DNA from: Kribbella sp. ALI-6-A
GTDB taxonomy: Bacteria; Actinomycetota; Actinomycetes; Propionibacteriales; Kribbellaceae
NCBI RefSeq assembly: GCF_001984195.1
Contig: NZ_MTQN01000011.1
Coordinates: 248,001-312,000, forward strand
Reading direction: 5' to 3'
DNA length: 64,000 nucleotides
In this document: piece after piece, positions 1-64,000 of the stretch
Layout of the letters: each line of letters opens with the position of its first letter
Numbering within the stretch: position 1 is the first letter of the stretch
Translations under genes and position numbers: made by a program
The notes under the pieces: model-generated
Databases searched by the model: none
What the model was told of the DNA's origin: nothing
What the model saw: the letters and a program-made list of their open reading frames with translations, nothing else

Positions 1-1273
1 TGGCCGCGTTGATCGCCGCGCTGCCTGCGCCGAGCCGGTGGACGCCGTCGGACCCGGCAACCAGCTTCGGGTCCAGCCGTTCGAAGCCTGACGACGGCAG
101 GTTCCCGTTCGCCGCCGACCCCCAGACGATGTTGCCCGCCCAGGTGATCCCCTGCTGGTACGGCATGTCGACCAACGGATCACCGTCGCCGACCAGCAGG
201 TTGTCGGCGATCCGGCAGCCCAGCGGCGCCAGCGACCGCTGGCTCTCCCCCACCAGTGCCTGGCCGTTGTTCCGCAGGGTGTTCAGCACGATCGTCACCC
301 GGTCGGGCGCGTCGTTGCCCTTCCGCGAATCCGACGACTCCCCGTCGAAGTGGTCACGGACCGACCCGCTGCCGAGCACGATCCCGGCGCCGGCGACTCC
401 ACCGACGTAGTTGTTCACGACCAGATGGTCGTTGCCGTAGATCCGGATCCCGTTGCCCCCGGCCAGCACATGGTTGCCCTCGACCCGGTTGTCGTTGCCT
501 TGCCGCAGCACGATCCCGCCCGTCGACGAGCGCAGCGTGTTGTACCGGACGACGTTGCCGGACGACTTCACCGAGATCGCCTCGGGATCGCCGTTCACCC
601 GCTCGAACAGGTTGTACTCCACCGTCGCACCGGCGTCGCTGAGCGCCCGGCTGCTGACGCCGAGCCGGAGCGGTTCACCGCCGTTCAAGCCGGTGAAGCT
701 GTGGTCGCGGAAGTGGTTGCGCAGGATGTGCGTGCGCTGCGCCATCGCATCGCCGGACGGTCCGTCGATCACCAGGTAAGAACCCGCCGTCGACTTGTCG
801 TGAAACACGTTGCGGTCGACCTTCGCGTCGTCGCCGCGGACGACCACCCAGTGCCCGGTCGACGCAGCCAGCGCGAAGTCGTTGCGGGTCAGCCGGATCC
901 GCTGGCAGCTGGCCGGGATCTCCAGCGTCGAGCTCTGCTTCAAGACGAACCCGCTGATCTCGACGTACGACGAGTTCGCCAGCACGAAGCTGTGCGGGCC
1001 GGTGAGCGTCACGCCGCCACGGCTCTCGGCGACGATCGAGATCGGCGCGGAGCTGGTGCCGCGCCGGCCGCTGATCGTGATCGGCGCGCCGGACGGTACG
1101 GCGTACGAGCCGTTCGCGAGCACGATCCGGCTGCCGGGGGTGGCGCTGTCGATCGCCTGCTGGAGCTGGGCGAGCGAGGTGACGGTGGCGGTGGATCCTG
1201 CGAAGGCGTCGGCGGGTCGGGACAGGACTACGGCAGCGGCGAGGCCACCCGCCAAGAAGGTGCGACGGTGCAT
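1..1273 (-). CDS. Secreted polysaccharide lyase family 6 (PL6), partial at left edge
   Basis: A PL6 lyase, a right-handed beta-helix enzyme that cleaves uronate-containing polysaccharides by beta-elimination; the family includes alginate lyases and chondroitinase B. 424 residues are visible and the C-terminus lies outside the window. It starts MHRRTFLAGG, a twin-arginine-type export signal. Active-site candidates are Glu231 in GDPEAIS, Lys236 in SVKS and Arg257 in LRQGN; Lys and Arg are 21 apart, as in chondroitinase B (Lys250/Arg271). The SD AGGAG (1280-1284) sits 6 bases before the ATG and overlaps the tip of a hairpin repeat. It is a close paralogue of the lyase at 2296-3747 (by eye well over half identical), so this is a local duplication. 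The substrate cannot be told from sequence. Confidence 0.85.
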   Translation of the reverse strand, partial: MHRRTFLAGGLAAAVVLSRPADAFAGSTATVTSLAQLQQAIDSATPGSRIVLANGSYAVPSGAPITISGRRGTSSAPISIVAESRGGVTLTGPHSFVLANSSYVEISGFVLKQSSTLEIPASCQRIRLTRNDFALAASTGHWVVVRGDDAKVDRNVFHDKSTAGSYLVIDGPSGDAMAQRTHILRNHFRDHSFTGLNGGEPLRLGVSSRALSDAGATVEYNLFERVNGDPEAISVKSSGNVVRYNTLRSSTGGIVLRQGNDNRVEGNHVLAGGNGIRIYGNDHLVVNNYVGGVAGAGIVLGSGSVRDHFDGESSDSRKGNDAPDRVTIVLNTLRNNGQALVGESQRSLAPLGCRIADNLLVGDGDPLVDMPYQQGITWAGNIVWGSAANGNLPSSGFERLDPKLVAGSDGVHRLGAGSAAINAA

Positions 1274-1283
1274 GAGGAACTCC

Positions 1284-1450
1284 TAGGGTGGGTCTCCCGG
1301 TTCCGCGCCGTAGCGAGCAGGTGCCCGGTGCGGTGGCTCGGTGTGCGGGGGACGAGGTTGCGATGCGAAGCATCGTGGCCTTGGCACCCGTGCAGCGAGA
1401 TGCCGTGCCGGGTGCCGCGCAGTAGGCGGGGAATCGGGAGACCCGCCCTA
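1284..1450. repeat. Dispersed hairpin repeat, copy 1 (167 bp)
   Basis: An element with 21-base terminal inverted repeats (1284-1304 and 1430-1450), both ending in TAG/CTA: 19 Watson-Crick pairs plus two G-T pairs. The interior shares long stretches with copy 2 at 49785-49886 (for example GCCGTAGCGAGCAGGTG and CGCGCAGTAGGCGG) but carries about 65 extra bases, including a small hairpin CGATGC-GAA-GCATCG. The right tip CTA (1448-1450) is the stop codon of the AraC gene. The left tip overlaps the SD of the first PL6 gene. It may be a transcription terminator, a REP-like structure or a non-autonomous mobile element. Confidence 0.8.
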
Positions 1451-2299
1451 GCTGTTGGGGCGGTACAGCTTTCGGTATTCGCTCGGGGTGACCGAGCTGA
1501 CCTGGCGGAAGACCTTCGAGAAGTACGACTGGTCCATACCGACGGCCGCGGCGATCTCCTCCATCGGCCGGGACGTCGAGGCGAGCTCGCGCTGGGCCCA
1601 CTCGATCCGGGCCCGCTTGATGTACTGCTTGGGCGACAGCCCGAACTCCGCCCGGAAGTACCGGATGAAGCTGGGCTGGTCCTGACCGAACTGCGCCGCC
1701 AGCTCCTCCACGGTCAGCGAATTGCCGAGGTTCGCCTGGATGTACTCGACGACGTCGGATTCGCTCGTCTGCTGCGGGGACAGCTGGACCGTCCCGGGCG
1801 GCGCGCTGTCGAGGTAGTGGGCGAACAACGCGGTCAGCGCCGACCGCAGCCGCAGCGGGGTGGCCAGACCGGGCGGGTCCCGATCGGCCGCGCCGACCTG
1901 CTCGAACAGCGCTCCCGCCTCCTCGGGCGACTTGCTGCGGACGACGTACGGCAGGGTCAGCACCTCGCCGATGTCGCGGTCGCCGATCAAGGCGGAGAAG
2001 TGCAGCCAGTGCTTGCGATAGGTGTTGTCGCTGACTGTCTCGTACGAGATCGGCACCTCGGCCGGCAGGTAGCACAGGTCGCCGGGCTGCGGGTCGAGCA
2101 CCTGGTCCCCGACGACGAGTCGGCCTTCGCCCTCGAGGATCAAGTAGAGGCGCGAGAACGGGTCGGGCTGCAGCGGGCGGGCCCACTCTCGGTGGACCTT
2201 GGTGATCCGGGCGGCGACGACGAGGTCGAGCCGGAGCCGGTCCAGGTGAGTGCGAATCAGCTCGTCCTGCCGGGTGAGGGCGGTGCGCGGCGCGTTCAC
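1448..2299 (-). CDS. AraC-family transcriptional regulator
   Basis: A sugar-operon regulator of 283 residues, usual for the family. The N-terminal half is a cupin-type ligand-binding domain (residues about 25-110, with GEGRLVVGDQ and LDPQPGDLCYLPA). The C-terminal 100 residues hold two helix-turn-helix motifs, ending in the typical signature around MDQSYFSKVFRQ and TPSEYRK. The GTG start overlaps the upstream PL6 stop as GTGA, so it is translated with the lyase operon. Its TAG stop is supplied by the hairpin repeat downstream. By context it probably controls the lyase/fucosidase/ABC operon in response to a released sugar; the ligand is unknown. Confidence 0.9.
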   Translation of the reverse strand: MNAPRTALTRQDELIRTHLDRLRLDLVVAARITKVHREWARPLQPDPFSRLYLILEGEGRLVVGDQVLDPQPGDLCYLPAEVPISYETVSDNTYRKHWLHFSALIGDRDIGEVLTLPYVVRSKSPEEAGALFEQVGAADRDPPGLATPLRLRSALTALFAHYLDSAPPGTVQLSPQQTSESDVVEYIQANLGNSLTVEELAAQFGQDQPSFIRYFRAEFGLSPKQYIKRARIEWAQRELASTSRPMEEIAAAVGMDQSYFSKVFRQVSSVTPSEYRKLYRPNS

Positions 2300-3747
2300 G
2301 AGCTGAACGGCCCGACCTCAGCCGCGGTCAGCGGTCCCCACGCGGGCCGGCGCCGGGAGTATTCGTCCGCGCCGACGTCCGCCCGTCCGTGCCGCTGGTC
2401 GCCGTCGAGATCGACCTCGACCCCCGGGTACCAGCGGGTGGCCGCGTTGATCGCCGGGCTGCGCTCCGTCAGCCGCCGTACGCCGTCCGGTCCCGGCGCC
2501 AGGCGCGGATCGATCCGCGTGTACGCCGTACCGGGTGCGTTGCCGTCGGCGGCCGCGCCCCAGGTGAGGTTGCCGCCCCACTCGATGCCGTCCGGATACG
2601 GCATGTCGATCAACTGTCCTGTGTCGCCCACCAGGAGATTGTCGGTGATCGCGCAACCCAGCGGCGGCAGCGTGCGGTGACTTTCGCCGACGATGCCCGC
2701 GCCGCAGTCGAGAATCGTGTTCAAACCGATCCGGACCCCGTCGGGCGCGTCGTTGCCGCGGCGGGACTCCGCGGACTCGCCCGGGAAGTGGTCGCGGATC
2801 GAGCCGCTGCCGAGCACGATCCCGGCGCCGTCGATCCGTTCGAGGTAGTTGTTCACGATCAGGTGGTCGTTGCCGTAGATCCGGATCCCGTTGCCTCCGG
2901 CCAGCAGATAGTTGCCCTCGACCCGATTGCCGTTGCCGTGCCGCAGCACGATGCCGCCGACGCTGTCGCGAATCGTGTTGCGCCGGATCACGTTGCCCGA
3001 CGACTTGACCGAGATCGCCTCGGGGTCACCGTGGGCGCGCTCGAACAGGTTCAGTTCGATCACCGCGCCGGCCTTCGACAGGGCCCGCGGGCTGACCCCG
3101 AGTCGGATCGGCTCACCGCCGTTGCTGCCGGTGAAGCTGTGGTCGCGGAAGTGGTTGCGCGCGACGTACACGCCCTGGGCCATCGCGCTGGTGCCCGCGC
3201 CCTCGATGCCGAGGTAGACGCCGAGCGTGGACTTGCCGTGCCAGACGTTCCGCACGATCGTGCTGTGGTCGGCCCGGACCATCACCCAGTGCAGACCCTC
3301 GAGGACGGCCAGCTGGAAGTCGTTGTTGCTGAGCCTGATCCGCCGGCAGTCCGGTGGCAGGTCGAGCGTCGTGCTCTGCTGGAAGACGAACCCGCTGATG
3401 GTCAGGTCGGAGGAACTGCTCAGGACGAAGCTCTGCTCGCCGGTGAGCGTCACGCCCCCGCACGACTCGGCGCGCACGGTGATCGGGCGGCGGCGGCTTC
3501 CTCGCTTGCCGGTGATCGCGATCGGTTCCGTGACGTTGTAGGTCCCGTCGGCCAGGGCGATGACACTGCCGGGCACCGCACGGGCAATTGCCTCGCGAAG
3601 CTCTTCGAGCGAGTGAACCAGGTCCCCGTGAGGGCCAAGGGAGGCAGGCGGGGCGCCGTGGGCAGGCGTGAGACCGAGGGCGCCGCTGCCGGCCATCCCG
3701 GCTGCGGTGGCGGTGGCGGTGGCGGTCAGGAAGGTTCTTCGATTCAT
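2296..3747 (-). CDS. Secreted polysaccharide lyase family 6 (PL6)
   Basis: A complete PL6 lyase of 483 residues, exported and acting on extracellular polysaccharide. The signal MNRRTFLTA is of twin-arginine type and is followed by an alternating Thr-Ala stretch, encoded by a GGCGGT hexanucleotide repeat near 3704-3726, and then an alanine-rich cleavage region. Beta-helix repeats fill residues 60-400. Catalytic candidates are Glu243 in GDPEAIS, Lys248 in SVKS and Arg269 in LRHGN, almost the same numbers as Glu243, Lys250 and Arg271 of chondroitinase B. The start is the ATG 13 bases after the fucosidase stop. It is a paralogue of the partial lyase at 1-1273. Alginate, dermatan or another uronan are all possible substrates. 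Confidence 0.87.
   Translation of the reverse strand: MNRRTFLTATATATAAGMAGSGALGLTPAHGAPPASLGPHGDLVHSLEELREAIARAVPGSVIALADGTYNVTEPIAITGKRGSRRRPITVRAESCGGVTLTGEQSFVLSSSSDLTISGFVFQQSTTLDLPPDCRRIRLSNNDFQLAVLEGLHWVMVRADHSTIVRNVWHGKSTLGVYLGIEGAGTSAMAQGVYVARNHFRDHSFTGSNGGEPIRLGVSPRALSKAGAVIELNLFERAHGDPEAISVKSSGNVIRRNTIRDSVGGIVLRHGNGNRVEGNYLLAGGNGIRIYGNDHLIVNNYLERIDGAGIVLGSGSIRDHFPGESAESRRGNDAPDGVRIGLNTILDCGAGIVGESHRTLPPLGCAITDNLLVGDTGQLIDMPYPDGIEWGGNLTWGAAADGNAPGTAYTRIDPRLAPGPDGVRRLTERSPAINAATRWYPGVEVDLDGDQRHGRADVGADEYSRRRPAWGPLTAAEVGPFSS
3704..3726. repeat. Hexanucleotide repeat (GGCGGT)n in lyase signal peptide
   Basis: Nearly four tandem copies of GGCGGT lie inside the PL6 signal sequence and encode alternating Thr-Ala after the twin-arginine motif. 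Gain or loss of a unit would change signal length by two residues without breaking the frame. Confidence 0.6.
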
Positions 3748-3760
3748 GAGTTCCTCCGAA

Positions 3761-5014
3761 TCAACGGGGCGGAATGAGGAACAGCTCGATGACCGGGACC
3801 GCGACGTCGGGTCGGCGGACGGGGAGCTGAAGGGTGAGAGTGCCCGGCGGCTGAGCACCGGGGCGGGTGTTCTCGGCCGCGCGGGCCGGGTCGTGCTCGA
3901 CGAGCTGGATCTCGGACGCGTCCGACAGCAGTTGGGCGTAGCTGACCTTCCCGGCCAGCCCCGGCAGGTGCACGTGTTGGAAGGGCCAGCTGAACAGATG
4001 CAGGTAGAGCCGGTCCCCGTTCTGCGTGTATCGGCAGTCAGTGGGCGGCTGGTACCGAGAGGCACCGCAGCCGCGGATCGAGCGCTCGTGCAGCCGCATC
4101 CACTGCCCGATCGCGGCCAGCCGGGTCTCCGCCTCGGGATCGATCAGCCCTCGCGCGGTCGGACCGACGTTCAGCAGCAGGTTGCCGTCCTTGGACACAC
4201 CGTCGACGAGCATCCGGACCAGCAGCTCGGGACTCTTGTAGTCGACGTTGTTCCGGTCGTAGCCCCAACTCCCGTTCAGCGTCTGACACGCCTCCCAGGC
4301 GACCGGCAGCGGACCGGACGGCTGGTACTGCTCCGGCGTCACGAAGTCCCCCGGCAAGCCGGTCCGGTCGTTGACCAGGAGGTCCGGCTGCAACTCGCGC
4401 ACCATCGCCAGCAACTCCTGCGCGCCCCAGTCCTCGGCGCCCTTGCCGCCCCACGTGTCCGGGCGGCCGGAGTACGAGAAGTCGAAGAACAGGTAGTCGA
4501 TCGGTCCGAAGCCGGTCAGCAACTCGCGGACCTGGCCGTGCAGGTACTCCTGGTACGCCGCGATGTCGCGCGGCGCCTGGTGTGTCTCTTCGTCGTCGCG
4601 CTGCGGGTGCAACCCGTCGATCGGGAACTGCGGATGGTGCCAGTCGATCAGCGAGTGGTAGAACCCGACCTTCAGCCCTTCCGCCCGGCAAGCCGCCACG
4701 AACGGCTCGACCAGATCCCGCCCGTACGGTGTGTTCGTCACCTTGTAGTCGGTGAGCGCGCTGTCCCACAGGCAGAACCCGTCATGGTGCTTGGTCGTCA
4801 GTACGACGTACCGCATGCCCGCCGCACGCGCCGTCCGCGCCCACTCGCGCGGATCGTAGAGATCCGGGTCGAAGCGCTCGAAGTACCGCTGGTAGGTGAC
4901 GTCGGTCATCCGCTCGCGGTTCTTCACCCATTCGTGCCGGGCCGCCAGCGAGTACAGCCCCCAGTGCACGAACATCCCGAACCGCTCGCGCCGGAACCAC
5001 TCCATGCCCGTCAT
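3761..5014 (-). CDS. Alpha-L-fucosidase, glycoside hydrolase family 29
   Basis: Releases terminal alpha-L-fucose from oligosaccharides by a retaining mechanism. 417 residues cover the GH29 catalytic barrel. Family landmarks are FGMFVHWGLYS near the start, TTKHHDGFCLWDS (about 73-85), VGFYHSLIDWHHP (116-128) and DYLFFDFSYSG (173-183), where Asp178 is the likely nucleophile. A beta-sandwich-like tail follows. There is no signal peptide, so it probably acts inside the cell on imported oligosaccharides. The ATG at 5014 overlaps the permease stop as ATGA; a second in-frame ATG is at 5005. The gene lies between an ABC importer and a PL6 lyase, implying a fucosylated, uronate-bearing target. Confidence 0.9.
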   Translation of the reverse strand: MTGMEWFRRERFGMFVHWGLYSLAARHEWVKNRERMTDVTYQRYFERFDPDLYDPREWARTARAAGMRYVVLTTKHHDGFCLWDSALTDYKVTNTPYGRDLVEPFVAACRAEGLKVGFYHSLIDWHHPQFPIDGLHPQRDDEETHQAPRDIAAYQEYLHGQVRELLTGFGPIDYLFFDFSYSGRPDTWGGKGAEDWGAQELLAMVRELQPDLLVNDRTGLPGDFVTPEQYQPSGPLPVAWEACQTLNGSWGYDRNNVDYKSPELLVRMLVDGVSKDGNLLLNVGPTARGLIDPEAETRLAAIGQWMRLHERSIRGCGASRYQPPTDCRYTQNGDRLYLHLFSWPFQHVHLPGLAGKVSYAQLLSDASEIQLVEHDPARAAENTRPGAQPPGTLTLQLPVRRPDVAVPVIELFLIPPR

Positions 5015-5877
5015 CCCTTCAACGCCCCCGAGGTCAGTCCCCGCGCGAAGGACCGCTGGAAGAGCAGGAACACCACCACCGACGGCAGCAGCGCCAGCAA
5101 CGACGCGGCCAGCACGACGCCGGGCGTCACCACGGGGTCGATCCGCAGGGTCCGCAGCGCGAGCGGCAACGTGTACGCCGAGGAGTCCGTTGCCACCAGC
5201 AACGGCAGCAAGTACTGGTCCCAGATCATCGTGAAGCCGAACACCCCGATCACACCGAGCGCGGGCTTGCACAGCGGCAGGATGATCTGGGCGAAGATCC
5301 GCAGCTCACCGGCGCCGTCGATCCGGGCCGCCTCCTCGAGCTCGCGCGGCACGTCCTTCATGAACTCGGTCATCACCAGGATCGAGAACGCCCAGGCGCC
5401 GAGCGGCACGATCATGCCGGCCAGCGTGCCCATCAGGTTGAGGTGCAGCAGCGGCAGATCACCCAGTACGAGTGTCAGCGGCAGCGCGAGAATCTCCTCG
5501 GGCAGCATCATCGTGGCCAGGATCGCGACCATCACCAGCGTCATCAGCGGGAACACCTTGCGGGCCAGCGCGTACCCGGCCAGCACCGACACCGCGACCT
5601 GCAGCAGCAGTCCGAAGCCGACCACGAAAAACGAGTTCAGCAGGTAGCGCAGTACGCCGTGGTCGAACGCGATCCGGAAGTTGTCCAGCGTCGGACGGCG
5701 CGGGATCACGCTCAGCTGCGTCGGGTCCGACACGTGGTTGAAGGAGCTGACCAGCAAGGCGAGCAACGGGCCCGCGAAGACGACGAACAGCCCGGTGTAG
5801 ACGGCGGCCTTGATCAGCTTCGCGCCGGCGCCTGTGCGTTCGGTCAGGCCGAGTGCGGTTTCGGTCGCGGCGCTCAT
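5011..5877 (-). CDS. Sugar ABC transporter permease (MalG/CUT1 type)
   Basis: Inner-membrane subunit of a carbohydrate importer, 288 residues. About six membrane segments are visible, including LIKAAVYTGLFVVFAGPLLA and VVFLLFQRSF near the C-terminus. The cytoplasmic EAA loop, which contacts the ATPase, reads ELEEAARIDGAGELRIF with the conserved EAA..DGA and a following ILPLCKPAL. Overlaps of ATGA type exist on both sides. No ATPase gene is in this operon, so, as in many actinobacterial CUT1 systems, a shared MsiK-like ATPase elsewhere probably drives it (inference). Confidence 0.92.
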   Translation of the reverse strand: MSAATETALGLTERTGAGAKLIKAAVYTGLFVVFAGPLLALLVSSFNHVSDPTQLSVIPRRPTLDNFRIAFDHGVLRYLLNSFFVVGFGLLLQVAVSVLAGYALARKVFPLMTLVMVAILATMMLPEEILALPLTLVLGDLPLLHLNLMGTLAGMIVPLGAWAFSILVMTEFMKDVPRELEEAARIDGAGELRIFAQIILPLCKPALGVIGVFGFTMIWDQYLLPLLVATDSSAYTLPLALRTLRIDPVVTPGVVLAASLLALLPSVVVFLLFQRSFARGLTSGALKG

Positions 5878-6854
5878 GCGGCTCTCCTCCTGCGCAGCAG
5901 TTGCACGGACACGGTCAGGACGAGCGTCGCGACGAACAGCAGGACCGCGCCGGCCGAGCCGACACCGAGCCGGTTCTGCTCCAGGCCGAGCTTGTAGATC
6001 AGCGTCATCACGACCTCGGTGGAGCCGTTCGGTCCGCCGTTGGTGAGCAGGAAGACCTCGGTGAAGCTCCGGAAACCGCGGACGGCGGCGAGCACGAACA
6101 GGATCGCGAACACCGGCCGCAGCCCGGGCAGCGTGACGTGCAGGATCCGCTGCCGGGTCGAGGCGCCGTCCACCGTCGCCGCCTCGTACAGGCCGCGGTC
6201 GATCCCGGCCAGGCCGGCGAGGAAGATCATCATGTCGTACGGCGCACCACGCCAGATGCCGGTGACAACGATCGAGGCGAGCGAGCTGTCCGGGTGGTTG
6301 ATGAACCCCGAAGGGCCCAGCCCGACCAGGCCGATCACCTGGTTCATCAGGCCGTCGGCGGTCGGGTGGTACATGATCCGCCACAACTCCGCGACCACCG
6401 CCAGCGGCACGACCACCGGCAGGAACGCCGCCGACCGGATGAAGCTGAGCTTGCGCGTCTGCCCCTCGACCAGCAACGCCAGCCCGAACCCGAGCACCAT
6501 CGACCCGAACGTCTGCCCCACCGCCAGCACGACCGTGTTCCAGGCCGCCGACCGGAATCCCTCCGATCCCAGGATCTCGCTGTAGTTCGCGGCGCCGACC
6601 CAGGTGTTGCCGAGATAGGGCTTCACGTCCTGCACGGACATCGAGATGGCCTGCGCCATCGGGATGAACTTGAAGTACAGGAAGAGGATCAGCGCAGGCG
6701 CGAGGAACGCCCACGGGATCCACCACCGCCCACTCCGGCGGCGGTCGACCCGCCCGGCCACGCCAGCCGAGCGACGCTTCCCGCCGGCGCCGTCCGCTCT
6801 TTCCCCACCCACCACCTGTTGCGACACCGAAGGCGTCGCCTCCTGGGTCGTCAC
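5874..6854 (-). CDS. Sugar ABC transporter permease (MalF/CUT1 type)
   Basis: Partner membrane subunit of the same importer, 326 residues. A basic N-terminal tail of about 45 residues is followed by WWIPWAFLAPALILFLYFKF as the first membrane segment; five more follow. The EAA loop reads GLYEAATVDGASTRQRIL and continues into HVTLPGLRPV. The start ATG overlaps the binding-protein stop (ATGA at 6851-6854). Confidence 0.92.
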   Translation of the reverse strand: MTTQEATPSVSQQVVGGERADGAGGKRRSAGVAGRVDRRRSGRWWIPWAFLAPALILFLYFKFIPMAQAISMSVQDVKPYLGNTWVGAANYSEILGSEGFRSAAWNTVVLAVGQTFGSMVLGFGLALLVEGQTRKLSFIRSAAFLPVVVPLAVVAELWRIMYHPTADGLMNQVIGLVGLGPSGFINHPDSSLASIVVTGIWRGAPYDMMIFLAGLAGIDRGLYEAATVDGASTRQRILHVTLPGLRPVFAILFVLAAVRGFRSFTEVFLLTNGGPNGSTEVVMTLIYKLGLEQNRLGVGSAGAVLLFVATLVLTVSVQLLRRRRAA

Positions 6855-8176
6855 GAAGCCCCGATCCCTTGCTGGCTCAACGCCTCACCCAGCGCGGTGT
6901 CCAGCTTCTTCAGCTCCGCCTCGACCGGCAGGTCGCAGTCCGCGATCAGCGCGTTGATGGTGTCCGCGGACGACTGGCGCACAGCGGTCCAGTTCGGGAT
7001 CGACGGCGCGTAGCGACCGTGCGCCCGGTACGCCTCGGCGTACACCTTCCAGCGCGGGTCGGCACGCACCGAGGAGATGTCGACGGTCTTGTTCACCGGC
7101 AGCTGCACGATGAACGCCTTCTCCCCCGCCATGCCGAGCTTCTGTCCCTCGGCCGAGATCGCAAAGCTCGCGAACGCGTCCTGCCCGGCCCGGTTCGCCG
7201 ACCCGGCCATCAGGTAGACGCTGCCGCCCTCGGCCAGCACCGTCGCGTCCTTCGGCCCGGTCGGCATCGGCACGACCTCGTACTTGTCCTTGCCGAGCGC
7301 CGAGTCGAACCGCGGCAACAGATACGGCCCGACGACGTACATCCCGGTCCGCCCGGCCTCGAAGGTCTCGTTGGTCGGCGGCGTGTCCATCGTCGCCGCG
7401 CCCGGCTGCACCACCTTCGTCGTACAGGCCAGGTCGCGGAACCACGTGGTCGCGGCCAGCGACGCCGGGGTGCTCATCGCGGGCGTGTACTTGCCGTCGG
7501 CCTGCGCGGTGATGAAGTCGCCGCCGGCTGCCCACAGGAAGTTCGAGAAGTACCACGAGGCGTAGCCACGCTTGGTCGAGCCCGGCACCGCGAGCCCGTA
7601 CGTGTCGGGTTTGCCGTTGCCGTCCGGGTCCTGAGTGGTGAACGCCTTCGCCAGCGCGCCCAGCGCCTCCCAGGAGGTCGGCACCGGCAGGCCCACCTTC
7701 TGCCGCCAGTCCTTGCGGATCAGCAGCGCGCTGGCCTGCGCCGAGTACGGGACGCCGTACGTCTTGCCGTCGCCCGCGCGCCCGGCGGCGAGCGCCGGCT
7801 CGAGCAGTTGATCGCTGCCCTTGACCGCGGCCAGGTCGACCTCACGCACGATGCCCTGGCTGACCATCGCGCCCAGCTGGGACGAGTCGTTCAGCACCAG
7901 ATCCGGAAGATCCTTCTGCGCCGCCCGCTGGGACAGCTTGGTTTCGAAGTCGTCGAAGATCGCGGTGACCTCGACCTCCTGACCGCTCGCCTTCTCGAAG
8001 GCCGCGGCCAGCTTCTTCATCCCCTTCTCGCCGTCGCCGCCGGGCGTGGTGCGGACCCACAGCTCCAGCGGCGCGGTCGGGTCCTGGGCCACCTCACCGG
8101 CGCCGGACGTGCCGCAGGCAGCCGCCACAACGGTGGTGGCCAGACCTGCGGCGACGAGTTTCCACGAGCTGCGCAT
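6851..8176 (-). CDS. Extracellular sugar-binding lipoprotein of ABC importer
   Basis: The solute-binding protein (CUT1/MalE-like) that captures the sugar outside the membrane; 441 residues. The signal MRSSWKLVAAGLATTVVAA is followed by Cys21, the expected lipid attachment site. The mature part opens with LELWVRTTPGGDGEKGMKKL, typical of this fold. The ATG at 8176 is chosen because AGGAGA lies 7 bases upstream and the signal begins there; an upstream in-frame start would add an implausible charged stretch. First gene of the polysaccharide operon, with a LacI-type operator about 60 bases upstream. Confidence 0.92.
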   Translation of the reverse strand: MRSSWKLVAAGLATTVVAAACGTSGAGEVAQDPTAPLELWVRTTPGGDGEKGMKKLAAAFEKASGQEVEVTAIFDDFETKLSQRAAQKDLPDLVLNDSSQLGAMVSQGIVREVDLAAVKGSDQLLEPALAAGRAGDGKTYGVPYSAQASALLIRKDWRQKVGLPVPTSWEALGALAKAFTTQDPDGNGKPDTYGLAVPGSTKRGYASWYFSNFLWAAGGDFITAQADGKYTPAMSTPASLAATTWFRDLACTTKVVQPGAATMDTPPTNETFEAGRTGMYVVGPYLLPRFDSALGKDKYEVVPMPTGPKDATVLAEGGSVYLMAGSANRAGQDAFASFAISAEGQKLGMAGEKAFIVQLPVNKTVDISSVRADPRWKVYAEAYRAHGRYAPSIPNWTAVRQSSADTINALIADCDLPVEAELKKLDTALGEALSQQGIGAS

Positions 8177-8237
8177 GCCGTCTTCTCCTGTCGACGAAGA
8201 GGCGAATTTGTACTTTCTGCGCCTCATTTCGTCGCAA

Positions 8238-8252
8238 GATAGCGCTTTCCAA
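8238..8252. promoter_or_regulatory. LacI-family operator candidate ahead of the sugar operon
   Basis: Read on the minus strand, TTGGAAAGCGCTATC is a near match to the GGAAAGCGCTTTCC-type palindrome with central CG used by LacI-family sugar regulators. It lies about 62 bases before the binding-protein start. No LacI gene is in the window; the local regulator is AraC type. Confidence 0.55.
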
Positions 8253-8356
8253 AGGAGCCCGTCAACGGTTCACCACGTCAGCAGCTCCCCCTGCGGGCGC
8301 TCCGTGCCCTCCAGCGCCGCGTCCGGCCGGCCGATTCGGCACACTGCCCGGGCCAC

Positions 8357-8382
8357 GGAATGTGTGGCGCGGGACGACCGTT
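8357..8382 (+). promoter_or_regulatory. Distal sigma-R-type promoter (GGAAT-N18-GTT)
   Basis: GGAAT at 8357-8361 and GTT at 8380-8382 with exactly 18 bases between match the consensus of thiol-stress sigma factor R promoters of actinobacteria. It points toward rbpA, 250 bases away. An ATG nine bases after GTT opens a 9-codon reading frame ending in Cys. Confidence 0.5.
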
Positions 8383-8574
8383 GGCAAGCTCATGGACGCT
8401 GACACCAGCCAGCGTTGCTGACGAATGAATTCCGGCTCGCTGGCAACCGGCTGCGGATGGGAATGCTCGTTTCAGACTGTGGTCCGCGACACACGGTCAT
8501 CTGTGAACAGGCGATGACAGGGGGTCACGACGGGCTCGTCAGGTGCGTACCTTGGCCTCGGGCATGCCAAAATG

Positions 8575-8600
8575 GGAATGATCCGAGCCGGCCGACCGTT
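8575..8600 (+). promoter_or_regulatory. Proximal sigma-R-type promoter of rbpA (GGAAT-N18-GTT)
   Basis: GGAAT at 8575-8579 and GTT at 8598-8600, again with 18 bases between. The flanking sequence GACCGTTGGCA is the same as at the distal copy. A start site near 8607 would give a leader of about 25 bases containing the GGAGG SD. In Streptomyces coelicolor rbpA is known to be sigma-R dependent, which supports the call. Confidence 0.7.
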
Positions 8601-8631
8601 GGCACGGATGACGAAATCTCGGAGGTTTGAC

Positions 8632-9018
8632 ATGTCTAATCGCGTTCTGCGTGGTTCGGGGCTGGGTGGGGTCAGCTTCGAGGACGACCGTGGCGTCGAG
8701 TTCGCGCCGCGCCAGATGATCACCTACGACTGCCCGCGCGGTCACGTGGTCGAGGTGACCATGGCGCACGACGCCGAGGTGCCCGCTGTCTGGGAGTGCC
8801 CGCACTGCGGCAGCGAGGCCGCCCGTTCGACCGGTGAGAAGCCGGAGCCGAAGCAGGAGAAGCCCGCCCGGACGCACTGGGACATGCTGCGCGAACGGCG
8901 GAGCATCTCCGAGCTCGAGGAACTGCTCGCCGAGCGCGTCCAGCTGCTGCGCAACGGCGAGATCGGTCCGGCGCACCTGCACCGGGCCCGCAACACCACA
9001 GGCAAGCGCACCGCCTGA
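8632..9018 (+). CDS. rbpA: RNA polymerase-binding protein RbpA
   Basis: An actinobacterial transcription factor that binds RNA polymerase and the principal sigma factor and helps open promoters. 128 residues, close to the family size. It opens MSNRVLRGSGLGGVSFEDDR, followed by a zinc-ribbon-like core with Cys and His in YDCPRGH and two Cys in WECPHCG. The C-terminal half (RTHWDMLRERRSISELEELL) is the sigma-interacting segment. The ATG at 8632 has GGAGG 6 bases upstream; an in-frame ATG at 8572 overlaps the promoter and is rejected. A perfect hairpin terminator follows. Confidence 0.96.
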   Translation: MSNRVLRGSGLGGVSFEDDRGVEFAPRQMITYDCPRGHVVEVTMAHDAEVPAVWECPHCGSEAARSTGEKPEPKQEKPARTHWDMLRERRSISELEELLAERVQLLRNGEIGPAHLHRARNTTGKRTA

Positions 9019-9030
9019 CCTCAGAACTCC

Positions 9031-9070
9031 CGAACGGGCCGTTCCGCAACGACGCGGAACGGCCCGTTCG
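9031..9070 (+). terminator. Hairpin terminator after rbpA
   Basis: A perfect 17-bp stem (9031-9047 with 9054-9070) and the loop AACGAC, beginning 12 bases after the rbpA stop. GC-rich without a clear U tract, as is common in actinobacteria. Bases 9071-9290 beyond it hold no feature I recognise. Confidence 0.8.
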
Positions 9071-9290
9071 CTGTGTTCCCGCTCACACCCCCGCGTCCCT
9101 CCAACAGCACCTCTCCCCGCCGAGCCCATTTGATGGGTCAGCCCCCGCCGTGGTGGGTTCCACCGCGTCATGCGGACCTTGAACCCGTCCGTCGTTGGGT
9201 TGACCGTCCAAATGCGGACGGCGGGACGGGGCTGGGGCCGGTGGTCTGGGCGGCGCCTCAGGGCGGGCAGTGGCAGGCCTGGCTGGGGCG

Positions 9291-9851
9291 TCAGCGGTCC
9301 TGGGGGCGTGGCGGCTGGTCCGGGTCGATGACCTCGCCCTGGATGACGTCGTCGTTGCGGCGGCGCTGGGCTTCGGCCTGATCAGGCGTGGGCGGGCGGT
9401 AGGTGCCGGGCATGAAGCCGGTGATCGGGTTGCCGCCGAGTTGGGCGACGATGCGGCGGCCGAGGAACGCCGACAGCGCGCGGCGGGCGAGCGGCCGGGT
9501 GAAGGGCAGGACGAAGAAGAAGCCGACGATGTCGGTGGCGAACCCGGGTGTGAGCAGCAGCGTGCCGCCGATCAGCAGCAGGGCGGCGTCGGCCAGCTCC
9601 TTGCCGGGCATCCGGCCGGTGTCCAGCGACGACTTCAGCGCCGCGAACGCCCGTCCTCCCTCGCGCTTGATCAGCCAGGCGCCGAGCGCGCTCTCGACCA
9701 GCAGCAACGCGACCGTCGGCCACCCACCGATCACCTGGCCGACCTGGATGATCACGTAGATCTCCACGATCGGGACCACCAGCAACGCCGCGGCGACGAA
9801 CCAGGGCAGGCCTCGGGTCTTCCGCGCGGGACTACCGGACACGTTGCTCAC
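9291..9851 (-). CDS. fxsA: FxsA family membrane protein
   Basis: Small membrane protein of the FxsA family; the E. coli member affects exclusion of phage T7 by F plasmid, but the role in actinobacteria is not known. 186 residues with membrane segments near 15-35 (LPWFVAAALLVVPIVEIYVI) and 80-105 (ADAALLLIGGTLLLTPGFAT, the family hallmark with the PGF turn). The tail is charged and proline-rich. It lies 33 bases after lnt on the same strand, a common pairing in actinobacteria. Confidence 0.88.
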   Translation of the reverse strand: MSNVSGSPARKTRGLPWFVAAALLVVPIVEIYVIIQVGQVIGGWPTVALLLVESALGAWLIKREGGRAFAALKSSLDTGRMPGKELADAALLLIGGTLLLTPGFATDIVGFFFVLPFTRPLARRALSAFLGRRIVAQLGGNPITGFMPGTYRPPTPDQAEAQRRRNDDVIQGEVIDPDQPPRPQDR

Positions 9852-9884
9852 GGTGCACCTCTCCTACTCCCCGCGCCGACCAGG

Positions 9885-11483
9885 TCAGACCGGTACCTTC
9901 TCAGGACTGGGGGTCGCGGCCGGCGGGGTGCCGGGGTCCGCCGGGCGGCGGGTGCGTCGCGCGACCAGCGCCAGCACTGCTCCCATGATCCCCAGGCCGG
10001 TCAAGAGCCACTGCGGCCAGCCGCCGAGCCGGGTCGCCAGCGTGAGCTGGTCACGGACCGGCACCGACGCGACGTACACGTCCGGCACGAACTGGCCCGA
10101 CTTGTGCTCAATCGTCCCGTCGGGCTGGATCACCCCGGAGATTCCGGACGTCGACGCGATCAGCACCGTCCGCCCGGTCTCGATCGCGCGCATCCGGGTG
10201 ATCGCGAACTGCTGCTCCGGCTGCCCGGTGCCGCCGTACGTCGCGTTGTTGGTCTGGACGACCAGGATCTGCGCGCCGCCCTTGGCCACGTCGGACACCA
10301 CGTCGTCGTACGCGAGCTCGAAGCAGATCAGGTCGCCGTAGGTGACCCCGTTGATCGGCATCAAGCCCGGGCCCACGCCGGGCGCGGTCTGCCGGCCGAC
10401 CATCTCCAGCCGCTTGATGTAGGGCAGCAGCTGGTCGCGGAAGGGGATGTACTCGCCGAACGGCACCGGGTGCCGCTTGGCGTAACGCTGCCCCGGACCG
10501 GTGGCCGGGTCCCAAACGATGCCGGTGGTCTGGCGTTCGTTCGGGCCAGGGCCTTCGGTCACCGCGCCGACCAGGATCGGGACCTGCACGGCCTGGACAG
10601 CGGTCTCGATGTCCCGCCGGGTCTCGGCGTCCTTGTACGGGTCGATGTCGGTCGAGTTCTCCGGCCAGATCACCACGTCCGGCTTGACCTGCGCGCCGGC
10701 CTCGACCTGCTTTTGCAGGTCCAGCGTCGCGTTCATGTGGTTCTTGGTCACGGTCCGGGCCCGGCCGAGGAACTCCAGGCCCTTGCCCGGCACGTTGCCC
10801 TGCACCATCGCCGCGGTCACGGACTTGCCGTTGCCCGCGGTCGAGAGCGTGATCAGCGAGCTGCCGCCGACGATCGCGATCCCGGCGACCACCGCAACCG
10901 CGCGCAGGCCGAGGCCGCTGCCGCGTCGCAGGACGGCGGCGTAGGCGAGCGCGCCGAGCAGCGCCACGACGAAGCTCAGCCCGGCGATCCCGACCAGCGA
11001 GGCGAGCTTGCCGAGCGGTGTGTCGGCGAACGCCCAGGCCAGCCGGCCCCACGGGAACCCGCCGAACGGCACCGACGCGGTCGCGAACTCGGTGGCCACC
11101 CACAGGCACGGGATCCACAACAACCACAGCTTGTGTTTGAGGACCTGGCCGGCGAACGCTCCGAAGACGGCGTAGAAAAGTCCCTCGAGGATCGCCAGCG
11201 CGATCGCGGCGTCGCCACCGATCACGCTGAGCCATGGCACCAGGACGGCGTAGTAGGTGATACCGAAGCCGGCGCCGACCAGGATGCCGCCCTTGACCGA
11301 GACGCCGTTCAGCGCGGCCAGGAACAGCGGTACGGCGACGACCGCGAGCCACGGATGGTCGTGCGGCTCGAAGGCGAGCCCGAGCAGGGCGCCCGCGCCG
11401 ATCGCCACCACGATCCTGGGCACCAGCCGTGCCAGGGCCTTCAACCGTTCCACTCGGGTCCCCTTCGCCTCACCGTCCGGCAC
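9885..11483 (-). CDS. lnt: Apolipoprotein N-acyltransferase
   Basis: Adds the third acyl chain to the N-terminal Cys of lipoproteins at the outer face of the membrane. 532 residues: several membrane segments in the first 200 residues, then a nitrilase-like catalytic domain. The expected Glu-Lys-Cys triad is visible as VIWPENSTDIDP (Glu), RYAKRHPVPFGEY (Lys) and GDLICFELAYDD (Cys). The last membrane helix is LLTGLGIMGAVLALVARR. The GTG at 11483 is used; no better ribosome site was found. The actinobacterial neighbour Ppm (dolichol-phosphate mannosyltransferase), often fused or adjacent, is not here. Confidence 0.92.
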   Translation of the reverse strand: MPDGEAKGTRVERLKALARLVPRIVVAIGAGALLGLAFEPHDHPWLAVVAVPLFLAALNGVSVKGGILVGAGFGITYYAVLVPWLSVIGGDAAIALAILEGLFYAVFGAFAGQVLKHKLWLLWIPCLWVATEFATASVPFGGFPWGRLAWAFADTPLGKLASLVGIAGLSFVVALLGALAYAAVLRRGSGLGLRAVAVVAGIAIVGGSSLITLSTAGNGKSVTAAMVQGNVPGKGLEFLGRARTVTKNHMNATLDLQKQVEAGAQVKPDVVIWPENSTDIDPYKDAETRRDIETAVQAVQVPILVGAVTEGPGPNERQTTGIVWDPATGPGQRYAKRHPVPFGEYIPFRDQLLPYIKRLEMVGRQTAPGVGPGLMPINGVTYGDLICFELAYDDVVSDVAKGGAQILVVQTNNATYGGTGQPEQQFAITRMRAIETGRTVLIASTSGISGVIQPDGTIEHKSGQFVPDVYVASVPVRDQLTLATRLGGWPQWLLTGLGIMGAVLALVARRTRRPADPGTPPAATPSPEKVPV

Positions 11484-12040
11484 CTACCGGTGCGTACGAC
11501 GGTACAGCGTGCGAAGTACCAGGAGAGATCCGGCAGAGATCCCGACGGTGTCGGTCAGCTCTCGGGACGGTGTTACGGCTCCGAACAGGCTCGGAAAGCG
11601 ACGGCCGGCACGAGCGGGGCCGAGGAGCGCGAGCGAGAGAGAGGAAAGAGGCTCGGCCGCCCTTCGGACCAACCGGCGGACCCGCTGGATGCGAGCCGCC
11701 CGGCTGTTGTCTACTGGGCGCCGAACCTCTTCCACCTCTGCCCCGCGGGGGGCTGTCCACCGGCGATCTCAGCCCCCGTCGACTCAAGCCTGGCACTGGC
11801 CTGGTCAGCGTCGCGGGATCATCCGGTGGCCGAACTTTGTGTGTCCGTTGAAAAAATGGACTCTGACGACTCCCAAAACGATGCTCGCTCGCAGCGGCGG
11901 TGTCAACCTCTGCGCCGCCTCCTTCAAGGCGTTGTAACACTTTCGGCTGTCCTCAAGGGAATAACGGTCGCGCGAAAGCGAAGTCACGTTACAGAGCCGT
12001 CTCGGCACGCCACGTGTTCGTTACCCAGGGCAACGAACTG
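11484..12040. other. 557-bp spacer between kal and lnt, no gene recognised
   Basis: Both neighbours are on the minus strand, so this should hold the end of the kam operon and the promoter of lnt. Seen: a weak hairpin GTTCGTT/AACGAAC (12016-12038) 3 bases after kal; an unusually A-rich patch near 11838-11880; and on the minus strand a TTGACA box (complement 11901-11906) 17 bases from CATCGT (complement 11878-11883), which would give lnt a leader near 390 bases. Short reading frames here have no ribosome site or family signal. A small RNA is possible but not shown. Confidence 0.4.
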
Positions 12041-12430
12041 TCACGCTACCGGGACAACGACCGTTCCCGTCGCACGGGTGATCAGCAGCGGCTCGGCCAG
12101 GACCTCGGCGGCCGACTCCGACTTGTCCGGCCGCCCGCGGCAGACGACGTGGGCGGCGAACTCGAGCTCCCGGCTGCGGGTCCCGACCCGGGAGATCGTC
12201 GCCGTCACCTCGACCATGTCGCCGGCCCGCAGCGGCTGCACGAACTGCACGTCGGAGTAGGAAGCGAAAAGACCTTCATCTCCGTCGGCCCGGATGCAGA
12301 CCTCGGTCGCGACGTCACCGAACAGGCCGAGCACGTACGCGCCGTCGACCAGGTGCCCGGCGTAGTGCGCGTGGCTGTACGGCACGTACCGGCGGTGGGT
12401 GACCGACAGACCGACCTCGGCCTTGCTCAT
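12041..12430 (-). CDS. kal: 3-aminobutyryl-CoA ammonia lyase
   Basis: Converts 3-aminobutyryl-CoA to crotonyl-CoA and ammonia, the last lysine-specific step of the lysine fermentation pathway. 129 residues, the usual size, with a hotdog-type fold. The visible pattern is YVPYSHAHYAGHLVDGAYVL at the N-terminus and the core GDVATEVCIRADGDEGLFAS. The ATG at 12430 overlaps the kamE stop (ATGA), with AGGAGA upstream. Last gene of the kdd-to-kal operon. The hotdog fold alone would suggest only a thioesterase or dehydratase; the kam context fixes the assignment. Confidence 0.85.
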   Translation of the reverse strand: MSKAEVGLSVTHRRYVPYSHAHYAGHLVDGAYVLGLFGDVATEVCIRADGDEGLFASYSDVQFVQPLRAGDMVEVTATISRVGTRSRELEFAAHVVCRGRPDKSESAAEVLAEPLLITRATGTVVVPVA

Positions 12431-13185
12431 GCGCTTCTCCTGTTCGGGGTGCGGATCCGGCGGGTGACCAGGACGTCGACCAGGTAGCTGGCCACCTCGC
12501 CCGGCGTCGTGCCGCGGCCGAAGACCCGGTCGACGCCGAGCTCGCCGGCCATCTGCTCGGTGAAACGGGGGCCTCCGGCAACCAAAATCGGGCGGGACTC
12601 CTCGGGATAGGCCTCGCGGAAGGCGGCCGACATCTCCTTGGTGTTCAGCACGTGCGCCTCGCGCTGGGTGACCACCTGGGAGACCAGGATCGCGTCCGCC
12701 TCCTCGGCCTTGGCGCGCCGGACCAGCTCCGGTACGGCGACCTGGGCGCCGAGGTTGACCACCTTCAGCTCCCGGTAGTACTCCAGGCCCTTCTCCCCCG
12801 CGAAGCCCTTGATGTTCATGATCGCGTCGATGCCGACGGTGTGCGCGTCGGTGCCGATGCACGCGCCGACCACGGTCAGCCGGCGGCGCAGTCCCTTGCG
12901 GATGGCAAGGTTCGCGTCCTTCGGCGACAGCAGTGGGTAGTCACGCTCGATCACCTCGACCTTGTCGGTGTCGACCAGGTGGTTGACCGGGCCGTAGACG
13001 ACGAAGAAGGTGAAGTCCGGCCCCATCGGCTTGGCGTGCACGACCAGCGCGGGGTCCATGCCCATCTTGTTGGCCAGCTGCACCGCCGCGCCCTCGGCCC
13101 GCTTGTCGTGCGAGATCGGCAGCGTGAACGACATCTGGACCATGCCGTCGCCCGTGGTGTCGCCGTACGGCCTGATGATGCTCAC
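12427..13185 (-). CDS. kamE: Lysine 5,6-aminomutase beta subunit (cobalamin/PLP-binding)
   Basis: With KamD it moves the terminal amino group of beta-lysine (or D-lysine) using adenosylcobalamin and PLP. 252 residues. The cobalamin motif Asp-x-His-x-x-Gly is GTDAHTVGID with His115 as cobalt ligand. Lys126 in MNIKGFAG lies 11 residues later, the same spacing as His133/Lys144 in the clostridial beta subunit, where the lysine holds PLP. The rest is a Rossmann-like B12 domain. The GTG start overlaps the kamD stop (GTGA) and its SD GAGGAGG lies inside the end of kamD. Confidence 0.95.
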   Translation of the reverse strand: MSIIRPYGDTTGDGMVQMSFTLPISHDKRAEGAAVQLANKMGMDPALVVHAKPMGPDFTFFVVYGPVNHLVDTDKVEVIERDYPLLSPKDANLAIRKGLRRRLTVVGACIGTDAHTVGIDAIMNIKGFAGEKGLEYYRELKVVNLGAQVAVPELVRRAKAEEADAILVSQVVTQREAHVLNTKEMSAAFREAYPEESRPILVAGGPRFTEQMAGELGVDRVFGRGTTPGEVASYLVDVLVTRRIRTPNRRSA

Positions 13186-14750
13186 TGCGCCTCCTCGAGC
13201 AACTCGATCGCCGGGTTGTAGTACGCCGCAGAGCGCTTCGCCACTCCGTCCAGGCCACGCCCCGCGTCCTGCGGCCGCTTCATCAGCCCGAACGTGCCGT
13301 CGCCGATCGCGTTCAGCAGACCGTCGTCGACGATCTTCTCCAACAGCTCCACCGACTCCCCCAGCACCTGCCGGGCCCGGTTGGCGATGAAGCCGTCCGG
13401 CGCCGGGTGGAAATCCTCATGAAGGTTGCCGGCAGCACCTAAGACGTAGCGCACGTTCTGCAGCGCCAGGTCGCGGTCGGAGATCCACGGGGTGACCACG
13501 GCCTCGGTCATCATGCCGACCAGCAGGATGCCCTGGCCGGTCATCGCGCCGACCAGGTTGAAGAAACCGTCCAGCAGGTAGCCGCGGAACACGTCACCGG
13601 TCATGTGCCGGGTCGGCGGCATCCACTTCAGCGGCGCGTCCGGGAACAGCTGACGGGCCAGCATCGCGTGCGCCAGCTCCAGCCGGAACGAGTCCGGGAT
13701 CTCCGGAGTGATCTCGAACGCGTGCCCCAGGCCGAGCTGCCAGTCCTCCAGCCCCGCCTCCTTGGCGAAGTACTCGTTCAGCAGTTGCGACACCGTGACC
13801 GTGTGCGCCGCCTCGACGGCGTCCGCGGTGGTCAGGTAGTTGTCCTCGCCGGTGTTGATGATGATCCCGGCCCGGGCGTGGATCTGGCGGCTGAACCGCT
13901 GGTCGACGAAGGTGCGGATCGGGTTGATGTCGCGGAACAGAATCCCGTACATCGAGTCGTTCAGCATCATGTCGAGGCGCTGCAGACCGGCCAGCGTGGC
14001 GATCTCCGGCATGCACAGCCCGGACGCGTAGTTGGTCAGCCGGATGTAGCGGCCGAGCTCGCGCGACGACTCGTCCAGCGCCGCGCGCATCAGCCGGAAG
14101 TTCTCCTGCGTCGCATAGGTGCCGGCGAAGCCCTCGCGGGTCGCGCCCTCGGGCACGTAGTCGAGCAGCGACTGCCCGGTCGACCGGATCACCGCGATGA
14201 TGTCGGCACCGGCCCGGGCGGCCGCCTGGGCCTGCGGGATGTCCTCGTAGATGTCGCCGGTGGCAACGATCAGGTAGATCCACGGCCGCTGCTCGGGATC
14301 GCCGTGCTTGGCGATCAGCCGGTCCCGCTCGCGGCGCCGCGCGTCCACCTTCCTCAGCCCACCGGCTGCTGCCTTGCGCGCCGCGGCACGAGCCCGTACG
14401 GCGTCCCGCCCCTCCGGCAGCCGGAAGGTGACCGACCCCGACGCCGCCTTCTGCGCCAGCACCGCCAGGTCCTCGGCCTCGCCCCGGACCAGCGCGTCCC
14501 ACACCGGCAGCGCCAGCCCGTGCTCCAGGCCGACGTCGGCCCGAACGGTGTCGGCCAGCCGGTTCACCCACGGGATGCCCTCGGAGTCCGCACCGGCCAG
14601 GCCGGCCAGGCGCAGCACGGCCCGCTCGACCGAGACCGTGGTGTGCTGCCGGGCGATGTTCACGATCGGCTTGCCCGCCTTGCGCGCCAGGCTGCGCGCC
14701 TTCCGGACGGTGACCGGATCGAGGTCGAGCTTTTTCACCGCACGCGTCAC
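13182..14750 (-). CDS. kamD: Lysine 5,6-aminomutase alpha subunit
   Basis: Large subunit with the TIM barrel that contributes to the PLP and cobalamin binding site; partner of KamE. 522 residues (the clostridial protein is about 516). Recognisable stretches: KAGKPIVNIARQHTTVSVER near the N-terminus, IYLIVATGDIYEDIPQAQAA, RLTNYASGLCMPEIA and MPPTRHMTGDVFRGYLLDG. The GTG at 14750 is chosen: it overlaps the amidohydrolase stop as GTGA and has AAGGA 8 bases upstream. The ATG at 14759 would place that SD against the start codon. No kamB or kamC genes are present. Confidence 0.95.
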   Translation of the reverse strand: MTRAVKKLDLDPVTVRKARSLARKAGKPIVNIARQHTTVSVERAVLRLAGLAGADSEGIPWVNRLADTVRADVGLEHGLALPVWDALVRGEAEDLAVLAQKAASGSVTFRLPEGRDAVRARAAARKAAAGGLRKVDARRRERDRLIAKHGDPEQRPWIYLIVATGDIYEDIPQAQAAARAGADIIAVIRSTGQSLLDYVPEGATREGFAGTYATQENFRLMRAALDESSRELGRYIRLTNYASGLCMPEIATLAGLQRLDMMLNDSMYGILFRDINPIRTFVDQRFSRQIHARAGIIINTGEDNYLTTADAVEAAHTVTVSQLLNEYFAKEAGLEDWQLGLGHAFEITPEIPDSFRLELAHAMLARQLFPDAPLKWMPPTRHMTGDVFRGYLLDGFFNLVGAMTGQGILLVGMMTEAVVTPWISDRDLALQNVRYVLGAAGNLHEDFHPAPDGFIANRARQVLGESVELLEKIVDDGLLNAIGDGTFGLMKRPQDAGRGLDGVAKRSAAYYNPAIELLEEAQ

Positions 14751-16348
14751 TGGGACCATCCTTCGGAGTCGTACACCAGCCGACCACCGACGGCGGTCCG
14801 CAGACAGCTCGGCAGCACGGCCGGGTCGCTGAGATCGGGCAGCACCGGTACGCCGGCGCCCGGGTCGGTCGACCAGGCCGCGACCCGCGGGTCGGGCGTC
14901 TGGACGACGAGGTCGGCGTCGATCTCCCACACCGCGTACGTCGAAGCGGAGCCCGGCGCCAGCACGCCGGCGTCGTCGATCCCGGCAGCCCGCCAGCCAC
15001 CCCGCGTGTGCGCCTGGAACGCGGCCCGGACGGTGATCCGCTCCGCCTCGGTGTGGTGGAACGCGGCCGCCCGCACGGCTTCCCAGCCCCCGAGCGAGGT
15101 CACCGGCGCGTCCGACCCGAAGGCCAGCACGACGCCGGCCCGCTGGAGCGTGCCGAAGGGATTCATGCCCTCCCAGCGGTCACCGACGCGCTCGGCGTAC
15201 ATGCCGTCCGGACCACCCCAGTGGCCGTCGAACATCGGCTGCACGCTGGCCACGACGCCACACTTCGCCAGCGTCGCGACGACCGCGGCGTCCGGCATCT
15301 CGACGTGCTCGAGACGGTGCCGCGCGGCCAGCAGCGCCGGGACACCGACCTTCTCGGCCGCCAGCTCGAAGCCGCGGGCGATGTTGTCGAGGGCAAGGTC
15401 TCCGATGCAGTGGAAGCCCGCCTGGACACCCTTCTCGGTGCAGGCGATCACGTGCTCGGCGATCTGCTCCGGGGTGAGGTACGCGTGCCCGCGGTGATCC
15501 GCGCGATCGGCGTACGGCGCTCGCAGCGCGGCCGTGCGTGAGCCCAGCGCGCCGTCGGCGTTCAGGTCACCGGCCAGACCCGCCAGCCCGTACTGGGTGA
15601 CGTTGTCGAAGACTCCCGTCTCGCCCCAGTACAAGGTTGCCGACAGCCCCAATTCCTCCGCGGCCTGCCGGACCAGCGGCAGCTCCCATACCGGCCCGAT
15701 GTGCGGCGCGGCCATCTCGTGGAAGGCACCGATCCCCCGCTCGGCCATCGCCTTCACCGCGGCGCGGGCGTAGGCCAGACGCTGGTCGGCGCCGGCCAGT
15801 TCGCTCAACACATCCCGTACGGCGTGGTGCGCGTCCCGCTCGACCCGTCCGCTCGCGTCGTATCCAGCCTGGCCGGCGAGCCCGTCGACCGCAGCCGCGA
15901 GCGAGGACGAGATGACGCCGGAGTGACCGTCGACGCGGGACAGGTAGACCCTGCGGCCGCCACCGGCGCGGTCGAGCTCCTCGGCCGTCGGCGGCCGGCC
16001 CTCGGGCCACTTGGTCTCGTCCCAGCCCGCGCCGTCGATCACCGTGTCCGGGGCGAGCCGTCCGGCGTACGCCGCCAGCCGATCGAGGGCTTCGGTCAGG
16101 CTGGTGGTGCCGATCAGATCGAGGCCGGTCAGCAGGGCACCGGTCTGCGCGGTGTGGACGTGGGCGTCGACGAACGCGGGCGTGACGAGCTTGCCCTGCA
16201 GGTCGATCACCTCGTCCGCACCGTTCGCGTACGACGACGCGCTGCTGTCGTCGCCGAGCCAGGTGATCACACCGTCGTCGAAGGCGATCGCGGTGGCGTG
16301 GGGGTCGGCGGGTGAGTAGACGGATCCGTTCGTCAGAAGTGTGCGCAC
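14747..16348 (-). CDS. Amidohydrolase family 3 (YtcJ-like)
   Basis: Metal-dependent hydrolase of the amidohydrolase superfamily, 533 residues. It has the first metal motif VDAHVHTAQTG (about 61-71), later His residues in FHCIGDLALDNI and HRLEHVEMPDA, and the terminal Asp in FGSDAPVTSLGGW. The substrate is unknown; relatives hydrolyse C-N bonds of amides, hydantoins or cyclic compounds. It sits between kdd (3-bp gap) and kamD (GTGA overlap), so it belongs to the lysine operon. That position suggests it acts on a lysine-pathway compound such as a lactam or N-acyl form of a diamino acid, which is inference. Confidence 0.85.
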   Translation of the reverse strand: MRTLLTNGSVYSPADPHATAIAFDDGVITWLGDDSSASSYANGADEVIDLQGKLVTPAFVDAHVHTAQTGALLTGLDLIGTTSLTEALDRLAAYAGRLAPDTVIDGAGWDETKWPEGRPPTAEELDRAGGGRRVYLSRVDGHSGVISSSLAAAVDGLAGQAGYDASGRVERDAHHAVRDVLSELAGADQRLAYARAAVKAMAERGIGAFHEMAAPHIGPVWELPLVRQAAEELGLSATLYWGETGVFDNVTQYGLAGLAGDLNADGALGSRTAALRAPYADRADHRGHAYLTPEQIAEHVIACTEKGVQAGFHCIGDLALDNIARGFELAAEKVGVPALLAARHRLEHVEMPDAAVVATLAKCGVVASVQPMFDGHWGGPDGMYAERVGDRWEGMNPFGTLQRAGVVLAFGSDAPVTSLGGWEAVRAAAFHHTEAERITVRAAFQAHTRGGWRAAGIDDAGVLAPGSASTYAVWEIDADLVVQTPDPRVAAWSTDPGAGVPVLPDLSDPAVLPSCLRTAVGGRLVYDSEGWSQ

Positions 16349-16351
16349 GGG

Positions 16352-17404
16352 CTAATCCTGCCCCTCCGCCTTCAGCCGGCTCTCGAAGAGCTGCCGGACA
16401 CCCGGTTCGGAGCGCAGCAGCTCGAGCGCGTAGTCGGCGTGACCGGGCACGTAGCCGTTGCCGACGAGCATCGTCACGTCCGCCGCCAGACCCTCGGCGC
16501 CGAGCGCGGCGGCCGAGAACGAGGTCGCCATCGAGAAGAAGATCACCGTGCCGCCGGAGGCCGTCGCGAGCACCGCGCCGTGCTCGCAGCCGGGCACGTC
16601 CACGCACACCACCGTGATGTCGGCCGGTCCCCCGGACGCCTCGACAGCCGCCGCGAGCGCGACGGGATCGCGAGCGTCGGCCAGCGCCACGACGTCGGCC
16701 AGACCAGCCGCTTCCAGGCGCTCGCGCTCGGCCTCGACCGGCACGATCCCGATCGTCCGGGCCGCTCCCGACCGACGTGCGGCGGCCAGTGCGAGCGACC
16801 CGCTCTTACCTGCGCCGCCAATTACTGACACGACAGGCTTTGTGCCTTTGTCGACATACTCGCGGACCACGCGCGCGGTCAGCGCGGGCGCGCCACAAAC
16901 GTCCATCACCGCCAGCGACAGCTCCGGAGCCAGGTCATCGGGCAGCTTCGCGACGATCGAGCGGGCGAACAGGATCGCGTGCCCCTCGGCCGGTACCTGC
17001 TCACTGCGACCGTCCCAGCGGCGCAGGCCGTCGGTGATCTGCAGCGGCGTCAGGGTCAGCGAGACCAGCGTCGCGACCCGGTCCCCCGGCTTCACGCCGA
17101 GCGGCGACTCCGGGCCGACCTCGTCGACGACGCCGACCAGCATGCCGCCCGACCCGGTGACCGGATTCTGCATTTTGCCGCGCTCGGCGACGATCTCCAG
17201 CACCGCCTGCCGGACCGCCTCGCCGTCGTGCCCGTGCGCCTCGGCCAGCTGCCGGTACGACGCCGCGTCCAGGTTGAGCCGCTCGACCGCGATCCGGATC
17301 TCGTCCGGCCACAGTTCCGGATGCGCGTCCAGCCGGGCCGCGGCCTGCGGCAGCACACCGGCCGGCTCGATCACGCGGTGCAGTCCGACGGGGCTCGACG
17401 ACAC
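16352..17404 (-). CDS. kdd: L-erythro-3,5-diaminohexanoate dehydrogenase
   Basis: Oxidatively deaminates 3,5-diaminohexanoate to 5-amino-3-oxohexanoate with NAD+. 350 residues. Family features: an N-terminal region HRVIEPAGVLPQAAARLDA, the segment GKMQNPVTGSGGMLVG, and the nucleotide-binding fold VVSVIGGAGKSGSLALAAAR with a Gly-rich loop. The GTG start at 17404 has GGAGGC upstream. It heads the minus-strand operon and diverges from kamA over a 159-bp spacer. Family assignment is strong because all four other kam-type genes are adjacent. Confidence 0.93.
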   Translation of the reverse strand: MSSSPVGLHRVIEPAGVLPQAAARLDAHPELWPDEIRIAVERLNLDAASYRQLAEAHGHDGEAVRQAVLEIVAERGKMQNPVTGSGGMLVGVVDEVGPESPLGVKPGDRVATLVSLTLTPLQITDGLRRWDGRSEQVPAEGHAILFARSIVAKLPDDLAPELSLAVMDVCGAPALTARVVREYVDKGTKPVVSVIGGAGKSGSLALAAARRSGAARTIGIVPVEAERERLEAAGLADVVALADARDPVALAAAVEASGGPADITVVCVDVPGCEHGAVLATASGGTVIFFSMATSFSAAALGAEGLAADVTMLVGNGYVPGHADYALELLRSEPGVRQLFESRLKAEGQD

Positions 17405-17454
17405 GCTGCCTCCAAGGGTTCGCGGCTCCGAATGAAGCCGGGCAAAATACTACT

Positions 17455-17477
17455 GATTTCCGGTCTGAGAGGAAATC
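17455..17477. promoter_or_regulatory. Palindrome between kdd and kamA, candidate regulator site
   Basis: GATTTCC (17455-17461) and GGAAATC (17471-17477), perfect 7-bp arms with a 9-base spacer, lie in the divergent promoter region. It could bind a regulator acting on both transcripts; the Lrp-type gene at 19770-20210 is the nearest candidate. Confidence 0.5.
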
Positions 17478-17563
17478 TTGCGGCGTACTGTTGGATCTGC
17501 GGGACGTTCTATCGCTATCCTCACATAAGACCGCATCACCCATGGAGCCCCCGGAGGACTTCT

Positions 17564-19018
17564 GTGACCGAGCTGATCACCCCGGAGCTGACCGTTCCCG
17601 ACGGCCAGCCGTACGCCTATCGGCGCGCGGAGCTCGTCGAGCCCGACTGGACCCGGATGCCGGGATTCAAGGACGTCACGGCCGAGCAGTGGCGCTCCGT
17701 GCAGTGGCAGCGGTCGCACTGCGTGAAGAACGTCAAGCAGCTGCGCGACGTGATGGGCGACCTGCTCGAGGAGCGGGTGTACGAGGACCTCACCCGCGAC
17801 CAGGCCGAGCGCGCGACGATGTCGATGCTGCTGCCGCCGCAGATGCTCAACACGATCGTCCCGAACGGCGCCGCCGACTACACCGAGGCGTTCTACGCCG
17901 ACCCGGTACGGCGCTACATGCTGCCGATGTTCACCGATCGGCGGACGGACTGGCCGTCGCACCCGCACGCGACGCGGGACTCGCTGCACGAGCACGAGAT
18001 GTGGGCCACGGAGGGGTTGACCCACCGCTACCCGACCAAGGTCCTGGCCGAGGTGCTGCCCACCTGCCCGCAGTACTGCGGGCACTGCACCCGGATGGAC
18101 CTGGTCGGCAACTCGACGCCGGTGATCGACAAGCTGAAGTTCACGATCAAGCCGCAGCAGCGGCTGGACGACATGCTCGACTACCTGCGCCGCACGCCCG
18201 GCGTCCGGGACGTCGTCGTGTCCGGCGGCGACGTGGCGAACATGCCCTGGCCGCGACTGGAGGCGTTCCTGACCAGCCTGCTGGAGATCGAGAACATCCG
18301 CGACATCCGGCTGGCCACCAAGGCGCTGATGGGCATGCCGCAGCACTGGCTGGACGACGACGTCCGGGCCGGCGTCGAGCGGGTCGCGACGATCGCGCGG
18401 CAGCGGGGCGTGATGGTTGCCATGCACACCCACGTGAACGCGGCCCAATCCGTCACGCCGCTGGTGGCCGAGGCGACCAAGGCGATGTTCGAGGCCGGGC
18501 TGCGCGACGTGCGCAACCAGGGCGTGTTGATGCGCGGGGTCAACGACTCGGTGCCGCAGCTGCTCGACCTGTGCTTCGCGCTGCTCGACGGCGCCACGAT
18601 CACGCCGTACTACTTCTACATGTGCGACATGATCCCGTTCTCCGAGCACTGGCGGGTCTCGGTCAAGGACGCGCAGCACCTGCAGCACGGGATCCTCGGT
18701 TACCTGCCGGGCTTCGCCACCCCGCGCATCGTCTGCGACGTCCCGTACGTCGGCAAGCGCTGGGTGCACCAGCTGTCCGAGTACGACGAGGTGCGCGGCA
18801 TCTCGTACTGGAAGAAGAACTACCGCACCGGCATCGAGCAGCAGGACCCGGAGGCGCTGAACCGCACCTACGAGTACTACGACCCGATCGACACCCTGCC
18901 CGCCGAGGGCCAGGACTGGTGGCGCACGCACGCCGGCGACTCGATCGCCGCGGCGACCGAGCAGGCCGCGGCGTCGCGCGCGGCGGCCGAGTCGCAGAAG
19001 CTGCTGCAGATCACCTGA
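17564..19018 (+). CDS. kamA: L-lysine 2,3-aminomutase (radical SAM, PLP)
   Basis: Moves the alpha-amino group of L-lysine to give L-beta-lysine, using a [4Fe-4S] cluster, SAM and PLP. 484 residues, longer than the 416 of the clostridial enzyme. The cluster motif CPQYCGHC has Cys168, Cys172 and Cys175. Lys398 in DVPYVGKRW is the likely PLP lysine, and Asp355 in YMCDMIPFSEHWR matches a substrate-binding Asp. The GTG at 17564 follows GGAGG by 6 bases. It diverges from the kdd-kal operon and is closed by a strong hairpin. The oxygen-sensitive cluster is notable in a probably aerobic host. Confidence 0.93.
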   Translation: MTELITPELTVPDGQPYAYRRAELVEPDWTRMPGFKDVTAEQWRSVQWQRSHCVKNVKQLRDVMGDLLEERVYEDLTRDQAERATMSMLLPPQMLNTIVPNGAADYTEAFYADPVRRYMLPMFTDRRTDWPSHPHATRDSLHEHEMWATEGLTHRYPTKVLAEVLPTCPQYCGHCTRMDLVGNSTPVIDKLKFTIKPQQRLDDMLDYLRRTPGVRDVVVSGGDVANMPWPRLEAFLTSLLEIENIRDIRLATKALMGMPQHWLDDDVRAGVERVATIARQRGVMVAMHTHVNAAQSVTPLVAEATKAMFEAGLRDVRNQGVLMRGVNDSVPQLLDLCFALLDGATITPYYFYMCDMIPFSEHWRVSVKDAQHLQHGILGYLPGFATPRIVCDVPYVGKRWVHQLSEYDEVRGISYWKKNYRTGIEQQDPEALNRTYEYYDPIDTLPAEGQDWWRTHAGDSIAAATEQAAASRAAAESQKLLQIT

Positions 19019-19024
19019 CGAGGT

Positions 19025-19067
19025 TTCCGCCGGTGCCGACGGACAGGGGTCGACGGCACCGGCGGAA
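19025..19067 (+). terminator. Hairpin terminator after kamA
   Basis: A 14-bp perfect stem (19025-19038 with 19054-19067) beginning 6 bases after the kamA stop. Confidence 0.8.
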
Positions 19068-19127
19068 GACTGCCCACCCGCGGACTGCGTGGTGGATCTG
19101 CTACGGGCAGCGACTAACCTTGGCCGG

Positions 19128-19754
19128 GTGACTGAGCACCTTGCCGCCACGAGGTCGTCGTACGACAACGTCGCGGACGCCTACCACGAGCTGGTCAAGG
19201 ACCGGATGGCCGGAAACCCGCTCGAGCGGGCGATGCTGACGGCGTTCGCGGAGCTGACCGGCGACCCGATCGTGGATCTGGGCTGCGGCGCCGGCCGGAC
19301 GACCGGCTTCCTGAAGGCGATCGGCTGCGACATCTCCGGGATCGACCTGTCGCCGAAGATGATCGAGCTGGCCCGCAAGAACTATCCCGGCGTCACGTTC
19401 GAGGTCGGGTCGATGACCGAGCTGTCGTTCAAGGACGGCGAGCTCGGCGGGGTACTGGCGTGGTACTCGACCTTCCACATCCCGCGCGCCGAGCTGCCCG
19501 GGCTGTTCACCGAGTTCGCCCGTGTGCTGCGACCGGGCGGCCGGGTCCTGATCGGGACGCACTCCGGCCAGGACGAAACGCTGCAGCCGGAGAAGGCGTA
19601 CGGGATGCCGGTCAGCTACACCGCCTACCTCTACCGGCCCGAGGTGATGGTGGAAGCGCTCGCCGAAGCGGGGCTGGTCGTCACCGCCCAGCTCACCGAG
19701 CCCGGCAGCACACCGGGCCGGGGCTACGCCGCCTTCTTCGCGCAGAAGAGCTAG
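19128..19754 (+). CDS. SAM-dependent class I methyltransferase
   Basis: Small methyltransferase of 208 residues. Motif I is IVDLGCGAGRTTGFLKAIG (about 46-64), followed by the acidic SGIDLSPKMIELAR and the motif RPGGRVLIGTH after the substrate region. The substrate is unknown. The GTG at 19128 is chosen because a TAACCT -10 box (19115-19120) lies 7 bases before it, the leaderless arrangement, and because VTEHLAATRSSYDNVADAY is a normal family N-terminus; an in-frame GTG at 19089 precedes this box. It stands alone between the kamA terminator and the convergent Lrp gene. Confidence 0.85.
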   Translation: MTEHLAATRSSYDNVADAYHELVKDRMAGNPLERAMLTAFAELTGDPIVDLGCGAGRTTGFLKAIGCDISGIDLSPKMIELARKNYPGVTFEVGSMTELSFKDGELGGVLAWYSTFHIPRAELPGLFTEFARVLRPGGRVLIGTHSGQDETLQPEKAYGMPVSYTAYLYRPEVMVEALAEAGLVVTAQLTEPGSTPGRGYAAFFAQKS

Positions 19755-19769
19755 CCTCGCGCGGACGAG

Positions 19770-20210
19770 CTAGAGCGCCGGAGGCCTGCGCTCGTACGGC
19801 GTACTGAGCACGATCGTGGTCGTGGTGGAGACGTTCGCGCGGGCCCGGATCGTGGCCAGCAGGTCCTCGAGCGCGGCCGGCGAGGCGACCCGGACGATCA
19901 GCACGTAGCTGGAGTCGCCGGCCACCGAGTAGCACGACTCGATCTCCCGGACGTCGCGCAGCCGCTCGGGCGAGTCGTCGGGCTGCGACGGGTCGATCGG
20001 GCGGATCGAGATCAGCGCGGTCAGCGGCAGGTCGAGCGCGGTGTGGTCGATCGTTGCCGCGTACCCCAGGATGATGCCGCGCTGCTCCAGCCGCTTGACC
20101 CGCTGGTGCACGGCTGACGTGGACAGGCCGGTCGCCTTGCCGAGGTCGGTGAAGCTCATCCGGCCGTCCGACGCCAGCAGTGCGACGATCTTGCGATCCA
20201 GGTCCTCCAC
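19770..20210 (-). CDS. Lrp/AsnC-family transcriptional regulator
   Basis: An amino-acid-responsive regulator of 146 residues. N-terminal winged helix (VEDLDRKIVALLASDGR and GLSTSAVHQRVKRL), then a ligand-binding ACT-like domain with GDSSYVLIVRVASPAALEDL. The GTG at 20210 is preferred: a TAGGGT box lies 7 bases upstream and the protein opens VEDLDRKI as most relatives do; an ATG at 20243 would add 11 glycine/proline-rich residues. Its closeness to the lysine locus makes it a candidate regulator of kam genes, but it may serve any amino-acid operon. Confidence 0.9.
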   Translation of the reverse strand: MEDLDRKIVALLASDGRMSFTDLGKATGLSTSAVHQRVKRLEQRGIILGYAATIDHTALDLPLTALISIRPIDPSQPDDSPERLRDVREIESCYSVAGDSSYVLIVRVASPAALEDLLATIRARANVSTTTTIVLSTPYERRPPAL

Positions 20211-20257
20211 GCTGGAGACCCTACTGCCCCCGGGCCCCGGCATGAAAGCATCACCCC

Positions 20258-21208
20258 ATGGCTGAGACTCCCCAGCGTTTGATGCTGCTGGACACCGCGT
20301 CGCTGTACTTCCGCGCCTTCTTCGGCGTGCCGGACACGATGAAGGCCGCCGACGGCACGCCGACCAACGCGATCCGCGGGCTGCTCGACTTCATCGCGCG
20401 GCTGGTCGAGAACCACCGGCCGACCCACCTGGTCGCCTGCTGGGACGACAACTGGCGGCCGTCGTGGCGGGTCGAGCTGATCCCGTCGTACAAGGCGCAG
20501 CGGGTCGAGTTCGTCGCGGCCGGCGGCGAGCAGGTCGAGGACGTGCCGGACCGGCTGGAGGTGCAGGTGCCGTTCATCCGGGCCTGCCTGGACTCGCTCG
20601 GCATCGCGATCGCCGGGGCGCCCGACCACGAGGCCGACGACGTGATCGGCACGCTGTCGCACCGGGCGACGATGCCGGTCGACGTGGTCACCGGCGACCG
20701 GGACCTGTTCCAGCTGATCGACGACTCCCGCGGCATCCGCGTCATCTACACCGCCGCCAAGGGCGTCGGCCGCGCCGAGGTGTACGACGAGAAGGCACTG
20801 CTGGCCAAGTACTCGATCCCCGCCAACCGGTACGCCGACTTCGCCACGCTGCGCGGCGACGCCTCCGACGGCCTGCCCGGCGTCAAGGGCGTCGGTGAGA
20901 AGACTGCCGCCTCCCTGGTCACCGCGTACGGCGGCCTGGCCGAGATCCGCGCCGCCGCGGCCGACCCGTCGACGCCGATGGCTCCGGGGGTCAAGCGCAA
21001 GATCCTGGACGCCGCCGACTACCTCGACGTGGCCCCCAAGGTCGTCGCGGTCGCGACCGACGCGCCCGTCAACGTCCACCACCCGGAGATGCCGACCGAG
21101 GTCGCCGACCCGCAGCGCTGGCTCGACCTGGTGGAGCTGCTCGAGCTCGGCAGCAGCGCCCAGCGGGTGATGCAGGCCCTGAACGTCGGCCCGAAGGACG
21201 CCGTATGA
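20258..21208 (+). CDS. 5'-3' exonuclease (DNA polymerase I N-domain/FEN-like)
   Basis: A stand-alone flap or 5'-3' exonuclease of 316 residues. The acidic metal sites appear as LLDTASLYFRAFFG, CWDDNWRP with the clamp SYKAQR, DHEADDVIGTL and VTGDRDLFQLI. A helix-hairpin-helix (H3TH) for DNA binding follows: DASDGLPGVKGVGEKTAASL. There is no polymerase domain. Likely roles are RNA-primer and flap removal. ATG start at 20258; the stop overlaps the ankyrin gene start (ATGA). Confidence 0.93.
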   Translation: MAETPQRLMLLDTASLYFRAFFGVPDTMKAADGTPTNAIRGLLDFIARLVENHRPTHLVACWDDNWRPSWRVELIPSYKAQRVEFVAAGGEQVEDVPDRLEVQVPFIRACLDSLGIAIAGAPDHEADDVIGTLSHRATMPVDVVTGDRDLFQLIDDSRGIRVIYTAAKGVGRAEVYDEKALLAKYSIPANRYADFATLRGDASDGLPGVKGVGEKTAASLVTAYGGLAEIRAAAADPSTPMAPGVKRKILDAADYLDVAPKVVAVATDAPVNVHHPEMPTEVADPQRWLDLVELLELGSSAQRVMQALNVGPKDAV

Positions 21209-21594
21209 GCGACCCGGACAAGCTCTCCGAAATCGCCCAGTTCGTTTTCGACCTCGCCCGCAACGGCGACGACGAGCGGCTCGCCGCCTATCTCGACGGC
21301 GGCGTGCCGGTCGACCTGACCGATGCTTCCGGCAACACTCTGGTGATGCTTGCCTCTTACAACGGTCAGCCGTCGACGGTGCAGCTGCTGACCGACCGAG
21401 GCGCCGACGTCAACCGGCTCAACGACCGCGGCCAGTCGCCCCTCGCCGGTGCCGTCTTCAAGGCCGAGCCCGAGATCGTCCGCACGCTGCTCGCGGCCGG
21501 CGCCGACCCCACGGCCGGCAGCCCGAACGCGCTCGACACCGCCCGGATGTTCGAGCAGACCGACCTGATCAGCCTCCTGGAGGGCACCGAGTGA
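21205..21594 (+). CDS. Ankyrin-repeat protein
   Basis: A 129-residue soluble protein made of about three ankyrin repeats: DASGNTLVMLASYNGQPS (about 41-58), DRGQSPLAGAVFKAEPE (74-90) and a final half repeat NALDTARMFEQTDLISLL. Such repeats bind other proteins; there is no enzymatic domain. It overlaps the exonuclease upstream (ATGA) and the M20 peptidase downstream (GTGA), so the three are co-translated. Partner unknown. Confidence 0.85.
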   Translation: MSDPDKLSEIAQFVFDLARNGDDERLAAYLDGGVPVDLTDASGNTLVMLASYNGQPSTVQLLTDRGADVNRLNDRGQSPLAGAVFKAEPEIVRTLLAAGADPTAGSPNALDTARMFEQTDLISLLEGTE

Positions 21595-22796
21595 CCAGCA
21601 CCCTCGACCTCGCCGAGCGGTTCCGTTCCGAGATCGTCGACCTGCGCCGCGCGCTGCATCAGGTCCCCGAGTACGACCTCGACCTGCCCAAGACGCAGGC
21701 CCTGGTCCTCGAGGCCCTGGACGGGCTGGACCTGGAGATCACGCTCGGCAAGGAGCTCTCCTCGGTCACCGCCGTCCTGCGCGGGACCGCCCCGAGCGAA
21801 GGCGTCCGGCCGGTCGTCCTGCTGCGCGGCGACATGGACGCGCTGCCGGTCACCGAGCGGGTCGACGTACCGTTCAAGTCCCAGCACCCCGGCATGATGC
21901 ATGCCTGCGGCCACGACCTGCACGTCGCCGGTCTGGTCGGCGCCGCGAAGATCCTGCACGCGCTGCGCGACCAGCTGGCCGGCGACGTGGTGTTCATGTT
22001 CCAGCCCGGCGAGGAGACCACTGGCGGCGCGCCGATCATGATCCGCGAGGGCGTGCTCGACGCGGCCGGACGGCGGGCGGACGCGGCGTACGGCCTGCAC
22101 GTCGGGTCGGCCGGCCAGCCGTTCGGGATGTGGAGCAGCAAGCCCGGCTCGTTCATGGCCGCGGCCGACCAGTTGCACGTGCGCATCGTCGGGGCCGGCA
22201 CCCACGGGTCGACGCCGTACCGGGGCAAGGACCCGATCCCGGTGGCGTGCGAGATGGTGACCGCGCTGCAGACGATGATCACCCGGCAGTTCGACGTGTT
22301 CGACCCGGTTGTGCTGACCGTCGGGCGGATCGCGGGCGGCACGAAGGAGAACATCATCCCCGACGATGCCTTCTTCGACGCGACGGTGCGGACGTTCTCC
22401 GAGCAGACCCGGGCCAAGGTGCAGCAGACGTCGGTCCGGCTGGTCGAGTCGATGGCGGCCGCGCACGGGCTGACGACCGAGGTCCAGTACCAGATCGGCT
22501 ACCCGGTGACGGTGAACAACGCCGCGGAGTACGAGTTCGCCCGCGAGACCATCGTCGACGTTTTCGGCCCCGACCGGTTCCGCGAACGTGCCAATCCGCG
22601 CTGCGGGGCCGAGGACATGTCCTACGTCCTCAACGAGGTCCCCGGCGTCTACCTCAACCTCAGCGCCTGCGCCACCTCCGACCCCGAGGCCGCCGCCGAC
22701 AACCACTCCCCGCTGGCGAACTTCGACGACTCGGTCCTTCCGGACGGTTCGGCGCTGCTCGCCGAGCTCGCCATTCGGCGCATCGCCCGCGGCTGA
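21591..22796 (+). CDS. M20 metallopeptidase / N-acyl amino acid amidohydrolase
   Basis: A cytoplasmic two-metal amidohydrolase of 401 residues in the hippurate hydrolase/aminoacylase group. Metal ligands and general base are seen in LLRGDMDALP, MHACGHDLHVAG, FQPGEETTGGA, YGLHVG and RCGAEDMSYV. The central lid carries GTHGSTPYRGKDP, the usual dimer-domain His. The reaction is hydrolysis of an N-acyl or aryl amide from an amino acid; the exact substrate is undecided. The GTG start overlaps the ankyrin stop (GTGA). Confidence 0.92.
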   Translation: MTSTLDLAERFRSEIVDLRRALHQVPEYDLDLPKTQALVLEALDGLDLEITLGKELSSVTAVLRGTAPSEGVRPVVLLRGDMDALPVTERVDVPFKSQHPGMMHACGHDLHVAGLVGAAKILHALRDQLAGDVVFMFQPGEETTGGAPIMIREGVLDAAGRRADAAYGLHVGSAGQPFGMWSSKPGSFMAAADQLHVRIVGAGTHGSTPYRGKDPIPVACEMVTALQTMITRQFDVFDPVVLTVGRIAGGTKENIIPDDAFFDATVRTFSEQTRAKVQQTSVRLVESMAAAHGLTTEVQYQIGYPVTVNNAAEYEFARETIVDVFGPDRFRERANPRCGAEDMSYVLNEVPGVYLNLSACATSDPEAAADNHSPLANFDDSVLPDGSALLAELAIRRIARG

Positions 22797-22806
22797 CCGC
22801 CGCCCC

Positions 22807-23451
22807 TCACCCCAGGCCCGCGGTGCGGGCCTGGACGATCGCCTCGGCCCGGTCGGCCACGTGCAGCTTGGCGAAGATGTTCGAGACGTTGTTGCGAACG
22901 GTCTTCGGGGACAGATAGAGCTCGGCGGCGATCTGCGGGTTGGACCGGCCGGCGGCGACCAGTGCGAGGATCTCGCGTTCCCGCGCGGTCAGCTGCGGGA
23001 ACGGGTCGCCGTCCGGCGCCGGCGTAGCGGCGAAGAACTCGGTGACCCGGCGGGCGACCGCCGGTCCGAAGATCGCCTCGCCCTGGGCCACGGCGGTGAT
23101 CGCCCGCAGGATCTCCGCCTGGTTCGCGCCCTTCAGCAGGTAGCCGCGCGCACCGGCCCGCATCGCCGCGAACAAGGTCTGGTCCTGCTCGGCCATGGTC
23201 AGCACAACGACCCCGATATGTGGGCTGTCGGCAACGATCCTGCGGGTGGCCTCGATCCCGTCCAGCCGGGGCATCTGCACGTCCATCACCACTACGTCCG
23301 GCTGCAGCTCGCGGGCCCGTTCGACCGCCTCCAGCCCGTCGCCCGCCGTACCGGCCACCTCGACGCCTGGCAGGGACCCGAGCAGCGCGGCCAGTCCGTC
23401 GCGGTAGACCGGGTGGTCGTCGACGAGCATCACGCGCACCGACTCAGACAT
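22807..23451 (-). CDS. NarL/LuxR-type response regulator
   Basis: DNA-binding partner of the sensor kinase encoded just upstream. 214 residues: receiver domain with Asp57 (VVMDVQMPRLDG) as phosphate acceptor and conserved Lys in YLLKGANQAEI; C-terminal LuxR helix-turn-helix LTAREREILALVAAGRSN and SPKTVRNNVSNIFAKL. The start overlaps the kinase stop by 8 bases, so the two are coupled. Convergent with the M20 peptidase. The candidate target is the inverted repeat at 25556-25581 (inference). Confidence 0.94.
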   Translation of the reverse strand: MSESVRVMLVDDHPVYRDGLAALLGSLPGVEVAGTAGDGLEAVERARELQPDVVVMDVQMPRLDGIEATRRIVADSPHIGVVVLTMAEQDQTLFAAMRAGARGYLLKGANQAEILRAITAVAQGEAIFGPAVARRVTEFFAATPAPDGDPFPQLTAREREILALVAAGRSNPQIAAELYLSPKTVRNNVSNIFAKLHVADRAEAIVQARTAGLG

Positions 23452-25513
23452 GCAGCACCTCCGGTACGGCGTCCAACGGCAACCTCACCTCGACGACGGT
23501 GCCACCACCGGCCGGGCTGGTCACGCTGCACACGCCACCGAGCTCGGCCGCCCGTTCCCGCACCGAGACCATGCCCACCCCGGCGGCGGTCTGCTCGCCG
23601 ATGCCGACTCCGTCGTCGGTGACGGACAGTTCCAGCGCCGGTCCGGCCCCGATCGCAAGCCGGATCTCGCACCGCGAGGCCGCCGCGTGCCGCGCCACAT
23701 TGGTCAGCGCCTCCGACGCTATCCGGTACGCCGCGACCTCGACTCCCGCCGGCAGCGGACCCAGCGGCACCGCCTCGACGCGCACCTGCAAGCCGGACAG
23801 CCGGAACCGCTCGGCCTGCTGCTCGATCGCGCGCACCAAGCCGAGCTCGTCCAGCGCCGGAGGTCGCAGATCGTGCACCAGCCGCCGGACGTCGGCGAGC
23901 ACCGAGGCCACCTCGGCCGTCGCCTGGTCGAGCATCCGGTCGGCCTCGTCGGGCGCGGAGCGGGCCAGGTTGCGCGCCGTTTCGATCCGCAGCGCGACCG
24001 CGCCGAGCGACGGGCCGAGACTGTCGTGCAGGTCCCGCCGGATCCGGCGTCGCTCCTCCTCGCGGGCCGCGACCAGGCGGCTCCGTCCACGCTGCAACTC
24101 GGTGCTCAACTCGCTGGCTCGCGCCGCGGCCGCCGCCTGCCGCGCCAGATCGCCGAGCAGTCGCTGGTCGCGTTCGGACAAGCTGCTGCCGTCGCCCGGG
24201 CAGAGCACCAACTGCCCGACCGGCTCACCGCGGTAGCCGACCGGAAGCGCGATCGTGGGACCAGTTTGCCGGCCGTACTCGACGATCGCGCGCTGCCCGA
24301 TCTCGACCCGTACGTAGGGCAGCCGGAACGCCTCGGCCAGCGTCCGGGCAACCGCGCGGAGTTGCTCGTCCGGATCGGCCGCCGACTCCAGTCGCTCGGC
24401 GAGTGTCGCCACCGTGGCGTACGGGTCGTCGCGGGATCCGCGGACCAGCCGCCGCGCAGCGCGCCAGAGCCGGCTGCGCAGCGGGGCGTAGACGACGGCG
24501 ACCACGGCGATCGCGGCCAGGGCGGCGTCCCGCTCCCCCAGCACTCCGCCCGCCAGGGCGAAGACGGCGAGGTCGACCGCGACCACCAGCAGCGCCAGTA
24601 CGCCGTACAGGAAGGTGGCCGGCAGCAACCGATCGATCGCGTAGAGGCGGTGCTTCGTGACGGCACCGACGATCGCGGCCGAGGTCAGCGCGATCGCGAG
24701 TCCGAATACGATCGCGCCCACGGCCGGCGGGTTCTCCAGCGGGATCAGCAGCACGAACATGTCCACCAGCGCGGCCCACATCAGCCAGCGGATCTGCGCC
24801 CGGCGCTCGGACCCGGCGGCGCGGTAGCGGTGCACGGTGACCGCGAACGGGATCACCAGGCTGACCAGCACAGCGGCGTACGCGAACCGCATGATCGGCT
24901 CCCACACGGCGTACGGGAGATCGATGCCGAACGGGTCGAGCGGGAGCCGGGTGATCTCGGGCGGGAGCGCGGCGTCGTGGTAGCGGATCATCACGTCGAC
25001 CGGGACGACCACGAGCAGCAACGGCAGCACGGAGGTCAGGGCCAGGCTGGCGAGCGACAACCAGCGCCACAGCCGAGCCCGCACGAGCCGGCCGTCCGGG
25101 AACAGCAGGATCAGCAACGGCAGGCCGAGCAGCAGCATCGCGCCGAAGCGGGAGTAGAACCAGTACGCCGCCGCGGCGCCCGGCAGACCGGGTGACGTGT
25201 AGATCGCGTACGCCGCCCAGGTGGACGCGAAGCCGTCGACGATCCAGAGCAGGCCGTTGAGCGTCAGGACCCAGGCGACGGGATGGCGCGGAAGGCGGCG
25301 AAGCAGGAGGAGCCCCGGCAGGGTCTGGGCGAGTCCGGAGAGCACGGCCGACCAGCCGGCATCGAGCTCGGCCTGTGGCGGGACCCGACCGTGGTTGGCG
25401 AGGTCGAGGGCGACCGTCGCGACGGCGAGCATCACCGCGGCCACGCACAGCGCGGCCGCCGCCTGGCCCGCCCGTCGCGACTCCCCCACCTCGGTCTCCC
25501 CCACCTCGGTCAC
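23444..25513 (-). CDS. Membrane sensor histidine kinase (HisKA_3 type)
   Basis: Sensor kinase of 689 residues. The first 300 residues are mostly membrane segments, for example RFGAMLLLGLPLLILLF. A GAF-like region follows near 330-470, then the dimerisation domain with His496 in RRIRRDLHDSLGP and an ATPase domain ending near TDDGVGIG and VRERAAELGGVCSV. The signal sensed is unknown. The GTG at 25513 is chosen: a GACAAT box lies 6 bases upstream, and codons before it translate to Arg/Ser/Pro-rich sequence unlike protein. The N-terminus carries a small VGETEVGES duplication. Confidence 0.9.
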   Translation of the reverse strand: MTEVGETEVGESRRAGQAAAALCVAAVMLAVATVALDLANHGRVPPQAELDAGWSAVLSGLAQTLPGLLLLRRLPRHPVAWVLTLNGLLWIVDGFASTWAAYAIYTSPGLPGAAAAYWFYSRFGAMLLLGLPLLILLFPDGRLVRARLWRWLSLASLALTSVLPLLLVVVPVDVMIRYHDAALPPEITRLPLDPFGIDLPYAVWEPIMRFAYAAVLVSLVIPFAVTVHRYRAAGSERRAQIRWLMWAALVDMFVLLIPLENPPAVGAIVFGLAIALTSAAIVGAVTKHRLYAIDRLLPATFLYGVLALLVVAVDLAVFALAGGVLGERDAALAAIAVVAVVYAPLRSRLWRAARRLVRGSRDDPYATVATLAERLESAADPDEQLRAVARTLAEAFRLPYVRVEIGQRAIVEYGRQTGPTIALPVGYRGEPVGQLVLCPGDGSSLSERDQRLLGDLARQAAAAARASELSTELQRGRSRLVAAREEERRRIRRDLHDSLGPSLGAVALRIETARNLARSAPDEADRMLDQATAEVASVLADVRRLVHDLRPPALDELGLVRAIEQQAERFRLSGLQVRVEAVPLGPLPAGVEVAAYRIASEALTNVARHAAASRCEIRLAIGAGPALELSVTDDGVGIGEQTAAGVGMVSVRERAAELGGVCSVTSPAGGGTVVEVRLPLDAVPEVLHV

Positions 25514-25555
25514 CGTTGCATTGTCACCCAACCGGCGTCCCGCCGTCGCGGGCCG

Positions 25556-25581
25556 GTTGTCCCGTCTTTCGTCGGGACAAC
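25556..25581. promoter_or_regulatory. Inverted repeat between kinase gene and membrane protein
   Basis: GTTGTCCCG and CGGGACAAC, perfect 9-bp arms with an 8-base spacer, in the divergent region; further GGGAC/GTCCC half sites lie on both sides. It may be the site of the linked response regulator. Confidence 0.4.
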
Positions 25582-25686
25582 GCCGGGACGTACTTGAGGA
25601 CCGGCGTCCCTGCCGCCCGGGCCGGGAAGCGCCGCAGGGTGGGTGAAGGGGGTGCGCAGCGTGCCCCAGGGGAGGAAGGAACCACC

Positions 25687-26328
25687 ATGACCGAAACACC
25701 GGCCCGCACCCGGCCCGATCTGCCAAGTGCTGGTACCGCACCGTTCGGGGTCCAGCAGATCCGCCGGCTCGGACTCGGACTGACCGCGGGCACGCTGGCC
25801 TGGTGCGCGAGCATTTTCGCGTTCTCCACCGTCAGCGAAGGCACCCCCGAACGGATCGGCGACCTCACCGGGCTCGCGTTCCAGCTCGGGCTGTTCTGCC
25901 TGCTGACGATCCAGTTCCGCACCCGCGCGACCGGGCTCAGCCGGCCCGCAGTCCTGATGCTCAAGGTGGAAGCGGTCGTGCTCGGCATCGCCAGCGTGTG
26001 GTCGCTCCTGCACGGCGTCTTCCCGGCGAGCCTCCAGGACGCCACCTGGCTGATGGTGCTCGACATCTGCTGGCCGCTCTCGATGATCGGCATGATGATC
26101 ATCGGCATCAAACTCGCCTTCGCCGCGCGTTGGCGAGGGCTGCTGCGCTGGTGGCCGCTGGTCGCCGAGAGCTGGGTGTTCGTGACGATCCCGGCCACCG
26201 TGGTCTTCGGGGACGCAGCCGCCCGCTGGGTCGGCGGCGGCCACCTGCTGGTCGGTTACGCGACGCTCGGAGTCCTCTTGGCGCTCCGGCCCGACCTGGT
26301 CGTCGCCGACGACGTGCCCCGGCGCTGA
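25687..26328 (+). CDS. Integral membrane protein of unknown function
   Basis: 213 residues with about six membrane segments, for example LGLTAGTLAWCASIFAFSTV (30-49), LMVLDICWPLSMIGMMIIGI and HLLVGYATLGVLLALRP. No catalytic motif is seen. ATG start after GGAGGAAGGAA. Divergent from the kinase/regulator pair, so it may be their target or share their signal. Its 3' end overlaps the convergent ArsR gene by 73 bases. Confidence 0.75.
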   Translation: MTETPARTRPDLPSAGTAPFGVQQIRRLGLGLTAGTLAWCASIFAFSTVSEGTPERIGDLTGLAFQLGLFCLLTIQFRTRATGLSRPAVLMLKVEAVVLGIASVWSLLHGVFPASLQDATWLMVLDICWPLSMIGMMIIGIKLAFAARWRGLLRWWPLVAESWVFVTIPATVVFGDAAARWVGGGHLLVGYATLGVLLALRPDLVVADDVPRR

Positions 26329-26651
26329 CCCCGGCGGCCCGACTCCGCGGCGACGATCGCGTCGAGCAGGCCGGGGAACGCCTTACCGACCTCGTCGCCG
26401 CGCAACGAGTTCATCCGGGACGTTCCCACGTAGTACTGGCGGATCAGCCCCGCTTCGCGCAGCACCTTGAAGTGGTGCGTGGCGGTCGACGTGCTGACGT
26501 CGAGGTCGAAGCCTCCGCACTTCACGTCGTCCGCCGCGTGGGCCAGCTGGGTGAGGATGCTGCGGCGGACCGGATCGACCAGCGCCTCCAGCACCTGCTG
26601 CAGCGGAACGTCCCGGGGGTCCGGGTGCGGTGGGATCCGAGCGTCGCTCAC
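26256..26651 (-). CDS. ArsR-family winged-helix regulator
   Basis: 131 residues. Winged-helix domain (about 13-85) with LVDPVRRSILTQLAHA, recognition helix TSTATHHFKVLREAGL and wing IRQYYVGTSR. The Arg/Ser-rich C-terminus is encoded where the gene overlaps the convergent membrane protein and may be poorly conserved. The GTG at 26651 follows a TACTAT box by 6 bases; a GTG at 26669 lies before that box and is rejected. Divergent from an oxidoreductase across twin operators. No metal-binding Cys cluster is seen, so it is probably not a metal sensor. Confidence 0.85.
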   Translation of the reverse strand: MSDARIPPHPDPRDVPLQQVLEALVDPVRRSILTQLAHAADDVKCGGFDLDVSTSTATHHFKVLREAGLIRQYYVGTSRMNSLRGDEVGKAFPGLLDAIVAAESGRRGQRRGTSSATTRSGRSAKRTPSVA

Positions 26652-26678
26652 CGGACCATAGTACGACACTCGTCATAG

Positions 26679-26713
26679 TTTGAGAGCCATCAAAGTTTGA
26701 CAGCCGTCAAACT
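26679..26713. promoter_or_regulatory. Twin palindromic operators between arsR-type gene and oxidoreductase
   Basis: Two adjacent copies of TTTGA-N6-TCAAA: TTTGAGAGCCATCAAA (26679-26694) and AGTTTGACAGCCGTCAAACT (26694-26713), the second with perfect 8-bp arms. The centres are 17 bases apart. They fill the space between the two divergent starts, so one dimeric repressor could shut both genes. Confidence 0.75.
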
Positions 26714-26732
26714 TGGCGGTTCACTGTCCGGT

Positions 26733-27743
26733 GTGACGAGTGAACAGGCGACAGTGGTGCGGTTCCACGAGCTGGGCGGTCCGGAGGTGCTCCAGTTGCG
26801 GCAGGAGCCGATCGGTGCGCCGGGGCCGGGCGAGGTGCGCCTGCGGGTCGATGCCATCGGCATCAATCGGGCCGAGGCGTTGTGGCGCAGCGGGCACTAC
26901 ATCGAGCCGGTCCGGCAGTTCCCGGCCGGTCTCGGGGCGGAGGCGGCGGGCGAGATCGAACTCACCGGTCCCGGGGTCGGCGACCTGCGCCCGGGCGACG
27001 CGGTGAGCGTGGTCCCGGCGTTCTCGCAGAACGACTACCCGGTCTACGCCGACCGCGCCATCGTTCCGGCCGCGGCGGTGGTACGCCGCCCGGACGGCGT
27101 GGACGCGATCACCGGCTCGGCCACCTGGATGGCGTTCCTCACCGCGTACGGCGCTCTTGTCGAGGGCGGCGGCGTCCGGCCCGGAGACACCGTGCTGCTC
27201 AACGCCGCGTCGAGCAGCGTCGGCCTCGCGCTGATCCAAGTCGCTCGGCACCTCGGCGTCCGCACCATCGCCCTCACCCGGACGTCGGCCAAGAAGCCCG
27301 CACTGCTCGACCACGGCGCCGACGAGGTGATCGTCACCAGCACCGAGCACGTGCCCGCTCGGGTCGCCGCACTCACCAACGGCCGCGGCGTCCGGATGGT
27401 CCTCGACGCCGTCGCCGGCTCAGGCATCACCGACCTGGCCCGCCTGGTCTCCCCCGGCGGAACGCTGCTCGTGTACGGCGCGCTGAGCGGCGAGCCCACG
27501 CCGTACCCGGGCGTCGAGCTCGGTCTGCCCGCGCTCAGCATCCGCTCGTACACGATGCACGAGACCAGCCGCGACCCGCTCCGCCTCGCCCGCGCTGAAG
27601 CGTTTATCACTGCAGGCTTGCGCTCCGGGGCCTTCCGGCCGGTGATCGCCGGGACGTTCCCGCTGGACGAGGTTGTTGCCGCTCACACCCAGCTCGACGC
27701 CAACGCTCACATCGGCAAGCTCGTTCTCACGGTTCGGCCCTGA
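26733..27743 (+). CDS. Zinc-type/quinone oxidoreductase-like MDR dehydrogenase
   Basis: NADPH-dependent oxidoreductase of the medium-chain family, quinone reductase branch; 336 residues. N-terminal GroES-like domain (GPGEVRLRVDAIGINRAEAL), then a Rossmann domain with AASSSVGLALIQVARHLGV as cofactor loop and LVSPGGTLLVYGALSG. No structural zinc Cys cluster is seen, as in quinone reductases. Probable role: reduction of quinones or enones. The GTG at 26733 lies just after the twin operators and directly downstream of the divergent ArsR gene, which therefore probably represses it. Confidence 0.88.
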   Translation: MTSEQATVVRFHELGGPEVLQLRQEPIGAPGPGEVRLRVDAIGINRAEALWRSGHYIEPVRQFPAGLGAEAAGEIELTGPGVGDLRPGDAVSVVPAFSQNDYPVYADRAIVPAAAVVRRPDGVDAITGSATWMAFLTAYGALVEGGGVRPGDTVLLNAASSSVGLALIQVARHLGVRTIALTRTSAKKPALLDHGADEVIVTSTEHVPARVAALTNGRGVRMVLDAVAGSGITDLARLVSPGGTLLVYGALSGEPTPYPGVELGLPALSIRSYTMHETSRDPLRLARAEAFITAGLRSGAFRPVIAGTFPLDEVVAAHTQLDANAHIGKLVLTVRP

Positions 27744-27777
27744 CACCAGGCGTCAGGCACCAGCTACTCTCACGAGC

Positions 27778-29853
27778 TCAGGTGACACGGGCTTCCAACC
27801 AGTCCATGAACGCCGCGTAGTTCGCGCTGATCGACATCGCGATCTCGATGCCGTCGGCATCGAGCGTCATCCGGCCGATCGGATCCAAAGCGACCCGATG
27901 CCGGCCGAACCGGATACCCGGCCACAGCATCGCGGCAGCCAGGGTGAGCGCATCGTGCTGCATCGATCCCGGGTACTGCTCCATCCACCGGTCCAGGTGT
28001 GCCCGCAGGACAGGCGCCCACGGCGGACGACCCGCCGTGCCCCACTTCTGGTAGATCGGAGAGTCGGCCAGGATCTCCATCGCCGGGTTGAACGTCACGT
28101 CGGACACCACGAACGACGGCACGGACATCTCCAGCACCGGCAGCATACGGATCGCTGCCTCCGGATCCATCCGGAAGTTGTGCTCGGCCCGCGTGGGATC
28201 CCGGTAGTTGATCGCGCCACCCATCTGCGTCACGACCATCTTCGCCACCAACTCCGGCCGCGCGTCGTGCAGCGCGGCCAGGTTCGACAGCGGCCCCATT
28301 CCCACCCACCGCACCGGCCCCGCGGTTGAACCGCAGACCGTGTCCACAGCCCCGAGCAGATCCGCATCCTGCTTGGCCACGTCCGCCGGGAACAGTCCGT
28401 CGGCGAAGTACAACCGGTCGTTCCCGAGATCCGACCCGGCCACCACCGGCACTTCCGGCCGCCCCGCCAAGTCCAGCAGGTACCGGGCAAACCGTGCGCG
28501 CTCCCCGCCGTACTCGTCGCTGGTCACCACCAACGCTAGCTCGGGCACGGACCGGGCCGCGACCACCAACGCGACCGAGTCGTCCGGATCCCCACCCGCG
28601 TCGGTGTCGATGATCATCGGCGCGCGGGTGATCGCGGCTGGCCCGAGCGGCGGTGGTGGTCCACCGGGCGAATCGCCGATGTCCCCGAACTCCTCAAAGC
28701 TCTCGCTCAGCTCCACGATCGCGAGCCACTCCTCGGTCGGGTTCTCGTCGTCCTGCCGCCCATGCAAACCTCCGCCGATCTGTGCTGAGTTGAGGACATT
28801 CTGTACGAACACCCGTTTGTCGTCGTCCGCGGCGCAGCGGTCGTACGCCGCCCAGAGGGCTTCCGCGCGTGCCTGCGGAACCCGGGCCTGTTCCAGGGTC
28901 CGGTCGAGCAGCTCCGCGTGCTCTTTGTCGGTGCGATGCACAAAGGCGTCCAGAAGATCCTTCAGCCTCGGCTCGACCTCACCGCCGACGATCCAGGCCC
29001 GGATCTGGCTACGGTAGCGCCGGGCACCGGCCTCCAACCCGACTCGGTAGTTCTGACCTGCGTCGCGCTGGACAGCAGCCTCCTTCGCGCGGTCAGCGAT
29101 CGCGTACAGGTTCACGACCTTGACCGCCTCCCGCACCCGCCACGACCGAAGCCGCGGTGAGATCCGGCCACGACTCAGACCTCGCAGCAGCTCGGGCTGG
29201 TGGCGTTGACCGGTCTGCACCGGCCGCCCGGCCGCGATTCTCACCGCGGTCGACATCGGACCGTCGAGCAGTTCTTCGACCGCGTTGATCCCGAGCTGGT
29301 GCGCGAACGTCTTCGACTCGTCCGCGGGCAGCTCGTAGAACGGCCGGCCCTCCCGCGTCTGGGCGGCGCTCAGGTGGATCTCGTACCCCTTCTTGCTGCC
29401 CGGATGCGGATCGTGTGGAGACTCGCCGAGGAACGCGTAGCGCCCGGCGAAGGTCGTCTCCGGATACACGGCCGCGAGAAGCCCCTGCACGGTGCCCTTG
29501 AAGCTCGTGTCGAACACGGTGACCCGGCTCTCCGGCATCCCGACCGGCACGCCGTCCGACTGCAGGTACTCACTGAGCACCCGGAATCCGCCGTCCGTGT
29601 CGGCCGGATCCACCCGCGGCGCCACTCGTCGATAGCCGTGGACCTGGGGAAACCGCATGGCATGGTGGCGCTCGAGGTCCTGCAGCGCGTTCTCGACCAG
29701 TGCGCGCGAAACGACCAGGTTGGACACGTGGCTGCCGTAGAACGCCGGCTCGAGCCTGCGCATCGCGATGGCCAGACTGTGCCCATCGCGCCCCAGCGCC
29801 AAGATCCGGTCGGTCCGGCGCGACCCGACATCGTCCCGCAGGTCGGCCAGCAT
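27778..29853 (-). CDS. Two-domain protein: unassigned N-terminal region plus nucleoside hydrolase
   Basis: 691 residues are readable. Residues about 425-690 are an inosine-uridine-type nucleoside hydrolase: MIIDTDAGGDPDDSVAL is the calcium-binding Asp motif, with later RWVGMGPLSNLAAL and a distal Asp near SMQHDALTLAAAM. Residues 1-400 match no family I can name; they hold RILALGRDGHSLAIAM and VTVFDTSFKGTVQGLL, vaguely like an HAD- or phosphoribosyl-type Rossmann fold. A linker PGGPPPPLGP joins the halves. Nucleotide or nucleoside turnover is likely; the substrate is unknown. The true N-terminus appears to lie further upstream in another frame. Confidence 0.7.
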   Translation of the reverse strand: MLADLRDDVGSRRTDRILALGRDGHSLAIAMRRLEPAFYGSHVSNLVVSRALVENALQDLERHHAMRFPQVHGYRRVAPRVDPADTDGGFRVLSEYLQSDGVPVGMPESRVTVFDTSFKGTVQGLLAAVYPETTFAGRYAFLGESPHDPHPGSKKGYEIHLSAAQTREGRPFYELPADESKTFAHQLGINAVEELLDGPMSTAVRIAAGRPVQTGQRHQPELLRGLSRGRISPRLRSWRVREAVKVVNLYAIADRAKEAAVQRDAGQNYRVGLEAGARRYRSQIRAWIVGGEVEPRLKDLLDAFVHRTDKEHAELLDRTLEQARVPQARAEALWAAYDRCAADDDKRVFVQNVLNSAQIGGGLHGRQDDENPTEEWLAIVELSESFEEFGDIGDSPGGPPPPLGPAAITRAPMIIDTDAGGDPDDSVALVVAARSVPELALVVTSDEYGGERARFARYLLDLAGRPEVPVVAGSDLGNDRLYFADGLFPADVAKQDADLLGAVDTVCGSTAGPVRWVGMGPLSNLAALHDARPELVAKMVVTQMGGAINYRDPTRAEHNFRMDPEAAIRMLPVLEMSVPSFVVSDVTFNPAMEILADSPIYQKWGTAGRPPWAPVLRAHLDRWMEQYPGSMQHDALTLAAAMLWPGIRFGRHRVALDPIGRMTLDADGIEIAMSISANYAAFMDWLEARVT

Positions 29854-30020
29854 GTCGTCGGCGACCTTGACGATGAGCGGTGCCGCGAACTCGTACGTGG
29901 CGAGGTAGGCGTCCGCCAGCGTCTGGAGTCCTGTTCGCCGGGCAGGCCGGCCTTGGTGCCGAAGTGCCGGGCCACCGCGAGGCTCTGACTTCGAACTGTT
30001 TCTGGGAGTTCAGTCGCCAT
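29854..30020 (-). pseudogene. 5' end of the nucleoside hydrolase fusion, frameshifted
   Basis: An ATG at 30020 opens MATELPETVRSQSLAVARHF and then turns into Arg/Ser-rich shadow sequence. The main frame, read upstream of 29853, continues without any start codon as LQTLADAYLATYEFAAPL and IVKVADD, a normal amphipathic helix. A one-base indel near 29915-29945 would join the two. Either the gene is broken, the base is a sequencing error, or a frameshift is programmed. Confidence 0.55.
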
Positions 30021-30072
30021 GCCTCAAGTACGTCACATCCGTCGACCGCGCGTCGGGAGTTATCCACAGGGT

Positions 30073-30103
30073 GCAGGCGCCGCCCCGCGTGGGCGGCGCC
30101 TGC
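30073..30103 (-). terminator. Hairpin terminator of the ABC exporter operon
   Basis: A perfect 13-bp stem (30073-30085 with 30091-30103) and the loop CGCGT, starting 6 bases beyond the stop of the minus-strand exporter gene. Confidence 0.8.
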
Positions 30104-30109
30104 GACCCG

Positions 30110-32197
30110 TCAGGGAGTGAGGGTCGACTCGTCCTCGTCGTCCGCCAGAAGCTGGGCGGTGGTCGGGACGGGCGGGACCGGGGTCGGGGCCGACTCGTCC
30201 TGGTCGTGGTCCACGACGGCCGCGCTGAACTGGGCGTTGTAGAGCCTGGCATACGCGCCGTTGGCGGCGAGCAGCTCGGTGTGGGTGCCCTGTTCGACGA
30301 TGGCTCCGTTCTCCATCACCAGGATCAGGTCGGCGTCGCGGATGGTGGACAGGCGGTGCGCGATGACGAAGCTGGTGCGGTCCGAGCGCAGGGCGGCCAT
30401 GGCGCGCTGGACCAGTACCTCCGTGCGGGTGTCGACCGAGCTGGTGGCCTCGTCGAGGATCAGCAGCTGCGGGTCGGCCAGGAAGGCCCTGGCGATGGTG
30501 AGCAGCTGCTTCTCGCCCGCGCTGACGTTGCTGCCCTCCTCGTCGATCACCGTGTCGTAGCCGTCCGGCAGGCTGTGCACGAAGCGGTCGACGTACGTCG
30601 CCTTGGCCGCGGCGAGTATGTCCTGCTCGGTGGCGTCGAGGTTGCCGTACAGGATGTTGTCGCGGATCGTGCCGCCGAACAGCCAGGTGTCCTGCAGGAC
30701 CATGCCGATCCGGGAGCGCAGGTCGTGCCGGGTGAGCTCGGTGATGTCAACGCCGTCCAGCGTGATCCGGCCGGCGTTCAGCTCGTAGAACCGCATGATC
30801 AGGTTGACCAGTGTGGTCTTGCCGGCGCCGGTCGGGCCGACGATCGCTACCGTCATGCCCGGTTCGGCGACCAGCGAGAGGTCGGTGATCAGCGGCTCGT
30901 CCGGCTTGTACGAGAACGACACGTGCTCGAACTCGACCCGCCCGCGGGCCTGCGTCACCTTCGCCGGCGTGGCCTCCTCCGGCCGCTGCTCCTCGGCGTC
31001 GAGCACCTCGAAGACCCGCTCGGCCGAGGCGACCCCGGACTGCAGCAGGTTCGCCATCGAGGCGACCTGGGTGAGCGGCTGGGTGAACTGCCGCGAGTAC
31101 TGGATGAACGCCTGCACGTCACCCAGCGACATCGTGCCGGAGGCGACCCGCAGGCCGCCGACCACCGCGATCACCACGTAGTTCAGGTTCCCGATGAACA
31201 TCATCGAGGGCATGATCAGCCCGGAGATGAACTGCGCCCCGAACGCCGCCTGGTAGAGCTCCTCGTTCTTCTTCGCGAAGTTCGCCTCGATCTCCTGCTG
31301 CCGGCCGAACACCTTGACCAGCTCGTGGCCGGTGAAGGCCTCCTCGATCTGCGCGTTCAGCGCACCGGTGTGCCGCCACTGCGCGACGAACCGGGCCTGC
31401 GAGCGCTTCGCGATCACCGCGGTCAGGATCATCGAGATCGGGATCGTCACCAGCGCGATCAGTGCCAGCAGCGGCGAGACCACGAACATCAGCGTGACCA
31501 CGCCGATCACCGTCAGCAGCGAGGTGAGCAGCTGGCTCAGGGTCTGCTGCAGGCTGCTCGACACGTTGTCGATGTCGTTGGTGACCCGGCTCAGCAGCTC
31601 GCCGCGCGGCGCGCCGTCGAAGTAGCTGAGCGGCAGCCGGTTGAGCTTGTCCTCGACCTCGGAGCGCAGCTCGAACACGGTCCGCTGGACCACGCCGTTC
31701 AGGATGTAGCCCTGCATCCACGACAGCAGGAAGGCGCCGACGTACAGGCCGAGCACCAGCAGCAACACGTTGCGCAAGGCATCGAAATCGACGCCGACGC
31801 CGGGGATCAGGTCGATGCCGCTGATCAGGTCGGCGTACCGGTTGTTGCCCTGGGCCCGCAGGTTGTCGATCACCTGTTGCTTGCTGACACCCTCGGGCAG
31901 GGTCTTGCCGATCGCGCCGGAGAAGATGATGTCGGTGGCGCGGCCGAGCAGCTTGGGACCGAGCACGGACAACCCGACGCTCGCGACCGCGAGCAGGATC
32001 ACCCCGAACACCTGGACCCGGTGCGGCCGCAGGCGGCGCAGCAGCCGTTTGGCCGACGGGCCGAAGTTCATCGACTTGTCGCCGGGAATACCGCCGGGTG
32101 GGCCGAACCCACGCCCGGTCGTCGGTCGCTCGGTTGCTTTGACCGTCGCCGTCCCGCCGCCTTCGGTGGTCTCTTCAGCAGTCTTCTGCTCGGTCAT
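30110..32197 (-). CDS. ABC exporter half-transporter (canonical-site partner)
   Basis: Second half of a heterodimeric multidrug-type exporter, 695 residues. A proline/glycine-rich N-terminal extension of about 50 residues precedes six membrane helices; the ATPase has Walker A GPTGAGKTT, signature VSAGEKQ (variant of SGGQ) and Walker B LLILDEATSSVD with the catalytic Glu. The C-terminus is an acidic tail. The ATG overlaps the stop of the partner gene (ATGA). Substrate unknown; drug or lipid export is typical of the family. Confidence 0.93.
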   Translation of the reverse strand: MTEQKTAEETTEGGGTATVKATERPTTGRGFGPPGGIPGDKSMNFGPSAKRLLRRLRPHRVQVFGVILLAVASVGLSVLGPKLLGRATDIIFSGAIGKTLPEGVSKQQVIDNLRAQGNNRYADLISGIDLIPGVGVDFDALRNVLLLVLGLYVGAFLLSWMQGYILNGVVQRTVFELRSEVEDKLNRLPLSYFDGAPRGELLSRVTNDIDNVSSSLQQTLSQLLTSLLTVIGVVTLMFVVSPLLALIALVTIPISMILTAVIAKRSQARFVAQWRHTGALNAQIEEAFTGHELVKVFGRQQEIEANFAKKNEELYQAAFGAQFISGLIMPSMMFIGNLNYVVIAVVGGLRVASGTMSLGDVQAFIQYSRQFTQPLTQVASMANLLQSGVASAERVFEVLDAEEQRPEEATPAKVTQARGRVEFEHVSFSYKPDEPLITDLSLVAEPGMTVAIVGPTGAGKTTLVNLIMRFYELNAGRITLDGVDITELTRHDLRSRIGMVLQDTWLFGGTIRDNILYGNLDATEQDILAAAKATYVDRFVHSLPDGYDTVIDEEGSNVSAGEKQLLTIARAFLADPQLLILDEATSSVDTRTEVLVQRAMAALRSDRTSFVIAHRLSTIRDADLILVMENGAIVEQGTHTELLAANGAYARLYNAQFSAAVVDHDQDESAPTPVPPVPTTAQLLADDEDESTLTP

Positions 32198-33927
32198 GCC
32201 GCCTCCTCCGCGGACCGCTGGGACTCGACGATCTCGACGTACGTCGGGCAGCTCTGGAGCAGCTCGTCGTGCCGGCCGATCCCGACGATCGCGCCGTCCT
32301 CGAGCACGACGATCTGGTCGGCGTCGATGATGGTCGAGACCCGCTGGGCGACGATCACCACGCAGGCGTCGGCGGTGACCGGCGCGAGCGCGGCCCGCAG
32401 CCGGGCGTCGGTAGCCAGGTCGAGCGCGGAGAACGAGTCGTCGAACAGGTAGATCTCGGGTTTGCGGACCAGCGCGCGGGCGATCGCCAGCCGTTGCCGC
32501 TGGCCACCGGACACGTTGGTGCCGCCCTGGGAGATCGGCGCGTTCAGCTGCTCGGGCATCGCCTCGACGAAGTCCTTGCCCTGGGCAATCTCCAGCGCCT
32601 GCCACAACTCCTCGTCGGTGGCGTCGGGGTTGCCGTAGCGCAGGTTGCTGGCGACCGTGCCGGAGAACAGGTACGGGCGTTGCGGGACCAGCCCGATCCG
32701 CCGCCACAGCGCCTGCGGCTCGATCTCGCGCACGTCGATGCCGTCCACCAGCACCCGTCCCGCGGTCGCGTCGAACAGTCGCGGGACGAGCGAGACCAGC
32801 GTCGTCTTGCCGGCGCCCGTGCTGCCGATCACCGCCGTGGTCTGCCCGGGTGACGCCGAGAAGCTGAGGTCGCGCAGGACCGGCTCGGCCGCCCCGGGGT
32901 ACTGGAAGCCCGCCTTGTCGAAGACCAGCTCGCCGCGCCCGGTGAACGTCGTGATCGGCGTGACCGGCGGGACGACCGTCGACTCGGTGTTCAGCACCTC
33001 GCTGATCCGGTCGGCGCAGACCGCGGCCCGCGGCACCATGATCATCACGAACGTCGCCATCATCACCGAGAACAAAATCTGGATCAGGTAGCTGATGAAG
33101 GCGGTCAGCTGGCCGACCTGCATCGCGCCGCTTTCCACCCGGGTGGCGCCGAACCACAGCACGGCCACGGTGGACGCGTTGAGGATCAGCATCACGACCG
33201 GGAAGACCAGCGCCATCAACCGGCCGGCCCGGACCGCGGTGTCGGTCACGTTCGCGTTCGCCTCGCCGAAGCGCGCGGTCTCGTGCGGCTCGCGGACGAA
33301 GGCGCGGACCACCCGGATGCCGGTGATCTGCTCGCGCAGCACCCGGTTCACGCTGTCGATGTTCACCTGCATCTTGCGGAACTGCGGAACCATCCGGCTC
33401 GCGATCAGCCCGATCGAGGCGGCCAGCAGCGGGACGGCGACGGCGACCAGCCACGACAGCCCGACGTCCTCGCGGACCGCGGCGACGATGCCGCCGACCA
33501 TCGTGATCGGCGCGGCCACCAGCATCGTGCAGGAGGTGACCACCAGCATCTGGACCTGGGTGACGTCGTTGGTGCTGCGCGAGATCAGGGTCGGCGCCCC
33601 GAACTGGTTCACCTCGCGGGCGGAGAACTGGCCGACCTGGTGGAAGACCGCGGCCCGGACGTCGCGGCCGAACAGCGCCGCGGTCTTGGCGCCGAAGTAC
33701 ACGGCGAACACGGTGCACAGGATCTGCACCACGCTGACACCGAGCATCCAGCCACCGTTCTCGACGATGTAGCCGGTGTCGCCCTTGGCCACGCCGTTGT
33801 CGATGATGTCGGCGTTCAGGCTGGGCAGGTAGAGGGAGGCGATCGTCCCGACGAACTGCAGGACGACCACCAGGGTCAGGTTGCCGGCGTACGGACGCAG
33901 GTGCGTGCGTAACAGGCGAAGAAGCAT
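32194..33927 (-). CDS. ABC exporter half-transporter (degenerate-site partner)
   Basis: First half of the exporter, 577 residues, with six membrane helices and one ATPase domain. Walker A GSTGAGKTT and signature VSGGQRQ are intact, but Walker B reads YLFDDSFSALD, with Asp where the catalytic Glu is expected. This is the known hallmark of one half of heterodimeric exporters such as LmrCD or TM287/288, where only one site hydrolyses ATP fast. The start codon shares one base with the TetR stop (TGATG), so regulator and exporter are co-expressed. Confidence 0.94.
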   Translation of the reverse strand: MLLRLLRTHLRPYAGNLTLVVVLQFVGTIASLYLPSLNADIIDNGVAKGDTGYIVENGGWMLGVSVVQILCTVFAVYFGAKTAALFGRDVRAAVFHQVGQFSAREVNQFGAPTLISRSTNDVTQVQMLVVTSCTMLVAAPITMVGGIVAAVREDVGLSWLVAVAVPLLAASIGLIASRMVPQFRKMQVNIDSVNRVLREQITGIRVVRAFVREPHETARFGEANANVTDTAVRAGRLMALVFPVVMLILNASTVAVLWFGATRVESGAMQVGQLTAFISYLIQILFSVMMATFVMIMVPRAAVCADRISEVLNTESTVVPPVTPITTFTGRGELVFDKAGFQYPGAAEPVLRDLSFSASPGQTTAVIGSTGAGKTTLVSLVPRLFDATAGRVLVDGIDVREIEPQALWRRIGLVPQRPYLFSGTVASNLRYGNPDATDEELWQALEIAQGKDFVEAMPEQLNAPISQGGTNVSGGQRQRLAIARALVRKPEIYLFDDSFSALDLATDARLRAALAPVTADACVVIVAQRVSTIIDADQIVVLEDGAIVGIGRHDELLQSCPTYVEIVESQRSAEEAA

Positions 33928-34532
33928 CAGGCATCCCCAAGGTGGTGAAGGCGGACACCGTCGAGGGCGAAGTCGACGATCTCCTCGGCGGTCATCGGCC
34001 GACCGTCCGAAATCAATGGGTGGGTGGCGGAGAAGGTGACCAGCCGCAGGCGGCGCACCACCTCCTCGGGCGGGACCCGGAACAGGTCGGCGTCCGGCCG
34101 GAGCAGATCGGTGAAGATCCGGTCGGCCTGCTCGGCGTCGGCCTTGCGCCTGGCCATGTCCTCGGCGTCAGCCTCGCTGGGCTGCGGCGGCCTTTGCAGC
34201 CGCAGCGCGAACATCAGCTTGAAGACCGCCCGCAGCCGGTCCTGACCGACCTCCACCGCCGCGATCATCCGCTCGCGCAGCGGCAGGTCCGGGTCGACCT
34301 GACGCAGGCTCTCCAGCAGCGGCGCGGAGTCGAAGGCGGTGCGGACCGCGGCGTCGATCAGCGCGTCCTTGCTGCCGAACGCGCGGAAGATCGTGCCCTC
34401 CGCGACGCCGGCCGCTTCCGCGATCTGGCGGGTGCTCACATCGGTGCCGTGCTCCTCCAGCAGGGGCAGCACGGCGGCGACGATCGCGGCACGGCGTTCG
34501 TCGGGGGGCATCGGGGTGGCTCGCGGACTCAC
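33927..34532 (-). CDS. TetR-family regulator of the heterodimeric exporter
   Basis: 201 residues. Helix-turn-helix in the first 55 residues (VSTRQIAEAAGVAEGTIFRA and FGSKDALIDA), then a helical ligand domain. The GTG at 34532 is chosen because a TAGTCT box (34540-34545 on the minus strand) lies 7 bases upstream; a farther GTG sits inside the operator. An 18-bp perfect palindrome next to the -10 box suggests that it represses itself and the downstream exporter pair. Confidence 0.9.
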   Translation of the reverse strand: MSPRATPMPPDERRAAIVAAVLPLLEEHGTDVSTRQIAEAAGVAEGTIFRAFGSKDALIDAAVRTAFDSAPLLESLRQVDPDLPLRERMIAAVEVGQDRLRAVFKLMFALRLQRPPQPSEADAEDMARRKADAEQADRIFTDLLRPDADLFRVPPEEVVRRLRLVTFSATHPLISDGRPMTAEEIVDFALDGVRLHHLGDA

Positions 34533-34547
34533 CCGGCCGAGACTAAC

Positions 34548-34565
34548 TGAGTGAGTACTCACTCA
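34548..34565. promoter_or_regulatory. TetR operator, perfect 18-bp palindrome
   Basis: TGAGTGAGTACTCACTCA, perfect over all 18 bases, lies immediately upstream of the -10 box of the TetR-exporter operon. Its size and symmetry are typical of TetR-family operators, and its position fits autorepression. Confidence 0.8.
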
Positions 34566-34578
34566 CAACTATGTTTTC

Positions 34579-35334
34579 CTACCGGTCGGCGAGCAGCGCG
34601 GCGATACCGTCCAGAACCCGGGCGAGACCGAAAGCGAATCCGTGCTCGGAGTCGTAGGCCGCGTCGAACTCCTCCCCGACCGCGGTCCCGACCCGGCTGG
34701 CGAGCGGGAACTTCTGCGCGTCGCCGATCTTGTCCAGCAACGGCGCGTGCGCCAGCCACCAGTCCTTGTCGGTGATGCCGGACGACTGGATCACCCGCTT
34801 GGCGTCGACGGCACTCCGGACGGCGCCGTGCACGTAGCCGTTGACCAGCGCGACCGCGGCGTCCATCTCGACGTCGGTCAGGCCGATCCCCTCGACCGCT
34901 TCCAGCTCGTACTCGTACTTCGCCATCAGTCCCGGACCCAACGGCGGCCGGCTGCTCGCGACGTACAGCAGCCACGGGTGCCGCAGGTAGAGCTCGCGGT
35001 TCTGCAGCGCGACCGCCTCCAGCTTGGCGCGCCAGTCGCCGTCGACCGGGCGGCGCGCGAACTCGCCGTACACGCTGTCGAGCATCACGTCGAGCAACTC
35101 GGCCTTGCCCGGCACGTACCGGTACAGCGTCATCGCGCCGACGCCGAGCTCGTCGGCGACCCGGCGCATCGACAGCGCGGCGAGGCCCTCGACGTCGGCG
35201 ATCCGGACCGCAGCCGCGACCACCTGGTCGACGGTGAGCCCGGGTTTCGGCCCGCGGGTCGGCTTGGACTGCAGTCCCCAGAGCAGCTCCAGGCTCTTCG
35301 CGGGATCGCCGGCACCGCTGTACTCGGAATTCAT
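34579..35334 (-). CDS. TetR-family regulator with TetR_C-type ligand domain
   Basis: 251 residues. The helix-turn-helix starts near residue 33: LTVDQVVAAAVRIADVEGLA, MRRVADELGVGAMTLYRYV. The C-terminal part resembles the tetracycline-repressor C domain (LYLRHPWLLYVASSRPPLGP). ATG start MNSEYSG at 35334. It diverges from the single ABC exporter at 35507; the short palindrome at 35378-35388 in the spacer is a candidate operator. It lies upstream of the other TetR gene but in a separate transcript, because the 18-bp operator lies between them. Confidence 0.9.
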   Translation of the reverse strand: MNSEYSGAGDPAKSLELLWGLQSKPTRGPKPGLTVDQVVAAAVRIADVEGLAALSMRRVADELGVGAMTLYRYVPGKAELLDVMLDSVYGEFARRPVDGDWRAKLEAVALQNRELYLRHPWLLYVASSRPPLGPGLMAKYEYELEAVEGIGLTDVEMDAAVALVNGYVHGAVRSAVDAKRVIQSSGITDKDWWLAHAPLLDKIGDAQKFPLASRVGTAVGEEFDAAYDSEHGFAFGLARVLDGIAALLADR

Positions 35335-35377
35335 GTGCGTGATTCTCTCCGACTGGCTACACTCCAGCGACTACCCC

Positions 35378-35388
35378 GTACAGCGTAC
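35378..35388. promoter_or_regulatory. Short GTAC palindrome, candidate operator of second TetR gene
   Basis: GTACAGCGTAC lies 44 bases upstream of the TetR_C-type gene and 16 bases before the MerR-like promoter. It is short, so weak evidence alone. Confidence 0.35.
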
Positions 35389-35403
35389 CCAGTATGGCGA
35401 GGG

Positions 35404-35434
35404 TTGACCTCTAGTTAAGTCGAGGTCCTACCGT
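35404..35434 (+). promoter_or_regulatory. Promoter with 19-bp spacer and MerR/SoxR-like palindrome
   Basis: TTGACC (35404-35409) and TACCGT (35429-35434) are separated by exactly 19 bases, the over-long spacing used by MerR-family activators. Within it lies a 22-bp palindrome (35406-35427) with arms GACCTC and GAGGTC and central TAGTTAAGTC, agreeing with the SoxR-type palindrome CCTCAAGTTAACTTGAGG at most positions. It directs the ABC exporter at 35507. No MerR-type gene is in the window. Confidence 0.6.
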
Positions 35435-35506
35435 CGTCGGAAAGTGTCGGTGGTCCGCGGGACCATCGGCACACCCTGGCCGACCGAGCATGTCCGGAGC
35501 ACAGCC

Positions 35507-37405
35507 GTGAGCATGGAAATGACCGCGTGGAACTCGCTGTACCACGCGATGCACGCACAGGACGAGAAACGTCCCTTCTCCAAGGAGACCCTGCGCCGGA
35601 TCCTGGCCTTCGCGCGGCCGCACCGCAAGCTGCTGATCACGTTCCTCGTGCTCAGTACGGCGGCCGCCGTACTGGCCGTCGCGACGCCGGTGCTGGCCGG
35701 TGAGGTGGTCGACGCGATCGTCAAGGGCCGGTCGGTCGAGCTGGTGGCCTGGCTGGCCGGGCTGATCGCGGTGATCGCGGTCGCCGAGGCCGCGATCAGC
35801 CTGTTCACCCGCTGGCTGTCGGCGCGGATCGGCGAAGGTCTGATCCTCGATCTGCGCACGGCGGTCTTCGACCACATCCAGAAGATGCCGATCGCGTTCT
35901 TCACCCGGACCCGGACCGGCGCGCTGGTCTCCCGGCTGAACAACGACGTGATCGGCGCGCAGCGGGCGTTCAGCGACACGCTGTCCGGCGTCGTGAGCAA
36001 CCTGGTGATGCTGGTCCTCACGCTCGTGGTGATGCTCAGGGTGTCGTGGCAGATCACGTTGCTCGCGCTGGTACTGCTGCCGGTGTTCGTGATCCCGGCG
36101 CGCCGGATGGGCACCAAGCTGGCCGCGCTGGAGCGGGAGGCGGCCAACTACAACGCGACCATGAGCACGCAGATGACCGAGCGGTTCTCGGCGCCGGGCG
36201 CGACCCTGGTCAAGCTGTTCGGCCGGCCGGTGCGGGAGTCCAAGGAGTTCGCCGTCCGGGCGAGCCGGGTGCGCGACATCGGCGTCCGGACCGCGATGGT
36301 GCAGTGGGTGTTCGTCACCGCGCTGACGCTGGTCTCCGCGCTCGCGCTGGCGGTCGTCTACGGACTCGGCGGGTTCTACGCGCTGCGCGACCAGCTGGAC
36401 GCCGGCGCCGTCGTGTCGATGGCACTGCTGCTCACCCGGCTGTACGCGCCGCTGACCGCGCTGGCCAGCGCCCGGCTCGAGGTGATGACCGCGCTGGTCA
36501 GCTTCGAGCGGGTCTTCGAGGTGCTCGACCTCAAGCCGCTGATCCAGGAGAAGCCGGACGCCCGGCGGGTTCCGGACGGCCCGGTGACGGTGGAGTTCGA
36601 CGACGTACGGTTCGCCTACCCGTCGGCGGACAAGGTGTCGCTGGCCTCGCTCGAGGAGGTCGCCAAGCTCGACAACCGCGGCGGCGAGGAAGTTTTGCAC
36701 GGGGTGTCGTTCCGCGCCGAGCCGGGGCAGATGGTCGCCTTGGTGGGCACGTCCGGCGCCGGCAAGTCGACGATCGCGCAGCTCATCCCCCGCCTGTACG
36801 ACGTGGACTCCGGAGCCGTGCGACTCAGCGGCGTCGACGTCCGGGACCTGACGGCCGAGTCCTTGCGGGAGACGCTCGGCATGGTGACGCAGGACGGGCA
36901 CCTCTTCCACGACAGCATCCGGGAGAACCTGCTGCTGGCCCGGCCGGAGGCAACCGAGGACGAGCTGTGGGACGCGCTCACCCGGGCGCGGCTCGGCGAC
37001 CTGATCCGGTCGTTGCCGGACCAGCTGGACACGGTGGTCGGCGAGCGTGGGTACCGCTTGTCCGGTGGTGAGCGGCAGCGGCTGACGATCGCGCGACTGC
37101 TGCTCGCGCAGCCGCGGGTGGTCATCCTCGACGAGGCGACCGCCGCGCTGGACTCGACCTCGGAGGCCGCGGTCCAGGCCGCGCTGGCAGAGGCGCTGGC
37201 CGGGCGCACGGCCGTGGTCATCGCACACCGGTTGTCGACGATCCGGGCTGCCGATCTGATCCTCGTGGTCGAGGCGGGCGTGGTCGTCGAGCGCGGCACG
37301 CACGCGGAATTGCTGGCGATGGGCGGGCGGTACGAGGAGTTGTACCGGACGCAGTTCGACCAGCCGCCGGCGGAGGACCAGGCGGTGGTCGTCGGGGCGT
37401 CGTGA
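35507..37405 (+). CDS. ABC exporter, homodimeric type (fused membrane and ATPase domains)
   Basis: 632 residues: N-terminal cytoplasmic helix, six membrane segments (from LLITFLVLSTAAAVLAV), then an ATPase domain with Walker A GTSGAGKST, signature LSGGERQ, Walker B VVILDEATAALD (catalytic Glu present) and the His switch VIAHRLST. A complete ATPase site suggests a homodimer. The GTG at 35507 follows GGAG by 8 bases; an in-frame GTG at 35444, ten bases after the -10 box, would add 21 residues. Export of a drug or redox-active compound fits the promoter type (inference). Confidence 0.92.
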   Translation: MSMEMTAWNSLYHAMHAQDEKRPFSKETLRRILAFARPHRKLLITFLVLSTAAAVLAVATPVLAGEVVDAIVKGRSVELVAWLAGLIAVIAVAEAAISLFTRWLSARIGEGLILDLRTAVFDHIQKMPIAFFTRTRTGALVSRLNNDVIGAQRAFSDTLSGVVSNLVMLVLTLVVMLRVSWQITLLALVLLPVFVIPARRMGTKLAALEREAANYNATMSTQMTERFSAPGATLVKLFGRPVRESKEFAVRASRVRDIGVRTAMVQWVFVTALTLVSALALAVVYGLGGFYALRDQLDAGAVVSMALLLTRLYAPLTALASARLEVMTALVSFERVFEVLDLKPLIQEKPDARRVPDGPVTVEFDDVRFAYPSADKVSLASLEEVAKLDNRGGEEVLHGVSFRAEPGQMVALVGTSGAGKSTIAQLIPRLYDVDSGAVRLSGVDVRDLTAESLRETLGMVTQDGHLFHDSIRENLLLARPEATEDELWDALTRARLGDLIRSLPDQLDTVVGERGYRLSGGERQRLTIARLLLAQPRVVILDEATAALDSTSEAAVQAALAEALAGRTAVVIAHRLSTIRAADLILVVEAGVVVERGTHAELLAMGGRYEELYRTQFDQPPAEDQAVVVGAS

Positions 37406-37410
37406 GGGGA

Positions 37411-37449
37411 ACGTCGTACCACGCCGGGAGAATCCGGCGGGTACGACGT
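37411..37449 (+). terminator. Hairpin terminator after the single ABC exporter
   Basis: Outer stem ACGTCGTACC/GGTACGACGT and inner stem GCCGG/CCGGC, starting 5 bases after the stop. Confidence 0.75.
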
Positions 37450-37516
37450 ACGCGCTGCTCGGTGCGGCGCAGTGCAGGCCCGGCGGGGTGGGTGATCGCG
37501 AGGAAGGTGTGCGGGG

Positions 37517-40459
37517 TTGGTAGTGGCAGCTGGGATTTCGGCTGAAGTTGCACGTCTGGTGGCTGTCTTCCGGCCCGCCGATCCACCACGGTCCGGGACC
37601 GTCGCGTTCTGGTCCCCCGACGAGTCACCGCTGCCTCTTGGCGTCGGCGAGCACATCGACCTTCAGGTGGTCGCTGCGGTCGACGGTGGAATCGAGCAGC
37701 GGGTCGTCCGCGCGGTCGAGCTGCCGGTGAGCGACGTGGTTTCCGTCCTCGGGCGCGCGCGCAAGACTGCCGGCGCCCACGCGTCGGTCAGCTTCTGGGG
37801 CGCGGTGTCGCTCGTCGCGCTCCAACTGGTTGCGCGCGGCCGGCTGCTCCCCGGCGTGTCCCCCGCCGGGCACGACGCCTGGCGCGCCGGCCCGTACGAC
37901 CAGCCCGACGTCGAGCGAGTGCTGCAACTCGCCGAGGCGATGCCGCCCGAAGCCAGATCCGTCCCGCTGGCCCAAGGCTCCCCCGCTCGCACAGCGGTCG
38001 GCGCACCTGCACCCCAAGGCTCGCCGGAAACGCACCAGGCAACCGCTCTGCCTGGCGACGACAGCACCGGCGAGGTGCGGCTGCCGGTCGCCGAAGACCT
38101 CGTGCGCGCGTTTCTCGACGCGGTCGCCGACGGAATGCCCCGCTCGGCCGCGGCGCCGAAGGCACACGGCACCGACCTGTTCACCGCGAAGGCGCCCCAG
38201 CGGGCCGAGCGGTTGCGGTCGTGGGCCGACGAGGTGTCGGCGGGCCTCGACACCGGCGTCCGGATCTCGCTGCGGATCGACCTGATCGAAGGCGGGCACG
38301 AGCTCGCGCCGGACGCCGATGACGAGATCGGCGGTGCACACCGGCTCGGATTCCGGGCCAACGTGCAGCTGCACAGCCTGCAGGATCCGACCCTGGTGCG
38401 CGACGCGGCGGACGTCTGGGCCGGCGACGTCCCGGGATTCGGGCCGCGGGCAAGGATCGACGCGACGCTGGCGATCCGCCGCGCTGCCCGCGTCTGGCCT
38501 CCGCTGCAGCAGTTGCTCGACGCCGCCGTACCGGATCGGATGGAGCTGACCGACGAGGAGGTCGCCGGACTGCTGGCGACCGGGGCGCAGCGGCTCGCGG
38601 CGGCCGGCGTCGACCTGCACTGGCCGCGCAGCCTCGGCCGCGCGCTGACCGCGCGGGCCGCGATCACGACCACGCCGGACACTGCCCCGTCCGACCTGCC
38701 GGGCTTCTTCTCCGGCGGCAGCACGCTCGACTTCAGCTGGCAGGTTGCTCTGGGCAATGATCCGCTGACCGGTGAGGAGATGGACCGGCTGGCGGAGGCG
38801 ACCCGCCCGGTGGTCCGGTTGCGCGACCAGTGGATGCTGGTCGACCCCGAGCTGGCCCGCAAGGCCCGCGAACGCATTCTCAAGCCCGTCACCGCGATCG
38901 ACGCGCTCGGCGCCGCGCTCACCGGCACGGCCGAGATCGACGGGAAGCACGTCGCGGTGACGCCGACGAAATGGCTCGACGACCTGCGCGCCCGGATTGC
39001 CGATCCGGACCGCTCCGACGACCTGCTCGAAGCGCCTGCGGGCCTTCAGGCGACGCTGCGGGACTATCAGCTGCGCGGTCTGCAGTGGCTGAACCGCATG
39101 ACCTCGCTCGGCCTCGGCGGGTGCCTCGCCGACGACATGGGTCTGGGCAAGACGATCACGTTGATCTCACTGCACCTGCACCGGCAGACCAGCGAGCAGA
39201 CCGCGGGCCCGACCCTGGTCGTCTGCCCGGCATCTCTGCTCGGCAACTGGGAGCGAGAAATCCACAAGTTCGCGCCCGGTACGCCGGTCCGCCGTTTCCA
39301 CGGGACCAGCCGCTCGCTCGACGACGCCGACACCGGGTTCGTGCTGACGACGTACGGGACGCTGCGGCGGGACGCGAAGAAGCTCGCCGATCACCGGTGG
39401 GGCCTGCTGGTCGCCGACGAGGCCCAGCACGTGAAGAACCCGTCCTCCGGGACAGCCAAGGCTCTGCGCACGGTCCCGGCGATGGCCCGCGTCGCCCTCA
39501 CCGGTACGCCGGTCGAGAACAACCTGTCCGAGCTCTGGGCGATCCTCGACTGGACGACACCGGGACTGCTCGGCCGGCTCGGCACGTTCCGCAGCCGCTG
39601 GGCGACGCCGATCGAGGCCGACAAGGACCAGGAGGTCGCCGACCGGCTGGCCACGCTGGTCCGCCCGTTCCTGCTGCGCCGCCGCAAGTCCGATCCCGGC
39701 ATCGCGCCCGAGCTGCCGCCGAAGACCGAAACCGACCAGACCGTCTCGCTGACTCGCGAGCAGGCCGTGCTGTACGAGGCGACGGTGCGCGAGCTGATGG
39801 ACGCCGTCCGGGCCAGCGACGCGATGGCCCGGCGCGGACTGATCGTCAAGCTGCTGACCGGCCTCAAACAGATCTGCAACCACCCGGCGCAGTACCTGAA
39901 GGAGCCGGCCGGCGCGAAGCTCACCGGCCGCTCGGGCAAGCTCGAGCTGCTGGACGAACTGCTCGGCACGATCCTCGCCGAGGACGGCGCGGTGCTGGTC
40001 TTCACCCAGTACGTCGCGATGGCGCGGCTGCTCGAACAGCATCTCGCCGACCGTGGCGTCGCCACCGAACTGCTGCACGGCGGTACGCCGGTGCGCAAGC
40101 GCGAGCAGATGGTCGAGCGGTTCCAGGCCGGCGAGGTGCCGGTGTTCCTGCTGTCGCTCAAGGCCGCCGGGACCGGGCTGAACCTGACGCGTGCGGACCA
40201 CGTCGTGCACTTCGACCGCTGGTGGAACCCGGCGGTCGAGGACCAGGCCACCGACCGGGCCTACCGGATCGGCCAGACCCGGCCGGTGCAGGTCCACCGG
40301 TTGATTGCCGAGGGCACCATCGAGGACCGGATCGCGGCGATGCTGTCGAGCAAACGCGCCCTCGCGGATGCCGTCCTGACGGCCGGTGAGGCGGCGCTGA
40401 CCGAGCTGTCCGATGCCGAGCTGGCCGATCTGGTCGAGTTGCGAGGTGGGGTGCGATGA
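37517..40459 (+). CDS. SNF2-family DEAD/DEAH-type helicase
   Basis: A Swi2/Snf2 ATPase of 980 residues that moves on double-stranded DNA or remodels bound protein. The N-terminal 500 residues are a poorly characterised extension. The two-lobe motor follows: motif I ADDMGLGKTITLI, motif II DEAQHVKN, motif III ALTGTPVENNLSELW, motifs V-VI LKAAGTGLNLTRADHVVHFD and RAYRIGQTRPV. The TTG at 37517 follows AGGAAGG by 9 bases; a GTG two codons later is also possible. It overlaps the SWIM gene downstream (ATGA). The pair recurs in actinobacteria with no settled role; chromosome repair or defence are possibilities. Confidence 0.92.
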   Translation: MVVAAGISAEVARLVAVFRPADPPRSGTVAFWSPDESPLPLGVGEHIDLQVVAAVDGGIEQRVVRAVELPVSDVVSVLGRARKTAGAHASVSFWGAVSLVALQLVARGRLLPGVSPAGHDAWRAGPYDQPDVERVLQLAEAMPPEARSVPLAQGSPARTAVGAPAPQGSPETHQATALPGDDSTGEVRLPVAEDLVRAFLDAVADGMPRSAAAPKAHGTDLFTAKAPQRAERLRSWADEVSAGLDTGVRISLRIDLIEGGHELAPDADDEIGGAHRLGFRANVQLHSLQDPTLVRDAADVWAGDVPGFGPRARIDATLAIRRAARVWPPLQQLLDAAVPDRMELTDEEVAGLLATGAQRLAAAGVDLHWPRSLGRALTARAAITTTPDTAPSDLPGFFSGGSTLDFSWQVALGNDPLTGEEMDRLAEATRPVVRLRDQWMLVDPELARKARERILKPVTAIDALGAALTGTAEIDGKHVAVTPTKWLDDLRARIADPDRSDDLLEAPAGLQATLRDYQLRGLQWLNRMTSLGLGGCLADDMGLGKTITLISLHLHRQTSEQTAGPTLVVCPASLLGNWEREIHKFAPGTPVRRFHGTSRSLDDADTGFVLTTYGTLRRDAKKLADHRWGLLVADEAQHVKNPSSGTAKALRTVPAMARVALTGTPVENNLSELWAILDWTTPGLLGRLGTFRSRWATPIEADKDQEVADRLATLVRPFLLRRRKSDPGIAPELPPKTETDQTVSLTREQAVLYEATVRELMDAVRASDAMARRGLIVKLLTGLKQICNHPAQYLKEPAGAKLTGRSGKLELLDELLGTILAEDGAVLVFTQYVAMARLLEQHLADRGVATELLHGGTPVRKREQMVERFQAGEVPVFLLSLKAAGTGLNLTRADHVVHFDRWWNPAVEDQATDRAYRIGQTRPVQVHRLIAEGTIEDRIAAMLSSKRALADAVLTAGEAALTELSDAELADLVELRGGVR

Positions 40460-41682
40460 GCGCGGCGAAGGGGTTCCCGCCGTTCCCGGCGCAGCGCGGG
40501 CGCAGTACCCGCGGGCGGTCGTGGTGGGCGCGCGCCTGGGTGCAGGCGATGGAGGACACGTCCCTGGACAACGGACAGTTGCGCAAGGGCCGCCAGTTCG
40601 CGAATTCCGGCCAGGTGGGCACGATCACCGTCAGCCCCGGGCGGATCGCCGCGGTCGTGGAGGCGCCGGAGGACCGGTACGAGTCGGTGGTGGTGGTCGA
40701 CCAGCTGTCCGAGGACGAGTGGAGCAGATTCCTCGACCAGGTCGGGTCACGCGCCGGCCACATCGCCGCTCTGCTGGACGGCGACATGCCGCACGATCTG
40801 GTCAGCGCCGCCGAAGATGCCGGCGTCCGGTTGCTGCCGGGCATCGGCGACCTCGACCCGTCCTGCACCTGCGACGCCTGGGAACTCCCCTGCCAGCATG
40901 CCGCCGGCTTGTCGTACCAGGTGGCGTGGCTGCTGGACGACGATCCCTTCGTCCTGCTGCTGCTCCGCGGCCGCTCCCGGGAGGATCTGCTGGACGAGCT
41001 CCAGCGGCGTGCGACCAGTGGTCCAGTTGACGACGGCAACGAATCGGCCGAGGTCGAGGAGATCGGTGTCGACGCTGGTGCGGCCTTCGCCGCCGAGATC
41101 GCTGCGCTGCCATCCGACCCGGAACTGCCCGGCAAGGTGTTGATCGACGACCTGCCGATCACCGGCACGGCCCCGCTGTCCGAGGCTGGAGTCGGCGGTT
41201 CGGACACTTCCGTTTCGTTGCCGTTGCTGGTGCTCGATGCCGCTCGACGCGGACGGGCTCAGTTGAACGCGTTGCTGACAGGATCGGCGGAGCCGTGGGC
41301 TCTGGACGAGTGGCAGGACTCGGTGCGGCTCGCAGCCGAGTATCCGGAGTTGCGAGCCCGCCTGGACGACACCGATCAGCTCGAGGTCGGCGTCCAGGCC
41401 TGGACGTACGGCGGGGCGCCGGGGCTCGACGTACTGGTGAGCTCGTGGACTCCTGACGGCGGCGAATTGGTCCGGGCCCGGACCGAGCTCCAGGCGGCGG
41501 CCGACGAGCGGCTGGAGCTGGAGATCTCGGGGAACTGGCTGACCTCGTCCTCGGTGCAACTCCGGCTGGACAAGGTCGGCCGCTGGCATCCCTACCAGCG
41601 TGCCGGCGACTCCTGGCTGCCCGCCGGTCCGGCCGATCGGGATCCGGCGGCGGCGTTCGCGCTAAATCAGGCGACGGAGTGA
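40456..41682 (+). CDS. SWIM zinc-finger protein
   Basis: 408 residues with one SWIM domain, a zinc finger of form C-x-C-xn-C-x-H that binds DNA or protein: Cys137, Cys139, Cys146 and His148 in DPSCTCDAWELPCQHAAG. It starts MSAAKGFPPFPAQRGRS, with a basic Trp-rich stretch RGRSWWARAW. The C-terminal half has no recognised domain. The ATG overlaps the SNF2 stop (ATGA), implying one complex. Its function is inferred from that coupling only. Confidence 0.88.
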   Translation: MSAAKGFPPFPAQRGRSTRGRSWWARAWVQAMEDTSLDNGQLRKGRQFANSGQVGTITVSPGRIAAVVEAPEDRYESVVVVDQLSEDEWSRFLDQVGSRAGHIAALLDGDMPHDLVSAAEDAGVRLLPGIGDLDPSCTCDAWELPCQHAAGLSYQVAWLLDDDPFVLLLLRGRSREDLLDELQRRATSGPVDDGNESAEVEEIGVDAGAAFAAEIAALPSDPELPGKVLIDDLPITGTAPLSEAGVGGSDTSVSLPLLVLDAARRGRAQLNALLTGSAEPWALDEWQDSVRLAAEYPELRARLDDTDQLEVGVQAWTYGGAPGLDVLVSSWTPDGGELVRARTELQAAADERLELEISGNWLTSSSVQLRLDKVGRWHPYQRAGDSWLPAGPADRDPAAAFALNQATE

Positions 41683-41733
41683 TCGGCAGGCAGTAGCGTG
41701 AGGGCCCACGATCAGGAAGAGGAGTTGAGGTTG

Positions 41734-41826
41734 ATGACCGCGCGACGTTCGTCCCTGCCCAACTCCCTCTGGTCGAAAGGTTCTTCCGTTGTCTTTCTGG
41801 ATCACCCGCGCCGAGACGCCCGCTGA
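41734..41826 (+). CDS. Possible 30-residue small protein or leader peptide
   Basis: ATG with a good purine-rich ribosome site (GAGGAG about 10 bases upstream) opens MTARRSSLPNSLWSKGSS and stops at 41826, overlapping the start of the acetyltransferase gene in another frame. The basic, Ser-rich sequence matches no family I know. It may be a leader whose translation affects the TTG-started gene, or chance. Confidence 0.3.
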   Translation: MTARRSSLPNSLWSKGSSVVFLDHPRRDAR

Positions 41827-42283
41827 CGCGGCGGCCGTCGATGCCGTCAACTTCCACGCGTTCGGCCGTCGCTACGAGGCCGACCTCGTCGCCCGCCTGC
41901 GTGCCGACAGCACCATCTGGCTCTCCTACGTCGCGACCACCTCGGGCGATGAGGTCGTCGCGCACGCGCTGCTGAGCCGCTGCCACATCGACGACAGCCC
42001 GGCCCTCGTCCTCGGGCCGTGTGCCGTCCTTCCGGCGTACCAGCGGTCGGGCGCCGGCAGTGCGACGATCCGCACCGCGCTGGAGGCCGCCCGCACCGCA
42101 GGCGAGCACGCGGTCGTCGTGCTCGGCCACGACGACTACTACCCGCGCTTCGGCTTCCGCCAAGCGACCGAGTTCGGCATCCACAGCCCGTACGACGGAC
42201 CGAACCAGATGGCGCTCGCCCTCGACCCGGACCGTCCGCTCCCCCGCGGCACCATCCACTATCCCGAGGCCTGGCAGGTCTGA
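41789..42283 (+). CDS. GNAT-family N-acetyltransferase
   Basis: 164 residues, a single GNAT domain using acetyl-CoA. The pyrophosphate-binding loop is VLPAYQRSGAGSATIRTAL, and the C-terminal signature HDDYYPRFGFRQAT is typical of the predicted acetyltransferase (YhbS-like) subgroup. Substrate unknown. The start is the TTG at 41789 with AAGG 8 bases upstream; no ATG/GTG is available before the conserved part. A strong hairpin follows. Confidence 0.85.
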   Translation: MSFWITRAETPADAAAVDAVNFHAFGRRYEADLVARLRADSTIWLSYVATTSGDEVVAHALLSRCHIDDSPALVLGPCAVLPAYQRSGAGSATIRTALEAARTAGEHAVVVLGHDDYYPRFGFRQATEFGIHSPYDGPNQMALALDPDRPLPRGTIHYPEAWQV

Positions 42284-42289
42284 TCCGGC

Positions 42290-42323
42290 GTCGCGCCTGT
42301 TCCCCTCCGGGAGCAGGCGCGAC
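42290..42323 (+). terminator. Hairpin terminator after GNAT gene
   Basis: Stem of about 15 bp (GTCGCGCCTG... with ...CAGGCGCGAC, one wobble pair), starting 6 bases after the stop. Confidence 0.75.
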
Positions 42324-42406
42324 CGCGCAGGAAATCCTTCACCCGCCATCGCACCGAATCGGTAAAAGGTTGCAGCAAACTCGCCGAACCCCTTGCGCCG
42401 AGGGGT

Positions 42407-42414
42407 TGTATACA
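42407..42414. promoter_or_regulatory. GntR-type operator candidate ahead of peptide ABC operon
   Basis: TGTATACA, an 8-bp perfect palindrome (in TTGTATACAT) 39 bases before the binding-protein start. GntR-family regulators of the FCD group often bind such TGTATACA-centred sites, and a GntR gene closes this locus at 49884-50549. Confidence 0.5.
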
Positions 42415-42453
42415 TGAAACAGTCGACGGAACCGCTCACCCCAGGAGGACGAA

Positions 42454-44130
42454 ATGTTCCGTCGAACTCCGTCGCCACTGAACCGTTCCAGCTGGCGGAG
42501 AACCGCTCCCCCCGCCGCCCTGCTCGCGCTGGTACTCGCGGCCACCGCGTGCTCGCCGGTCCAGTCGAACGACGCGCAGACCGGCGGTGACCAGGCCGGC
42601 TCCTCGACCCAGGACGTGTTCGGCGACGCGGCCGACCCCGCCCAGGTCAAACCCGGCGGCACGCTGACGGTCGCGCTCTCCGCCGATCCGGACAAGCTGG
42701 ATCCGACGCTGTCGCGCAGTCTGTACTCGCGCTACGTCTTCCACACCATGTGCGAGAAGCTCTACGACCTCGGCCCGGACGCCAAGATCGTGCCGCAGCT
42801 GGCCACCGCGCTGCCGACCGTCGCGGCCGACGGGCTGAGCCTGACCATCCCGCTGCGCGAAGGCGTGAAGTTCGCCGACGGCGCCACGATGGACTCGGCG
42901 GCGGTGAAGACCTCGATCGAGCGCGGGCTGACCTTGGCCGGTTCCGGCCGCAAGAGCGAGCTGGGCCCGATCAGCGCGGTCGAGACACCCGACCCGAAGA
43001 CCGTCGTGATCAAGCTGTCCAAGCCGTTCGCGCCGCTCACCGCCGCGCTGGCCGACCGGGCCGGCATGGTGCTCAGCCCGGCCGCGGTGGCCAAGCTCGG
43101 CGCGAACTTCTCCACCGCGCCGGTCTGCGTCGGCCCGTTCAAGTTCGCCAGCCGGGTCGCGCAGAACTCGATCAAGGTGGTCAAGGACCCGCAGTACTAC
43201 GACGCGGCCAAGGTGCACCTGGACGCGATCGAGTACCGGATCATCACCGACTCCAGCATCCGCTCGGCCAACCTGCGTTCCGGTGACGCCCAGATCGCCG
43301 ACTCGCTGTCCACCCAGGACGCGCCCGAGCTGCAGAAGGACAGCAGCATGTCGGTCCTGCAGTCGCAGTCGCTGGGCTACCAGGGCCTGACCGTCAACGT
43401 CGGCAACGCCGAGGGCATCGGCAAGCCGGTCAAGCAGCTCGACACCCCGATCGCCAAGGACCCACGGGTCCGGCAGGCGCTGGAGGCGTCGATCGACCGC
43501 GAAGCGCTGGTCAAGTCGATCTTCAACGGGCTGAACACGGTCGCCTGCTCGCCGATCTCGCCGAAGAGCGAGTTCACCAGCGAAGCGGTCCAGTCCTGTC
43601 CGGCGCACGACCCGGCCAAGGCCAAGGAGCTGCTCGGCCAGGCCGGCGTCAGCACGCCGTACAAGGTGGAGATGATCACCTCGAACAACCCGGACTCGCT
43701 GCGGCTGGCCCAAGCGCTGCAGGCGATGGTCAAGGAGGGTGGGTTCGAGCTGGTGATCAAGCCGGTCGAGTACGCGTCGCTGCTGGACCAGCAGGACCGC
43801 GGTGACTTCGAGCTGCTGCAGCTCGGCTGGTCCGGCCGGGTCGACCCGGACGCGAACATCTTCAACTTCGTCGGCTCCGGCGGCAGCCAGAACGTTGCCG
43901 GGTACAACAGCCCGGAGGTGGACAAGCTGCTCACCGACGCCCGGCAGTCCCAGGACAAGGCCGAGCGGATCAAGCTGTACGGCGACGTGGTGACCAAGCT
44001 GCAGCAGGACGATCCGCTGATCTACCTGTACCGCCAGCGCAACCTGACCGGGGTCAGCAAGAAGGTGCTCGGCGTCCAGACCTACCCGGACGGGGTGATC
44101 CGGACCGCCTTCGCCGGCTTCGCGAAGTAG
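42454..44130 (+). CDS. Peptide/oligopeptide-binding lipoprotein (DppA/OppA type)
   Basis: Solute-binding protein of family 5, 558 residues, anchored outside the membrane. The signal is long and arginine-rich and ends LVLAATAC with Cys33 as lipid site. The mature start GGTLTVALSADPDKLDPTLS is the family hallmark, followed by the Trp/Tyr-rich SBP_bac_5 fold. ATG start after AGGAGGA. First gene of a six-gene operon; by context it binds gamma-glutamyl or other small peptides. Confidence 0.93.
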   Translation: MFRRTPSPLNRSSWRRTAPPAALLALVLAATACSPVQSNDAQTGGDQAGSSTQDVFGDAADPAQVKPGGTLTVALSADPDKLDPTLSRSLYSRYVFHTMCEKLYDLGPDAKIVPQLATALPTVAADGLSLTIPLREGVKFADGATMDSAAVKTSIERGLTLAGSGRKSELGPISAVETPDPKTVVIKLSKPFAPLTAALADRAGMVLSPAAVAKLGANFSTAPVCVGPFKFASRVAQNSIKVVKDPQYYDAAKVHLDAIEYRIITDSSIRSANLRSGDAQIADSLSTQDAPELQKDSSMSVLQSQSLGYQGLTVNVGNAEGIGKPVKQLDTPIAKDPRVRQALEASIDREALVKSIFNGLNTVACSPISPKSEFTSEAVQSCPAHDPAKAKELLGQAGVSTPYKVEMITSNNPDSLRLAQALQAMVKEGGFELVIKPVEYASLLDQQDRGDFELLQLGWSGRVDPDANIFNFVGSGGSQNVAGYNSPEVDKLLTDARQSQDKAERIKLYGDVVTKLQQDDPLIYLYRQRNLTGVSKKVLGVQTYPDGVIRTAFAGFAK

Positions 44131-44139
44131 GCGCCGGCG

Positions 44140-45093
44140 ATGCGCCGCTACCTGCTCGGCCGGCTCTGGCAGTCGGCCGTGACCTTGCTGCTGGCAACGA
44201 TCGTGGTCTTCCTGGGGGTCCGGGCGCTGCCCGGCGACCCGGCCCTGGCGCTGGCCGGGGAGGACCGCGACCCGGAGTCCCTGCGGGCGATCCGCGAACA
44301 GTACGGCCTGGACGACTCGCTGCTGGTGCAGTTCTGGCAGTTCGTCAGCCACGCCGTCCGCGGTGATCTCGGAACGTCGATCAGAACGGGCGAGAGCGTG
44401 ACCGGCATGTTGCGCGGCGCTCTCCCGGTCACCCTGGAACTGTCGATGCTGGCGATCGCCGTCGCCGGTCTGGTCGGCGTCGGCGCGGGCGTCATCGCGG
44501 CCGTGTACCGCGGGCGACCTGCCGAATGGGCGGCGAACGCGCTGGCGCTGCTCGGCCTGTCGGTGCCGAACTTCTGGCTCGGCCTGATGGCGATCCTCTA
44601 CCTGTCGGTGGCGATGGGGCTGTTCCCGGCGTCCGGCTTCGTGCCGTTCTTCGAGGACCCGATCGCCAACCTGCACCACCTCGTGCTGCCCGCCCTGATC
44701 CTCGGGACCGGACTGGCGGCGGTGATCATGCGCCAGACCCGGTCGTCGATGCTGGACGCGCTCTCCGCGGACTACATCCGGACCGCGGAGGCCAAAGGGC
44801 TTCCGTCGAGCGCGGTGATCGGCCGGCACGCGCTGCGCAACAGCCTGATCGTGGTGGTCACGATCGTCGGGCTGCAGCTCGGCGCGCTGATCTCCGGCGC
44901 GGTCGTGACCGAGCGGATCTTCGCGCTGCCCGGCTTCGGCAAGCTGACCGTCGACGCGGTCTTCCAGCGCGACTACCCGGTGATCCAGGCCGTCGTGCTG
45001 GTCACCGCCACGGCGTACATCGTGATCAATCTGCTGGTCGACCTGCTGTACTCCGTGATCGATCCGCGGATCCGCGTCCGAGGGGAGGCGTGA
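44140..45093 (+). CDS. Peptide ABC transporter permease (DppB type)
   Basis: Membrane subunit of 317 residues with six helices. The N-terminus MRRYLLGRLWQSAVTLLLAT is characteristic; the conserved cytoplasmic loop reads DYIRTAEAKGLPSSAVIGRH followed by ALRNSL. It starts 10 bases after the binding-protein stop, and its stop shares one base with the next start (TGATG). Confidence 0.94.
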   Translation: MRRYLLGRLWQSAVTLLLATIVVFLGVRALPGDPALALAGEDRDPESLRAIREQYGLDDSLLVQFWQFVSHAVRGDLGTSIRTGESVTGMLRGALPVTLELSMLAIAVAGLVGVGAGVIAAVYRGRPAEWAANALALLGLSVPNFWLGLMAILYLSVAMGLFPASGFVPFFEDPIANLHHLVLPALILGTGLAAVIMRQTRSSMLDALSADYIRTAEAKGLPSSAVIGRHALRNSLIVVVTIVGLQLGALISGAVVTERIFALPGFGKLTVDAVFQRDYPVIQAVVLVTATAYIVINLLVDLLYSVIDPRIRVRGEA

Positions 45094-45986
45094 TGGCAGT
45101 TCCCGATGTCACCGCTGTGACCGTCACCGCCGGTACGCCGCTGTCGTCGCGCCGCCGCAAGGTGGTCAAGCGGATCCTGCGCAACCCGCTGGCGATCGCC
45201 GGGCTGGTCGTCTTGCTGATCGCGGTCGTGGTCGCGGTCTTCGCGCCGTGGCTCGCGCCGCACGAACCGACCGACACGCACCTGAACGAGGCCTTCGGCC
45301 CACCCGGTACGCCGGGCTACCTGCTCGGCACCGACGACCTCGGCCGCGACGTGCTGGCCCGGATCATGTTCGGGCTGCGGGCGTCGTTGCACGTCGGGCT
45401 GCTCGCGGTCGCCACCTCGCTGGTGGTCGGCGTACCGCTGGGACTGATGGCCGGGTACTTCCGGGCCGTCGACGCGCTGATCTCGCGGTTCACCGATCTG
45501 GTGCTGGCCTTCCCGTTCCTGATCCTGGCGGTCGGGCTGGCCGCGATCCGCGGCGCGAGTCTGGGCAACGCGGCGATCGCGATCGGCATCGCGCAGATCC
45601 CCGGCGTGATCCGGATCGTCCGGTCGGAGACGCTGCGGCTGAAGTCGCTGGACTTCGTCGCCGCCGCGATCGTCGAGGGCGCCGGCGACCTGTGGGTGCT
45701 CGGCCGGCACATCCTGCCCAACGCCGCGTCGGTGGTGATCGTGCAGGCCACGGTCGCGATCCCGGCCGCGATTCTCGGCGAGGCGGTGCTGTCGTTCCTC
45801 GGGCTCGGCATCCAGCCACCGGCCCCGAGCCTGGGCACGATGCTGTCCGACGCCCAGCAGTTCGCGACCCGGGCGCCGTGGGCGGCGGTGATGCCGGGCC
45901 TGGCGATCATGCTGCTGGTGCTCGCGTTCAACATCGTCGGCGACAGCCTGCGCGACGCCCTCGACCCGAAAGCGAGCCGCCGATGA
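45093..45986 (+). CDS. Peptide ABC transporter permease (DppC type)
   Basis: Partner membrane subunit of 297 residues. N-terminal RNPLAIAGLVVLLIAVVVAV, the periplasmic motif LGTDDLGRDVLARIMFGLRA, and the EAA-like loop DFVAAAIVEGAGDLWVLGRH with ILPNAA are all family signatures. The ATG at 45093 is preferred over the adjacent GTG at 45090. SD GGGAGGCG. Confidence 0.94.
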   Translation: MAVPDVTAVTVTAGTPLSSRRRKVVKRILRNPLAIAGLVVLLIAVVVAVFAPWLAPHEPTDTHLNEAFGPPGTPGYLLGTDDLGRDVLARIMFGLRASLHVGLLAVATSLVVGVPLGLMAGYFRAVDALISRFTDLVLAFPFLILAVGLAAIRGASLGNAAIAIGIAQIPGVIRIVRSETLRLKSLDFVAAAIVEGAGDLWVLGRHILPNAASVVIVQATVAIPAAILGEAVLSFLGLGIQPPAPSLGTMLSDAQQFATRAPWAAVMPGLAIMLLVLAFNIVGDSLRDALDPKASRR

Positions 45987-47026
45987 GCATGCCGATGCCC
46001 AAGGCAAACAACGGGTCCGCGGGCCCCGGCCGGTCGTCGGCCTCGGCCGCGCCGGTGCTGCGCGTCCGTGACCTGTCGGTCACCTTCCGGACCGAGGACG
46101 GCCGGATCTCCGCCGTCGACAACGTGGACTTCGAGGTCGCCGACGGCGAGGTGCTGGCCGTCGTCGGCGAGTCCGGCTGCGGCAAGAGCGTGACCGCGAT
46201 GAGCCTGGCCGGGCTGCTGCCCCGGACGGCGACCGTCGAGGGCTCGGTCCAGCTCGACGGGGTCGAGCTGATCGGCGCCGGCAAGCGCACGCTGCGGTCG
46301 ATCCGCGGCCGCGAGATCGCCTACATCTTCCAGGAGCCGATGACCTCGCTGAACCCGGTCTTCACCGTCGGCCGGCAGATCGGCGAGGTCCTCGGCGTGC
46401 ACAACGGGCTGTCCCGCGCGGCTGCCCGCCGACGCGCCGTCGAGCTGCTCAAGCTGGTCGGCATCCCGTCGGCGGAGCGGCGCGTCGACGACTACCCGCA
46501 TCAGCTGTCCGGCGGGATGCGGCAACGCGTGATGATCGCGATGGCCGTCGCCTGCGACCCGAAGGTGCTGATCGCCGACGAGCCGACCACCGCGCTCGAC
46601 GTGACCATCCAGGCCGGCATCCTCGACGTACTGCGAGAACTGCGGGAGCGCCTCGGCACCAGCATCGTGCTGATCACGCACGACCTCGGCGTCGTCGCGG
46701 ACCTCGCCGACCGGGTCGCCGTCATGTACGCCGGCCGGGTGGTCGAGACCGCCGAGGTGCACGACCTGTTCGCCCGTCCCACTCACCCCTACACGGCCGG
46801 CTTGCTCGGAGCATCGCCGTCGGCCGGACGTCACGCGGGCACCGACCGCCTCAACGAGATCCCTGGCCTGGTCCCGGTGCTCGCCGAGCAGCCCGACGCG
46901 TGCACCTTCGCCGACCGCTGCCCCCGAGCACTGGACACCTGTACGACAAAGCAGCCGCTCCTGACCGGCGACGCTCACCAGGTGGCCTGCTGGAACCCAG
47001 TCCGCGAGCCGGTGGAGGCCCGATGA
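45983..47026 (+). CDS. Peptide ABC transporter ATPase (DppD type)
   Basis: 347 residues. Walker [11 protein letters not shown], signature LSGGMRQR, Walker [13 protein letters not shown]. The C-terminal oligopeptide-transporter extension has the Cys cluster [14 protein letters not shown], which in relatives binds an iron-sulfur cluster. ATGA overlaps on both sides. Pairs with the ATPase encoded next. Confidence 0.95.
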
Positions 47027-48018
47027 ACGCGCTGGAACTGACCGACCTCGTCATGCACTTCGGACCGGTCCGGGCCGTCGACGGGGTGTCCCTGCGAATC
47101 CGCAAGGGCACGGTGGTCGCACTGGTCGGTGAGAGCGGCTCCGGCAAGTCCACGGTCGGCCGCTGCGTCGTCCGGCTGCTCGAACCGACCGGCGGCACAG
47201 TCCGACTCGCTGATGCCGACATCACTCACCTCAACCGCCGCCAGCTGCGCAAGCACCGCCGGAACGTGTCGATCGTGTTCCAGGACCCGGCCGGCTCGCT
47301 GGACCCGCGGCTGTCGGTCGGCGACATCGTCAGCGAACCACTCCGGCTCATGCGGCAGCGTGACACCGCCGGACCGGTCGCTGACTCGCTACGCCGGGTC
47401 GGGCTCCGGCCGGAGGTCGCCCAGCGCTCACCGCACGAGCTGTCGGGTGGTCAGCGCCAGCGGGTCAGCATCGCCCGCGCACTGATCTCCAAGCCGAGTC
47501 TGCTGGTCGCCGACGAGCCGACCAGTGCGCTCGATGTGTCCGTCCAGGCGTCGGTGCTCAACCTGCTGGCGGATCTGCAGCGGGACCTCGGGTTCGCATG
47601 CCTGTTCATCACCCACGATCTGTCGGCCGTCGAGTACCTGGCCGACGAGGTCGCCGTGATGTACCTCGGTCAGCTGGTCGAGCAGGGGCCGCGCGAGCGG
47701 ATCTTCGGCGTACCAGCTCATCCGTACACGCAGGCGCTGCTGTCCGCCGCCCCGGTGCCGGACCCGACGACCCAGCGGGCGCGGCGGCCCGTCCTGCTCG
47801 GCGATGACCTGCCCTCACCGATCGACCCGCCGTCCGGCTGCCGGTTCCACACCCGGTGCCCGGTCGCGGTGGACAGATGCCGGACGGTCGTCCCGGAGTC
47901 GCGGGTGATCGGCGAGGGTGGACACCGGGTCGCGTGCCACCTGGTGAACGACGACGGCACCGGACCGGACGTACGGCGTACGCAGGACACCACCACTGAC
48001 ACAGGAGCTGCCCGATGA
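47023..48018 (+). CDS. Peptide ABC transporter ATPase (DppF type)
   Basis: 331 residues. Walker A GESGSGKSTVGR, signature LSGGQRQRVS, Walker B LLVADEPTSALDVS; C-terminal CRFHTRCPVAVDRC Cys cluster as in its partner. ATG start overlapping the DppD-type stop; its own stop overlaps the gamma-glutamyltransferase start. Confidence 0.95.
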   Translation: MNALELTDLVMHFGPVRAVDGVSLRIRKGTVVALVGESGSGKSTVGRCVVRLLEPTGGTVRLADADITHLNRRQLRKHRRNVSIVFQDPAGSLDPRLSVGDIVSEPLRLMRQRDTAGPVADSLRRVGLRPEVAQRSPHELSGGQRQRVSIARALISKPSLLVADEPTSALDVSVQASVLNLLADLQRDLGFACLFITHDLSAVEYLADEVAVMYLGQLVEQGPRERIFGVPAHPYTQALLSAAPVPDPTTQRARRPVLLGDDLPSPIDPPSGCRFHTRCPVAVDRCRTVVPESRVIGEGGHRVACHLVNDDGTGPDVRRTQDTTTDTGAAR

Positions 48019-49787
48019 CCTTCACCACCCGGCCCACGCTGCGCGGTACGTTCGGGATGGTCTCGTCCACGCACTGGCTCGCGTCGCAGTCGGCGATGCG
48101 GATCCTCGAGCTCGGCGGCAACGCGTTCGACGCCGCCGCCTGCGCGGGGTTCGTGCTGCACGTGGTCGAGCCGCACCTCAACGGCCCGGGTGGAGAGGTC
48201 CCGGCGATCGTCGCGACCGCCGACGACCCGACGCCGCGAGTACTCGCCGGGCAGGGCGTCGCGCCGGCCGGAGCGACCATCGAGCACTACCGTTCGCTCG
48301 GGCTCTCGCTGGTCCCCGGATCCGGTCCGCTGGCGGCCACGGTCCCCGGTGCTGTCGACGCGTGGCTGCTGTTGCTCCGCGACCACGGCACGCTGCCGCT
48401 GCGGACTGTGCTCGAGCCGGCCATCGACTACGCGCGCAACGGGCACCCGGTCGTCGCGCGGGTCGGTGACACCGTCGAAACCGTGCGGGAGCTGTTCACC
48501 GAGCACTGGCCGACCTCTGCCGCGCTCTGGCTGGCCAACGGCCGTCCGCCCGCGCCCAACGAGCTGGTGAAGAACCCGGCGTACGCCGACACGCTGGAGC
48601 GACTCGTCACCTCCGGCGAGGAAGCCGGTACGGACCTGGTGGCCCAGATCGAGCGGGCGCGGCTGGCGTGGCGTGAAGGGTTCGTCGCGGAGGCCGTCGA
48701 CGAGTTCTCGAAGCTGCCGCACCGGGACTCCAGCGGTGAGGACCACGCCGGGCTGATCACCGGGGCCGACATGGCTGCCTTCACCGCGACCTGGGAGGAC
48801 GCGGCGACGCTGGACTGGCACGGGCACACCGTGGCGAAGACCGGGCCGTGGGGCCAGGGTCCTGCGCTGCTGCAGTCGCTGGCGGTGCTGGCCGAGCTGG
48901 GCGATCCCAGTGACCTCGACCTGACCAGTGCGGATGCGGTGCACACGACAGTCGAGGTGATGAAGCTGTCGTACGCCGACCGCGAGGCCTGGTACGGCGA
49001 CGGCGCCGACGTACCGCTCAAGACGCTGCTCTCCCCCACGTACGCCGCCGCCCGGGCCGCGCTGGTCGGTCCGGACGCGTCGCTGGAGCTGCGGCCCGGC
49101 ATGCCCGACGGCCGGAAGCCGTTGCTTCCTACGATGACCACCGGCGACGTCACCGTCGACGCGACAGTCGGTGAGCCGACGGTGGCGCCGGACGGCGGGA
49201 CGCGCGGCGACACCTGTCACGTCGACGTGGTGGACCGCTGGGGCAACGTCATTTCCGCGACGCCGAGCGGTGGCTGGCTGCAGTCGTCGCCGGTGATCCC
49301 GTCGCTCGGGTTCCCGCTCGGCAGCCGGGCGCAGATGTTCTGGCTGGAGGAAGGGCTGGCGTCGTCACTGGCTCCGGGCAAGCGGCCGCGGACCACGTTG
49401 ACGCCGACGCTGGTACTGCGCGACGGCGTACCGGTGCTGGCTTGTGGATCTCCTGGTGGCGATCAGCAGGACCAGTGGCAGTTGCTGTTCCTGCTGCGCC
49501 ATCTGGCCGGTGGGCAGGAGTTGCAGGTGGCGATCGATGCACCGGCCTGGCACACCACCGGCTTCCCGTCGTCGTTCTATCCGCGCGCGACCGAGCCGGG
49601 CGGCCTGGTGCTGGAGACCCGGCTCGGCACGGCGGTTCGGGACGAACTGATCCGCCGGGGACACGTGGTCACCGAGTCGGACGCATGGAGCCTCGGTCGG
49701 CTGTGCGCGGTCGGACGCGAGCCGGACGGCGTACTGTCGGCCGGTGCGAACCCGCGCGGCATGCAGGGGTACGCCGTCGGTCGTTAG
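48015..49787 (+). CDS. Gamma-glutamyltransferase family protein
   Basis: N-terminal nucleophile hydrolase that cleaves or transfers gamma-glutamyl groups; 590 residues, close to E. coli Ggt (580). N-terminal SQSAMRILELGGNAFDAAAC is the family opening. Thr400 in RGDTCHVDVVD is the probable autoprocessing site and nucleophile, giving a small subunit of about 190 residues. No signal peptide is visible, so it should act inside the cell, after import. The ATG overlaps the ATPase gene (ATGA), and its TAG stop is the tip of the hairpin repeat. Some relatives are cephalosporin acylases or act on other amides. Confidence 0.9.
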   Translation: MTFTTRPTLRGTFGMVSSTHWLASQSAMRILELGGNAFDAAACAGFVLHVVEPHLNGPGGEVPAIVATADDPTPRVLAGQGVAPAGATIEHYRSLGLSLVPGSGPLAATVPGAVDAWLLLLRDHGTLPLRTVLEPAIDYARNGHPVVARVGDTVETVRELFTEHWPTSAALWLANGRPPAPNELVKNPAYADTLERLVTSGEEAGTDLVAQIERARLAWREGFVAEAVDEFSKLPHRDSSGEDHAGLITGADMAAFTATWEDAATLDWHGHTVAKTGPWGQGPALLQSLAVLAELGDPSDLDLTSADAVHTTVEVMKLSYADREAWYGDGADVPLKTLLSPTYAAARAALVGPDASLELRPGMPDGRKPLLPTMTTGDVTVDATVGEPTVAPDGGTRGDTCHVDVVDRWGNVISATPSGGWLQSSPVIPSLGFPLGSRAQMFWLEEGLASSLAPGKRPRTTLTPTLVLRDGVPVLACGSPGGDQQDQWQLLFLLRHLAGGQELQVAIDAPAWHTTGFPSSFYPRATEPGGLVLETRLGTAVRDELIRRGHVVTESDAWSLGRLCAVGREPDGVLSAGANPRGMQGYAVGR

Positions 49788-49886
49788 GGCACGTCTCCCA
49801 ATTCCGCGCCGTAGCGAGCAGGTGCTCGGTGCGAGGTGCCGTGCCGGGTGCCGCGCAGTAGGCGGGGAATTGGGAGACGTGCCCTA
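49785..49886. repeat. Dispersed hairpin repeat, copy 2 (102 bp)
   Basis: Perfect 21-bp terminal inverted repeats (49785-49805 and 49866-49886), beginning TAGGGCACGT and ending ACGTGCCCTA. The interior is shared with copy 1 at 1284-1450 but lacks its extra segment. The left tip TAG is the stop codon of the gamma-glutamyltransferase gene; the right tip CTA is the stop codon of the convergent GntR gene. It fills the whole intergenic space and would fold as a strong bidirectional terminator. Confidence 0.85.
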
Positions 49887-50549
49887 AGGCAGAGCTGCCG
49901 CGGCTGCGGCCTCGACATGGGCTTCGGCCGCGGCCACTGCGGCTTCGGCGTCGCCTGCAGCGATGGCGTCGACCAGGCGGATGTGTTCCTCCCAGGAGTG
50001 CGGCGCACGCTGTGCCGCACCGACCCGGAACACCCAGTGCACGTGGTGGTACATGGCAGACGACAGCGAAGCCAGCCAGCGGTTGCCACTGATGTCGATC
50101 ACTGCGACGTGCAGTGCGCTGTTCAGCTCGGCGACCCGCGCCAGATCCTGGGCCTCGGTCGCCTTGCTGGCCTCTGCCAGCAGTGCACGCAGCCTGGCCA
50201 CGTCGTCCTCGGTGGCCCGCTCGGCGGCCAGCCCGGCGGCCAGGGTCTCCAGCTGCTTGCGGACGGCGAACAGATCGCGGATCGCCGTCTCGTCCAGCGT
50301 CGCCACGACCGCGCCACGGCGCGGGAGGATCTCCACGAACCCCTCGCTCTCCACCACCCGCAGCGCCTCGCGGACCGGGTTGCGCGACACCCCGAAGTCG
50401 TCGGCCAGCCGGTTCTCGGTCAGCCGCTCGCCCTGCGCGTAGTCCCCGTCGACGATCCGGCGCCGCAGCTCGCTCAGCACCTGCTCCCTGAGCGCGACGT
50501 GGTCCGCACCGATCGTGCGCACCTGCTCGCCCCCGTACCGCTGGTCCAC
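49884..50549 (-). CDS. GntR-family regulator, FCD subgroup
   Basis: 221 residues. N-terminal winged helix (REQVLSELRRRIVDGDYAQG, GVSRNPVREALRVVESEGFV) and a helical FCD ligand domain with the Asp/His pattern near SALHVAVIDISGN and EEHIRLVDAIAAGDAEAA. The GTG at 50549 has GGGGAG upstream; an ATG at 50591 would add 14 Arg/Gly-rich residues. It is convergent with the peptide importer operon and probably controls it through the TGTATACA site (inference). Its stop codon is the tip of the hairpin repeat. Confidence 0.9.
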   Translation of the reverse strand: MDQRYGGEQVRTIGADHVALREQVLSELRRRIVDGDYAQGERLTENRLADDFGVSRNPVREALRVVESEGFVEILPRRGAVVATLDETAIRDLFAVRKQLETLAAGLAAERATEDDVARLRALLAEASKATEAQDLARVAELNSALHVAVIDISGNRWLASLSSAMYHHVHWVFRVGAAQRAPHSWEEHIRLVDAIAAGDAEAAVAAAEAHVEAAAAAALP

Positions 50550-50656
50550 CCCGGACTCCCCTCTGCTTCGGCCCGTGCCGTTGCGAGGCACCGTACCGGA
50601 CCGCGGGGCGCAGAACCCGTTTGCCGCCGGGTGGTGCGGCTGGATACGTTGACGCC

Positions 50657-51526
50657 TTGTCCATCACGATCACGCCGCTGACCGATCCCGACTACCGGCC
50701 GTTCAGCCGCCGGCTCGCCTGGCTCGCGGCCGGCGACCACCCGGTCGGTTCGGCGTACCTGCGGTTGAACAGCAAGCCGACCCAGCAGCACCTGGCCGAG
50801 CTGGAGCTCGCCGTGCACCCGGCCGACCGCCGCCAGGGCATCGGCACGCAACTGCTCGCCGCAGCCGTAGAAGGGGCCGCTGACAACGACGCGACCACCG
50901 TGCTCGCGGACGCGACGGTCGGCTCACCCGGTGACCACTTCCTCGCCGCGCGCGGCTTCACGGTCGGCCTGTGCCTGGTCTACACGCGGTTGCCCCTGGC
51001 GGACCTCGACCCGCGTGATCTCCCCGACCGCCGGTGCGCCGGCTACCGGCTGACCTCCTGGGCGGGTGCTGCTCCGGAAGGTTTGATCGAGTCCTTCACC
51101 CGCGCCCGAGCCGCGATGAGCGACGCGCCCGTCGGCGACATCGCGTACGGCGTGGAGGTCTGGGACGTCGAACGCAGCCGGCACGTCGCCGAGGTCGTGG
51201 CCCAGCGGGGCGAACTGCTCGAGACAGTGGCCGCGCTCGACGAGGCCACGGGCGAGGTGGTCGCCTTCACCGAACTCGTCGTACCTGGTGACGGGCGTGG
51301 CGACGCCCAGCACTACGGCACCGCGGTCATCCCCTCCCACCGAGGCAAAGGCCTGTCGCGCTGGGTCAAGGCAGAGCAGATCCGCCAGACCCGCACCCGG
51401 CACCCGCAGCTCGCCGGCCTCCTCACTGACACCGCCGCCACGAACCATGCCATGCGCCGAACCAACGAATCCCTCGGCTACCGCGAGACCCACCAGGTCA
51501 ACCGCTACCACTACCTGATCACCTGA
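50657..51526 (+). CDS. Tandem GNAT-domain acetyltransferase
   Basis: 289 residues with two GNAT folds. The first has LAVHPADRRQGIGTQLLAAA (about 50-70); the second has VIPSHRGKGLSRWVKAEQI (about 230-248) and ends with NESLGYRETHQVNRYHYL. Such two-domain proteins resemble mycothiol synthase, but no specific substrate can be named. The TTG at 50657 is used: a TACGTT box lies 6 bases before it, a leaderless arrangement, and no ATG or GTG starts the conserved part. Confidence 0.85.
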   Translation: MSITITPLTDPDYRPFSRRLAWLAAGDHPVGSAYLRLNSKPTQQHLAELELAVHPADRRQGIGTQLLAAAVEGAADNDATTVLADATVGSPGDHFLAARGFTVGLCLVYTRLPLADLDPRDLPDRRCAGYRLTSWAGAAPEGLIESFTRARAAMSDAPVGDIAYGVEVWDVERSRHVAEVVAQRGELLETVAALDEATGEVVAFTELVVPGDGRGDAQHYGTAVIPSHRGKGLSRWVKAEQIRQTRTRHPQLAGLLTDTAATNHAMRRTNESLGYRETHQVNRYHYLIT

Positions 51527-51538
51527 GCCGCCAGCCGC

Positions 51539-51566
51539 TGCACTGGGTTGTGTTCGACCCAGTGCA
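51539..51566. terminator. Bidirectional hairpin terminator
   Basis: TGCACTGGGT and ACCCAGTGCA with an 8-base loop, between convergent stops at 51526 and 51572. Confidence 0.8.
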
Positions 51567-51571
51567 CCAGG

Positions 51572-52225
51572 TCAGGCCAGGTCGGCGTCGTGGGCCAAGA
51601 GGGCGATCTGCACGCGGTTGTTCAGGTCGAGCTTGGTGAGGATGCGGGTCAGGTGGGTCTTGACGGTGGCCAGGCCGAGACCGAGGTCGGTGGCGATCTC
51701 GGCGTTGCTTTTGCCTTGGGCAACGGATGCTGCGACGTCGCGCTCGCGGTCGGTGAGTTTGGCGAGAGCGGCGACGGCCTGAGCGCGGCGAGGGCCGCCG
51801 GAGTCACCGGCGACGTAGTCCATCAGGTGCCGGGTGACGCCGCCGGACAGGATCGGCTCGCCGTCGGCCACCCGGACGACGGCCTCGACGATCTCCGCCG
51901 GTGCGGCGTCCTTCAGCAGGAACCCGGCGGCACCGGCGCGCAACGCCTGCAGCAGGTGCTGCTCGGAACCGAAGGTGGTCAGCATGACGACCTCCGGCGC
52001 GTCCGGCAGGCGCCGTACGGCCTCGGTCGCGGTCAGGCCGTCCATCACCGGCATCGTGATGTCCATCAGTACGACGTCCGGCCGCAGCTCGCGGACCGTG
52101 TCGATCGCTGTCTGCCCGTCGGCGGCGTCGCCGACGATCTCCAGCTCGGCCGCGCCACCGAGCATGCTTCTCAGACCGGCACGTACCAGCGGGTCGTCGT
52201 CGACCAGCACCACCCGAACTGCCAT
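51572..52225 (-). CDS. NarL/LuxR-type response regulator
   Basis: 217 residues: receiver with Asp55 (VVLMDITMPVMDG) and conserved Lys in FLLKDAAPAEIV, then the LuxR helix-turn-helix LTDRERDVAASVAQGKSN and LGLATVKTHLTRILTKL. It follows its kinase gene by 29 bases on the same strand. Target unknown. Confidence 0.94.
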   Translation of the reverse strand: MAVRVVLVDDDPLVRAGLRSMLGGAAELEIVGDAADGQTAIDTVRELRPDVVLMDITMPVMDGLTATEAVRRLPDAPEVVMLTTFGSEQHLLQALRAGAAGFLLKDAAPAEIVEAVVRVADGEPILSGGVTRHLMDYVAGDSGGPRRAQAVAALAKLTDRERDVAASVAQGKSNAEIATDLGLGLATVKTHLTRILTKLDLNNRVQIALLAHDADLA

Positions 52226-52254
52226 CCGCCCATGTTAGTAGCGGACCCCGGACG

Positions 52255-53475
52255 CTACGCGGTCGGCCAGGGCAACCAGGCGGTCAGCCGGAACTCCCCC
52301 GCCCGTACGCCGTACTCCAGTCGCCCGCCGGCCAGCGAGGCCCGTTCGGCCAGCCCCACCAGCCCTACCTGTGACCCCGGTGCAGCACCGCCCGCGCCCA
52401 GTCTGTTCCGCACCTCGATCGTCAGCCCGTCGCCCGGACCACCACTCAGCACCACGCGGACGGGCTCCCCCGGCGCGTGCTTGCGCGCGTTGGTCAGGCC
52501 CTCCTGCACGATCCGGTAGCCGTGGCGGCCAGTGGTCGCGGGCAGCCCGTCAACCCCACCGGCCAGCGGCTCGAACATCACCCGCGTCCCCGCCGCCACC
52601 GACTCGTCGACGAGCCCGGCGATCTCCCCGATGCCTGGCTGCGGCCGCCGTCCGCCCGGCTCACTCAGCCCGGGCCCGCGCAGTACGCCGACGATCTCCC
52701 GCAGGTCGTCCATGCACTCCCGCGCACTGGCGCGAATCACTCCGGCCGTCACCGCCAGCTCCTCCGGAGGCATGTCCGGCCGGTACTCGAGCGCACCGGC
52801 GTGCACGCTCAGCAGTGACAGCCGGTGGCCCAGCGCGTCGTGCATCTCCCGAGCGATCCGCTCCCGCTCCCGGCGCTGACCCTGCTCGACCCGCAGCTCC
52901 TGCTCCGCCTCGGCCCGGCGCGCCCGCTCCTCCAGCGACCGCATCAGCTGCCGCCTGGTCCGGACGACGATGCCCCACGCCACCAGCGCCAGGCAGCTCA
53001 ACGCAACGAAGCCCACCACGAACTGGTAGCCGTAGGGGATGTCGATGTCGGCGGGGTAGATCCAGAACTGCACCGCAGCCGACGCGACGGCCAGCGCGAG
53101 CATCGACAGGCTGACCGCGGGCCGCCGGTGCACGGCGACGCTGAACAGCGCCAGCCCACTGGACGCACCCACCGCGGGGACGAACACCGACAGCACGGTC
53201 AGCACGACCACGAGCTCCACCGGCCAGCGCCGTCGCAGGAGCAGGGACACCGCGGCCAGCAGTCCCAGCCACAGGTTCACGCCGTCGGGAACGATCGGCA
53301 GCTTGGGGTTCGGCCCCTGAGCGGCCGGCAGCAGACTCACTCCGGCCGCCAGTACGACGAACAGCGCGTCGACCACCCAGTCGCGTGGAGTCCGCTGTCC
53401 GTGGCCGGGCGCGGCGCGCGAGCCCGGCGTGAACAGCGCAGCCACGACCCCAGGGCGATCGAATTCCGCGGACAT
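52255..53475 (-). CDS. Membrane sensor histidine kinase (HisKA_3 type)
   Basis: 406 residues. Four to six membrane segments fill the first 160 residues (VVDALFVVLAAGVSLL to FVVGFVALSCLALVAWGIVV). A short coiled coil follows, rich in Arg and Glu, then His212 in RERIAREMHDALGHRLSLLS and an ATPase domain ending VGLVGLAERASLAGG. No extracellular sensor domain, so it may sense membrane stress. ATG at 53475 after GGGGGT. It starts 11 bases after the peptidase gene and could be co-transcribed with it. Confidence 0.93.
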   Translation of the reverse strand: MSAEFDRPGVVAALFTPGSRAAPGHGQRTPRDWVVDALFVVLAAGVSLLPAAQGPNPKLPIVPDGVNLWLGLLAAVSLLLRRRWPVELVVVLTVLSVFVPAVGASSGLALFSVAVHRRPAVSLSMLALAVASAAVQFWIYPADIDIPYGYQFVVGFVALSCLALVAWGIVVRTRRQLMRSLEERARRAEAEQELRVEQGQRRERERIAREMHDALGHRLSLLSVHAGALEYRPDMPPEELAVTAGVIRASARECMDDLREIVGVLRGPGLSEPGGRRPQPGIGEIAGLVDESVAAGTRVMFEPLAGGVDGLPATTGRHGYRIVQEGLTNARKHAPGEPVRVVLSGGPGDGLTIEVRNRLGAGGAAPGSQVGLVGLAERASLAGGRLEYGVRAGEFRLTAWLPWPTA

Positions 53476-53486
53476 ACCCCCAGACG

Positions 53487-55265
53487 TTAGCTGGCCGCGG
53501 CGAGAATCTTCTGGACCGCGGCGGTGGTGATCGGGTGGTAGCCCGGCCGCGCCGACTCGAACACCCGGGCCGCGAACTCCCGGCCGGCCTCCGTCCGGCT
53601 CAACGCCCGGTAGACCGGCAGCACCAGCTTCATCCGGCCGACCCGGGTCAGGAACGTCGCCAGCTCGTCGTACGCCGGGGTGTAGGCGCTGGCGGCAACG
53701 ATCGAGTACCAGCGGCGGGCGATCTCGCCGTTCGCCGTACCGGTCAGGCCGAACTCGCGGTCGAGCTGCTGCAACTGCTCGGCGTCCAGCACGTCCGGCG
53801 CGGCGTCCAGGAAGCGGAGCCACTCCTGCGTCGTCCAGGTCTTGCCACCGGCCGGCAGCTCGCCGGTGCTCAGCCAGCTGTGCCGCAACCGGTCCACGAC
53901 CTCGAACCGGTCGGACTCCGCTCGGACCGCGAACTGCGGAATGCCCGGCTCGTCCAGCCAGGCCGCGATCTCCTCAGCCGACACCACACCGGGCCGCGGT
54001 GTGAGCAGGTGCTCCTGCAGGTGCGCCACGAAGTCCTCGGAGTTGATGCTGCGGAACGCGAACCGGTCGAAGTAGCCGCGCAGGAACGGGTCGAACACCT
54101 CCCGGCCGAACCGCTCCTCCAGCCAGGACAGGAACCAGCAGCCCTTCAGCGGCCCCAGCGAGGTCGTGCCGTGGTACTCCGAACCGTGGTTGAGCCCGGG
54201 CAGCTCCACCGCCAGCTCGGCCGGGCTGAGCGGGTCCAGCTTGACCACCGTCGAGTGCTGCTTGATCGCGGTCTCCATCACCGCCAGCTCGGTCCCGTAG
54301 ACCGCCTCGACGATCCGGTTCTCGACGTACGACGTGAAGCCCTCGTTCAGCCAGATGTCGTCCCAGCTGTCCTGCGTGACCAGGTTGCCCGACCAGCTGT
54401 GCGCCAGCTCGTGCGCGATCACGCTGACCAGGGACTTGTCGCCGATCACCACCGTCGGCGTCGCGAAGGTCATCCGCGGGTTCTCCATCCCGCCGTACGG
54501 GAAGGAGGGCGGCAGCACCAGGACGTCGTACCGGCCCCAGCGGTACGGGCCGAACAGCGCCTCGGTGACGCGCATCATCTCCTCGGTGTCGCTGAACTCC
54601 GCCGCCGCCCGCTTGGCCATCTCCGGCTCGGCCCACACGCCGGACCGCTCACCGATCGGCTCGAACACCAGGTCACCGGCCGCGATCGCCAGCAGGTACG
54701 ACGGGATCGGCTCCGGCATCACCACGTCGTACGAGCCGGTACGGCGCGACTGCGTGCCGTTGTCGGCGCTCATCAACACCATCAGCTCGGGTGGCGCCGT
54801 GACGTGCGCGGCATAGCTGAACCGGACGCTCGGGGTGTCCTGCACCGGCACCCAGCTGCGGGCATGGATGGTCTGCGACTGGCTGAACATGAACGGCAGC
54901 ACGCCGCCCGCCGTCATCTCCGGCTCCAGCCACTGCAGCCCGGTCGCGGTCGGTGCGGTCCGGTAGCTCACGCGGACCTGCTCGTGCCCGGCGGTCCGGA
55001 TGGCCAGCGCGGAACCCAGCTCGTCGTCGGGCAGGCCCAGGTTGTGCTCCAGCGGTTCCCAGCCGTCGGCCGTCGACCCCTCGACCGACAGTACGGTCAG
55101 GTCCCGGGTGTCCAGCACCAGGCGATCGCCGGGGCCGCTCCAGGCCAGCGTGTGCGTGGCCGCGCCGATCAGAACCTTCGCGCTGAAGTCGAGGTCGAGC
55201 TCCAGGTCGAGGTGGGTGGTGCGGACCAGAGCCGGTTCGGCGTAGGAGTGGCGGTCGTGGGTCAC
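53487..55265 (-). CDS. M1-family metallo-aminopeptidase
   Basis: Zinc aminopeptidase of 592 residues, leukotriene A4 hydrolase-like in arrangement. The exopeptidase motif is PYGGMENP and the zinc site HELAHSW-x16-NEG (HExxH-x18-E), with two His and a Glu as ligands. N-terminal beta-saddle domain, helical C-terminal domain. No signal peptide, so cytoplasmic; it removes N-terminal residues from peptides. GTG start at 55265 with GGGAG upstream. Confidence 0.94.
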   Translation of the reverse strand: MTHDRHSYAEPALVRTTHLDLELDLDFSAKVLIGAATHTLAWSGPGDRLVLDTRDLTVLSVEGSTADGWEPLEHNLGLPDDELGSALAIRTAGHEQVRVSYRTAPTATGLQWLEPEMTAGGVLPFMFSQSQTIHARSWVPVQDTPSVRFSYAAHVTAPPELMVLMSADNGTQSRRTGSYDVVMPEPIPSYLLAIAAGDLVFEPIGERSGVWAEPEMAKRAAAEFSDTEEMMRVTEALFGPYRWGRYDVLVLPPSFPYGGMENPRMTFATPTVVIGDKSLVSVIAHELAHSWSGNLVTQDSWDDIWLNEGFTSYVENRIVEAVYGTELAVMETAIKQHSTVVKLDPLSPAELAVELPGLNHGSEYHGTTSLGPLKGCWFLSWLEERFGREVFDPFLRGYFDRFAFRSINSEDFVAHLQEHLLTPRPGVVSAEEIAAWLDEPGIPQFAVRAESDRFEVVDRLRHSWLSTGELPAGGKTWTTQEWLRFLDAAPDVLDAEQLQQLDREFGLTGTANGEIARRWYSIVAASAYTPAYDELATFLTRVGRMKLVLPVYRALSRTEAGREFAARVFESARPGYHPITTAAVQKILAAAS

Positions 55266-55415
55266 AAGGGGCTCCCGAGCAGGCAGGGGTCGTTGGCCGC
55301 GGTCGATCGCAGACGTCGTTCGCAGGACATTACCCAGGCGGCAGGTCGCTGACGCGGCCGATCAGCGCCAGGGGCAGCGCCGTGCCAAGTTGCCCGCCGT
55401 GGGCAGGATGGAGGC

Positions 55416-56339
55416 ATGCGACTCACCGTCCTGCTGACTCTGCTGGCGGCCACCGCCTGCACCAGCAGCACTGTGACGCCGACGCCGTCGACCCCTCCGA
55501 CCTCCGCCCCTGCTCCTACGCCTCCAGTTTCTTCTTCGCGGCCGACACCTCGGCCGTCGCTCGACTCCCCGATGGCGACCGTCCGCCACCTGGCCGGGCT
55601 GGGACCGCGTGAAGCGACCAGTGCCACGTATCTGAAGGCGTTGACCTGGCTGGAGCAACGATTCGTCGCCGCGGGCTACCAGGTACGGCGTCAGCGGCTG
55701 CAGGTCCCCGCGGGCGACTCCTGGGGAGTCCAGGTCCGTGCGGGCACCACTTGGAACCTCGTCGCCACCAGACCCGGCTTCGACCCCAGCAAGCCGCATC
55801 AGGTCGTGGGCGCTCACCTCGACACGGTTCCGCAAGCTCCTGGCGCCGAGGACAACGCATCCGGCGTCGCTGTCCTTCTCCAGGCATCTCAGCTCACCAC
55901 ATCGCGCTCGCTGCGCCTGCCGACCGTCTTCATCGCGTTCGGCGCCGAGGAACCGCGCGGAGACGGCGACAACCGCCACCACTACGGCTCACGCGCCTAC
56001 GTCGCCGCTCTGCCCGCCGCGCACCGCCGAGCGATGCGCGGCATGGTCTCGCTCGACCGGGTCGGCGTCGGCGACGTCGTACCGGTCTGCTCGGCTACCG
56101 ACACGCAGACGGCGACGCGGAACGCGGTGCGCGCGGCGGCCGCGCGGGTCGGCGTACCGACTCGGGCGTGTGTGAACAGGTCGAGCGATCACTGGTCCTT
56201 CGTCCGGGCCGGTCTGCCGGGCGCGCGCATCGGCAGTACGCCGTACGCGGCCTACCACAGCCCCCGGGACCTCCCGAACGTCGTCAACCCGGCGCAGCTC
56301 GACCGGGTGGGCAAGGTCGTCGTCAGCTGGCTCGGCTAA
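55416..56339 (+). CDS. M28-family peptidase lipoprotein
   Basis: Exported zinc aminopeptidase of 307 residues. The lipoprotein signal ends LAATAC with Cys15, followed by a Thr/Pro/Ser-rich linker to about residue 50. All M28 metal and catalytic residues are visible: GAHLDTVPQAPGAEDNASGV (His, Asp), FGAEEPRGDG (Glu pair), SLDRVGVGD (Asp) and YAAYHSPRD (His). It shares a CTAA with the convergent CapA-like gene. Confidence 0.92.
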   Translation: MRLTVLLTLLAATACTSSTVTPTPSTPPTSAPAPTPPVSSSRPTPRPSLDSPMATVRHLAGLGPREATSATYLKALTWLEQRFVAAGYQVRRQRLQVPAGDSWGVQVRAGTTWNLVATRPGFDPSKPHQVVGAHLDTVPQAPGAEDNASGVAVLLQASQLTTSRSLRLPTVFIAFGAEEPRGDGDNRHHYGSRAYVAALPAAHRRAMRGMVSLDRVGVGDVVPVCSATDTQTATRNAVRAAAARVGVPTRACVNRSSDHWSFVRAGLPGARIGSTPYAAYHSPRDLPNVVNPAQLDRVGKVVVSWLG

Positions 56340-57697
56340 CGCAGGTCCGCCAGGATCTGCTCGGCCCGCGCCCCGGTGACGACGCGCGGGCTGAAGTCCG
56401 CCCCGATCACGTACGGCGTCAGTCGCGCGGCCTTCAGCGTCTTGCCCCAGTAGGTCAGCTCGAGCAGGACGCCTTCCTGGGTCTGCCGGGCGAAGTCCAT
56501 GTCGAAGACCAGGTTGCCGAGCGAGTGAACGACGGCTTTGCTGGCGCTGAACTGCGCGCTCTGCACCCAGTGCGGGTGTCCGCCGATCACCAGGTCGGCG
56601 CCGGCGCGGGTGAGCGCGGCCGCGACGGTCCGCTGGGCCGGTACCGGCTCGTGCGTGTACTGCTGGCCCCAGTGCGGCAGGACGGCGACGACATCGACCT
56701 GTTTGCGAAGGTTCTGGATCGCTGTGGTGAGTGCGTTGAGGTCTGCTTGGTTGAGCGGGCCGGTCCGCGGCGGCATGCGCAGCTCGAACGCGCCGGGCGA
56801 GGTCGCGGTCGCCCGCGGCGTCTCGCCGATCGCGTTGAACGCGAGGAACCCGAACCGCACGCCGTCCCGCGTCACCACCACCGGCCGGGCCGCCTCGGCA
56901 TAGTTGCTTCCGGCACCGACTGGCTGAAGGCCGCCGGCCCTGAGCTGCCGGACCGTCTCGACCAGCGCGCGGTCCTGGAAGTCGCCGGTGTGGTTGTTGG
57001 CCAGCGAGACGACGTCCACGCCGACGTCCCGCAAGCCGGCGACGACGCCTGGTGGAGCCGCGAACGAGTCGCCGCCCTGCTGTGCGGTTCCGGCCCGGGA
57101 GAGCGTGCTCTCCAGATTCAGCACGGTGAGGTCCGCGGCCTTCAGGCGAGGGCCGATCGCGCGGAGGGGTCGCGCCGCGTCTCCCGTTCGCGCGGCGGCG
57201 GTCGCCACCCGGCGGCCGAGCATCACGTCGCCGCCGACTGTCAGGTTCACGACCTGTTGCGGCGTCCCGCCGGCCGTCGTCAACGGGTAGCGCTCGGGGT
57301 CCGCCAGCGGATCGACGCCGTTCACGGTCCAGGGCCGCACGACCGGCGACACCTGCGAAGCAGGCACCACCGCCAGCGCCCTCACGTCGCGGGCTACTTG
57401 GTCAACGCTCTCCACCACTCGGAAACCACGCCAGCTGGTCACGCCGCCGTTCGCCACTCGCCGAGCGGTTCCGGCATCCACATCCTGCACAGCCCGGGTC
57501 GGATGAACCACCAGCGCCAACGGCTCGCGCTGCGGCGCAGGAGAGGGCGAACGCGGAGGTGATCCACTCGGAGGCGTCGCCGACTGACTGGGTCCGCCGT
57601 CCCGCGGCGAACCGCCGTCTTCCGAACACGCGACACCCCCGGCGACCGTCGTACCGACGAGCGCCAGCACCACCCAGGGCCTCACCCGCACACCCAT
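56336..57697 (-). CDS. CapA-family lipoprotein (metallophosphatase-like)
   Basis: 453 residues. The signal ends VAGGVAC with Cys24 as lipid site, then a Pro/Ser-rich linker. The CapA/PGA synthesis domain begins near residue 160: LTVGGDVMLGRRVATAAART, VLNLESTLSR, VVSLANNHTGDFQD, VVAVLPHWGQQYTHEP and DLVIGGHPHWVQS, matching the calcineurin-like metal sites. Relatives act in poly-gamma-glutamate production, but no capBC genes are here, so its role may be a general cell-surface phosphoesterase. ATG at 57697 chosen for the signal; an ATG at 57724 is less likely. Confidence 0.87.
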   Translation of the reverse strand: MGVRVRPWVVLALVGTTVAGGVACSEDGGSPRDGGPSQSATPPSGSPPRSPSPAPQREPLALVVHPTRAVQDVDAGTARRVANGGVTSWRGFRVVESVDQVARDVRALAVVPASQVSPVVRPWTVNGVDPLADPERYPLTTAGGTPQQVVNLTVGGDVMLGRRVATAAARTGDAARPLRAIGPRLKAADLTVLNLESTLSRAGTAQQGGDSFAAPPGVVAGLRDVGVDVVSLANNHTGDFQDRALVETVRQLRAGGLQPVGAGSNYAEAARPVVVTRDGVRFGFLAFNAIGETPRATATSPGAFELRMPPRTGPLNQADLNALTTAIQNLRKQVDVVAVLPHWGQQYTHEPVPAQRTVAAALTRAGADLVIGGHPHWVQSAQFSASKAVVHSLGNLVFDMDFARQTQEGVLLELTYWGKTLKAARLTPYVIGADFSPRVVTGARAEQILADLR

Positions 57698-57783
57698 GCC
57701 GCCAAAGTAGCCGCCCGGTCCCAAACACTCGGGTCTGCGGGGCGGTGTGCCTGTTCGGAGCCGGGAACTTGCAGACTGTAGGC

Positions 57784-59355
57784 ATGATGCCGGAGAGCAG
57801 CCCCGAGGTGGTGCTGCAGCGCAGGCCGTTCGGATCGTGGTTGCTGGGGCCGGTCGACCAGAGTCCCCGGATGCTGCGGATCCGCGCGCAGATGCTGCTG
57901 ACCTTCTTCTCGATCGGCACCAACATGGTCGGCGCCGCGGTCGTGTTCACGCTCGCCGTCTGGGTGCTGCCCGGCCCGCCGAGCGACAGCGACGAGCTAA
58001 ACCTGGTGCGCTGGGTCGCGTTCCCGGCGTACTTCGTGTTCGCGCTGCTGGTCGGCGCGATCTGGAGCACCCGGTTCGCGCTGCGCGTGACCGACTGGGT
58101 GCTCGAGGACCGCCCGGCGACCCGCGAGGAGCAGATCGCCACGCTCCGGCTCCCGTTGCGGCTGACGACGATCCAGGTCCTGCTCTGGCTGCTCGCCACG
58201 GTCTTCTTCACCCTGCTCACCCTCGCGCTGGAACCAGAGAGCGTTCTCCGCGTTCTGATCACCACGGTCGACGGCGGTACCGTCACCTGCGCGGCGTCGT
58301 ACCTGCTGAGCGAGTTCGCACTGCGTCCGATCGCCGCCCGGGCCCTCGCCGACGGCGCCCCGCCGCGTCGGCTGCTGGCTGCCGGACTCAAGGCGCGCAC
58401 GGTGTTCTTCTGGGCGGCGGGATCGGCCGTACCGGTGATCGGCCTGATGCTGACCGCCGTGATCGCGCTGATCGAGAAGGACGTCTCCGCGACCAGGCTG
58501 TCGGTGATCATCCTCGTGATCGGCAGCGCCGTCCTGGTCTTCGGCTGGCTGCTCACGTTGCTGTCGGCAAGGTCCGTGAGCGCACCGGTGCGATCGGTGC
58601 GGACCGCGCTCACGCTGATCGGCGACGGCGAGCTGAACGTCCGGATCCCGGTGTTCGACGGCACCGAGCTCGGCTCCCTGCAATCCGGCTTCAACCAGAT
58701 GGCCGCCGGTCTGCGCGAGCGCGAACGCATCCGCGACCTGTTCGGCCGGTACGTCGGCGCCGACGTCGTCCGCGAAGCCCTGACCGGCGACTCGCTCGGC
58801 GGCGAGGAGCGCTTCGCCGCCGTCCTGTTCGTTGACCTGGTCGGCTCGACCGAACTGGCCGCGAACCGGCCGCCGACCGAGGTGGTCCAGCTGCTCAACC
58901 GGTTCTTCGCGATCGTCGTCGACGAGGTGGACCGCCACGACGGCTTCGTGAACAAGTTCGCCGGCGACGCCGTCCTGGCCGTGTTCGGGGCCCCGACCGA
59001 ACTGCCGGACGCCGCGGGGAGCGCTCTGCGGGCCGGCCGCGCGCTGACCCGGCGGCTGGCCGAAGAGTTGCCTGAGGCAACGGCCGGGATCGGCATCGCG
59101 GCCGGCACCGTCGTGGCCGGCACGGTCGGCGACGTGCGCCGCTACGAGTACACGGTGATCGGCGACCCGGTCAACGAAGCCGCCCGGCTGAGCGACCTGG
59201 CCAAGCAGACCGACCACCACCTGCTCGCAGCGATGGCTGCCGTCGAGGAGTCGGCCCCATCGGAGTCCGAGCACTGGCAGCCCGGCGAGGAAGTCACCGT
59301 CCGCGGCCGCTCCACGTCGACCCGCCTGGCCCACCCGAGGAGACACGCGCCCTAG
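57784..59355 (+). CDS. Membrane class III adenylate/guanylate cyclase
   Basis: 523 residues. Six membrane helices in the first 270 residues, a HAMP linker (RSVSAPVRSVRTALTLIGDG to LQSGFNQMAAGL), then a class III cyclase domain: AVLFVDLVGSTELAANRPPT with the first metal Asp, NKFAGDAVLAVFGAP with the second, and RRYEYTVIGDPVNEAARL with the transition-state region. It makes cAMP or cGMP in response to an unknown membrane signal. ATG at 57784. Its stop shares CTAG with the convergent dehydrogenase gene. Confidence 0.92.
   Translation: MMPESSPEVVLQRRPFGSWLLGPVDQSPRMLRIRAQMLLTFFSIGTNMVGAAVVFTLAVWVLPGPPSDSDELNLVRWVAFPAYFVFALLVGAIWSTRFALRVTDWVLEDRPATREEQIATLRLPLRLTTIQVLLWLLATVFFTLLTLALEPESVLRVLITTVDGGTVTCAASYLLSEFALRPIAARALADGAPPRRLLAAGLKARTVFFWAAGSAVPVIGLMLTAVIALIEKDVSATRLSVIILVIGSAVLVFGWLLTLLSARSVSAPVRSVRTALTLIGDGELNVRIPVFDGTELGSLQSGFNQMAAGLRERERIRDLFGRYVGADVVREALTGDSLGGEERFAAVLFVDLVGSTELAANRPPTEVVQLLNRFFAIVVDEVDRHDGFVNKFAGDAVLAVFGAPTELPDAAGSALRAGRALTRRLAEELPEATAGIGIAAGTVVAGTVGDVRRYEYTVIGDPVNEAARLSDLAKQTDHHLLAAMAAVEESAPSESEHWQPGEEVTVRGRSTSTRLAHPRRHAP

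Positions 59356-64000: not shown

Follow-up and report, generated by a model that had tools for sequence, protein, structure and literature searches.

What kind of element leaves two copies of one hairpin in a single stretch of a Kribbella chromosome, with arms that differ in sequence between the copies and pair within each? The window, the whole 64,000-nucleotide stretch of DNA analyzed here, comes from Kribbella sp. ALI-6-A, and an earlier note made from sequence alone had drawn attention to this pair.

Two hairpins in the window

The earlier note had claimed that the 21-base arms of the two copies differ at positions 7, 8, and 16 and that each change is matched on the opposite arm. This held exactly, as between copies 1 and 2 the pairs are G-C / A-T at position 7, G-C / C-G at position 8, and G-C / A-T at position 16, with both sides changed each time. 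Arm positions 6 and 17 are G-T pairs in copy 1 and C-G and A-T in copy 2. The claim that copy 1 is longer by about 65 inner bases containing an inner hairpin also held (65 bases), but the bounds given, 1284-1450 and 49785-49886, did not, since their outermost bases are flanking DNA. The corrected features are as follows.

1285..1449, + strand: hairpin element copy 1, full-length, 165 bp (match to the core covariance model R1, E 8.3e-26; fold)
1285..1305, + strand: copy 1 outer stem, 5' arm (arm pairing and covariation)
1310..1319, + strand: copy 1 conserved internal-loop strand GTAGCGAGCA (nearly invariant among 123 cores)
1417..1426, + strand: copy 1 conserved internal-loop partner GCGCAGTAGG (nearly invariant)
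1429..1449, + strand: copy 1 outer stem, 3' arm (arm pairing and covariation)
49786..49885, + strand: hairpin element copy 2, internally deleted, 100 bp (fold, arm pairing)
49786..49806, + strand: copy 2 5' arm (arm pairing)
49865..49885, + strand: copy 2 3' arm (arm pairing)

Both copies fold beyond chance. Copy 1 folds at -138.5 kcal/mol versus -80.8 +/- 4.2 in dinucleotide shuffles (z -13.7), and copy 2 at -79.9 kcal/mol versus -44.0 +/- 3.9 (z -9.3). The two strands of copy 2 are unequal, the strand opposite the folding strand reaching only -66.7 kcal/mol.

A repeat family of Kribbella

The earlier note had further proposed a repeat family with covarying arms, to be checked with a covariance model and refuted if no further copies existed or if arms elsewhere failed to pair. 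The check was run and the proposal held, neither refuting outcome being what was found: more copies, with arms that pair, are present in the same genome and across the genus. BLAST together with a covariance model of the core (R1) identified about 14 copies in the ALI-6-A genome, including nine full-length elements and trimmed forms of 100, 78, and ~55 nt. All 18 related genus genomes in the model scan matched, with 2 to 56 matches each, some of them the same hairpin read on its reverse strand, and nearly all sampled genus genomes still matched at a stricter cut-off. Copies are few in G001, G007, and G059 and numerous in G014, G073, and G011. Every one of the 80 loci drawn from the named genome collection is a Kribbella record. 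The earlier note did not recognize the family, and Rfam 15 gave no match at gathering score, with E<=1 returning only generic miRNA hairpin models far below their cut-offs, and the literature searched contained nothing relevant on Kribbella repeats.

The full-length element, ~165 bp, comprises a 21-bp outer stem (AGG...CCT), an internal loop, and a long inner stem with fixed G-U pairs, followed by the hairpin tip. The stem boundary is sharp, the first base being paired in 88/103 and the position one base further out in 42/103. The arms change freely in sequence, both sides together, whereas the internal loop and the inner stem are conserved. The internal loop is nearly invariant, whereas the 5' arms show 98 distinct sequences among 103 arm pairs; across 173 distinct arm pairs, 94% of positions are Watson-Crick despite widely different arm sequences. 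In a 45-copy alignment, 97% of cells pair and 32 pairs have both-sided changes, with 288 such cells compared to 72 in shuffles and 25-73 in slid controls. Both-sided arm changes are also common among copies with near-identical cores, where double transversions (2127 cells) match double transitions (1789 cells), although copy pairs in this count are not independent. This hints at hairpin-templated correction acting besides selection.

Outside the genus, the internal loop (GTNGCGAGC / GCGCAGNAG) is retained in divergent relatives, both in a second family of the order (G027, L068) and in a different family of the class (G229, L360). In L068 and L360, the internal-loop strand is GTAGCGAGC / GTCGCGAGC and its partner is GCGCAGTAGG / GCGCAGCAG. 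An element with similar outer arms (L358) is present in G512, and L022, with wholly different arms, belongs to a GCAGTCGCGAGC / GCGCAGCACGC subfamily together with L067 and L355.

Orientation relative to replication

In single-contig genomes, the strand carrying the element flips at dnaA. With the terminus assumed to lie half a genome away from dnaA, the element points toward the origin in 90/91 cases in six complete genomes (p 7e-26) and in 83/85 cases in five further complete genomes, for a total of 173/176 in 11 complete genomes (p about 2e-47). Of the three exceptions, two (G002:2770237 and G013:647877) are orthologous insertions, L136/L120, from the same ancestral event. Pointing toward the origin, the folding strand serves as template for the leading strand and matches the nascent lagging strand in sequence. 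Gene direction cannot explain this orientation, because neighboring genes show only a ~60:40 bias and run with the element in only ~40% of cases.

One strand is kept folded

The 173 distinct arm pairs contain 3265 Watson-Crick, 134 G-T, 11 A-C, and 50 other pairings. An A-C on the folding strand would be a G-T on its complement, and the G-T excess therefore marks the folding strand as the one kept folded. The same asymmetry is seen among copies at orthologous sites (29 G-T versus 0 A-C) and in every neighbor-gene context, including loci where both neighbors are antisense (23 G-T versus 1 A-C), so pairing is preserved in place and independently of read-through from neighbors. A caveat is that some orthologous-site pairs may be independent insertions, their core identity being at random level. 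The folding strand is also more stable than its complement in 181/181 copies, at -76 versus -60 kcal/mol (DNA parameters). The folding strand is thus kept folded by a pairing that tolerates G-T but not A-C, and the earlier suggestion of selection on structure is supported by this strand-specific asymmetry, orthologous copies included.

Mutational bias is disfavored as the source of the G-T excess. C-G and T-A pairs interconvert freely, so both C>T and G>A must occur, but only the T-G intermediate is seen. Deamination of C on an exposed lagging template would yield the opposite asymmetry.

Insertion site and mobility

With the element taken out, the flanks of both window copies and of further copies match empty sites in relatives. 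The empty site of copy 1 (L185/L186) reads CTCCT|AGTTG, and those of copy 2 are in relatives L199, L201, and L202. The cleanest cases, L145 versus L182 (97% flank identity) and L177 versus L305 (95%), are exact at T|A. CT|AG or CT|AA is the preferred target (27/107); where the target is T|A, insertion with a TA duplication is indistinguishable from insertion without one. The element meets three open reading frames in the window.

1448..2299, - strand: ORF whose stop TAG is formed T|AG across the copy 1 right end; we take it to be an AraC-like regulator
48015..49787, + strand: ORF whose stop (T|AG) overlaps the copy 2 left end; taken to be gamma-glutamyltransferase-like
49884..50591, - strand: ORF whose stop overlaps the copy 2 right end; taken to be a GntR-like regulator

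More widely, among genes that end at the element, the stop codon overlaps its left end in 27/42 upstream sense genes and its right end in 29/64 downstream antisense genes. Insertion is precise at T|A and often within stops, and the AGG...CCT ends rebuild a stop codon on either side. We infer that TA is likely to be rare outside stop codons in such GC-rich genomes; given this rarity and the TAG-rebuilding ends, target choice and tolerance may both contribute.

Copies that are 96-98% identical lie at different loci of one genome, and in a burst of copies in genome G014, arms and core are common to unrelated loci. Because recently spread copies share arms at unrelated loci, the arms travel with the element. 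The earlier note had also raised arm exchange during movement. Movement itself is supported, both by the empty sites and by the occurrence of near-identical copies at unrelated loci; arm exchange is not shown, as recently spread copies keep their own arms. The most unusual features are ones absent from that note: orientation to replication, insertion at stop codons, and the bias to a single strand.

The idea, taken from L022, that arms are copied from the target site was rejected as a general rule on the basis of the G014 burst. As separate observations, L130:1481-1808 contains two elements head to tail with a shared boundary, and in the window tandem paralogous genes (101-1084 and 2539-3525, ~73% DNA identity) lie on both sides of the AraC-like gene, copy 1 being placed between the 101-1084 paralogue and that gene.

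Search for a mobilizing enzyme

The Y1_Tnp transposase (PF01797; REP/IS200) was found in 0/21 genus genomes, with positive controls found, and its absence rules out REP/RAYT and IS200/IS605 as the resident agent. A carrier or parent IS with matching ends was not found in a TIR scan of the ALI-6-A genome, arm-pattern scans of six genomes gave no long-range arm pairs, and neither a carrier or parent IS nor a mobilizing gene was found in 1.6 Mb of family loci, in a search that was not exhaustive. Solitary arm matches were considered as IS ends and rejected, as they proved to be mini hairpins or half elements. The integron attC core motifs RYYYAAC/GTTRRRY were not seen at element ends by eye.

Possible explanations

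The near-absolute fork orientation and the strand-specific fold make fork-coupled insertion, with the folded strand being mobile or recognized, the best explanation. We favor, by a small margin (probability roughly 0.55), a new family of small non-coding and presumably non-autonomous mobile DNA hairpin, inserted in a fork-coupled manner and with one strand kept folded by selection. The mobile form would be the folded strand (single-stranded DNA, or RNA/cDNA), recognized via the internal loop and paired stem. It would enter the chromosome at the replication fork, most simply by being joined to the nascent lagging strand, whose sequence it shares. The enzyme, unidentified, would act in trans. 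Several points weigh against this reading. Neither a carrier element nor a mobilizing gene was found in the ALI-6-A genome, six genomes, or 1.6 Mb of loci, and in known single-strand transposons the strand that moves lies in the lagging template (PMC5371812), the opposite of the hairpin. In-place preservation of pairing is unexpected for passive insertion and suggests an added function or hairpin-templated repair, and some orthologous-site pairs may be independent insertions. A bolder version, in our view rather less likely than not, is a new class of mobile element, in which a hairpin without coding capacity spreads as a folded single strand and is inserted at T|A by joining to the nascent lagging strand. 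Its outer stem would serve by structure alone, its conserved internal loop would be read by an unknown enzyme, either of the host or acting in trans, and the hairpin would stay folded in place because the folded strand has a further role in replication.

The strongest rival, which remains possible, is a conventional MITE moved by a DDE transposase (IS630 or IS5/IS427 type) with TA or YTAR duplication, its orientation set by beta-clamp contact. The T|A target (CT|AG or CT|AA in 27/107), inverted ends, and precise empty sites fit, and several IS families are reported with replication-orientation bias through the beta clamp (PMC5371812). Against it, no IS with matching ends turned up in the ALI-6-A genome, the six-genome arm scans, or the 1.6 Mb of loci, near-symmetric ends make 98% orientation hard to reach, and one-strand G-T-tolerant pairing in orthologous copies and free arm sequence are left unexplained. 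Alternatively, selection could act on RNA, the element being a structured RNA gene or a 3' UTR element (terminator, RNase III, or stability hairpin) that spread by transposition. This would account for the G-U tolerance, the conserved internal loop, and the stop-codon position. We consider it unlikely, since the folding strand is antisense to both neighbors in 39/109 loci and has a sense gene upstream of it in just 42, the G-T/A-C asymmetry is equally strong in antisense context, RNA function does not require replication orientation, and Rfam gives nothing near gathering score. Least credible, and in our judgment very unlikely, is random insertion orientation followed by loss of, or harm from, copies folding in the lagging template, with arms matched by quasi-palindrome correction. 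The greater stability of the folding strand (-76 versus -60 kcal/mol), the internally deleted and mini forms, and double transversions as frequent as double transitions speak for it; yet the other strand also folds very strongly, making 173:3 hard to reach by deletion alone, and templated correction alone does not predict G-T without A-C.

Comparison with known systems

REP/REPIN sequences are short hairpins outside genes that carry a GTAG tag and G-T pairs (PMC3733652) and frequently lie downstream of coding regions, and IS200/IS605 elements have single-strand mobility coupled to the fork (PMC5371812, PMC6006769). The Kribbella hairpin resembles REP/REPIN-RAYT (TnpA-REP) and IS200/IS605 in its GTAG, G-T pairs, and inferred fork-linked mobility. 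In contrast to REP/RAYT, it is a 165-bp single hairpin with a 21-bp free-sequence stem and with GTAG inside the hairpin; unlike in IS200/IS605, its folding strand is the leading and not the lagging template in 173/176; and neither system's Y1_Tnp gene is present in the 21 Kribbella genomes. Orientation that depends on the fork has precedents in IS200/IS605, Tn7-TnsE, and clamp-binding IS transposases (PMC5371812).

The 21-bp inverted arms (AGG..CCT) and TA-type target recall MITEs of DDE transposons, but the Kribbella terminal sequence is not conserved and no parent IS was found. MITE-type repeats such as NEMIS/Correia, ERIC, and RUP are non-coding and intergenic, with inverted ends, TA-type insertion, and deletion derivatives. 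The Kribbella hairpin shares this design, but its ends covary instead of being conserved, it pairs in a strand-specific manner and is oriented to replication, and no parent IS was found for it. The 147-bp bcr1 of the Bacillus cereus group (PMC2267715) is similar in size (~150 bp), restriction to one species group, structure, mobility, and lack of a known enzyme. Its host is unrelated, bcr1 has TTTAT duplications while Kribbella insertion is at T|A, and bcr1 is not known to have a replication orientation. Triplex repeats (BoxC/TMECO) of E. coli are also intergenic conserved hairpin repeats, able to stall polymerase; intrastrand triplex repeats were rejected as the identity of the element, BoxC/TMECO having no reported strand bias (PMC4666352).

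The analysis found neither a known repeat family nor a mobilizing enzyme that would account for the Kribbella hairpin. Insertion oriented by replication has been described for transposons equipped with an enzyme of their own; in Kribbella, a hairpin without coding capacity combines near-absolute orientation, strand-specific pairing preserved at fixed sites, and drifting matched arms, in genomes with no Y1 transposase found. Two testable questions follow: which enzyme moves the hairpin, and why one DNA strand stays folded. The arms are a natural record of matched-pair change in hairpins.

Short, expanded, and divergent forms

Trimmed copies of 100, 78, 55, and ~30 nt exist, all with both outer ends kept; the ~30-nt mini hairpins are in genomes G018, G011, and G012. 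At one orthologous site, a full element (L134) in one genome corresponds to a mini hairpin (L280) in another, which supports deletion within the hairpin, and we infer that the short forms are hairpin deletion products. Many minis of 30-36 nt in these three genomes (L208-L226), such as AGGTCCTGTCTGGTGATCCAGACAGGACCT, lie at T|A sites and have two recurrent breakpoint types, for which recurrent deletion or mobility of their own are each possible.

L357 (G043) belongs to a divergent subfamily with arms AGTGTCCGGCGTTTGCTGTTCCTTG, in which the orientation rule is obeyed (19/19 in G043). L048, in the ALI-6-A genome (C7:1046413-1046572), is a larger hairpin of -155 kcal/mol on one strand and -109 on the other, with an inner stem similar to the family and without the GTAG loop; it may be a distant member or a separate family. 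An expanded member, L219, extends to 313 bp with repeated GGTCGGTGCGGCA units in its inner stem.
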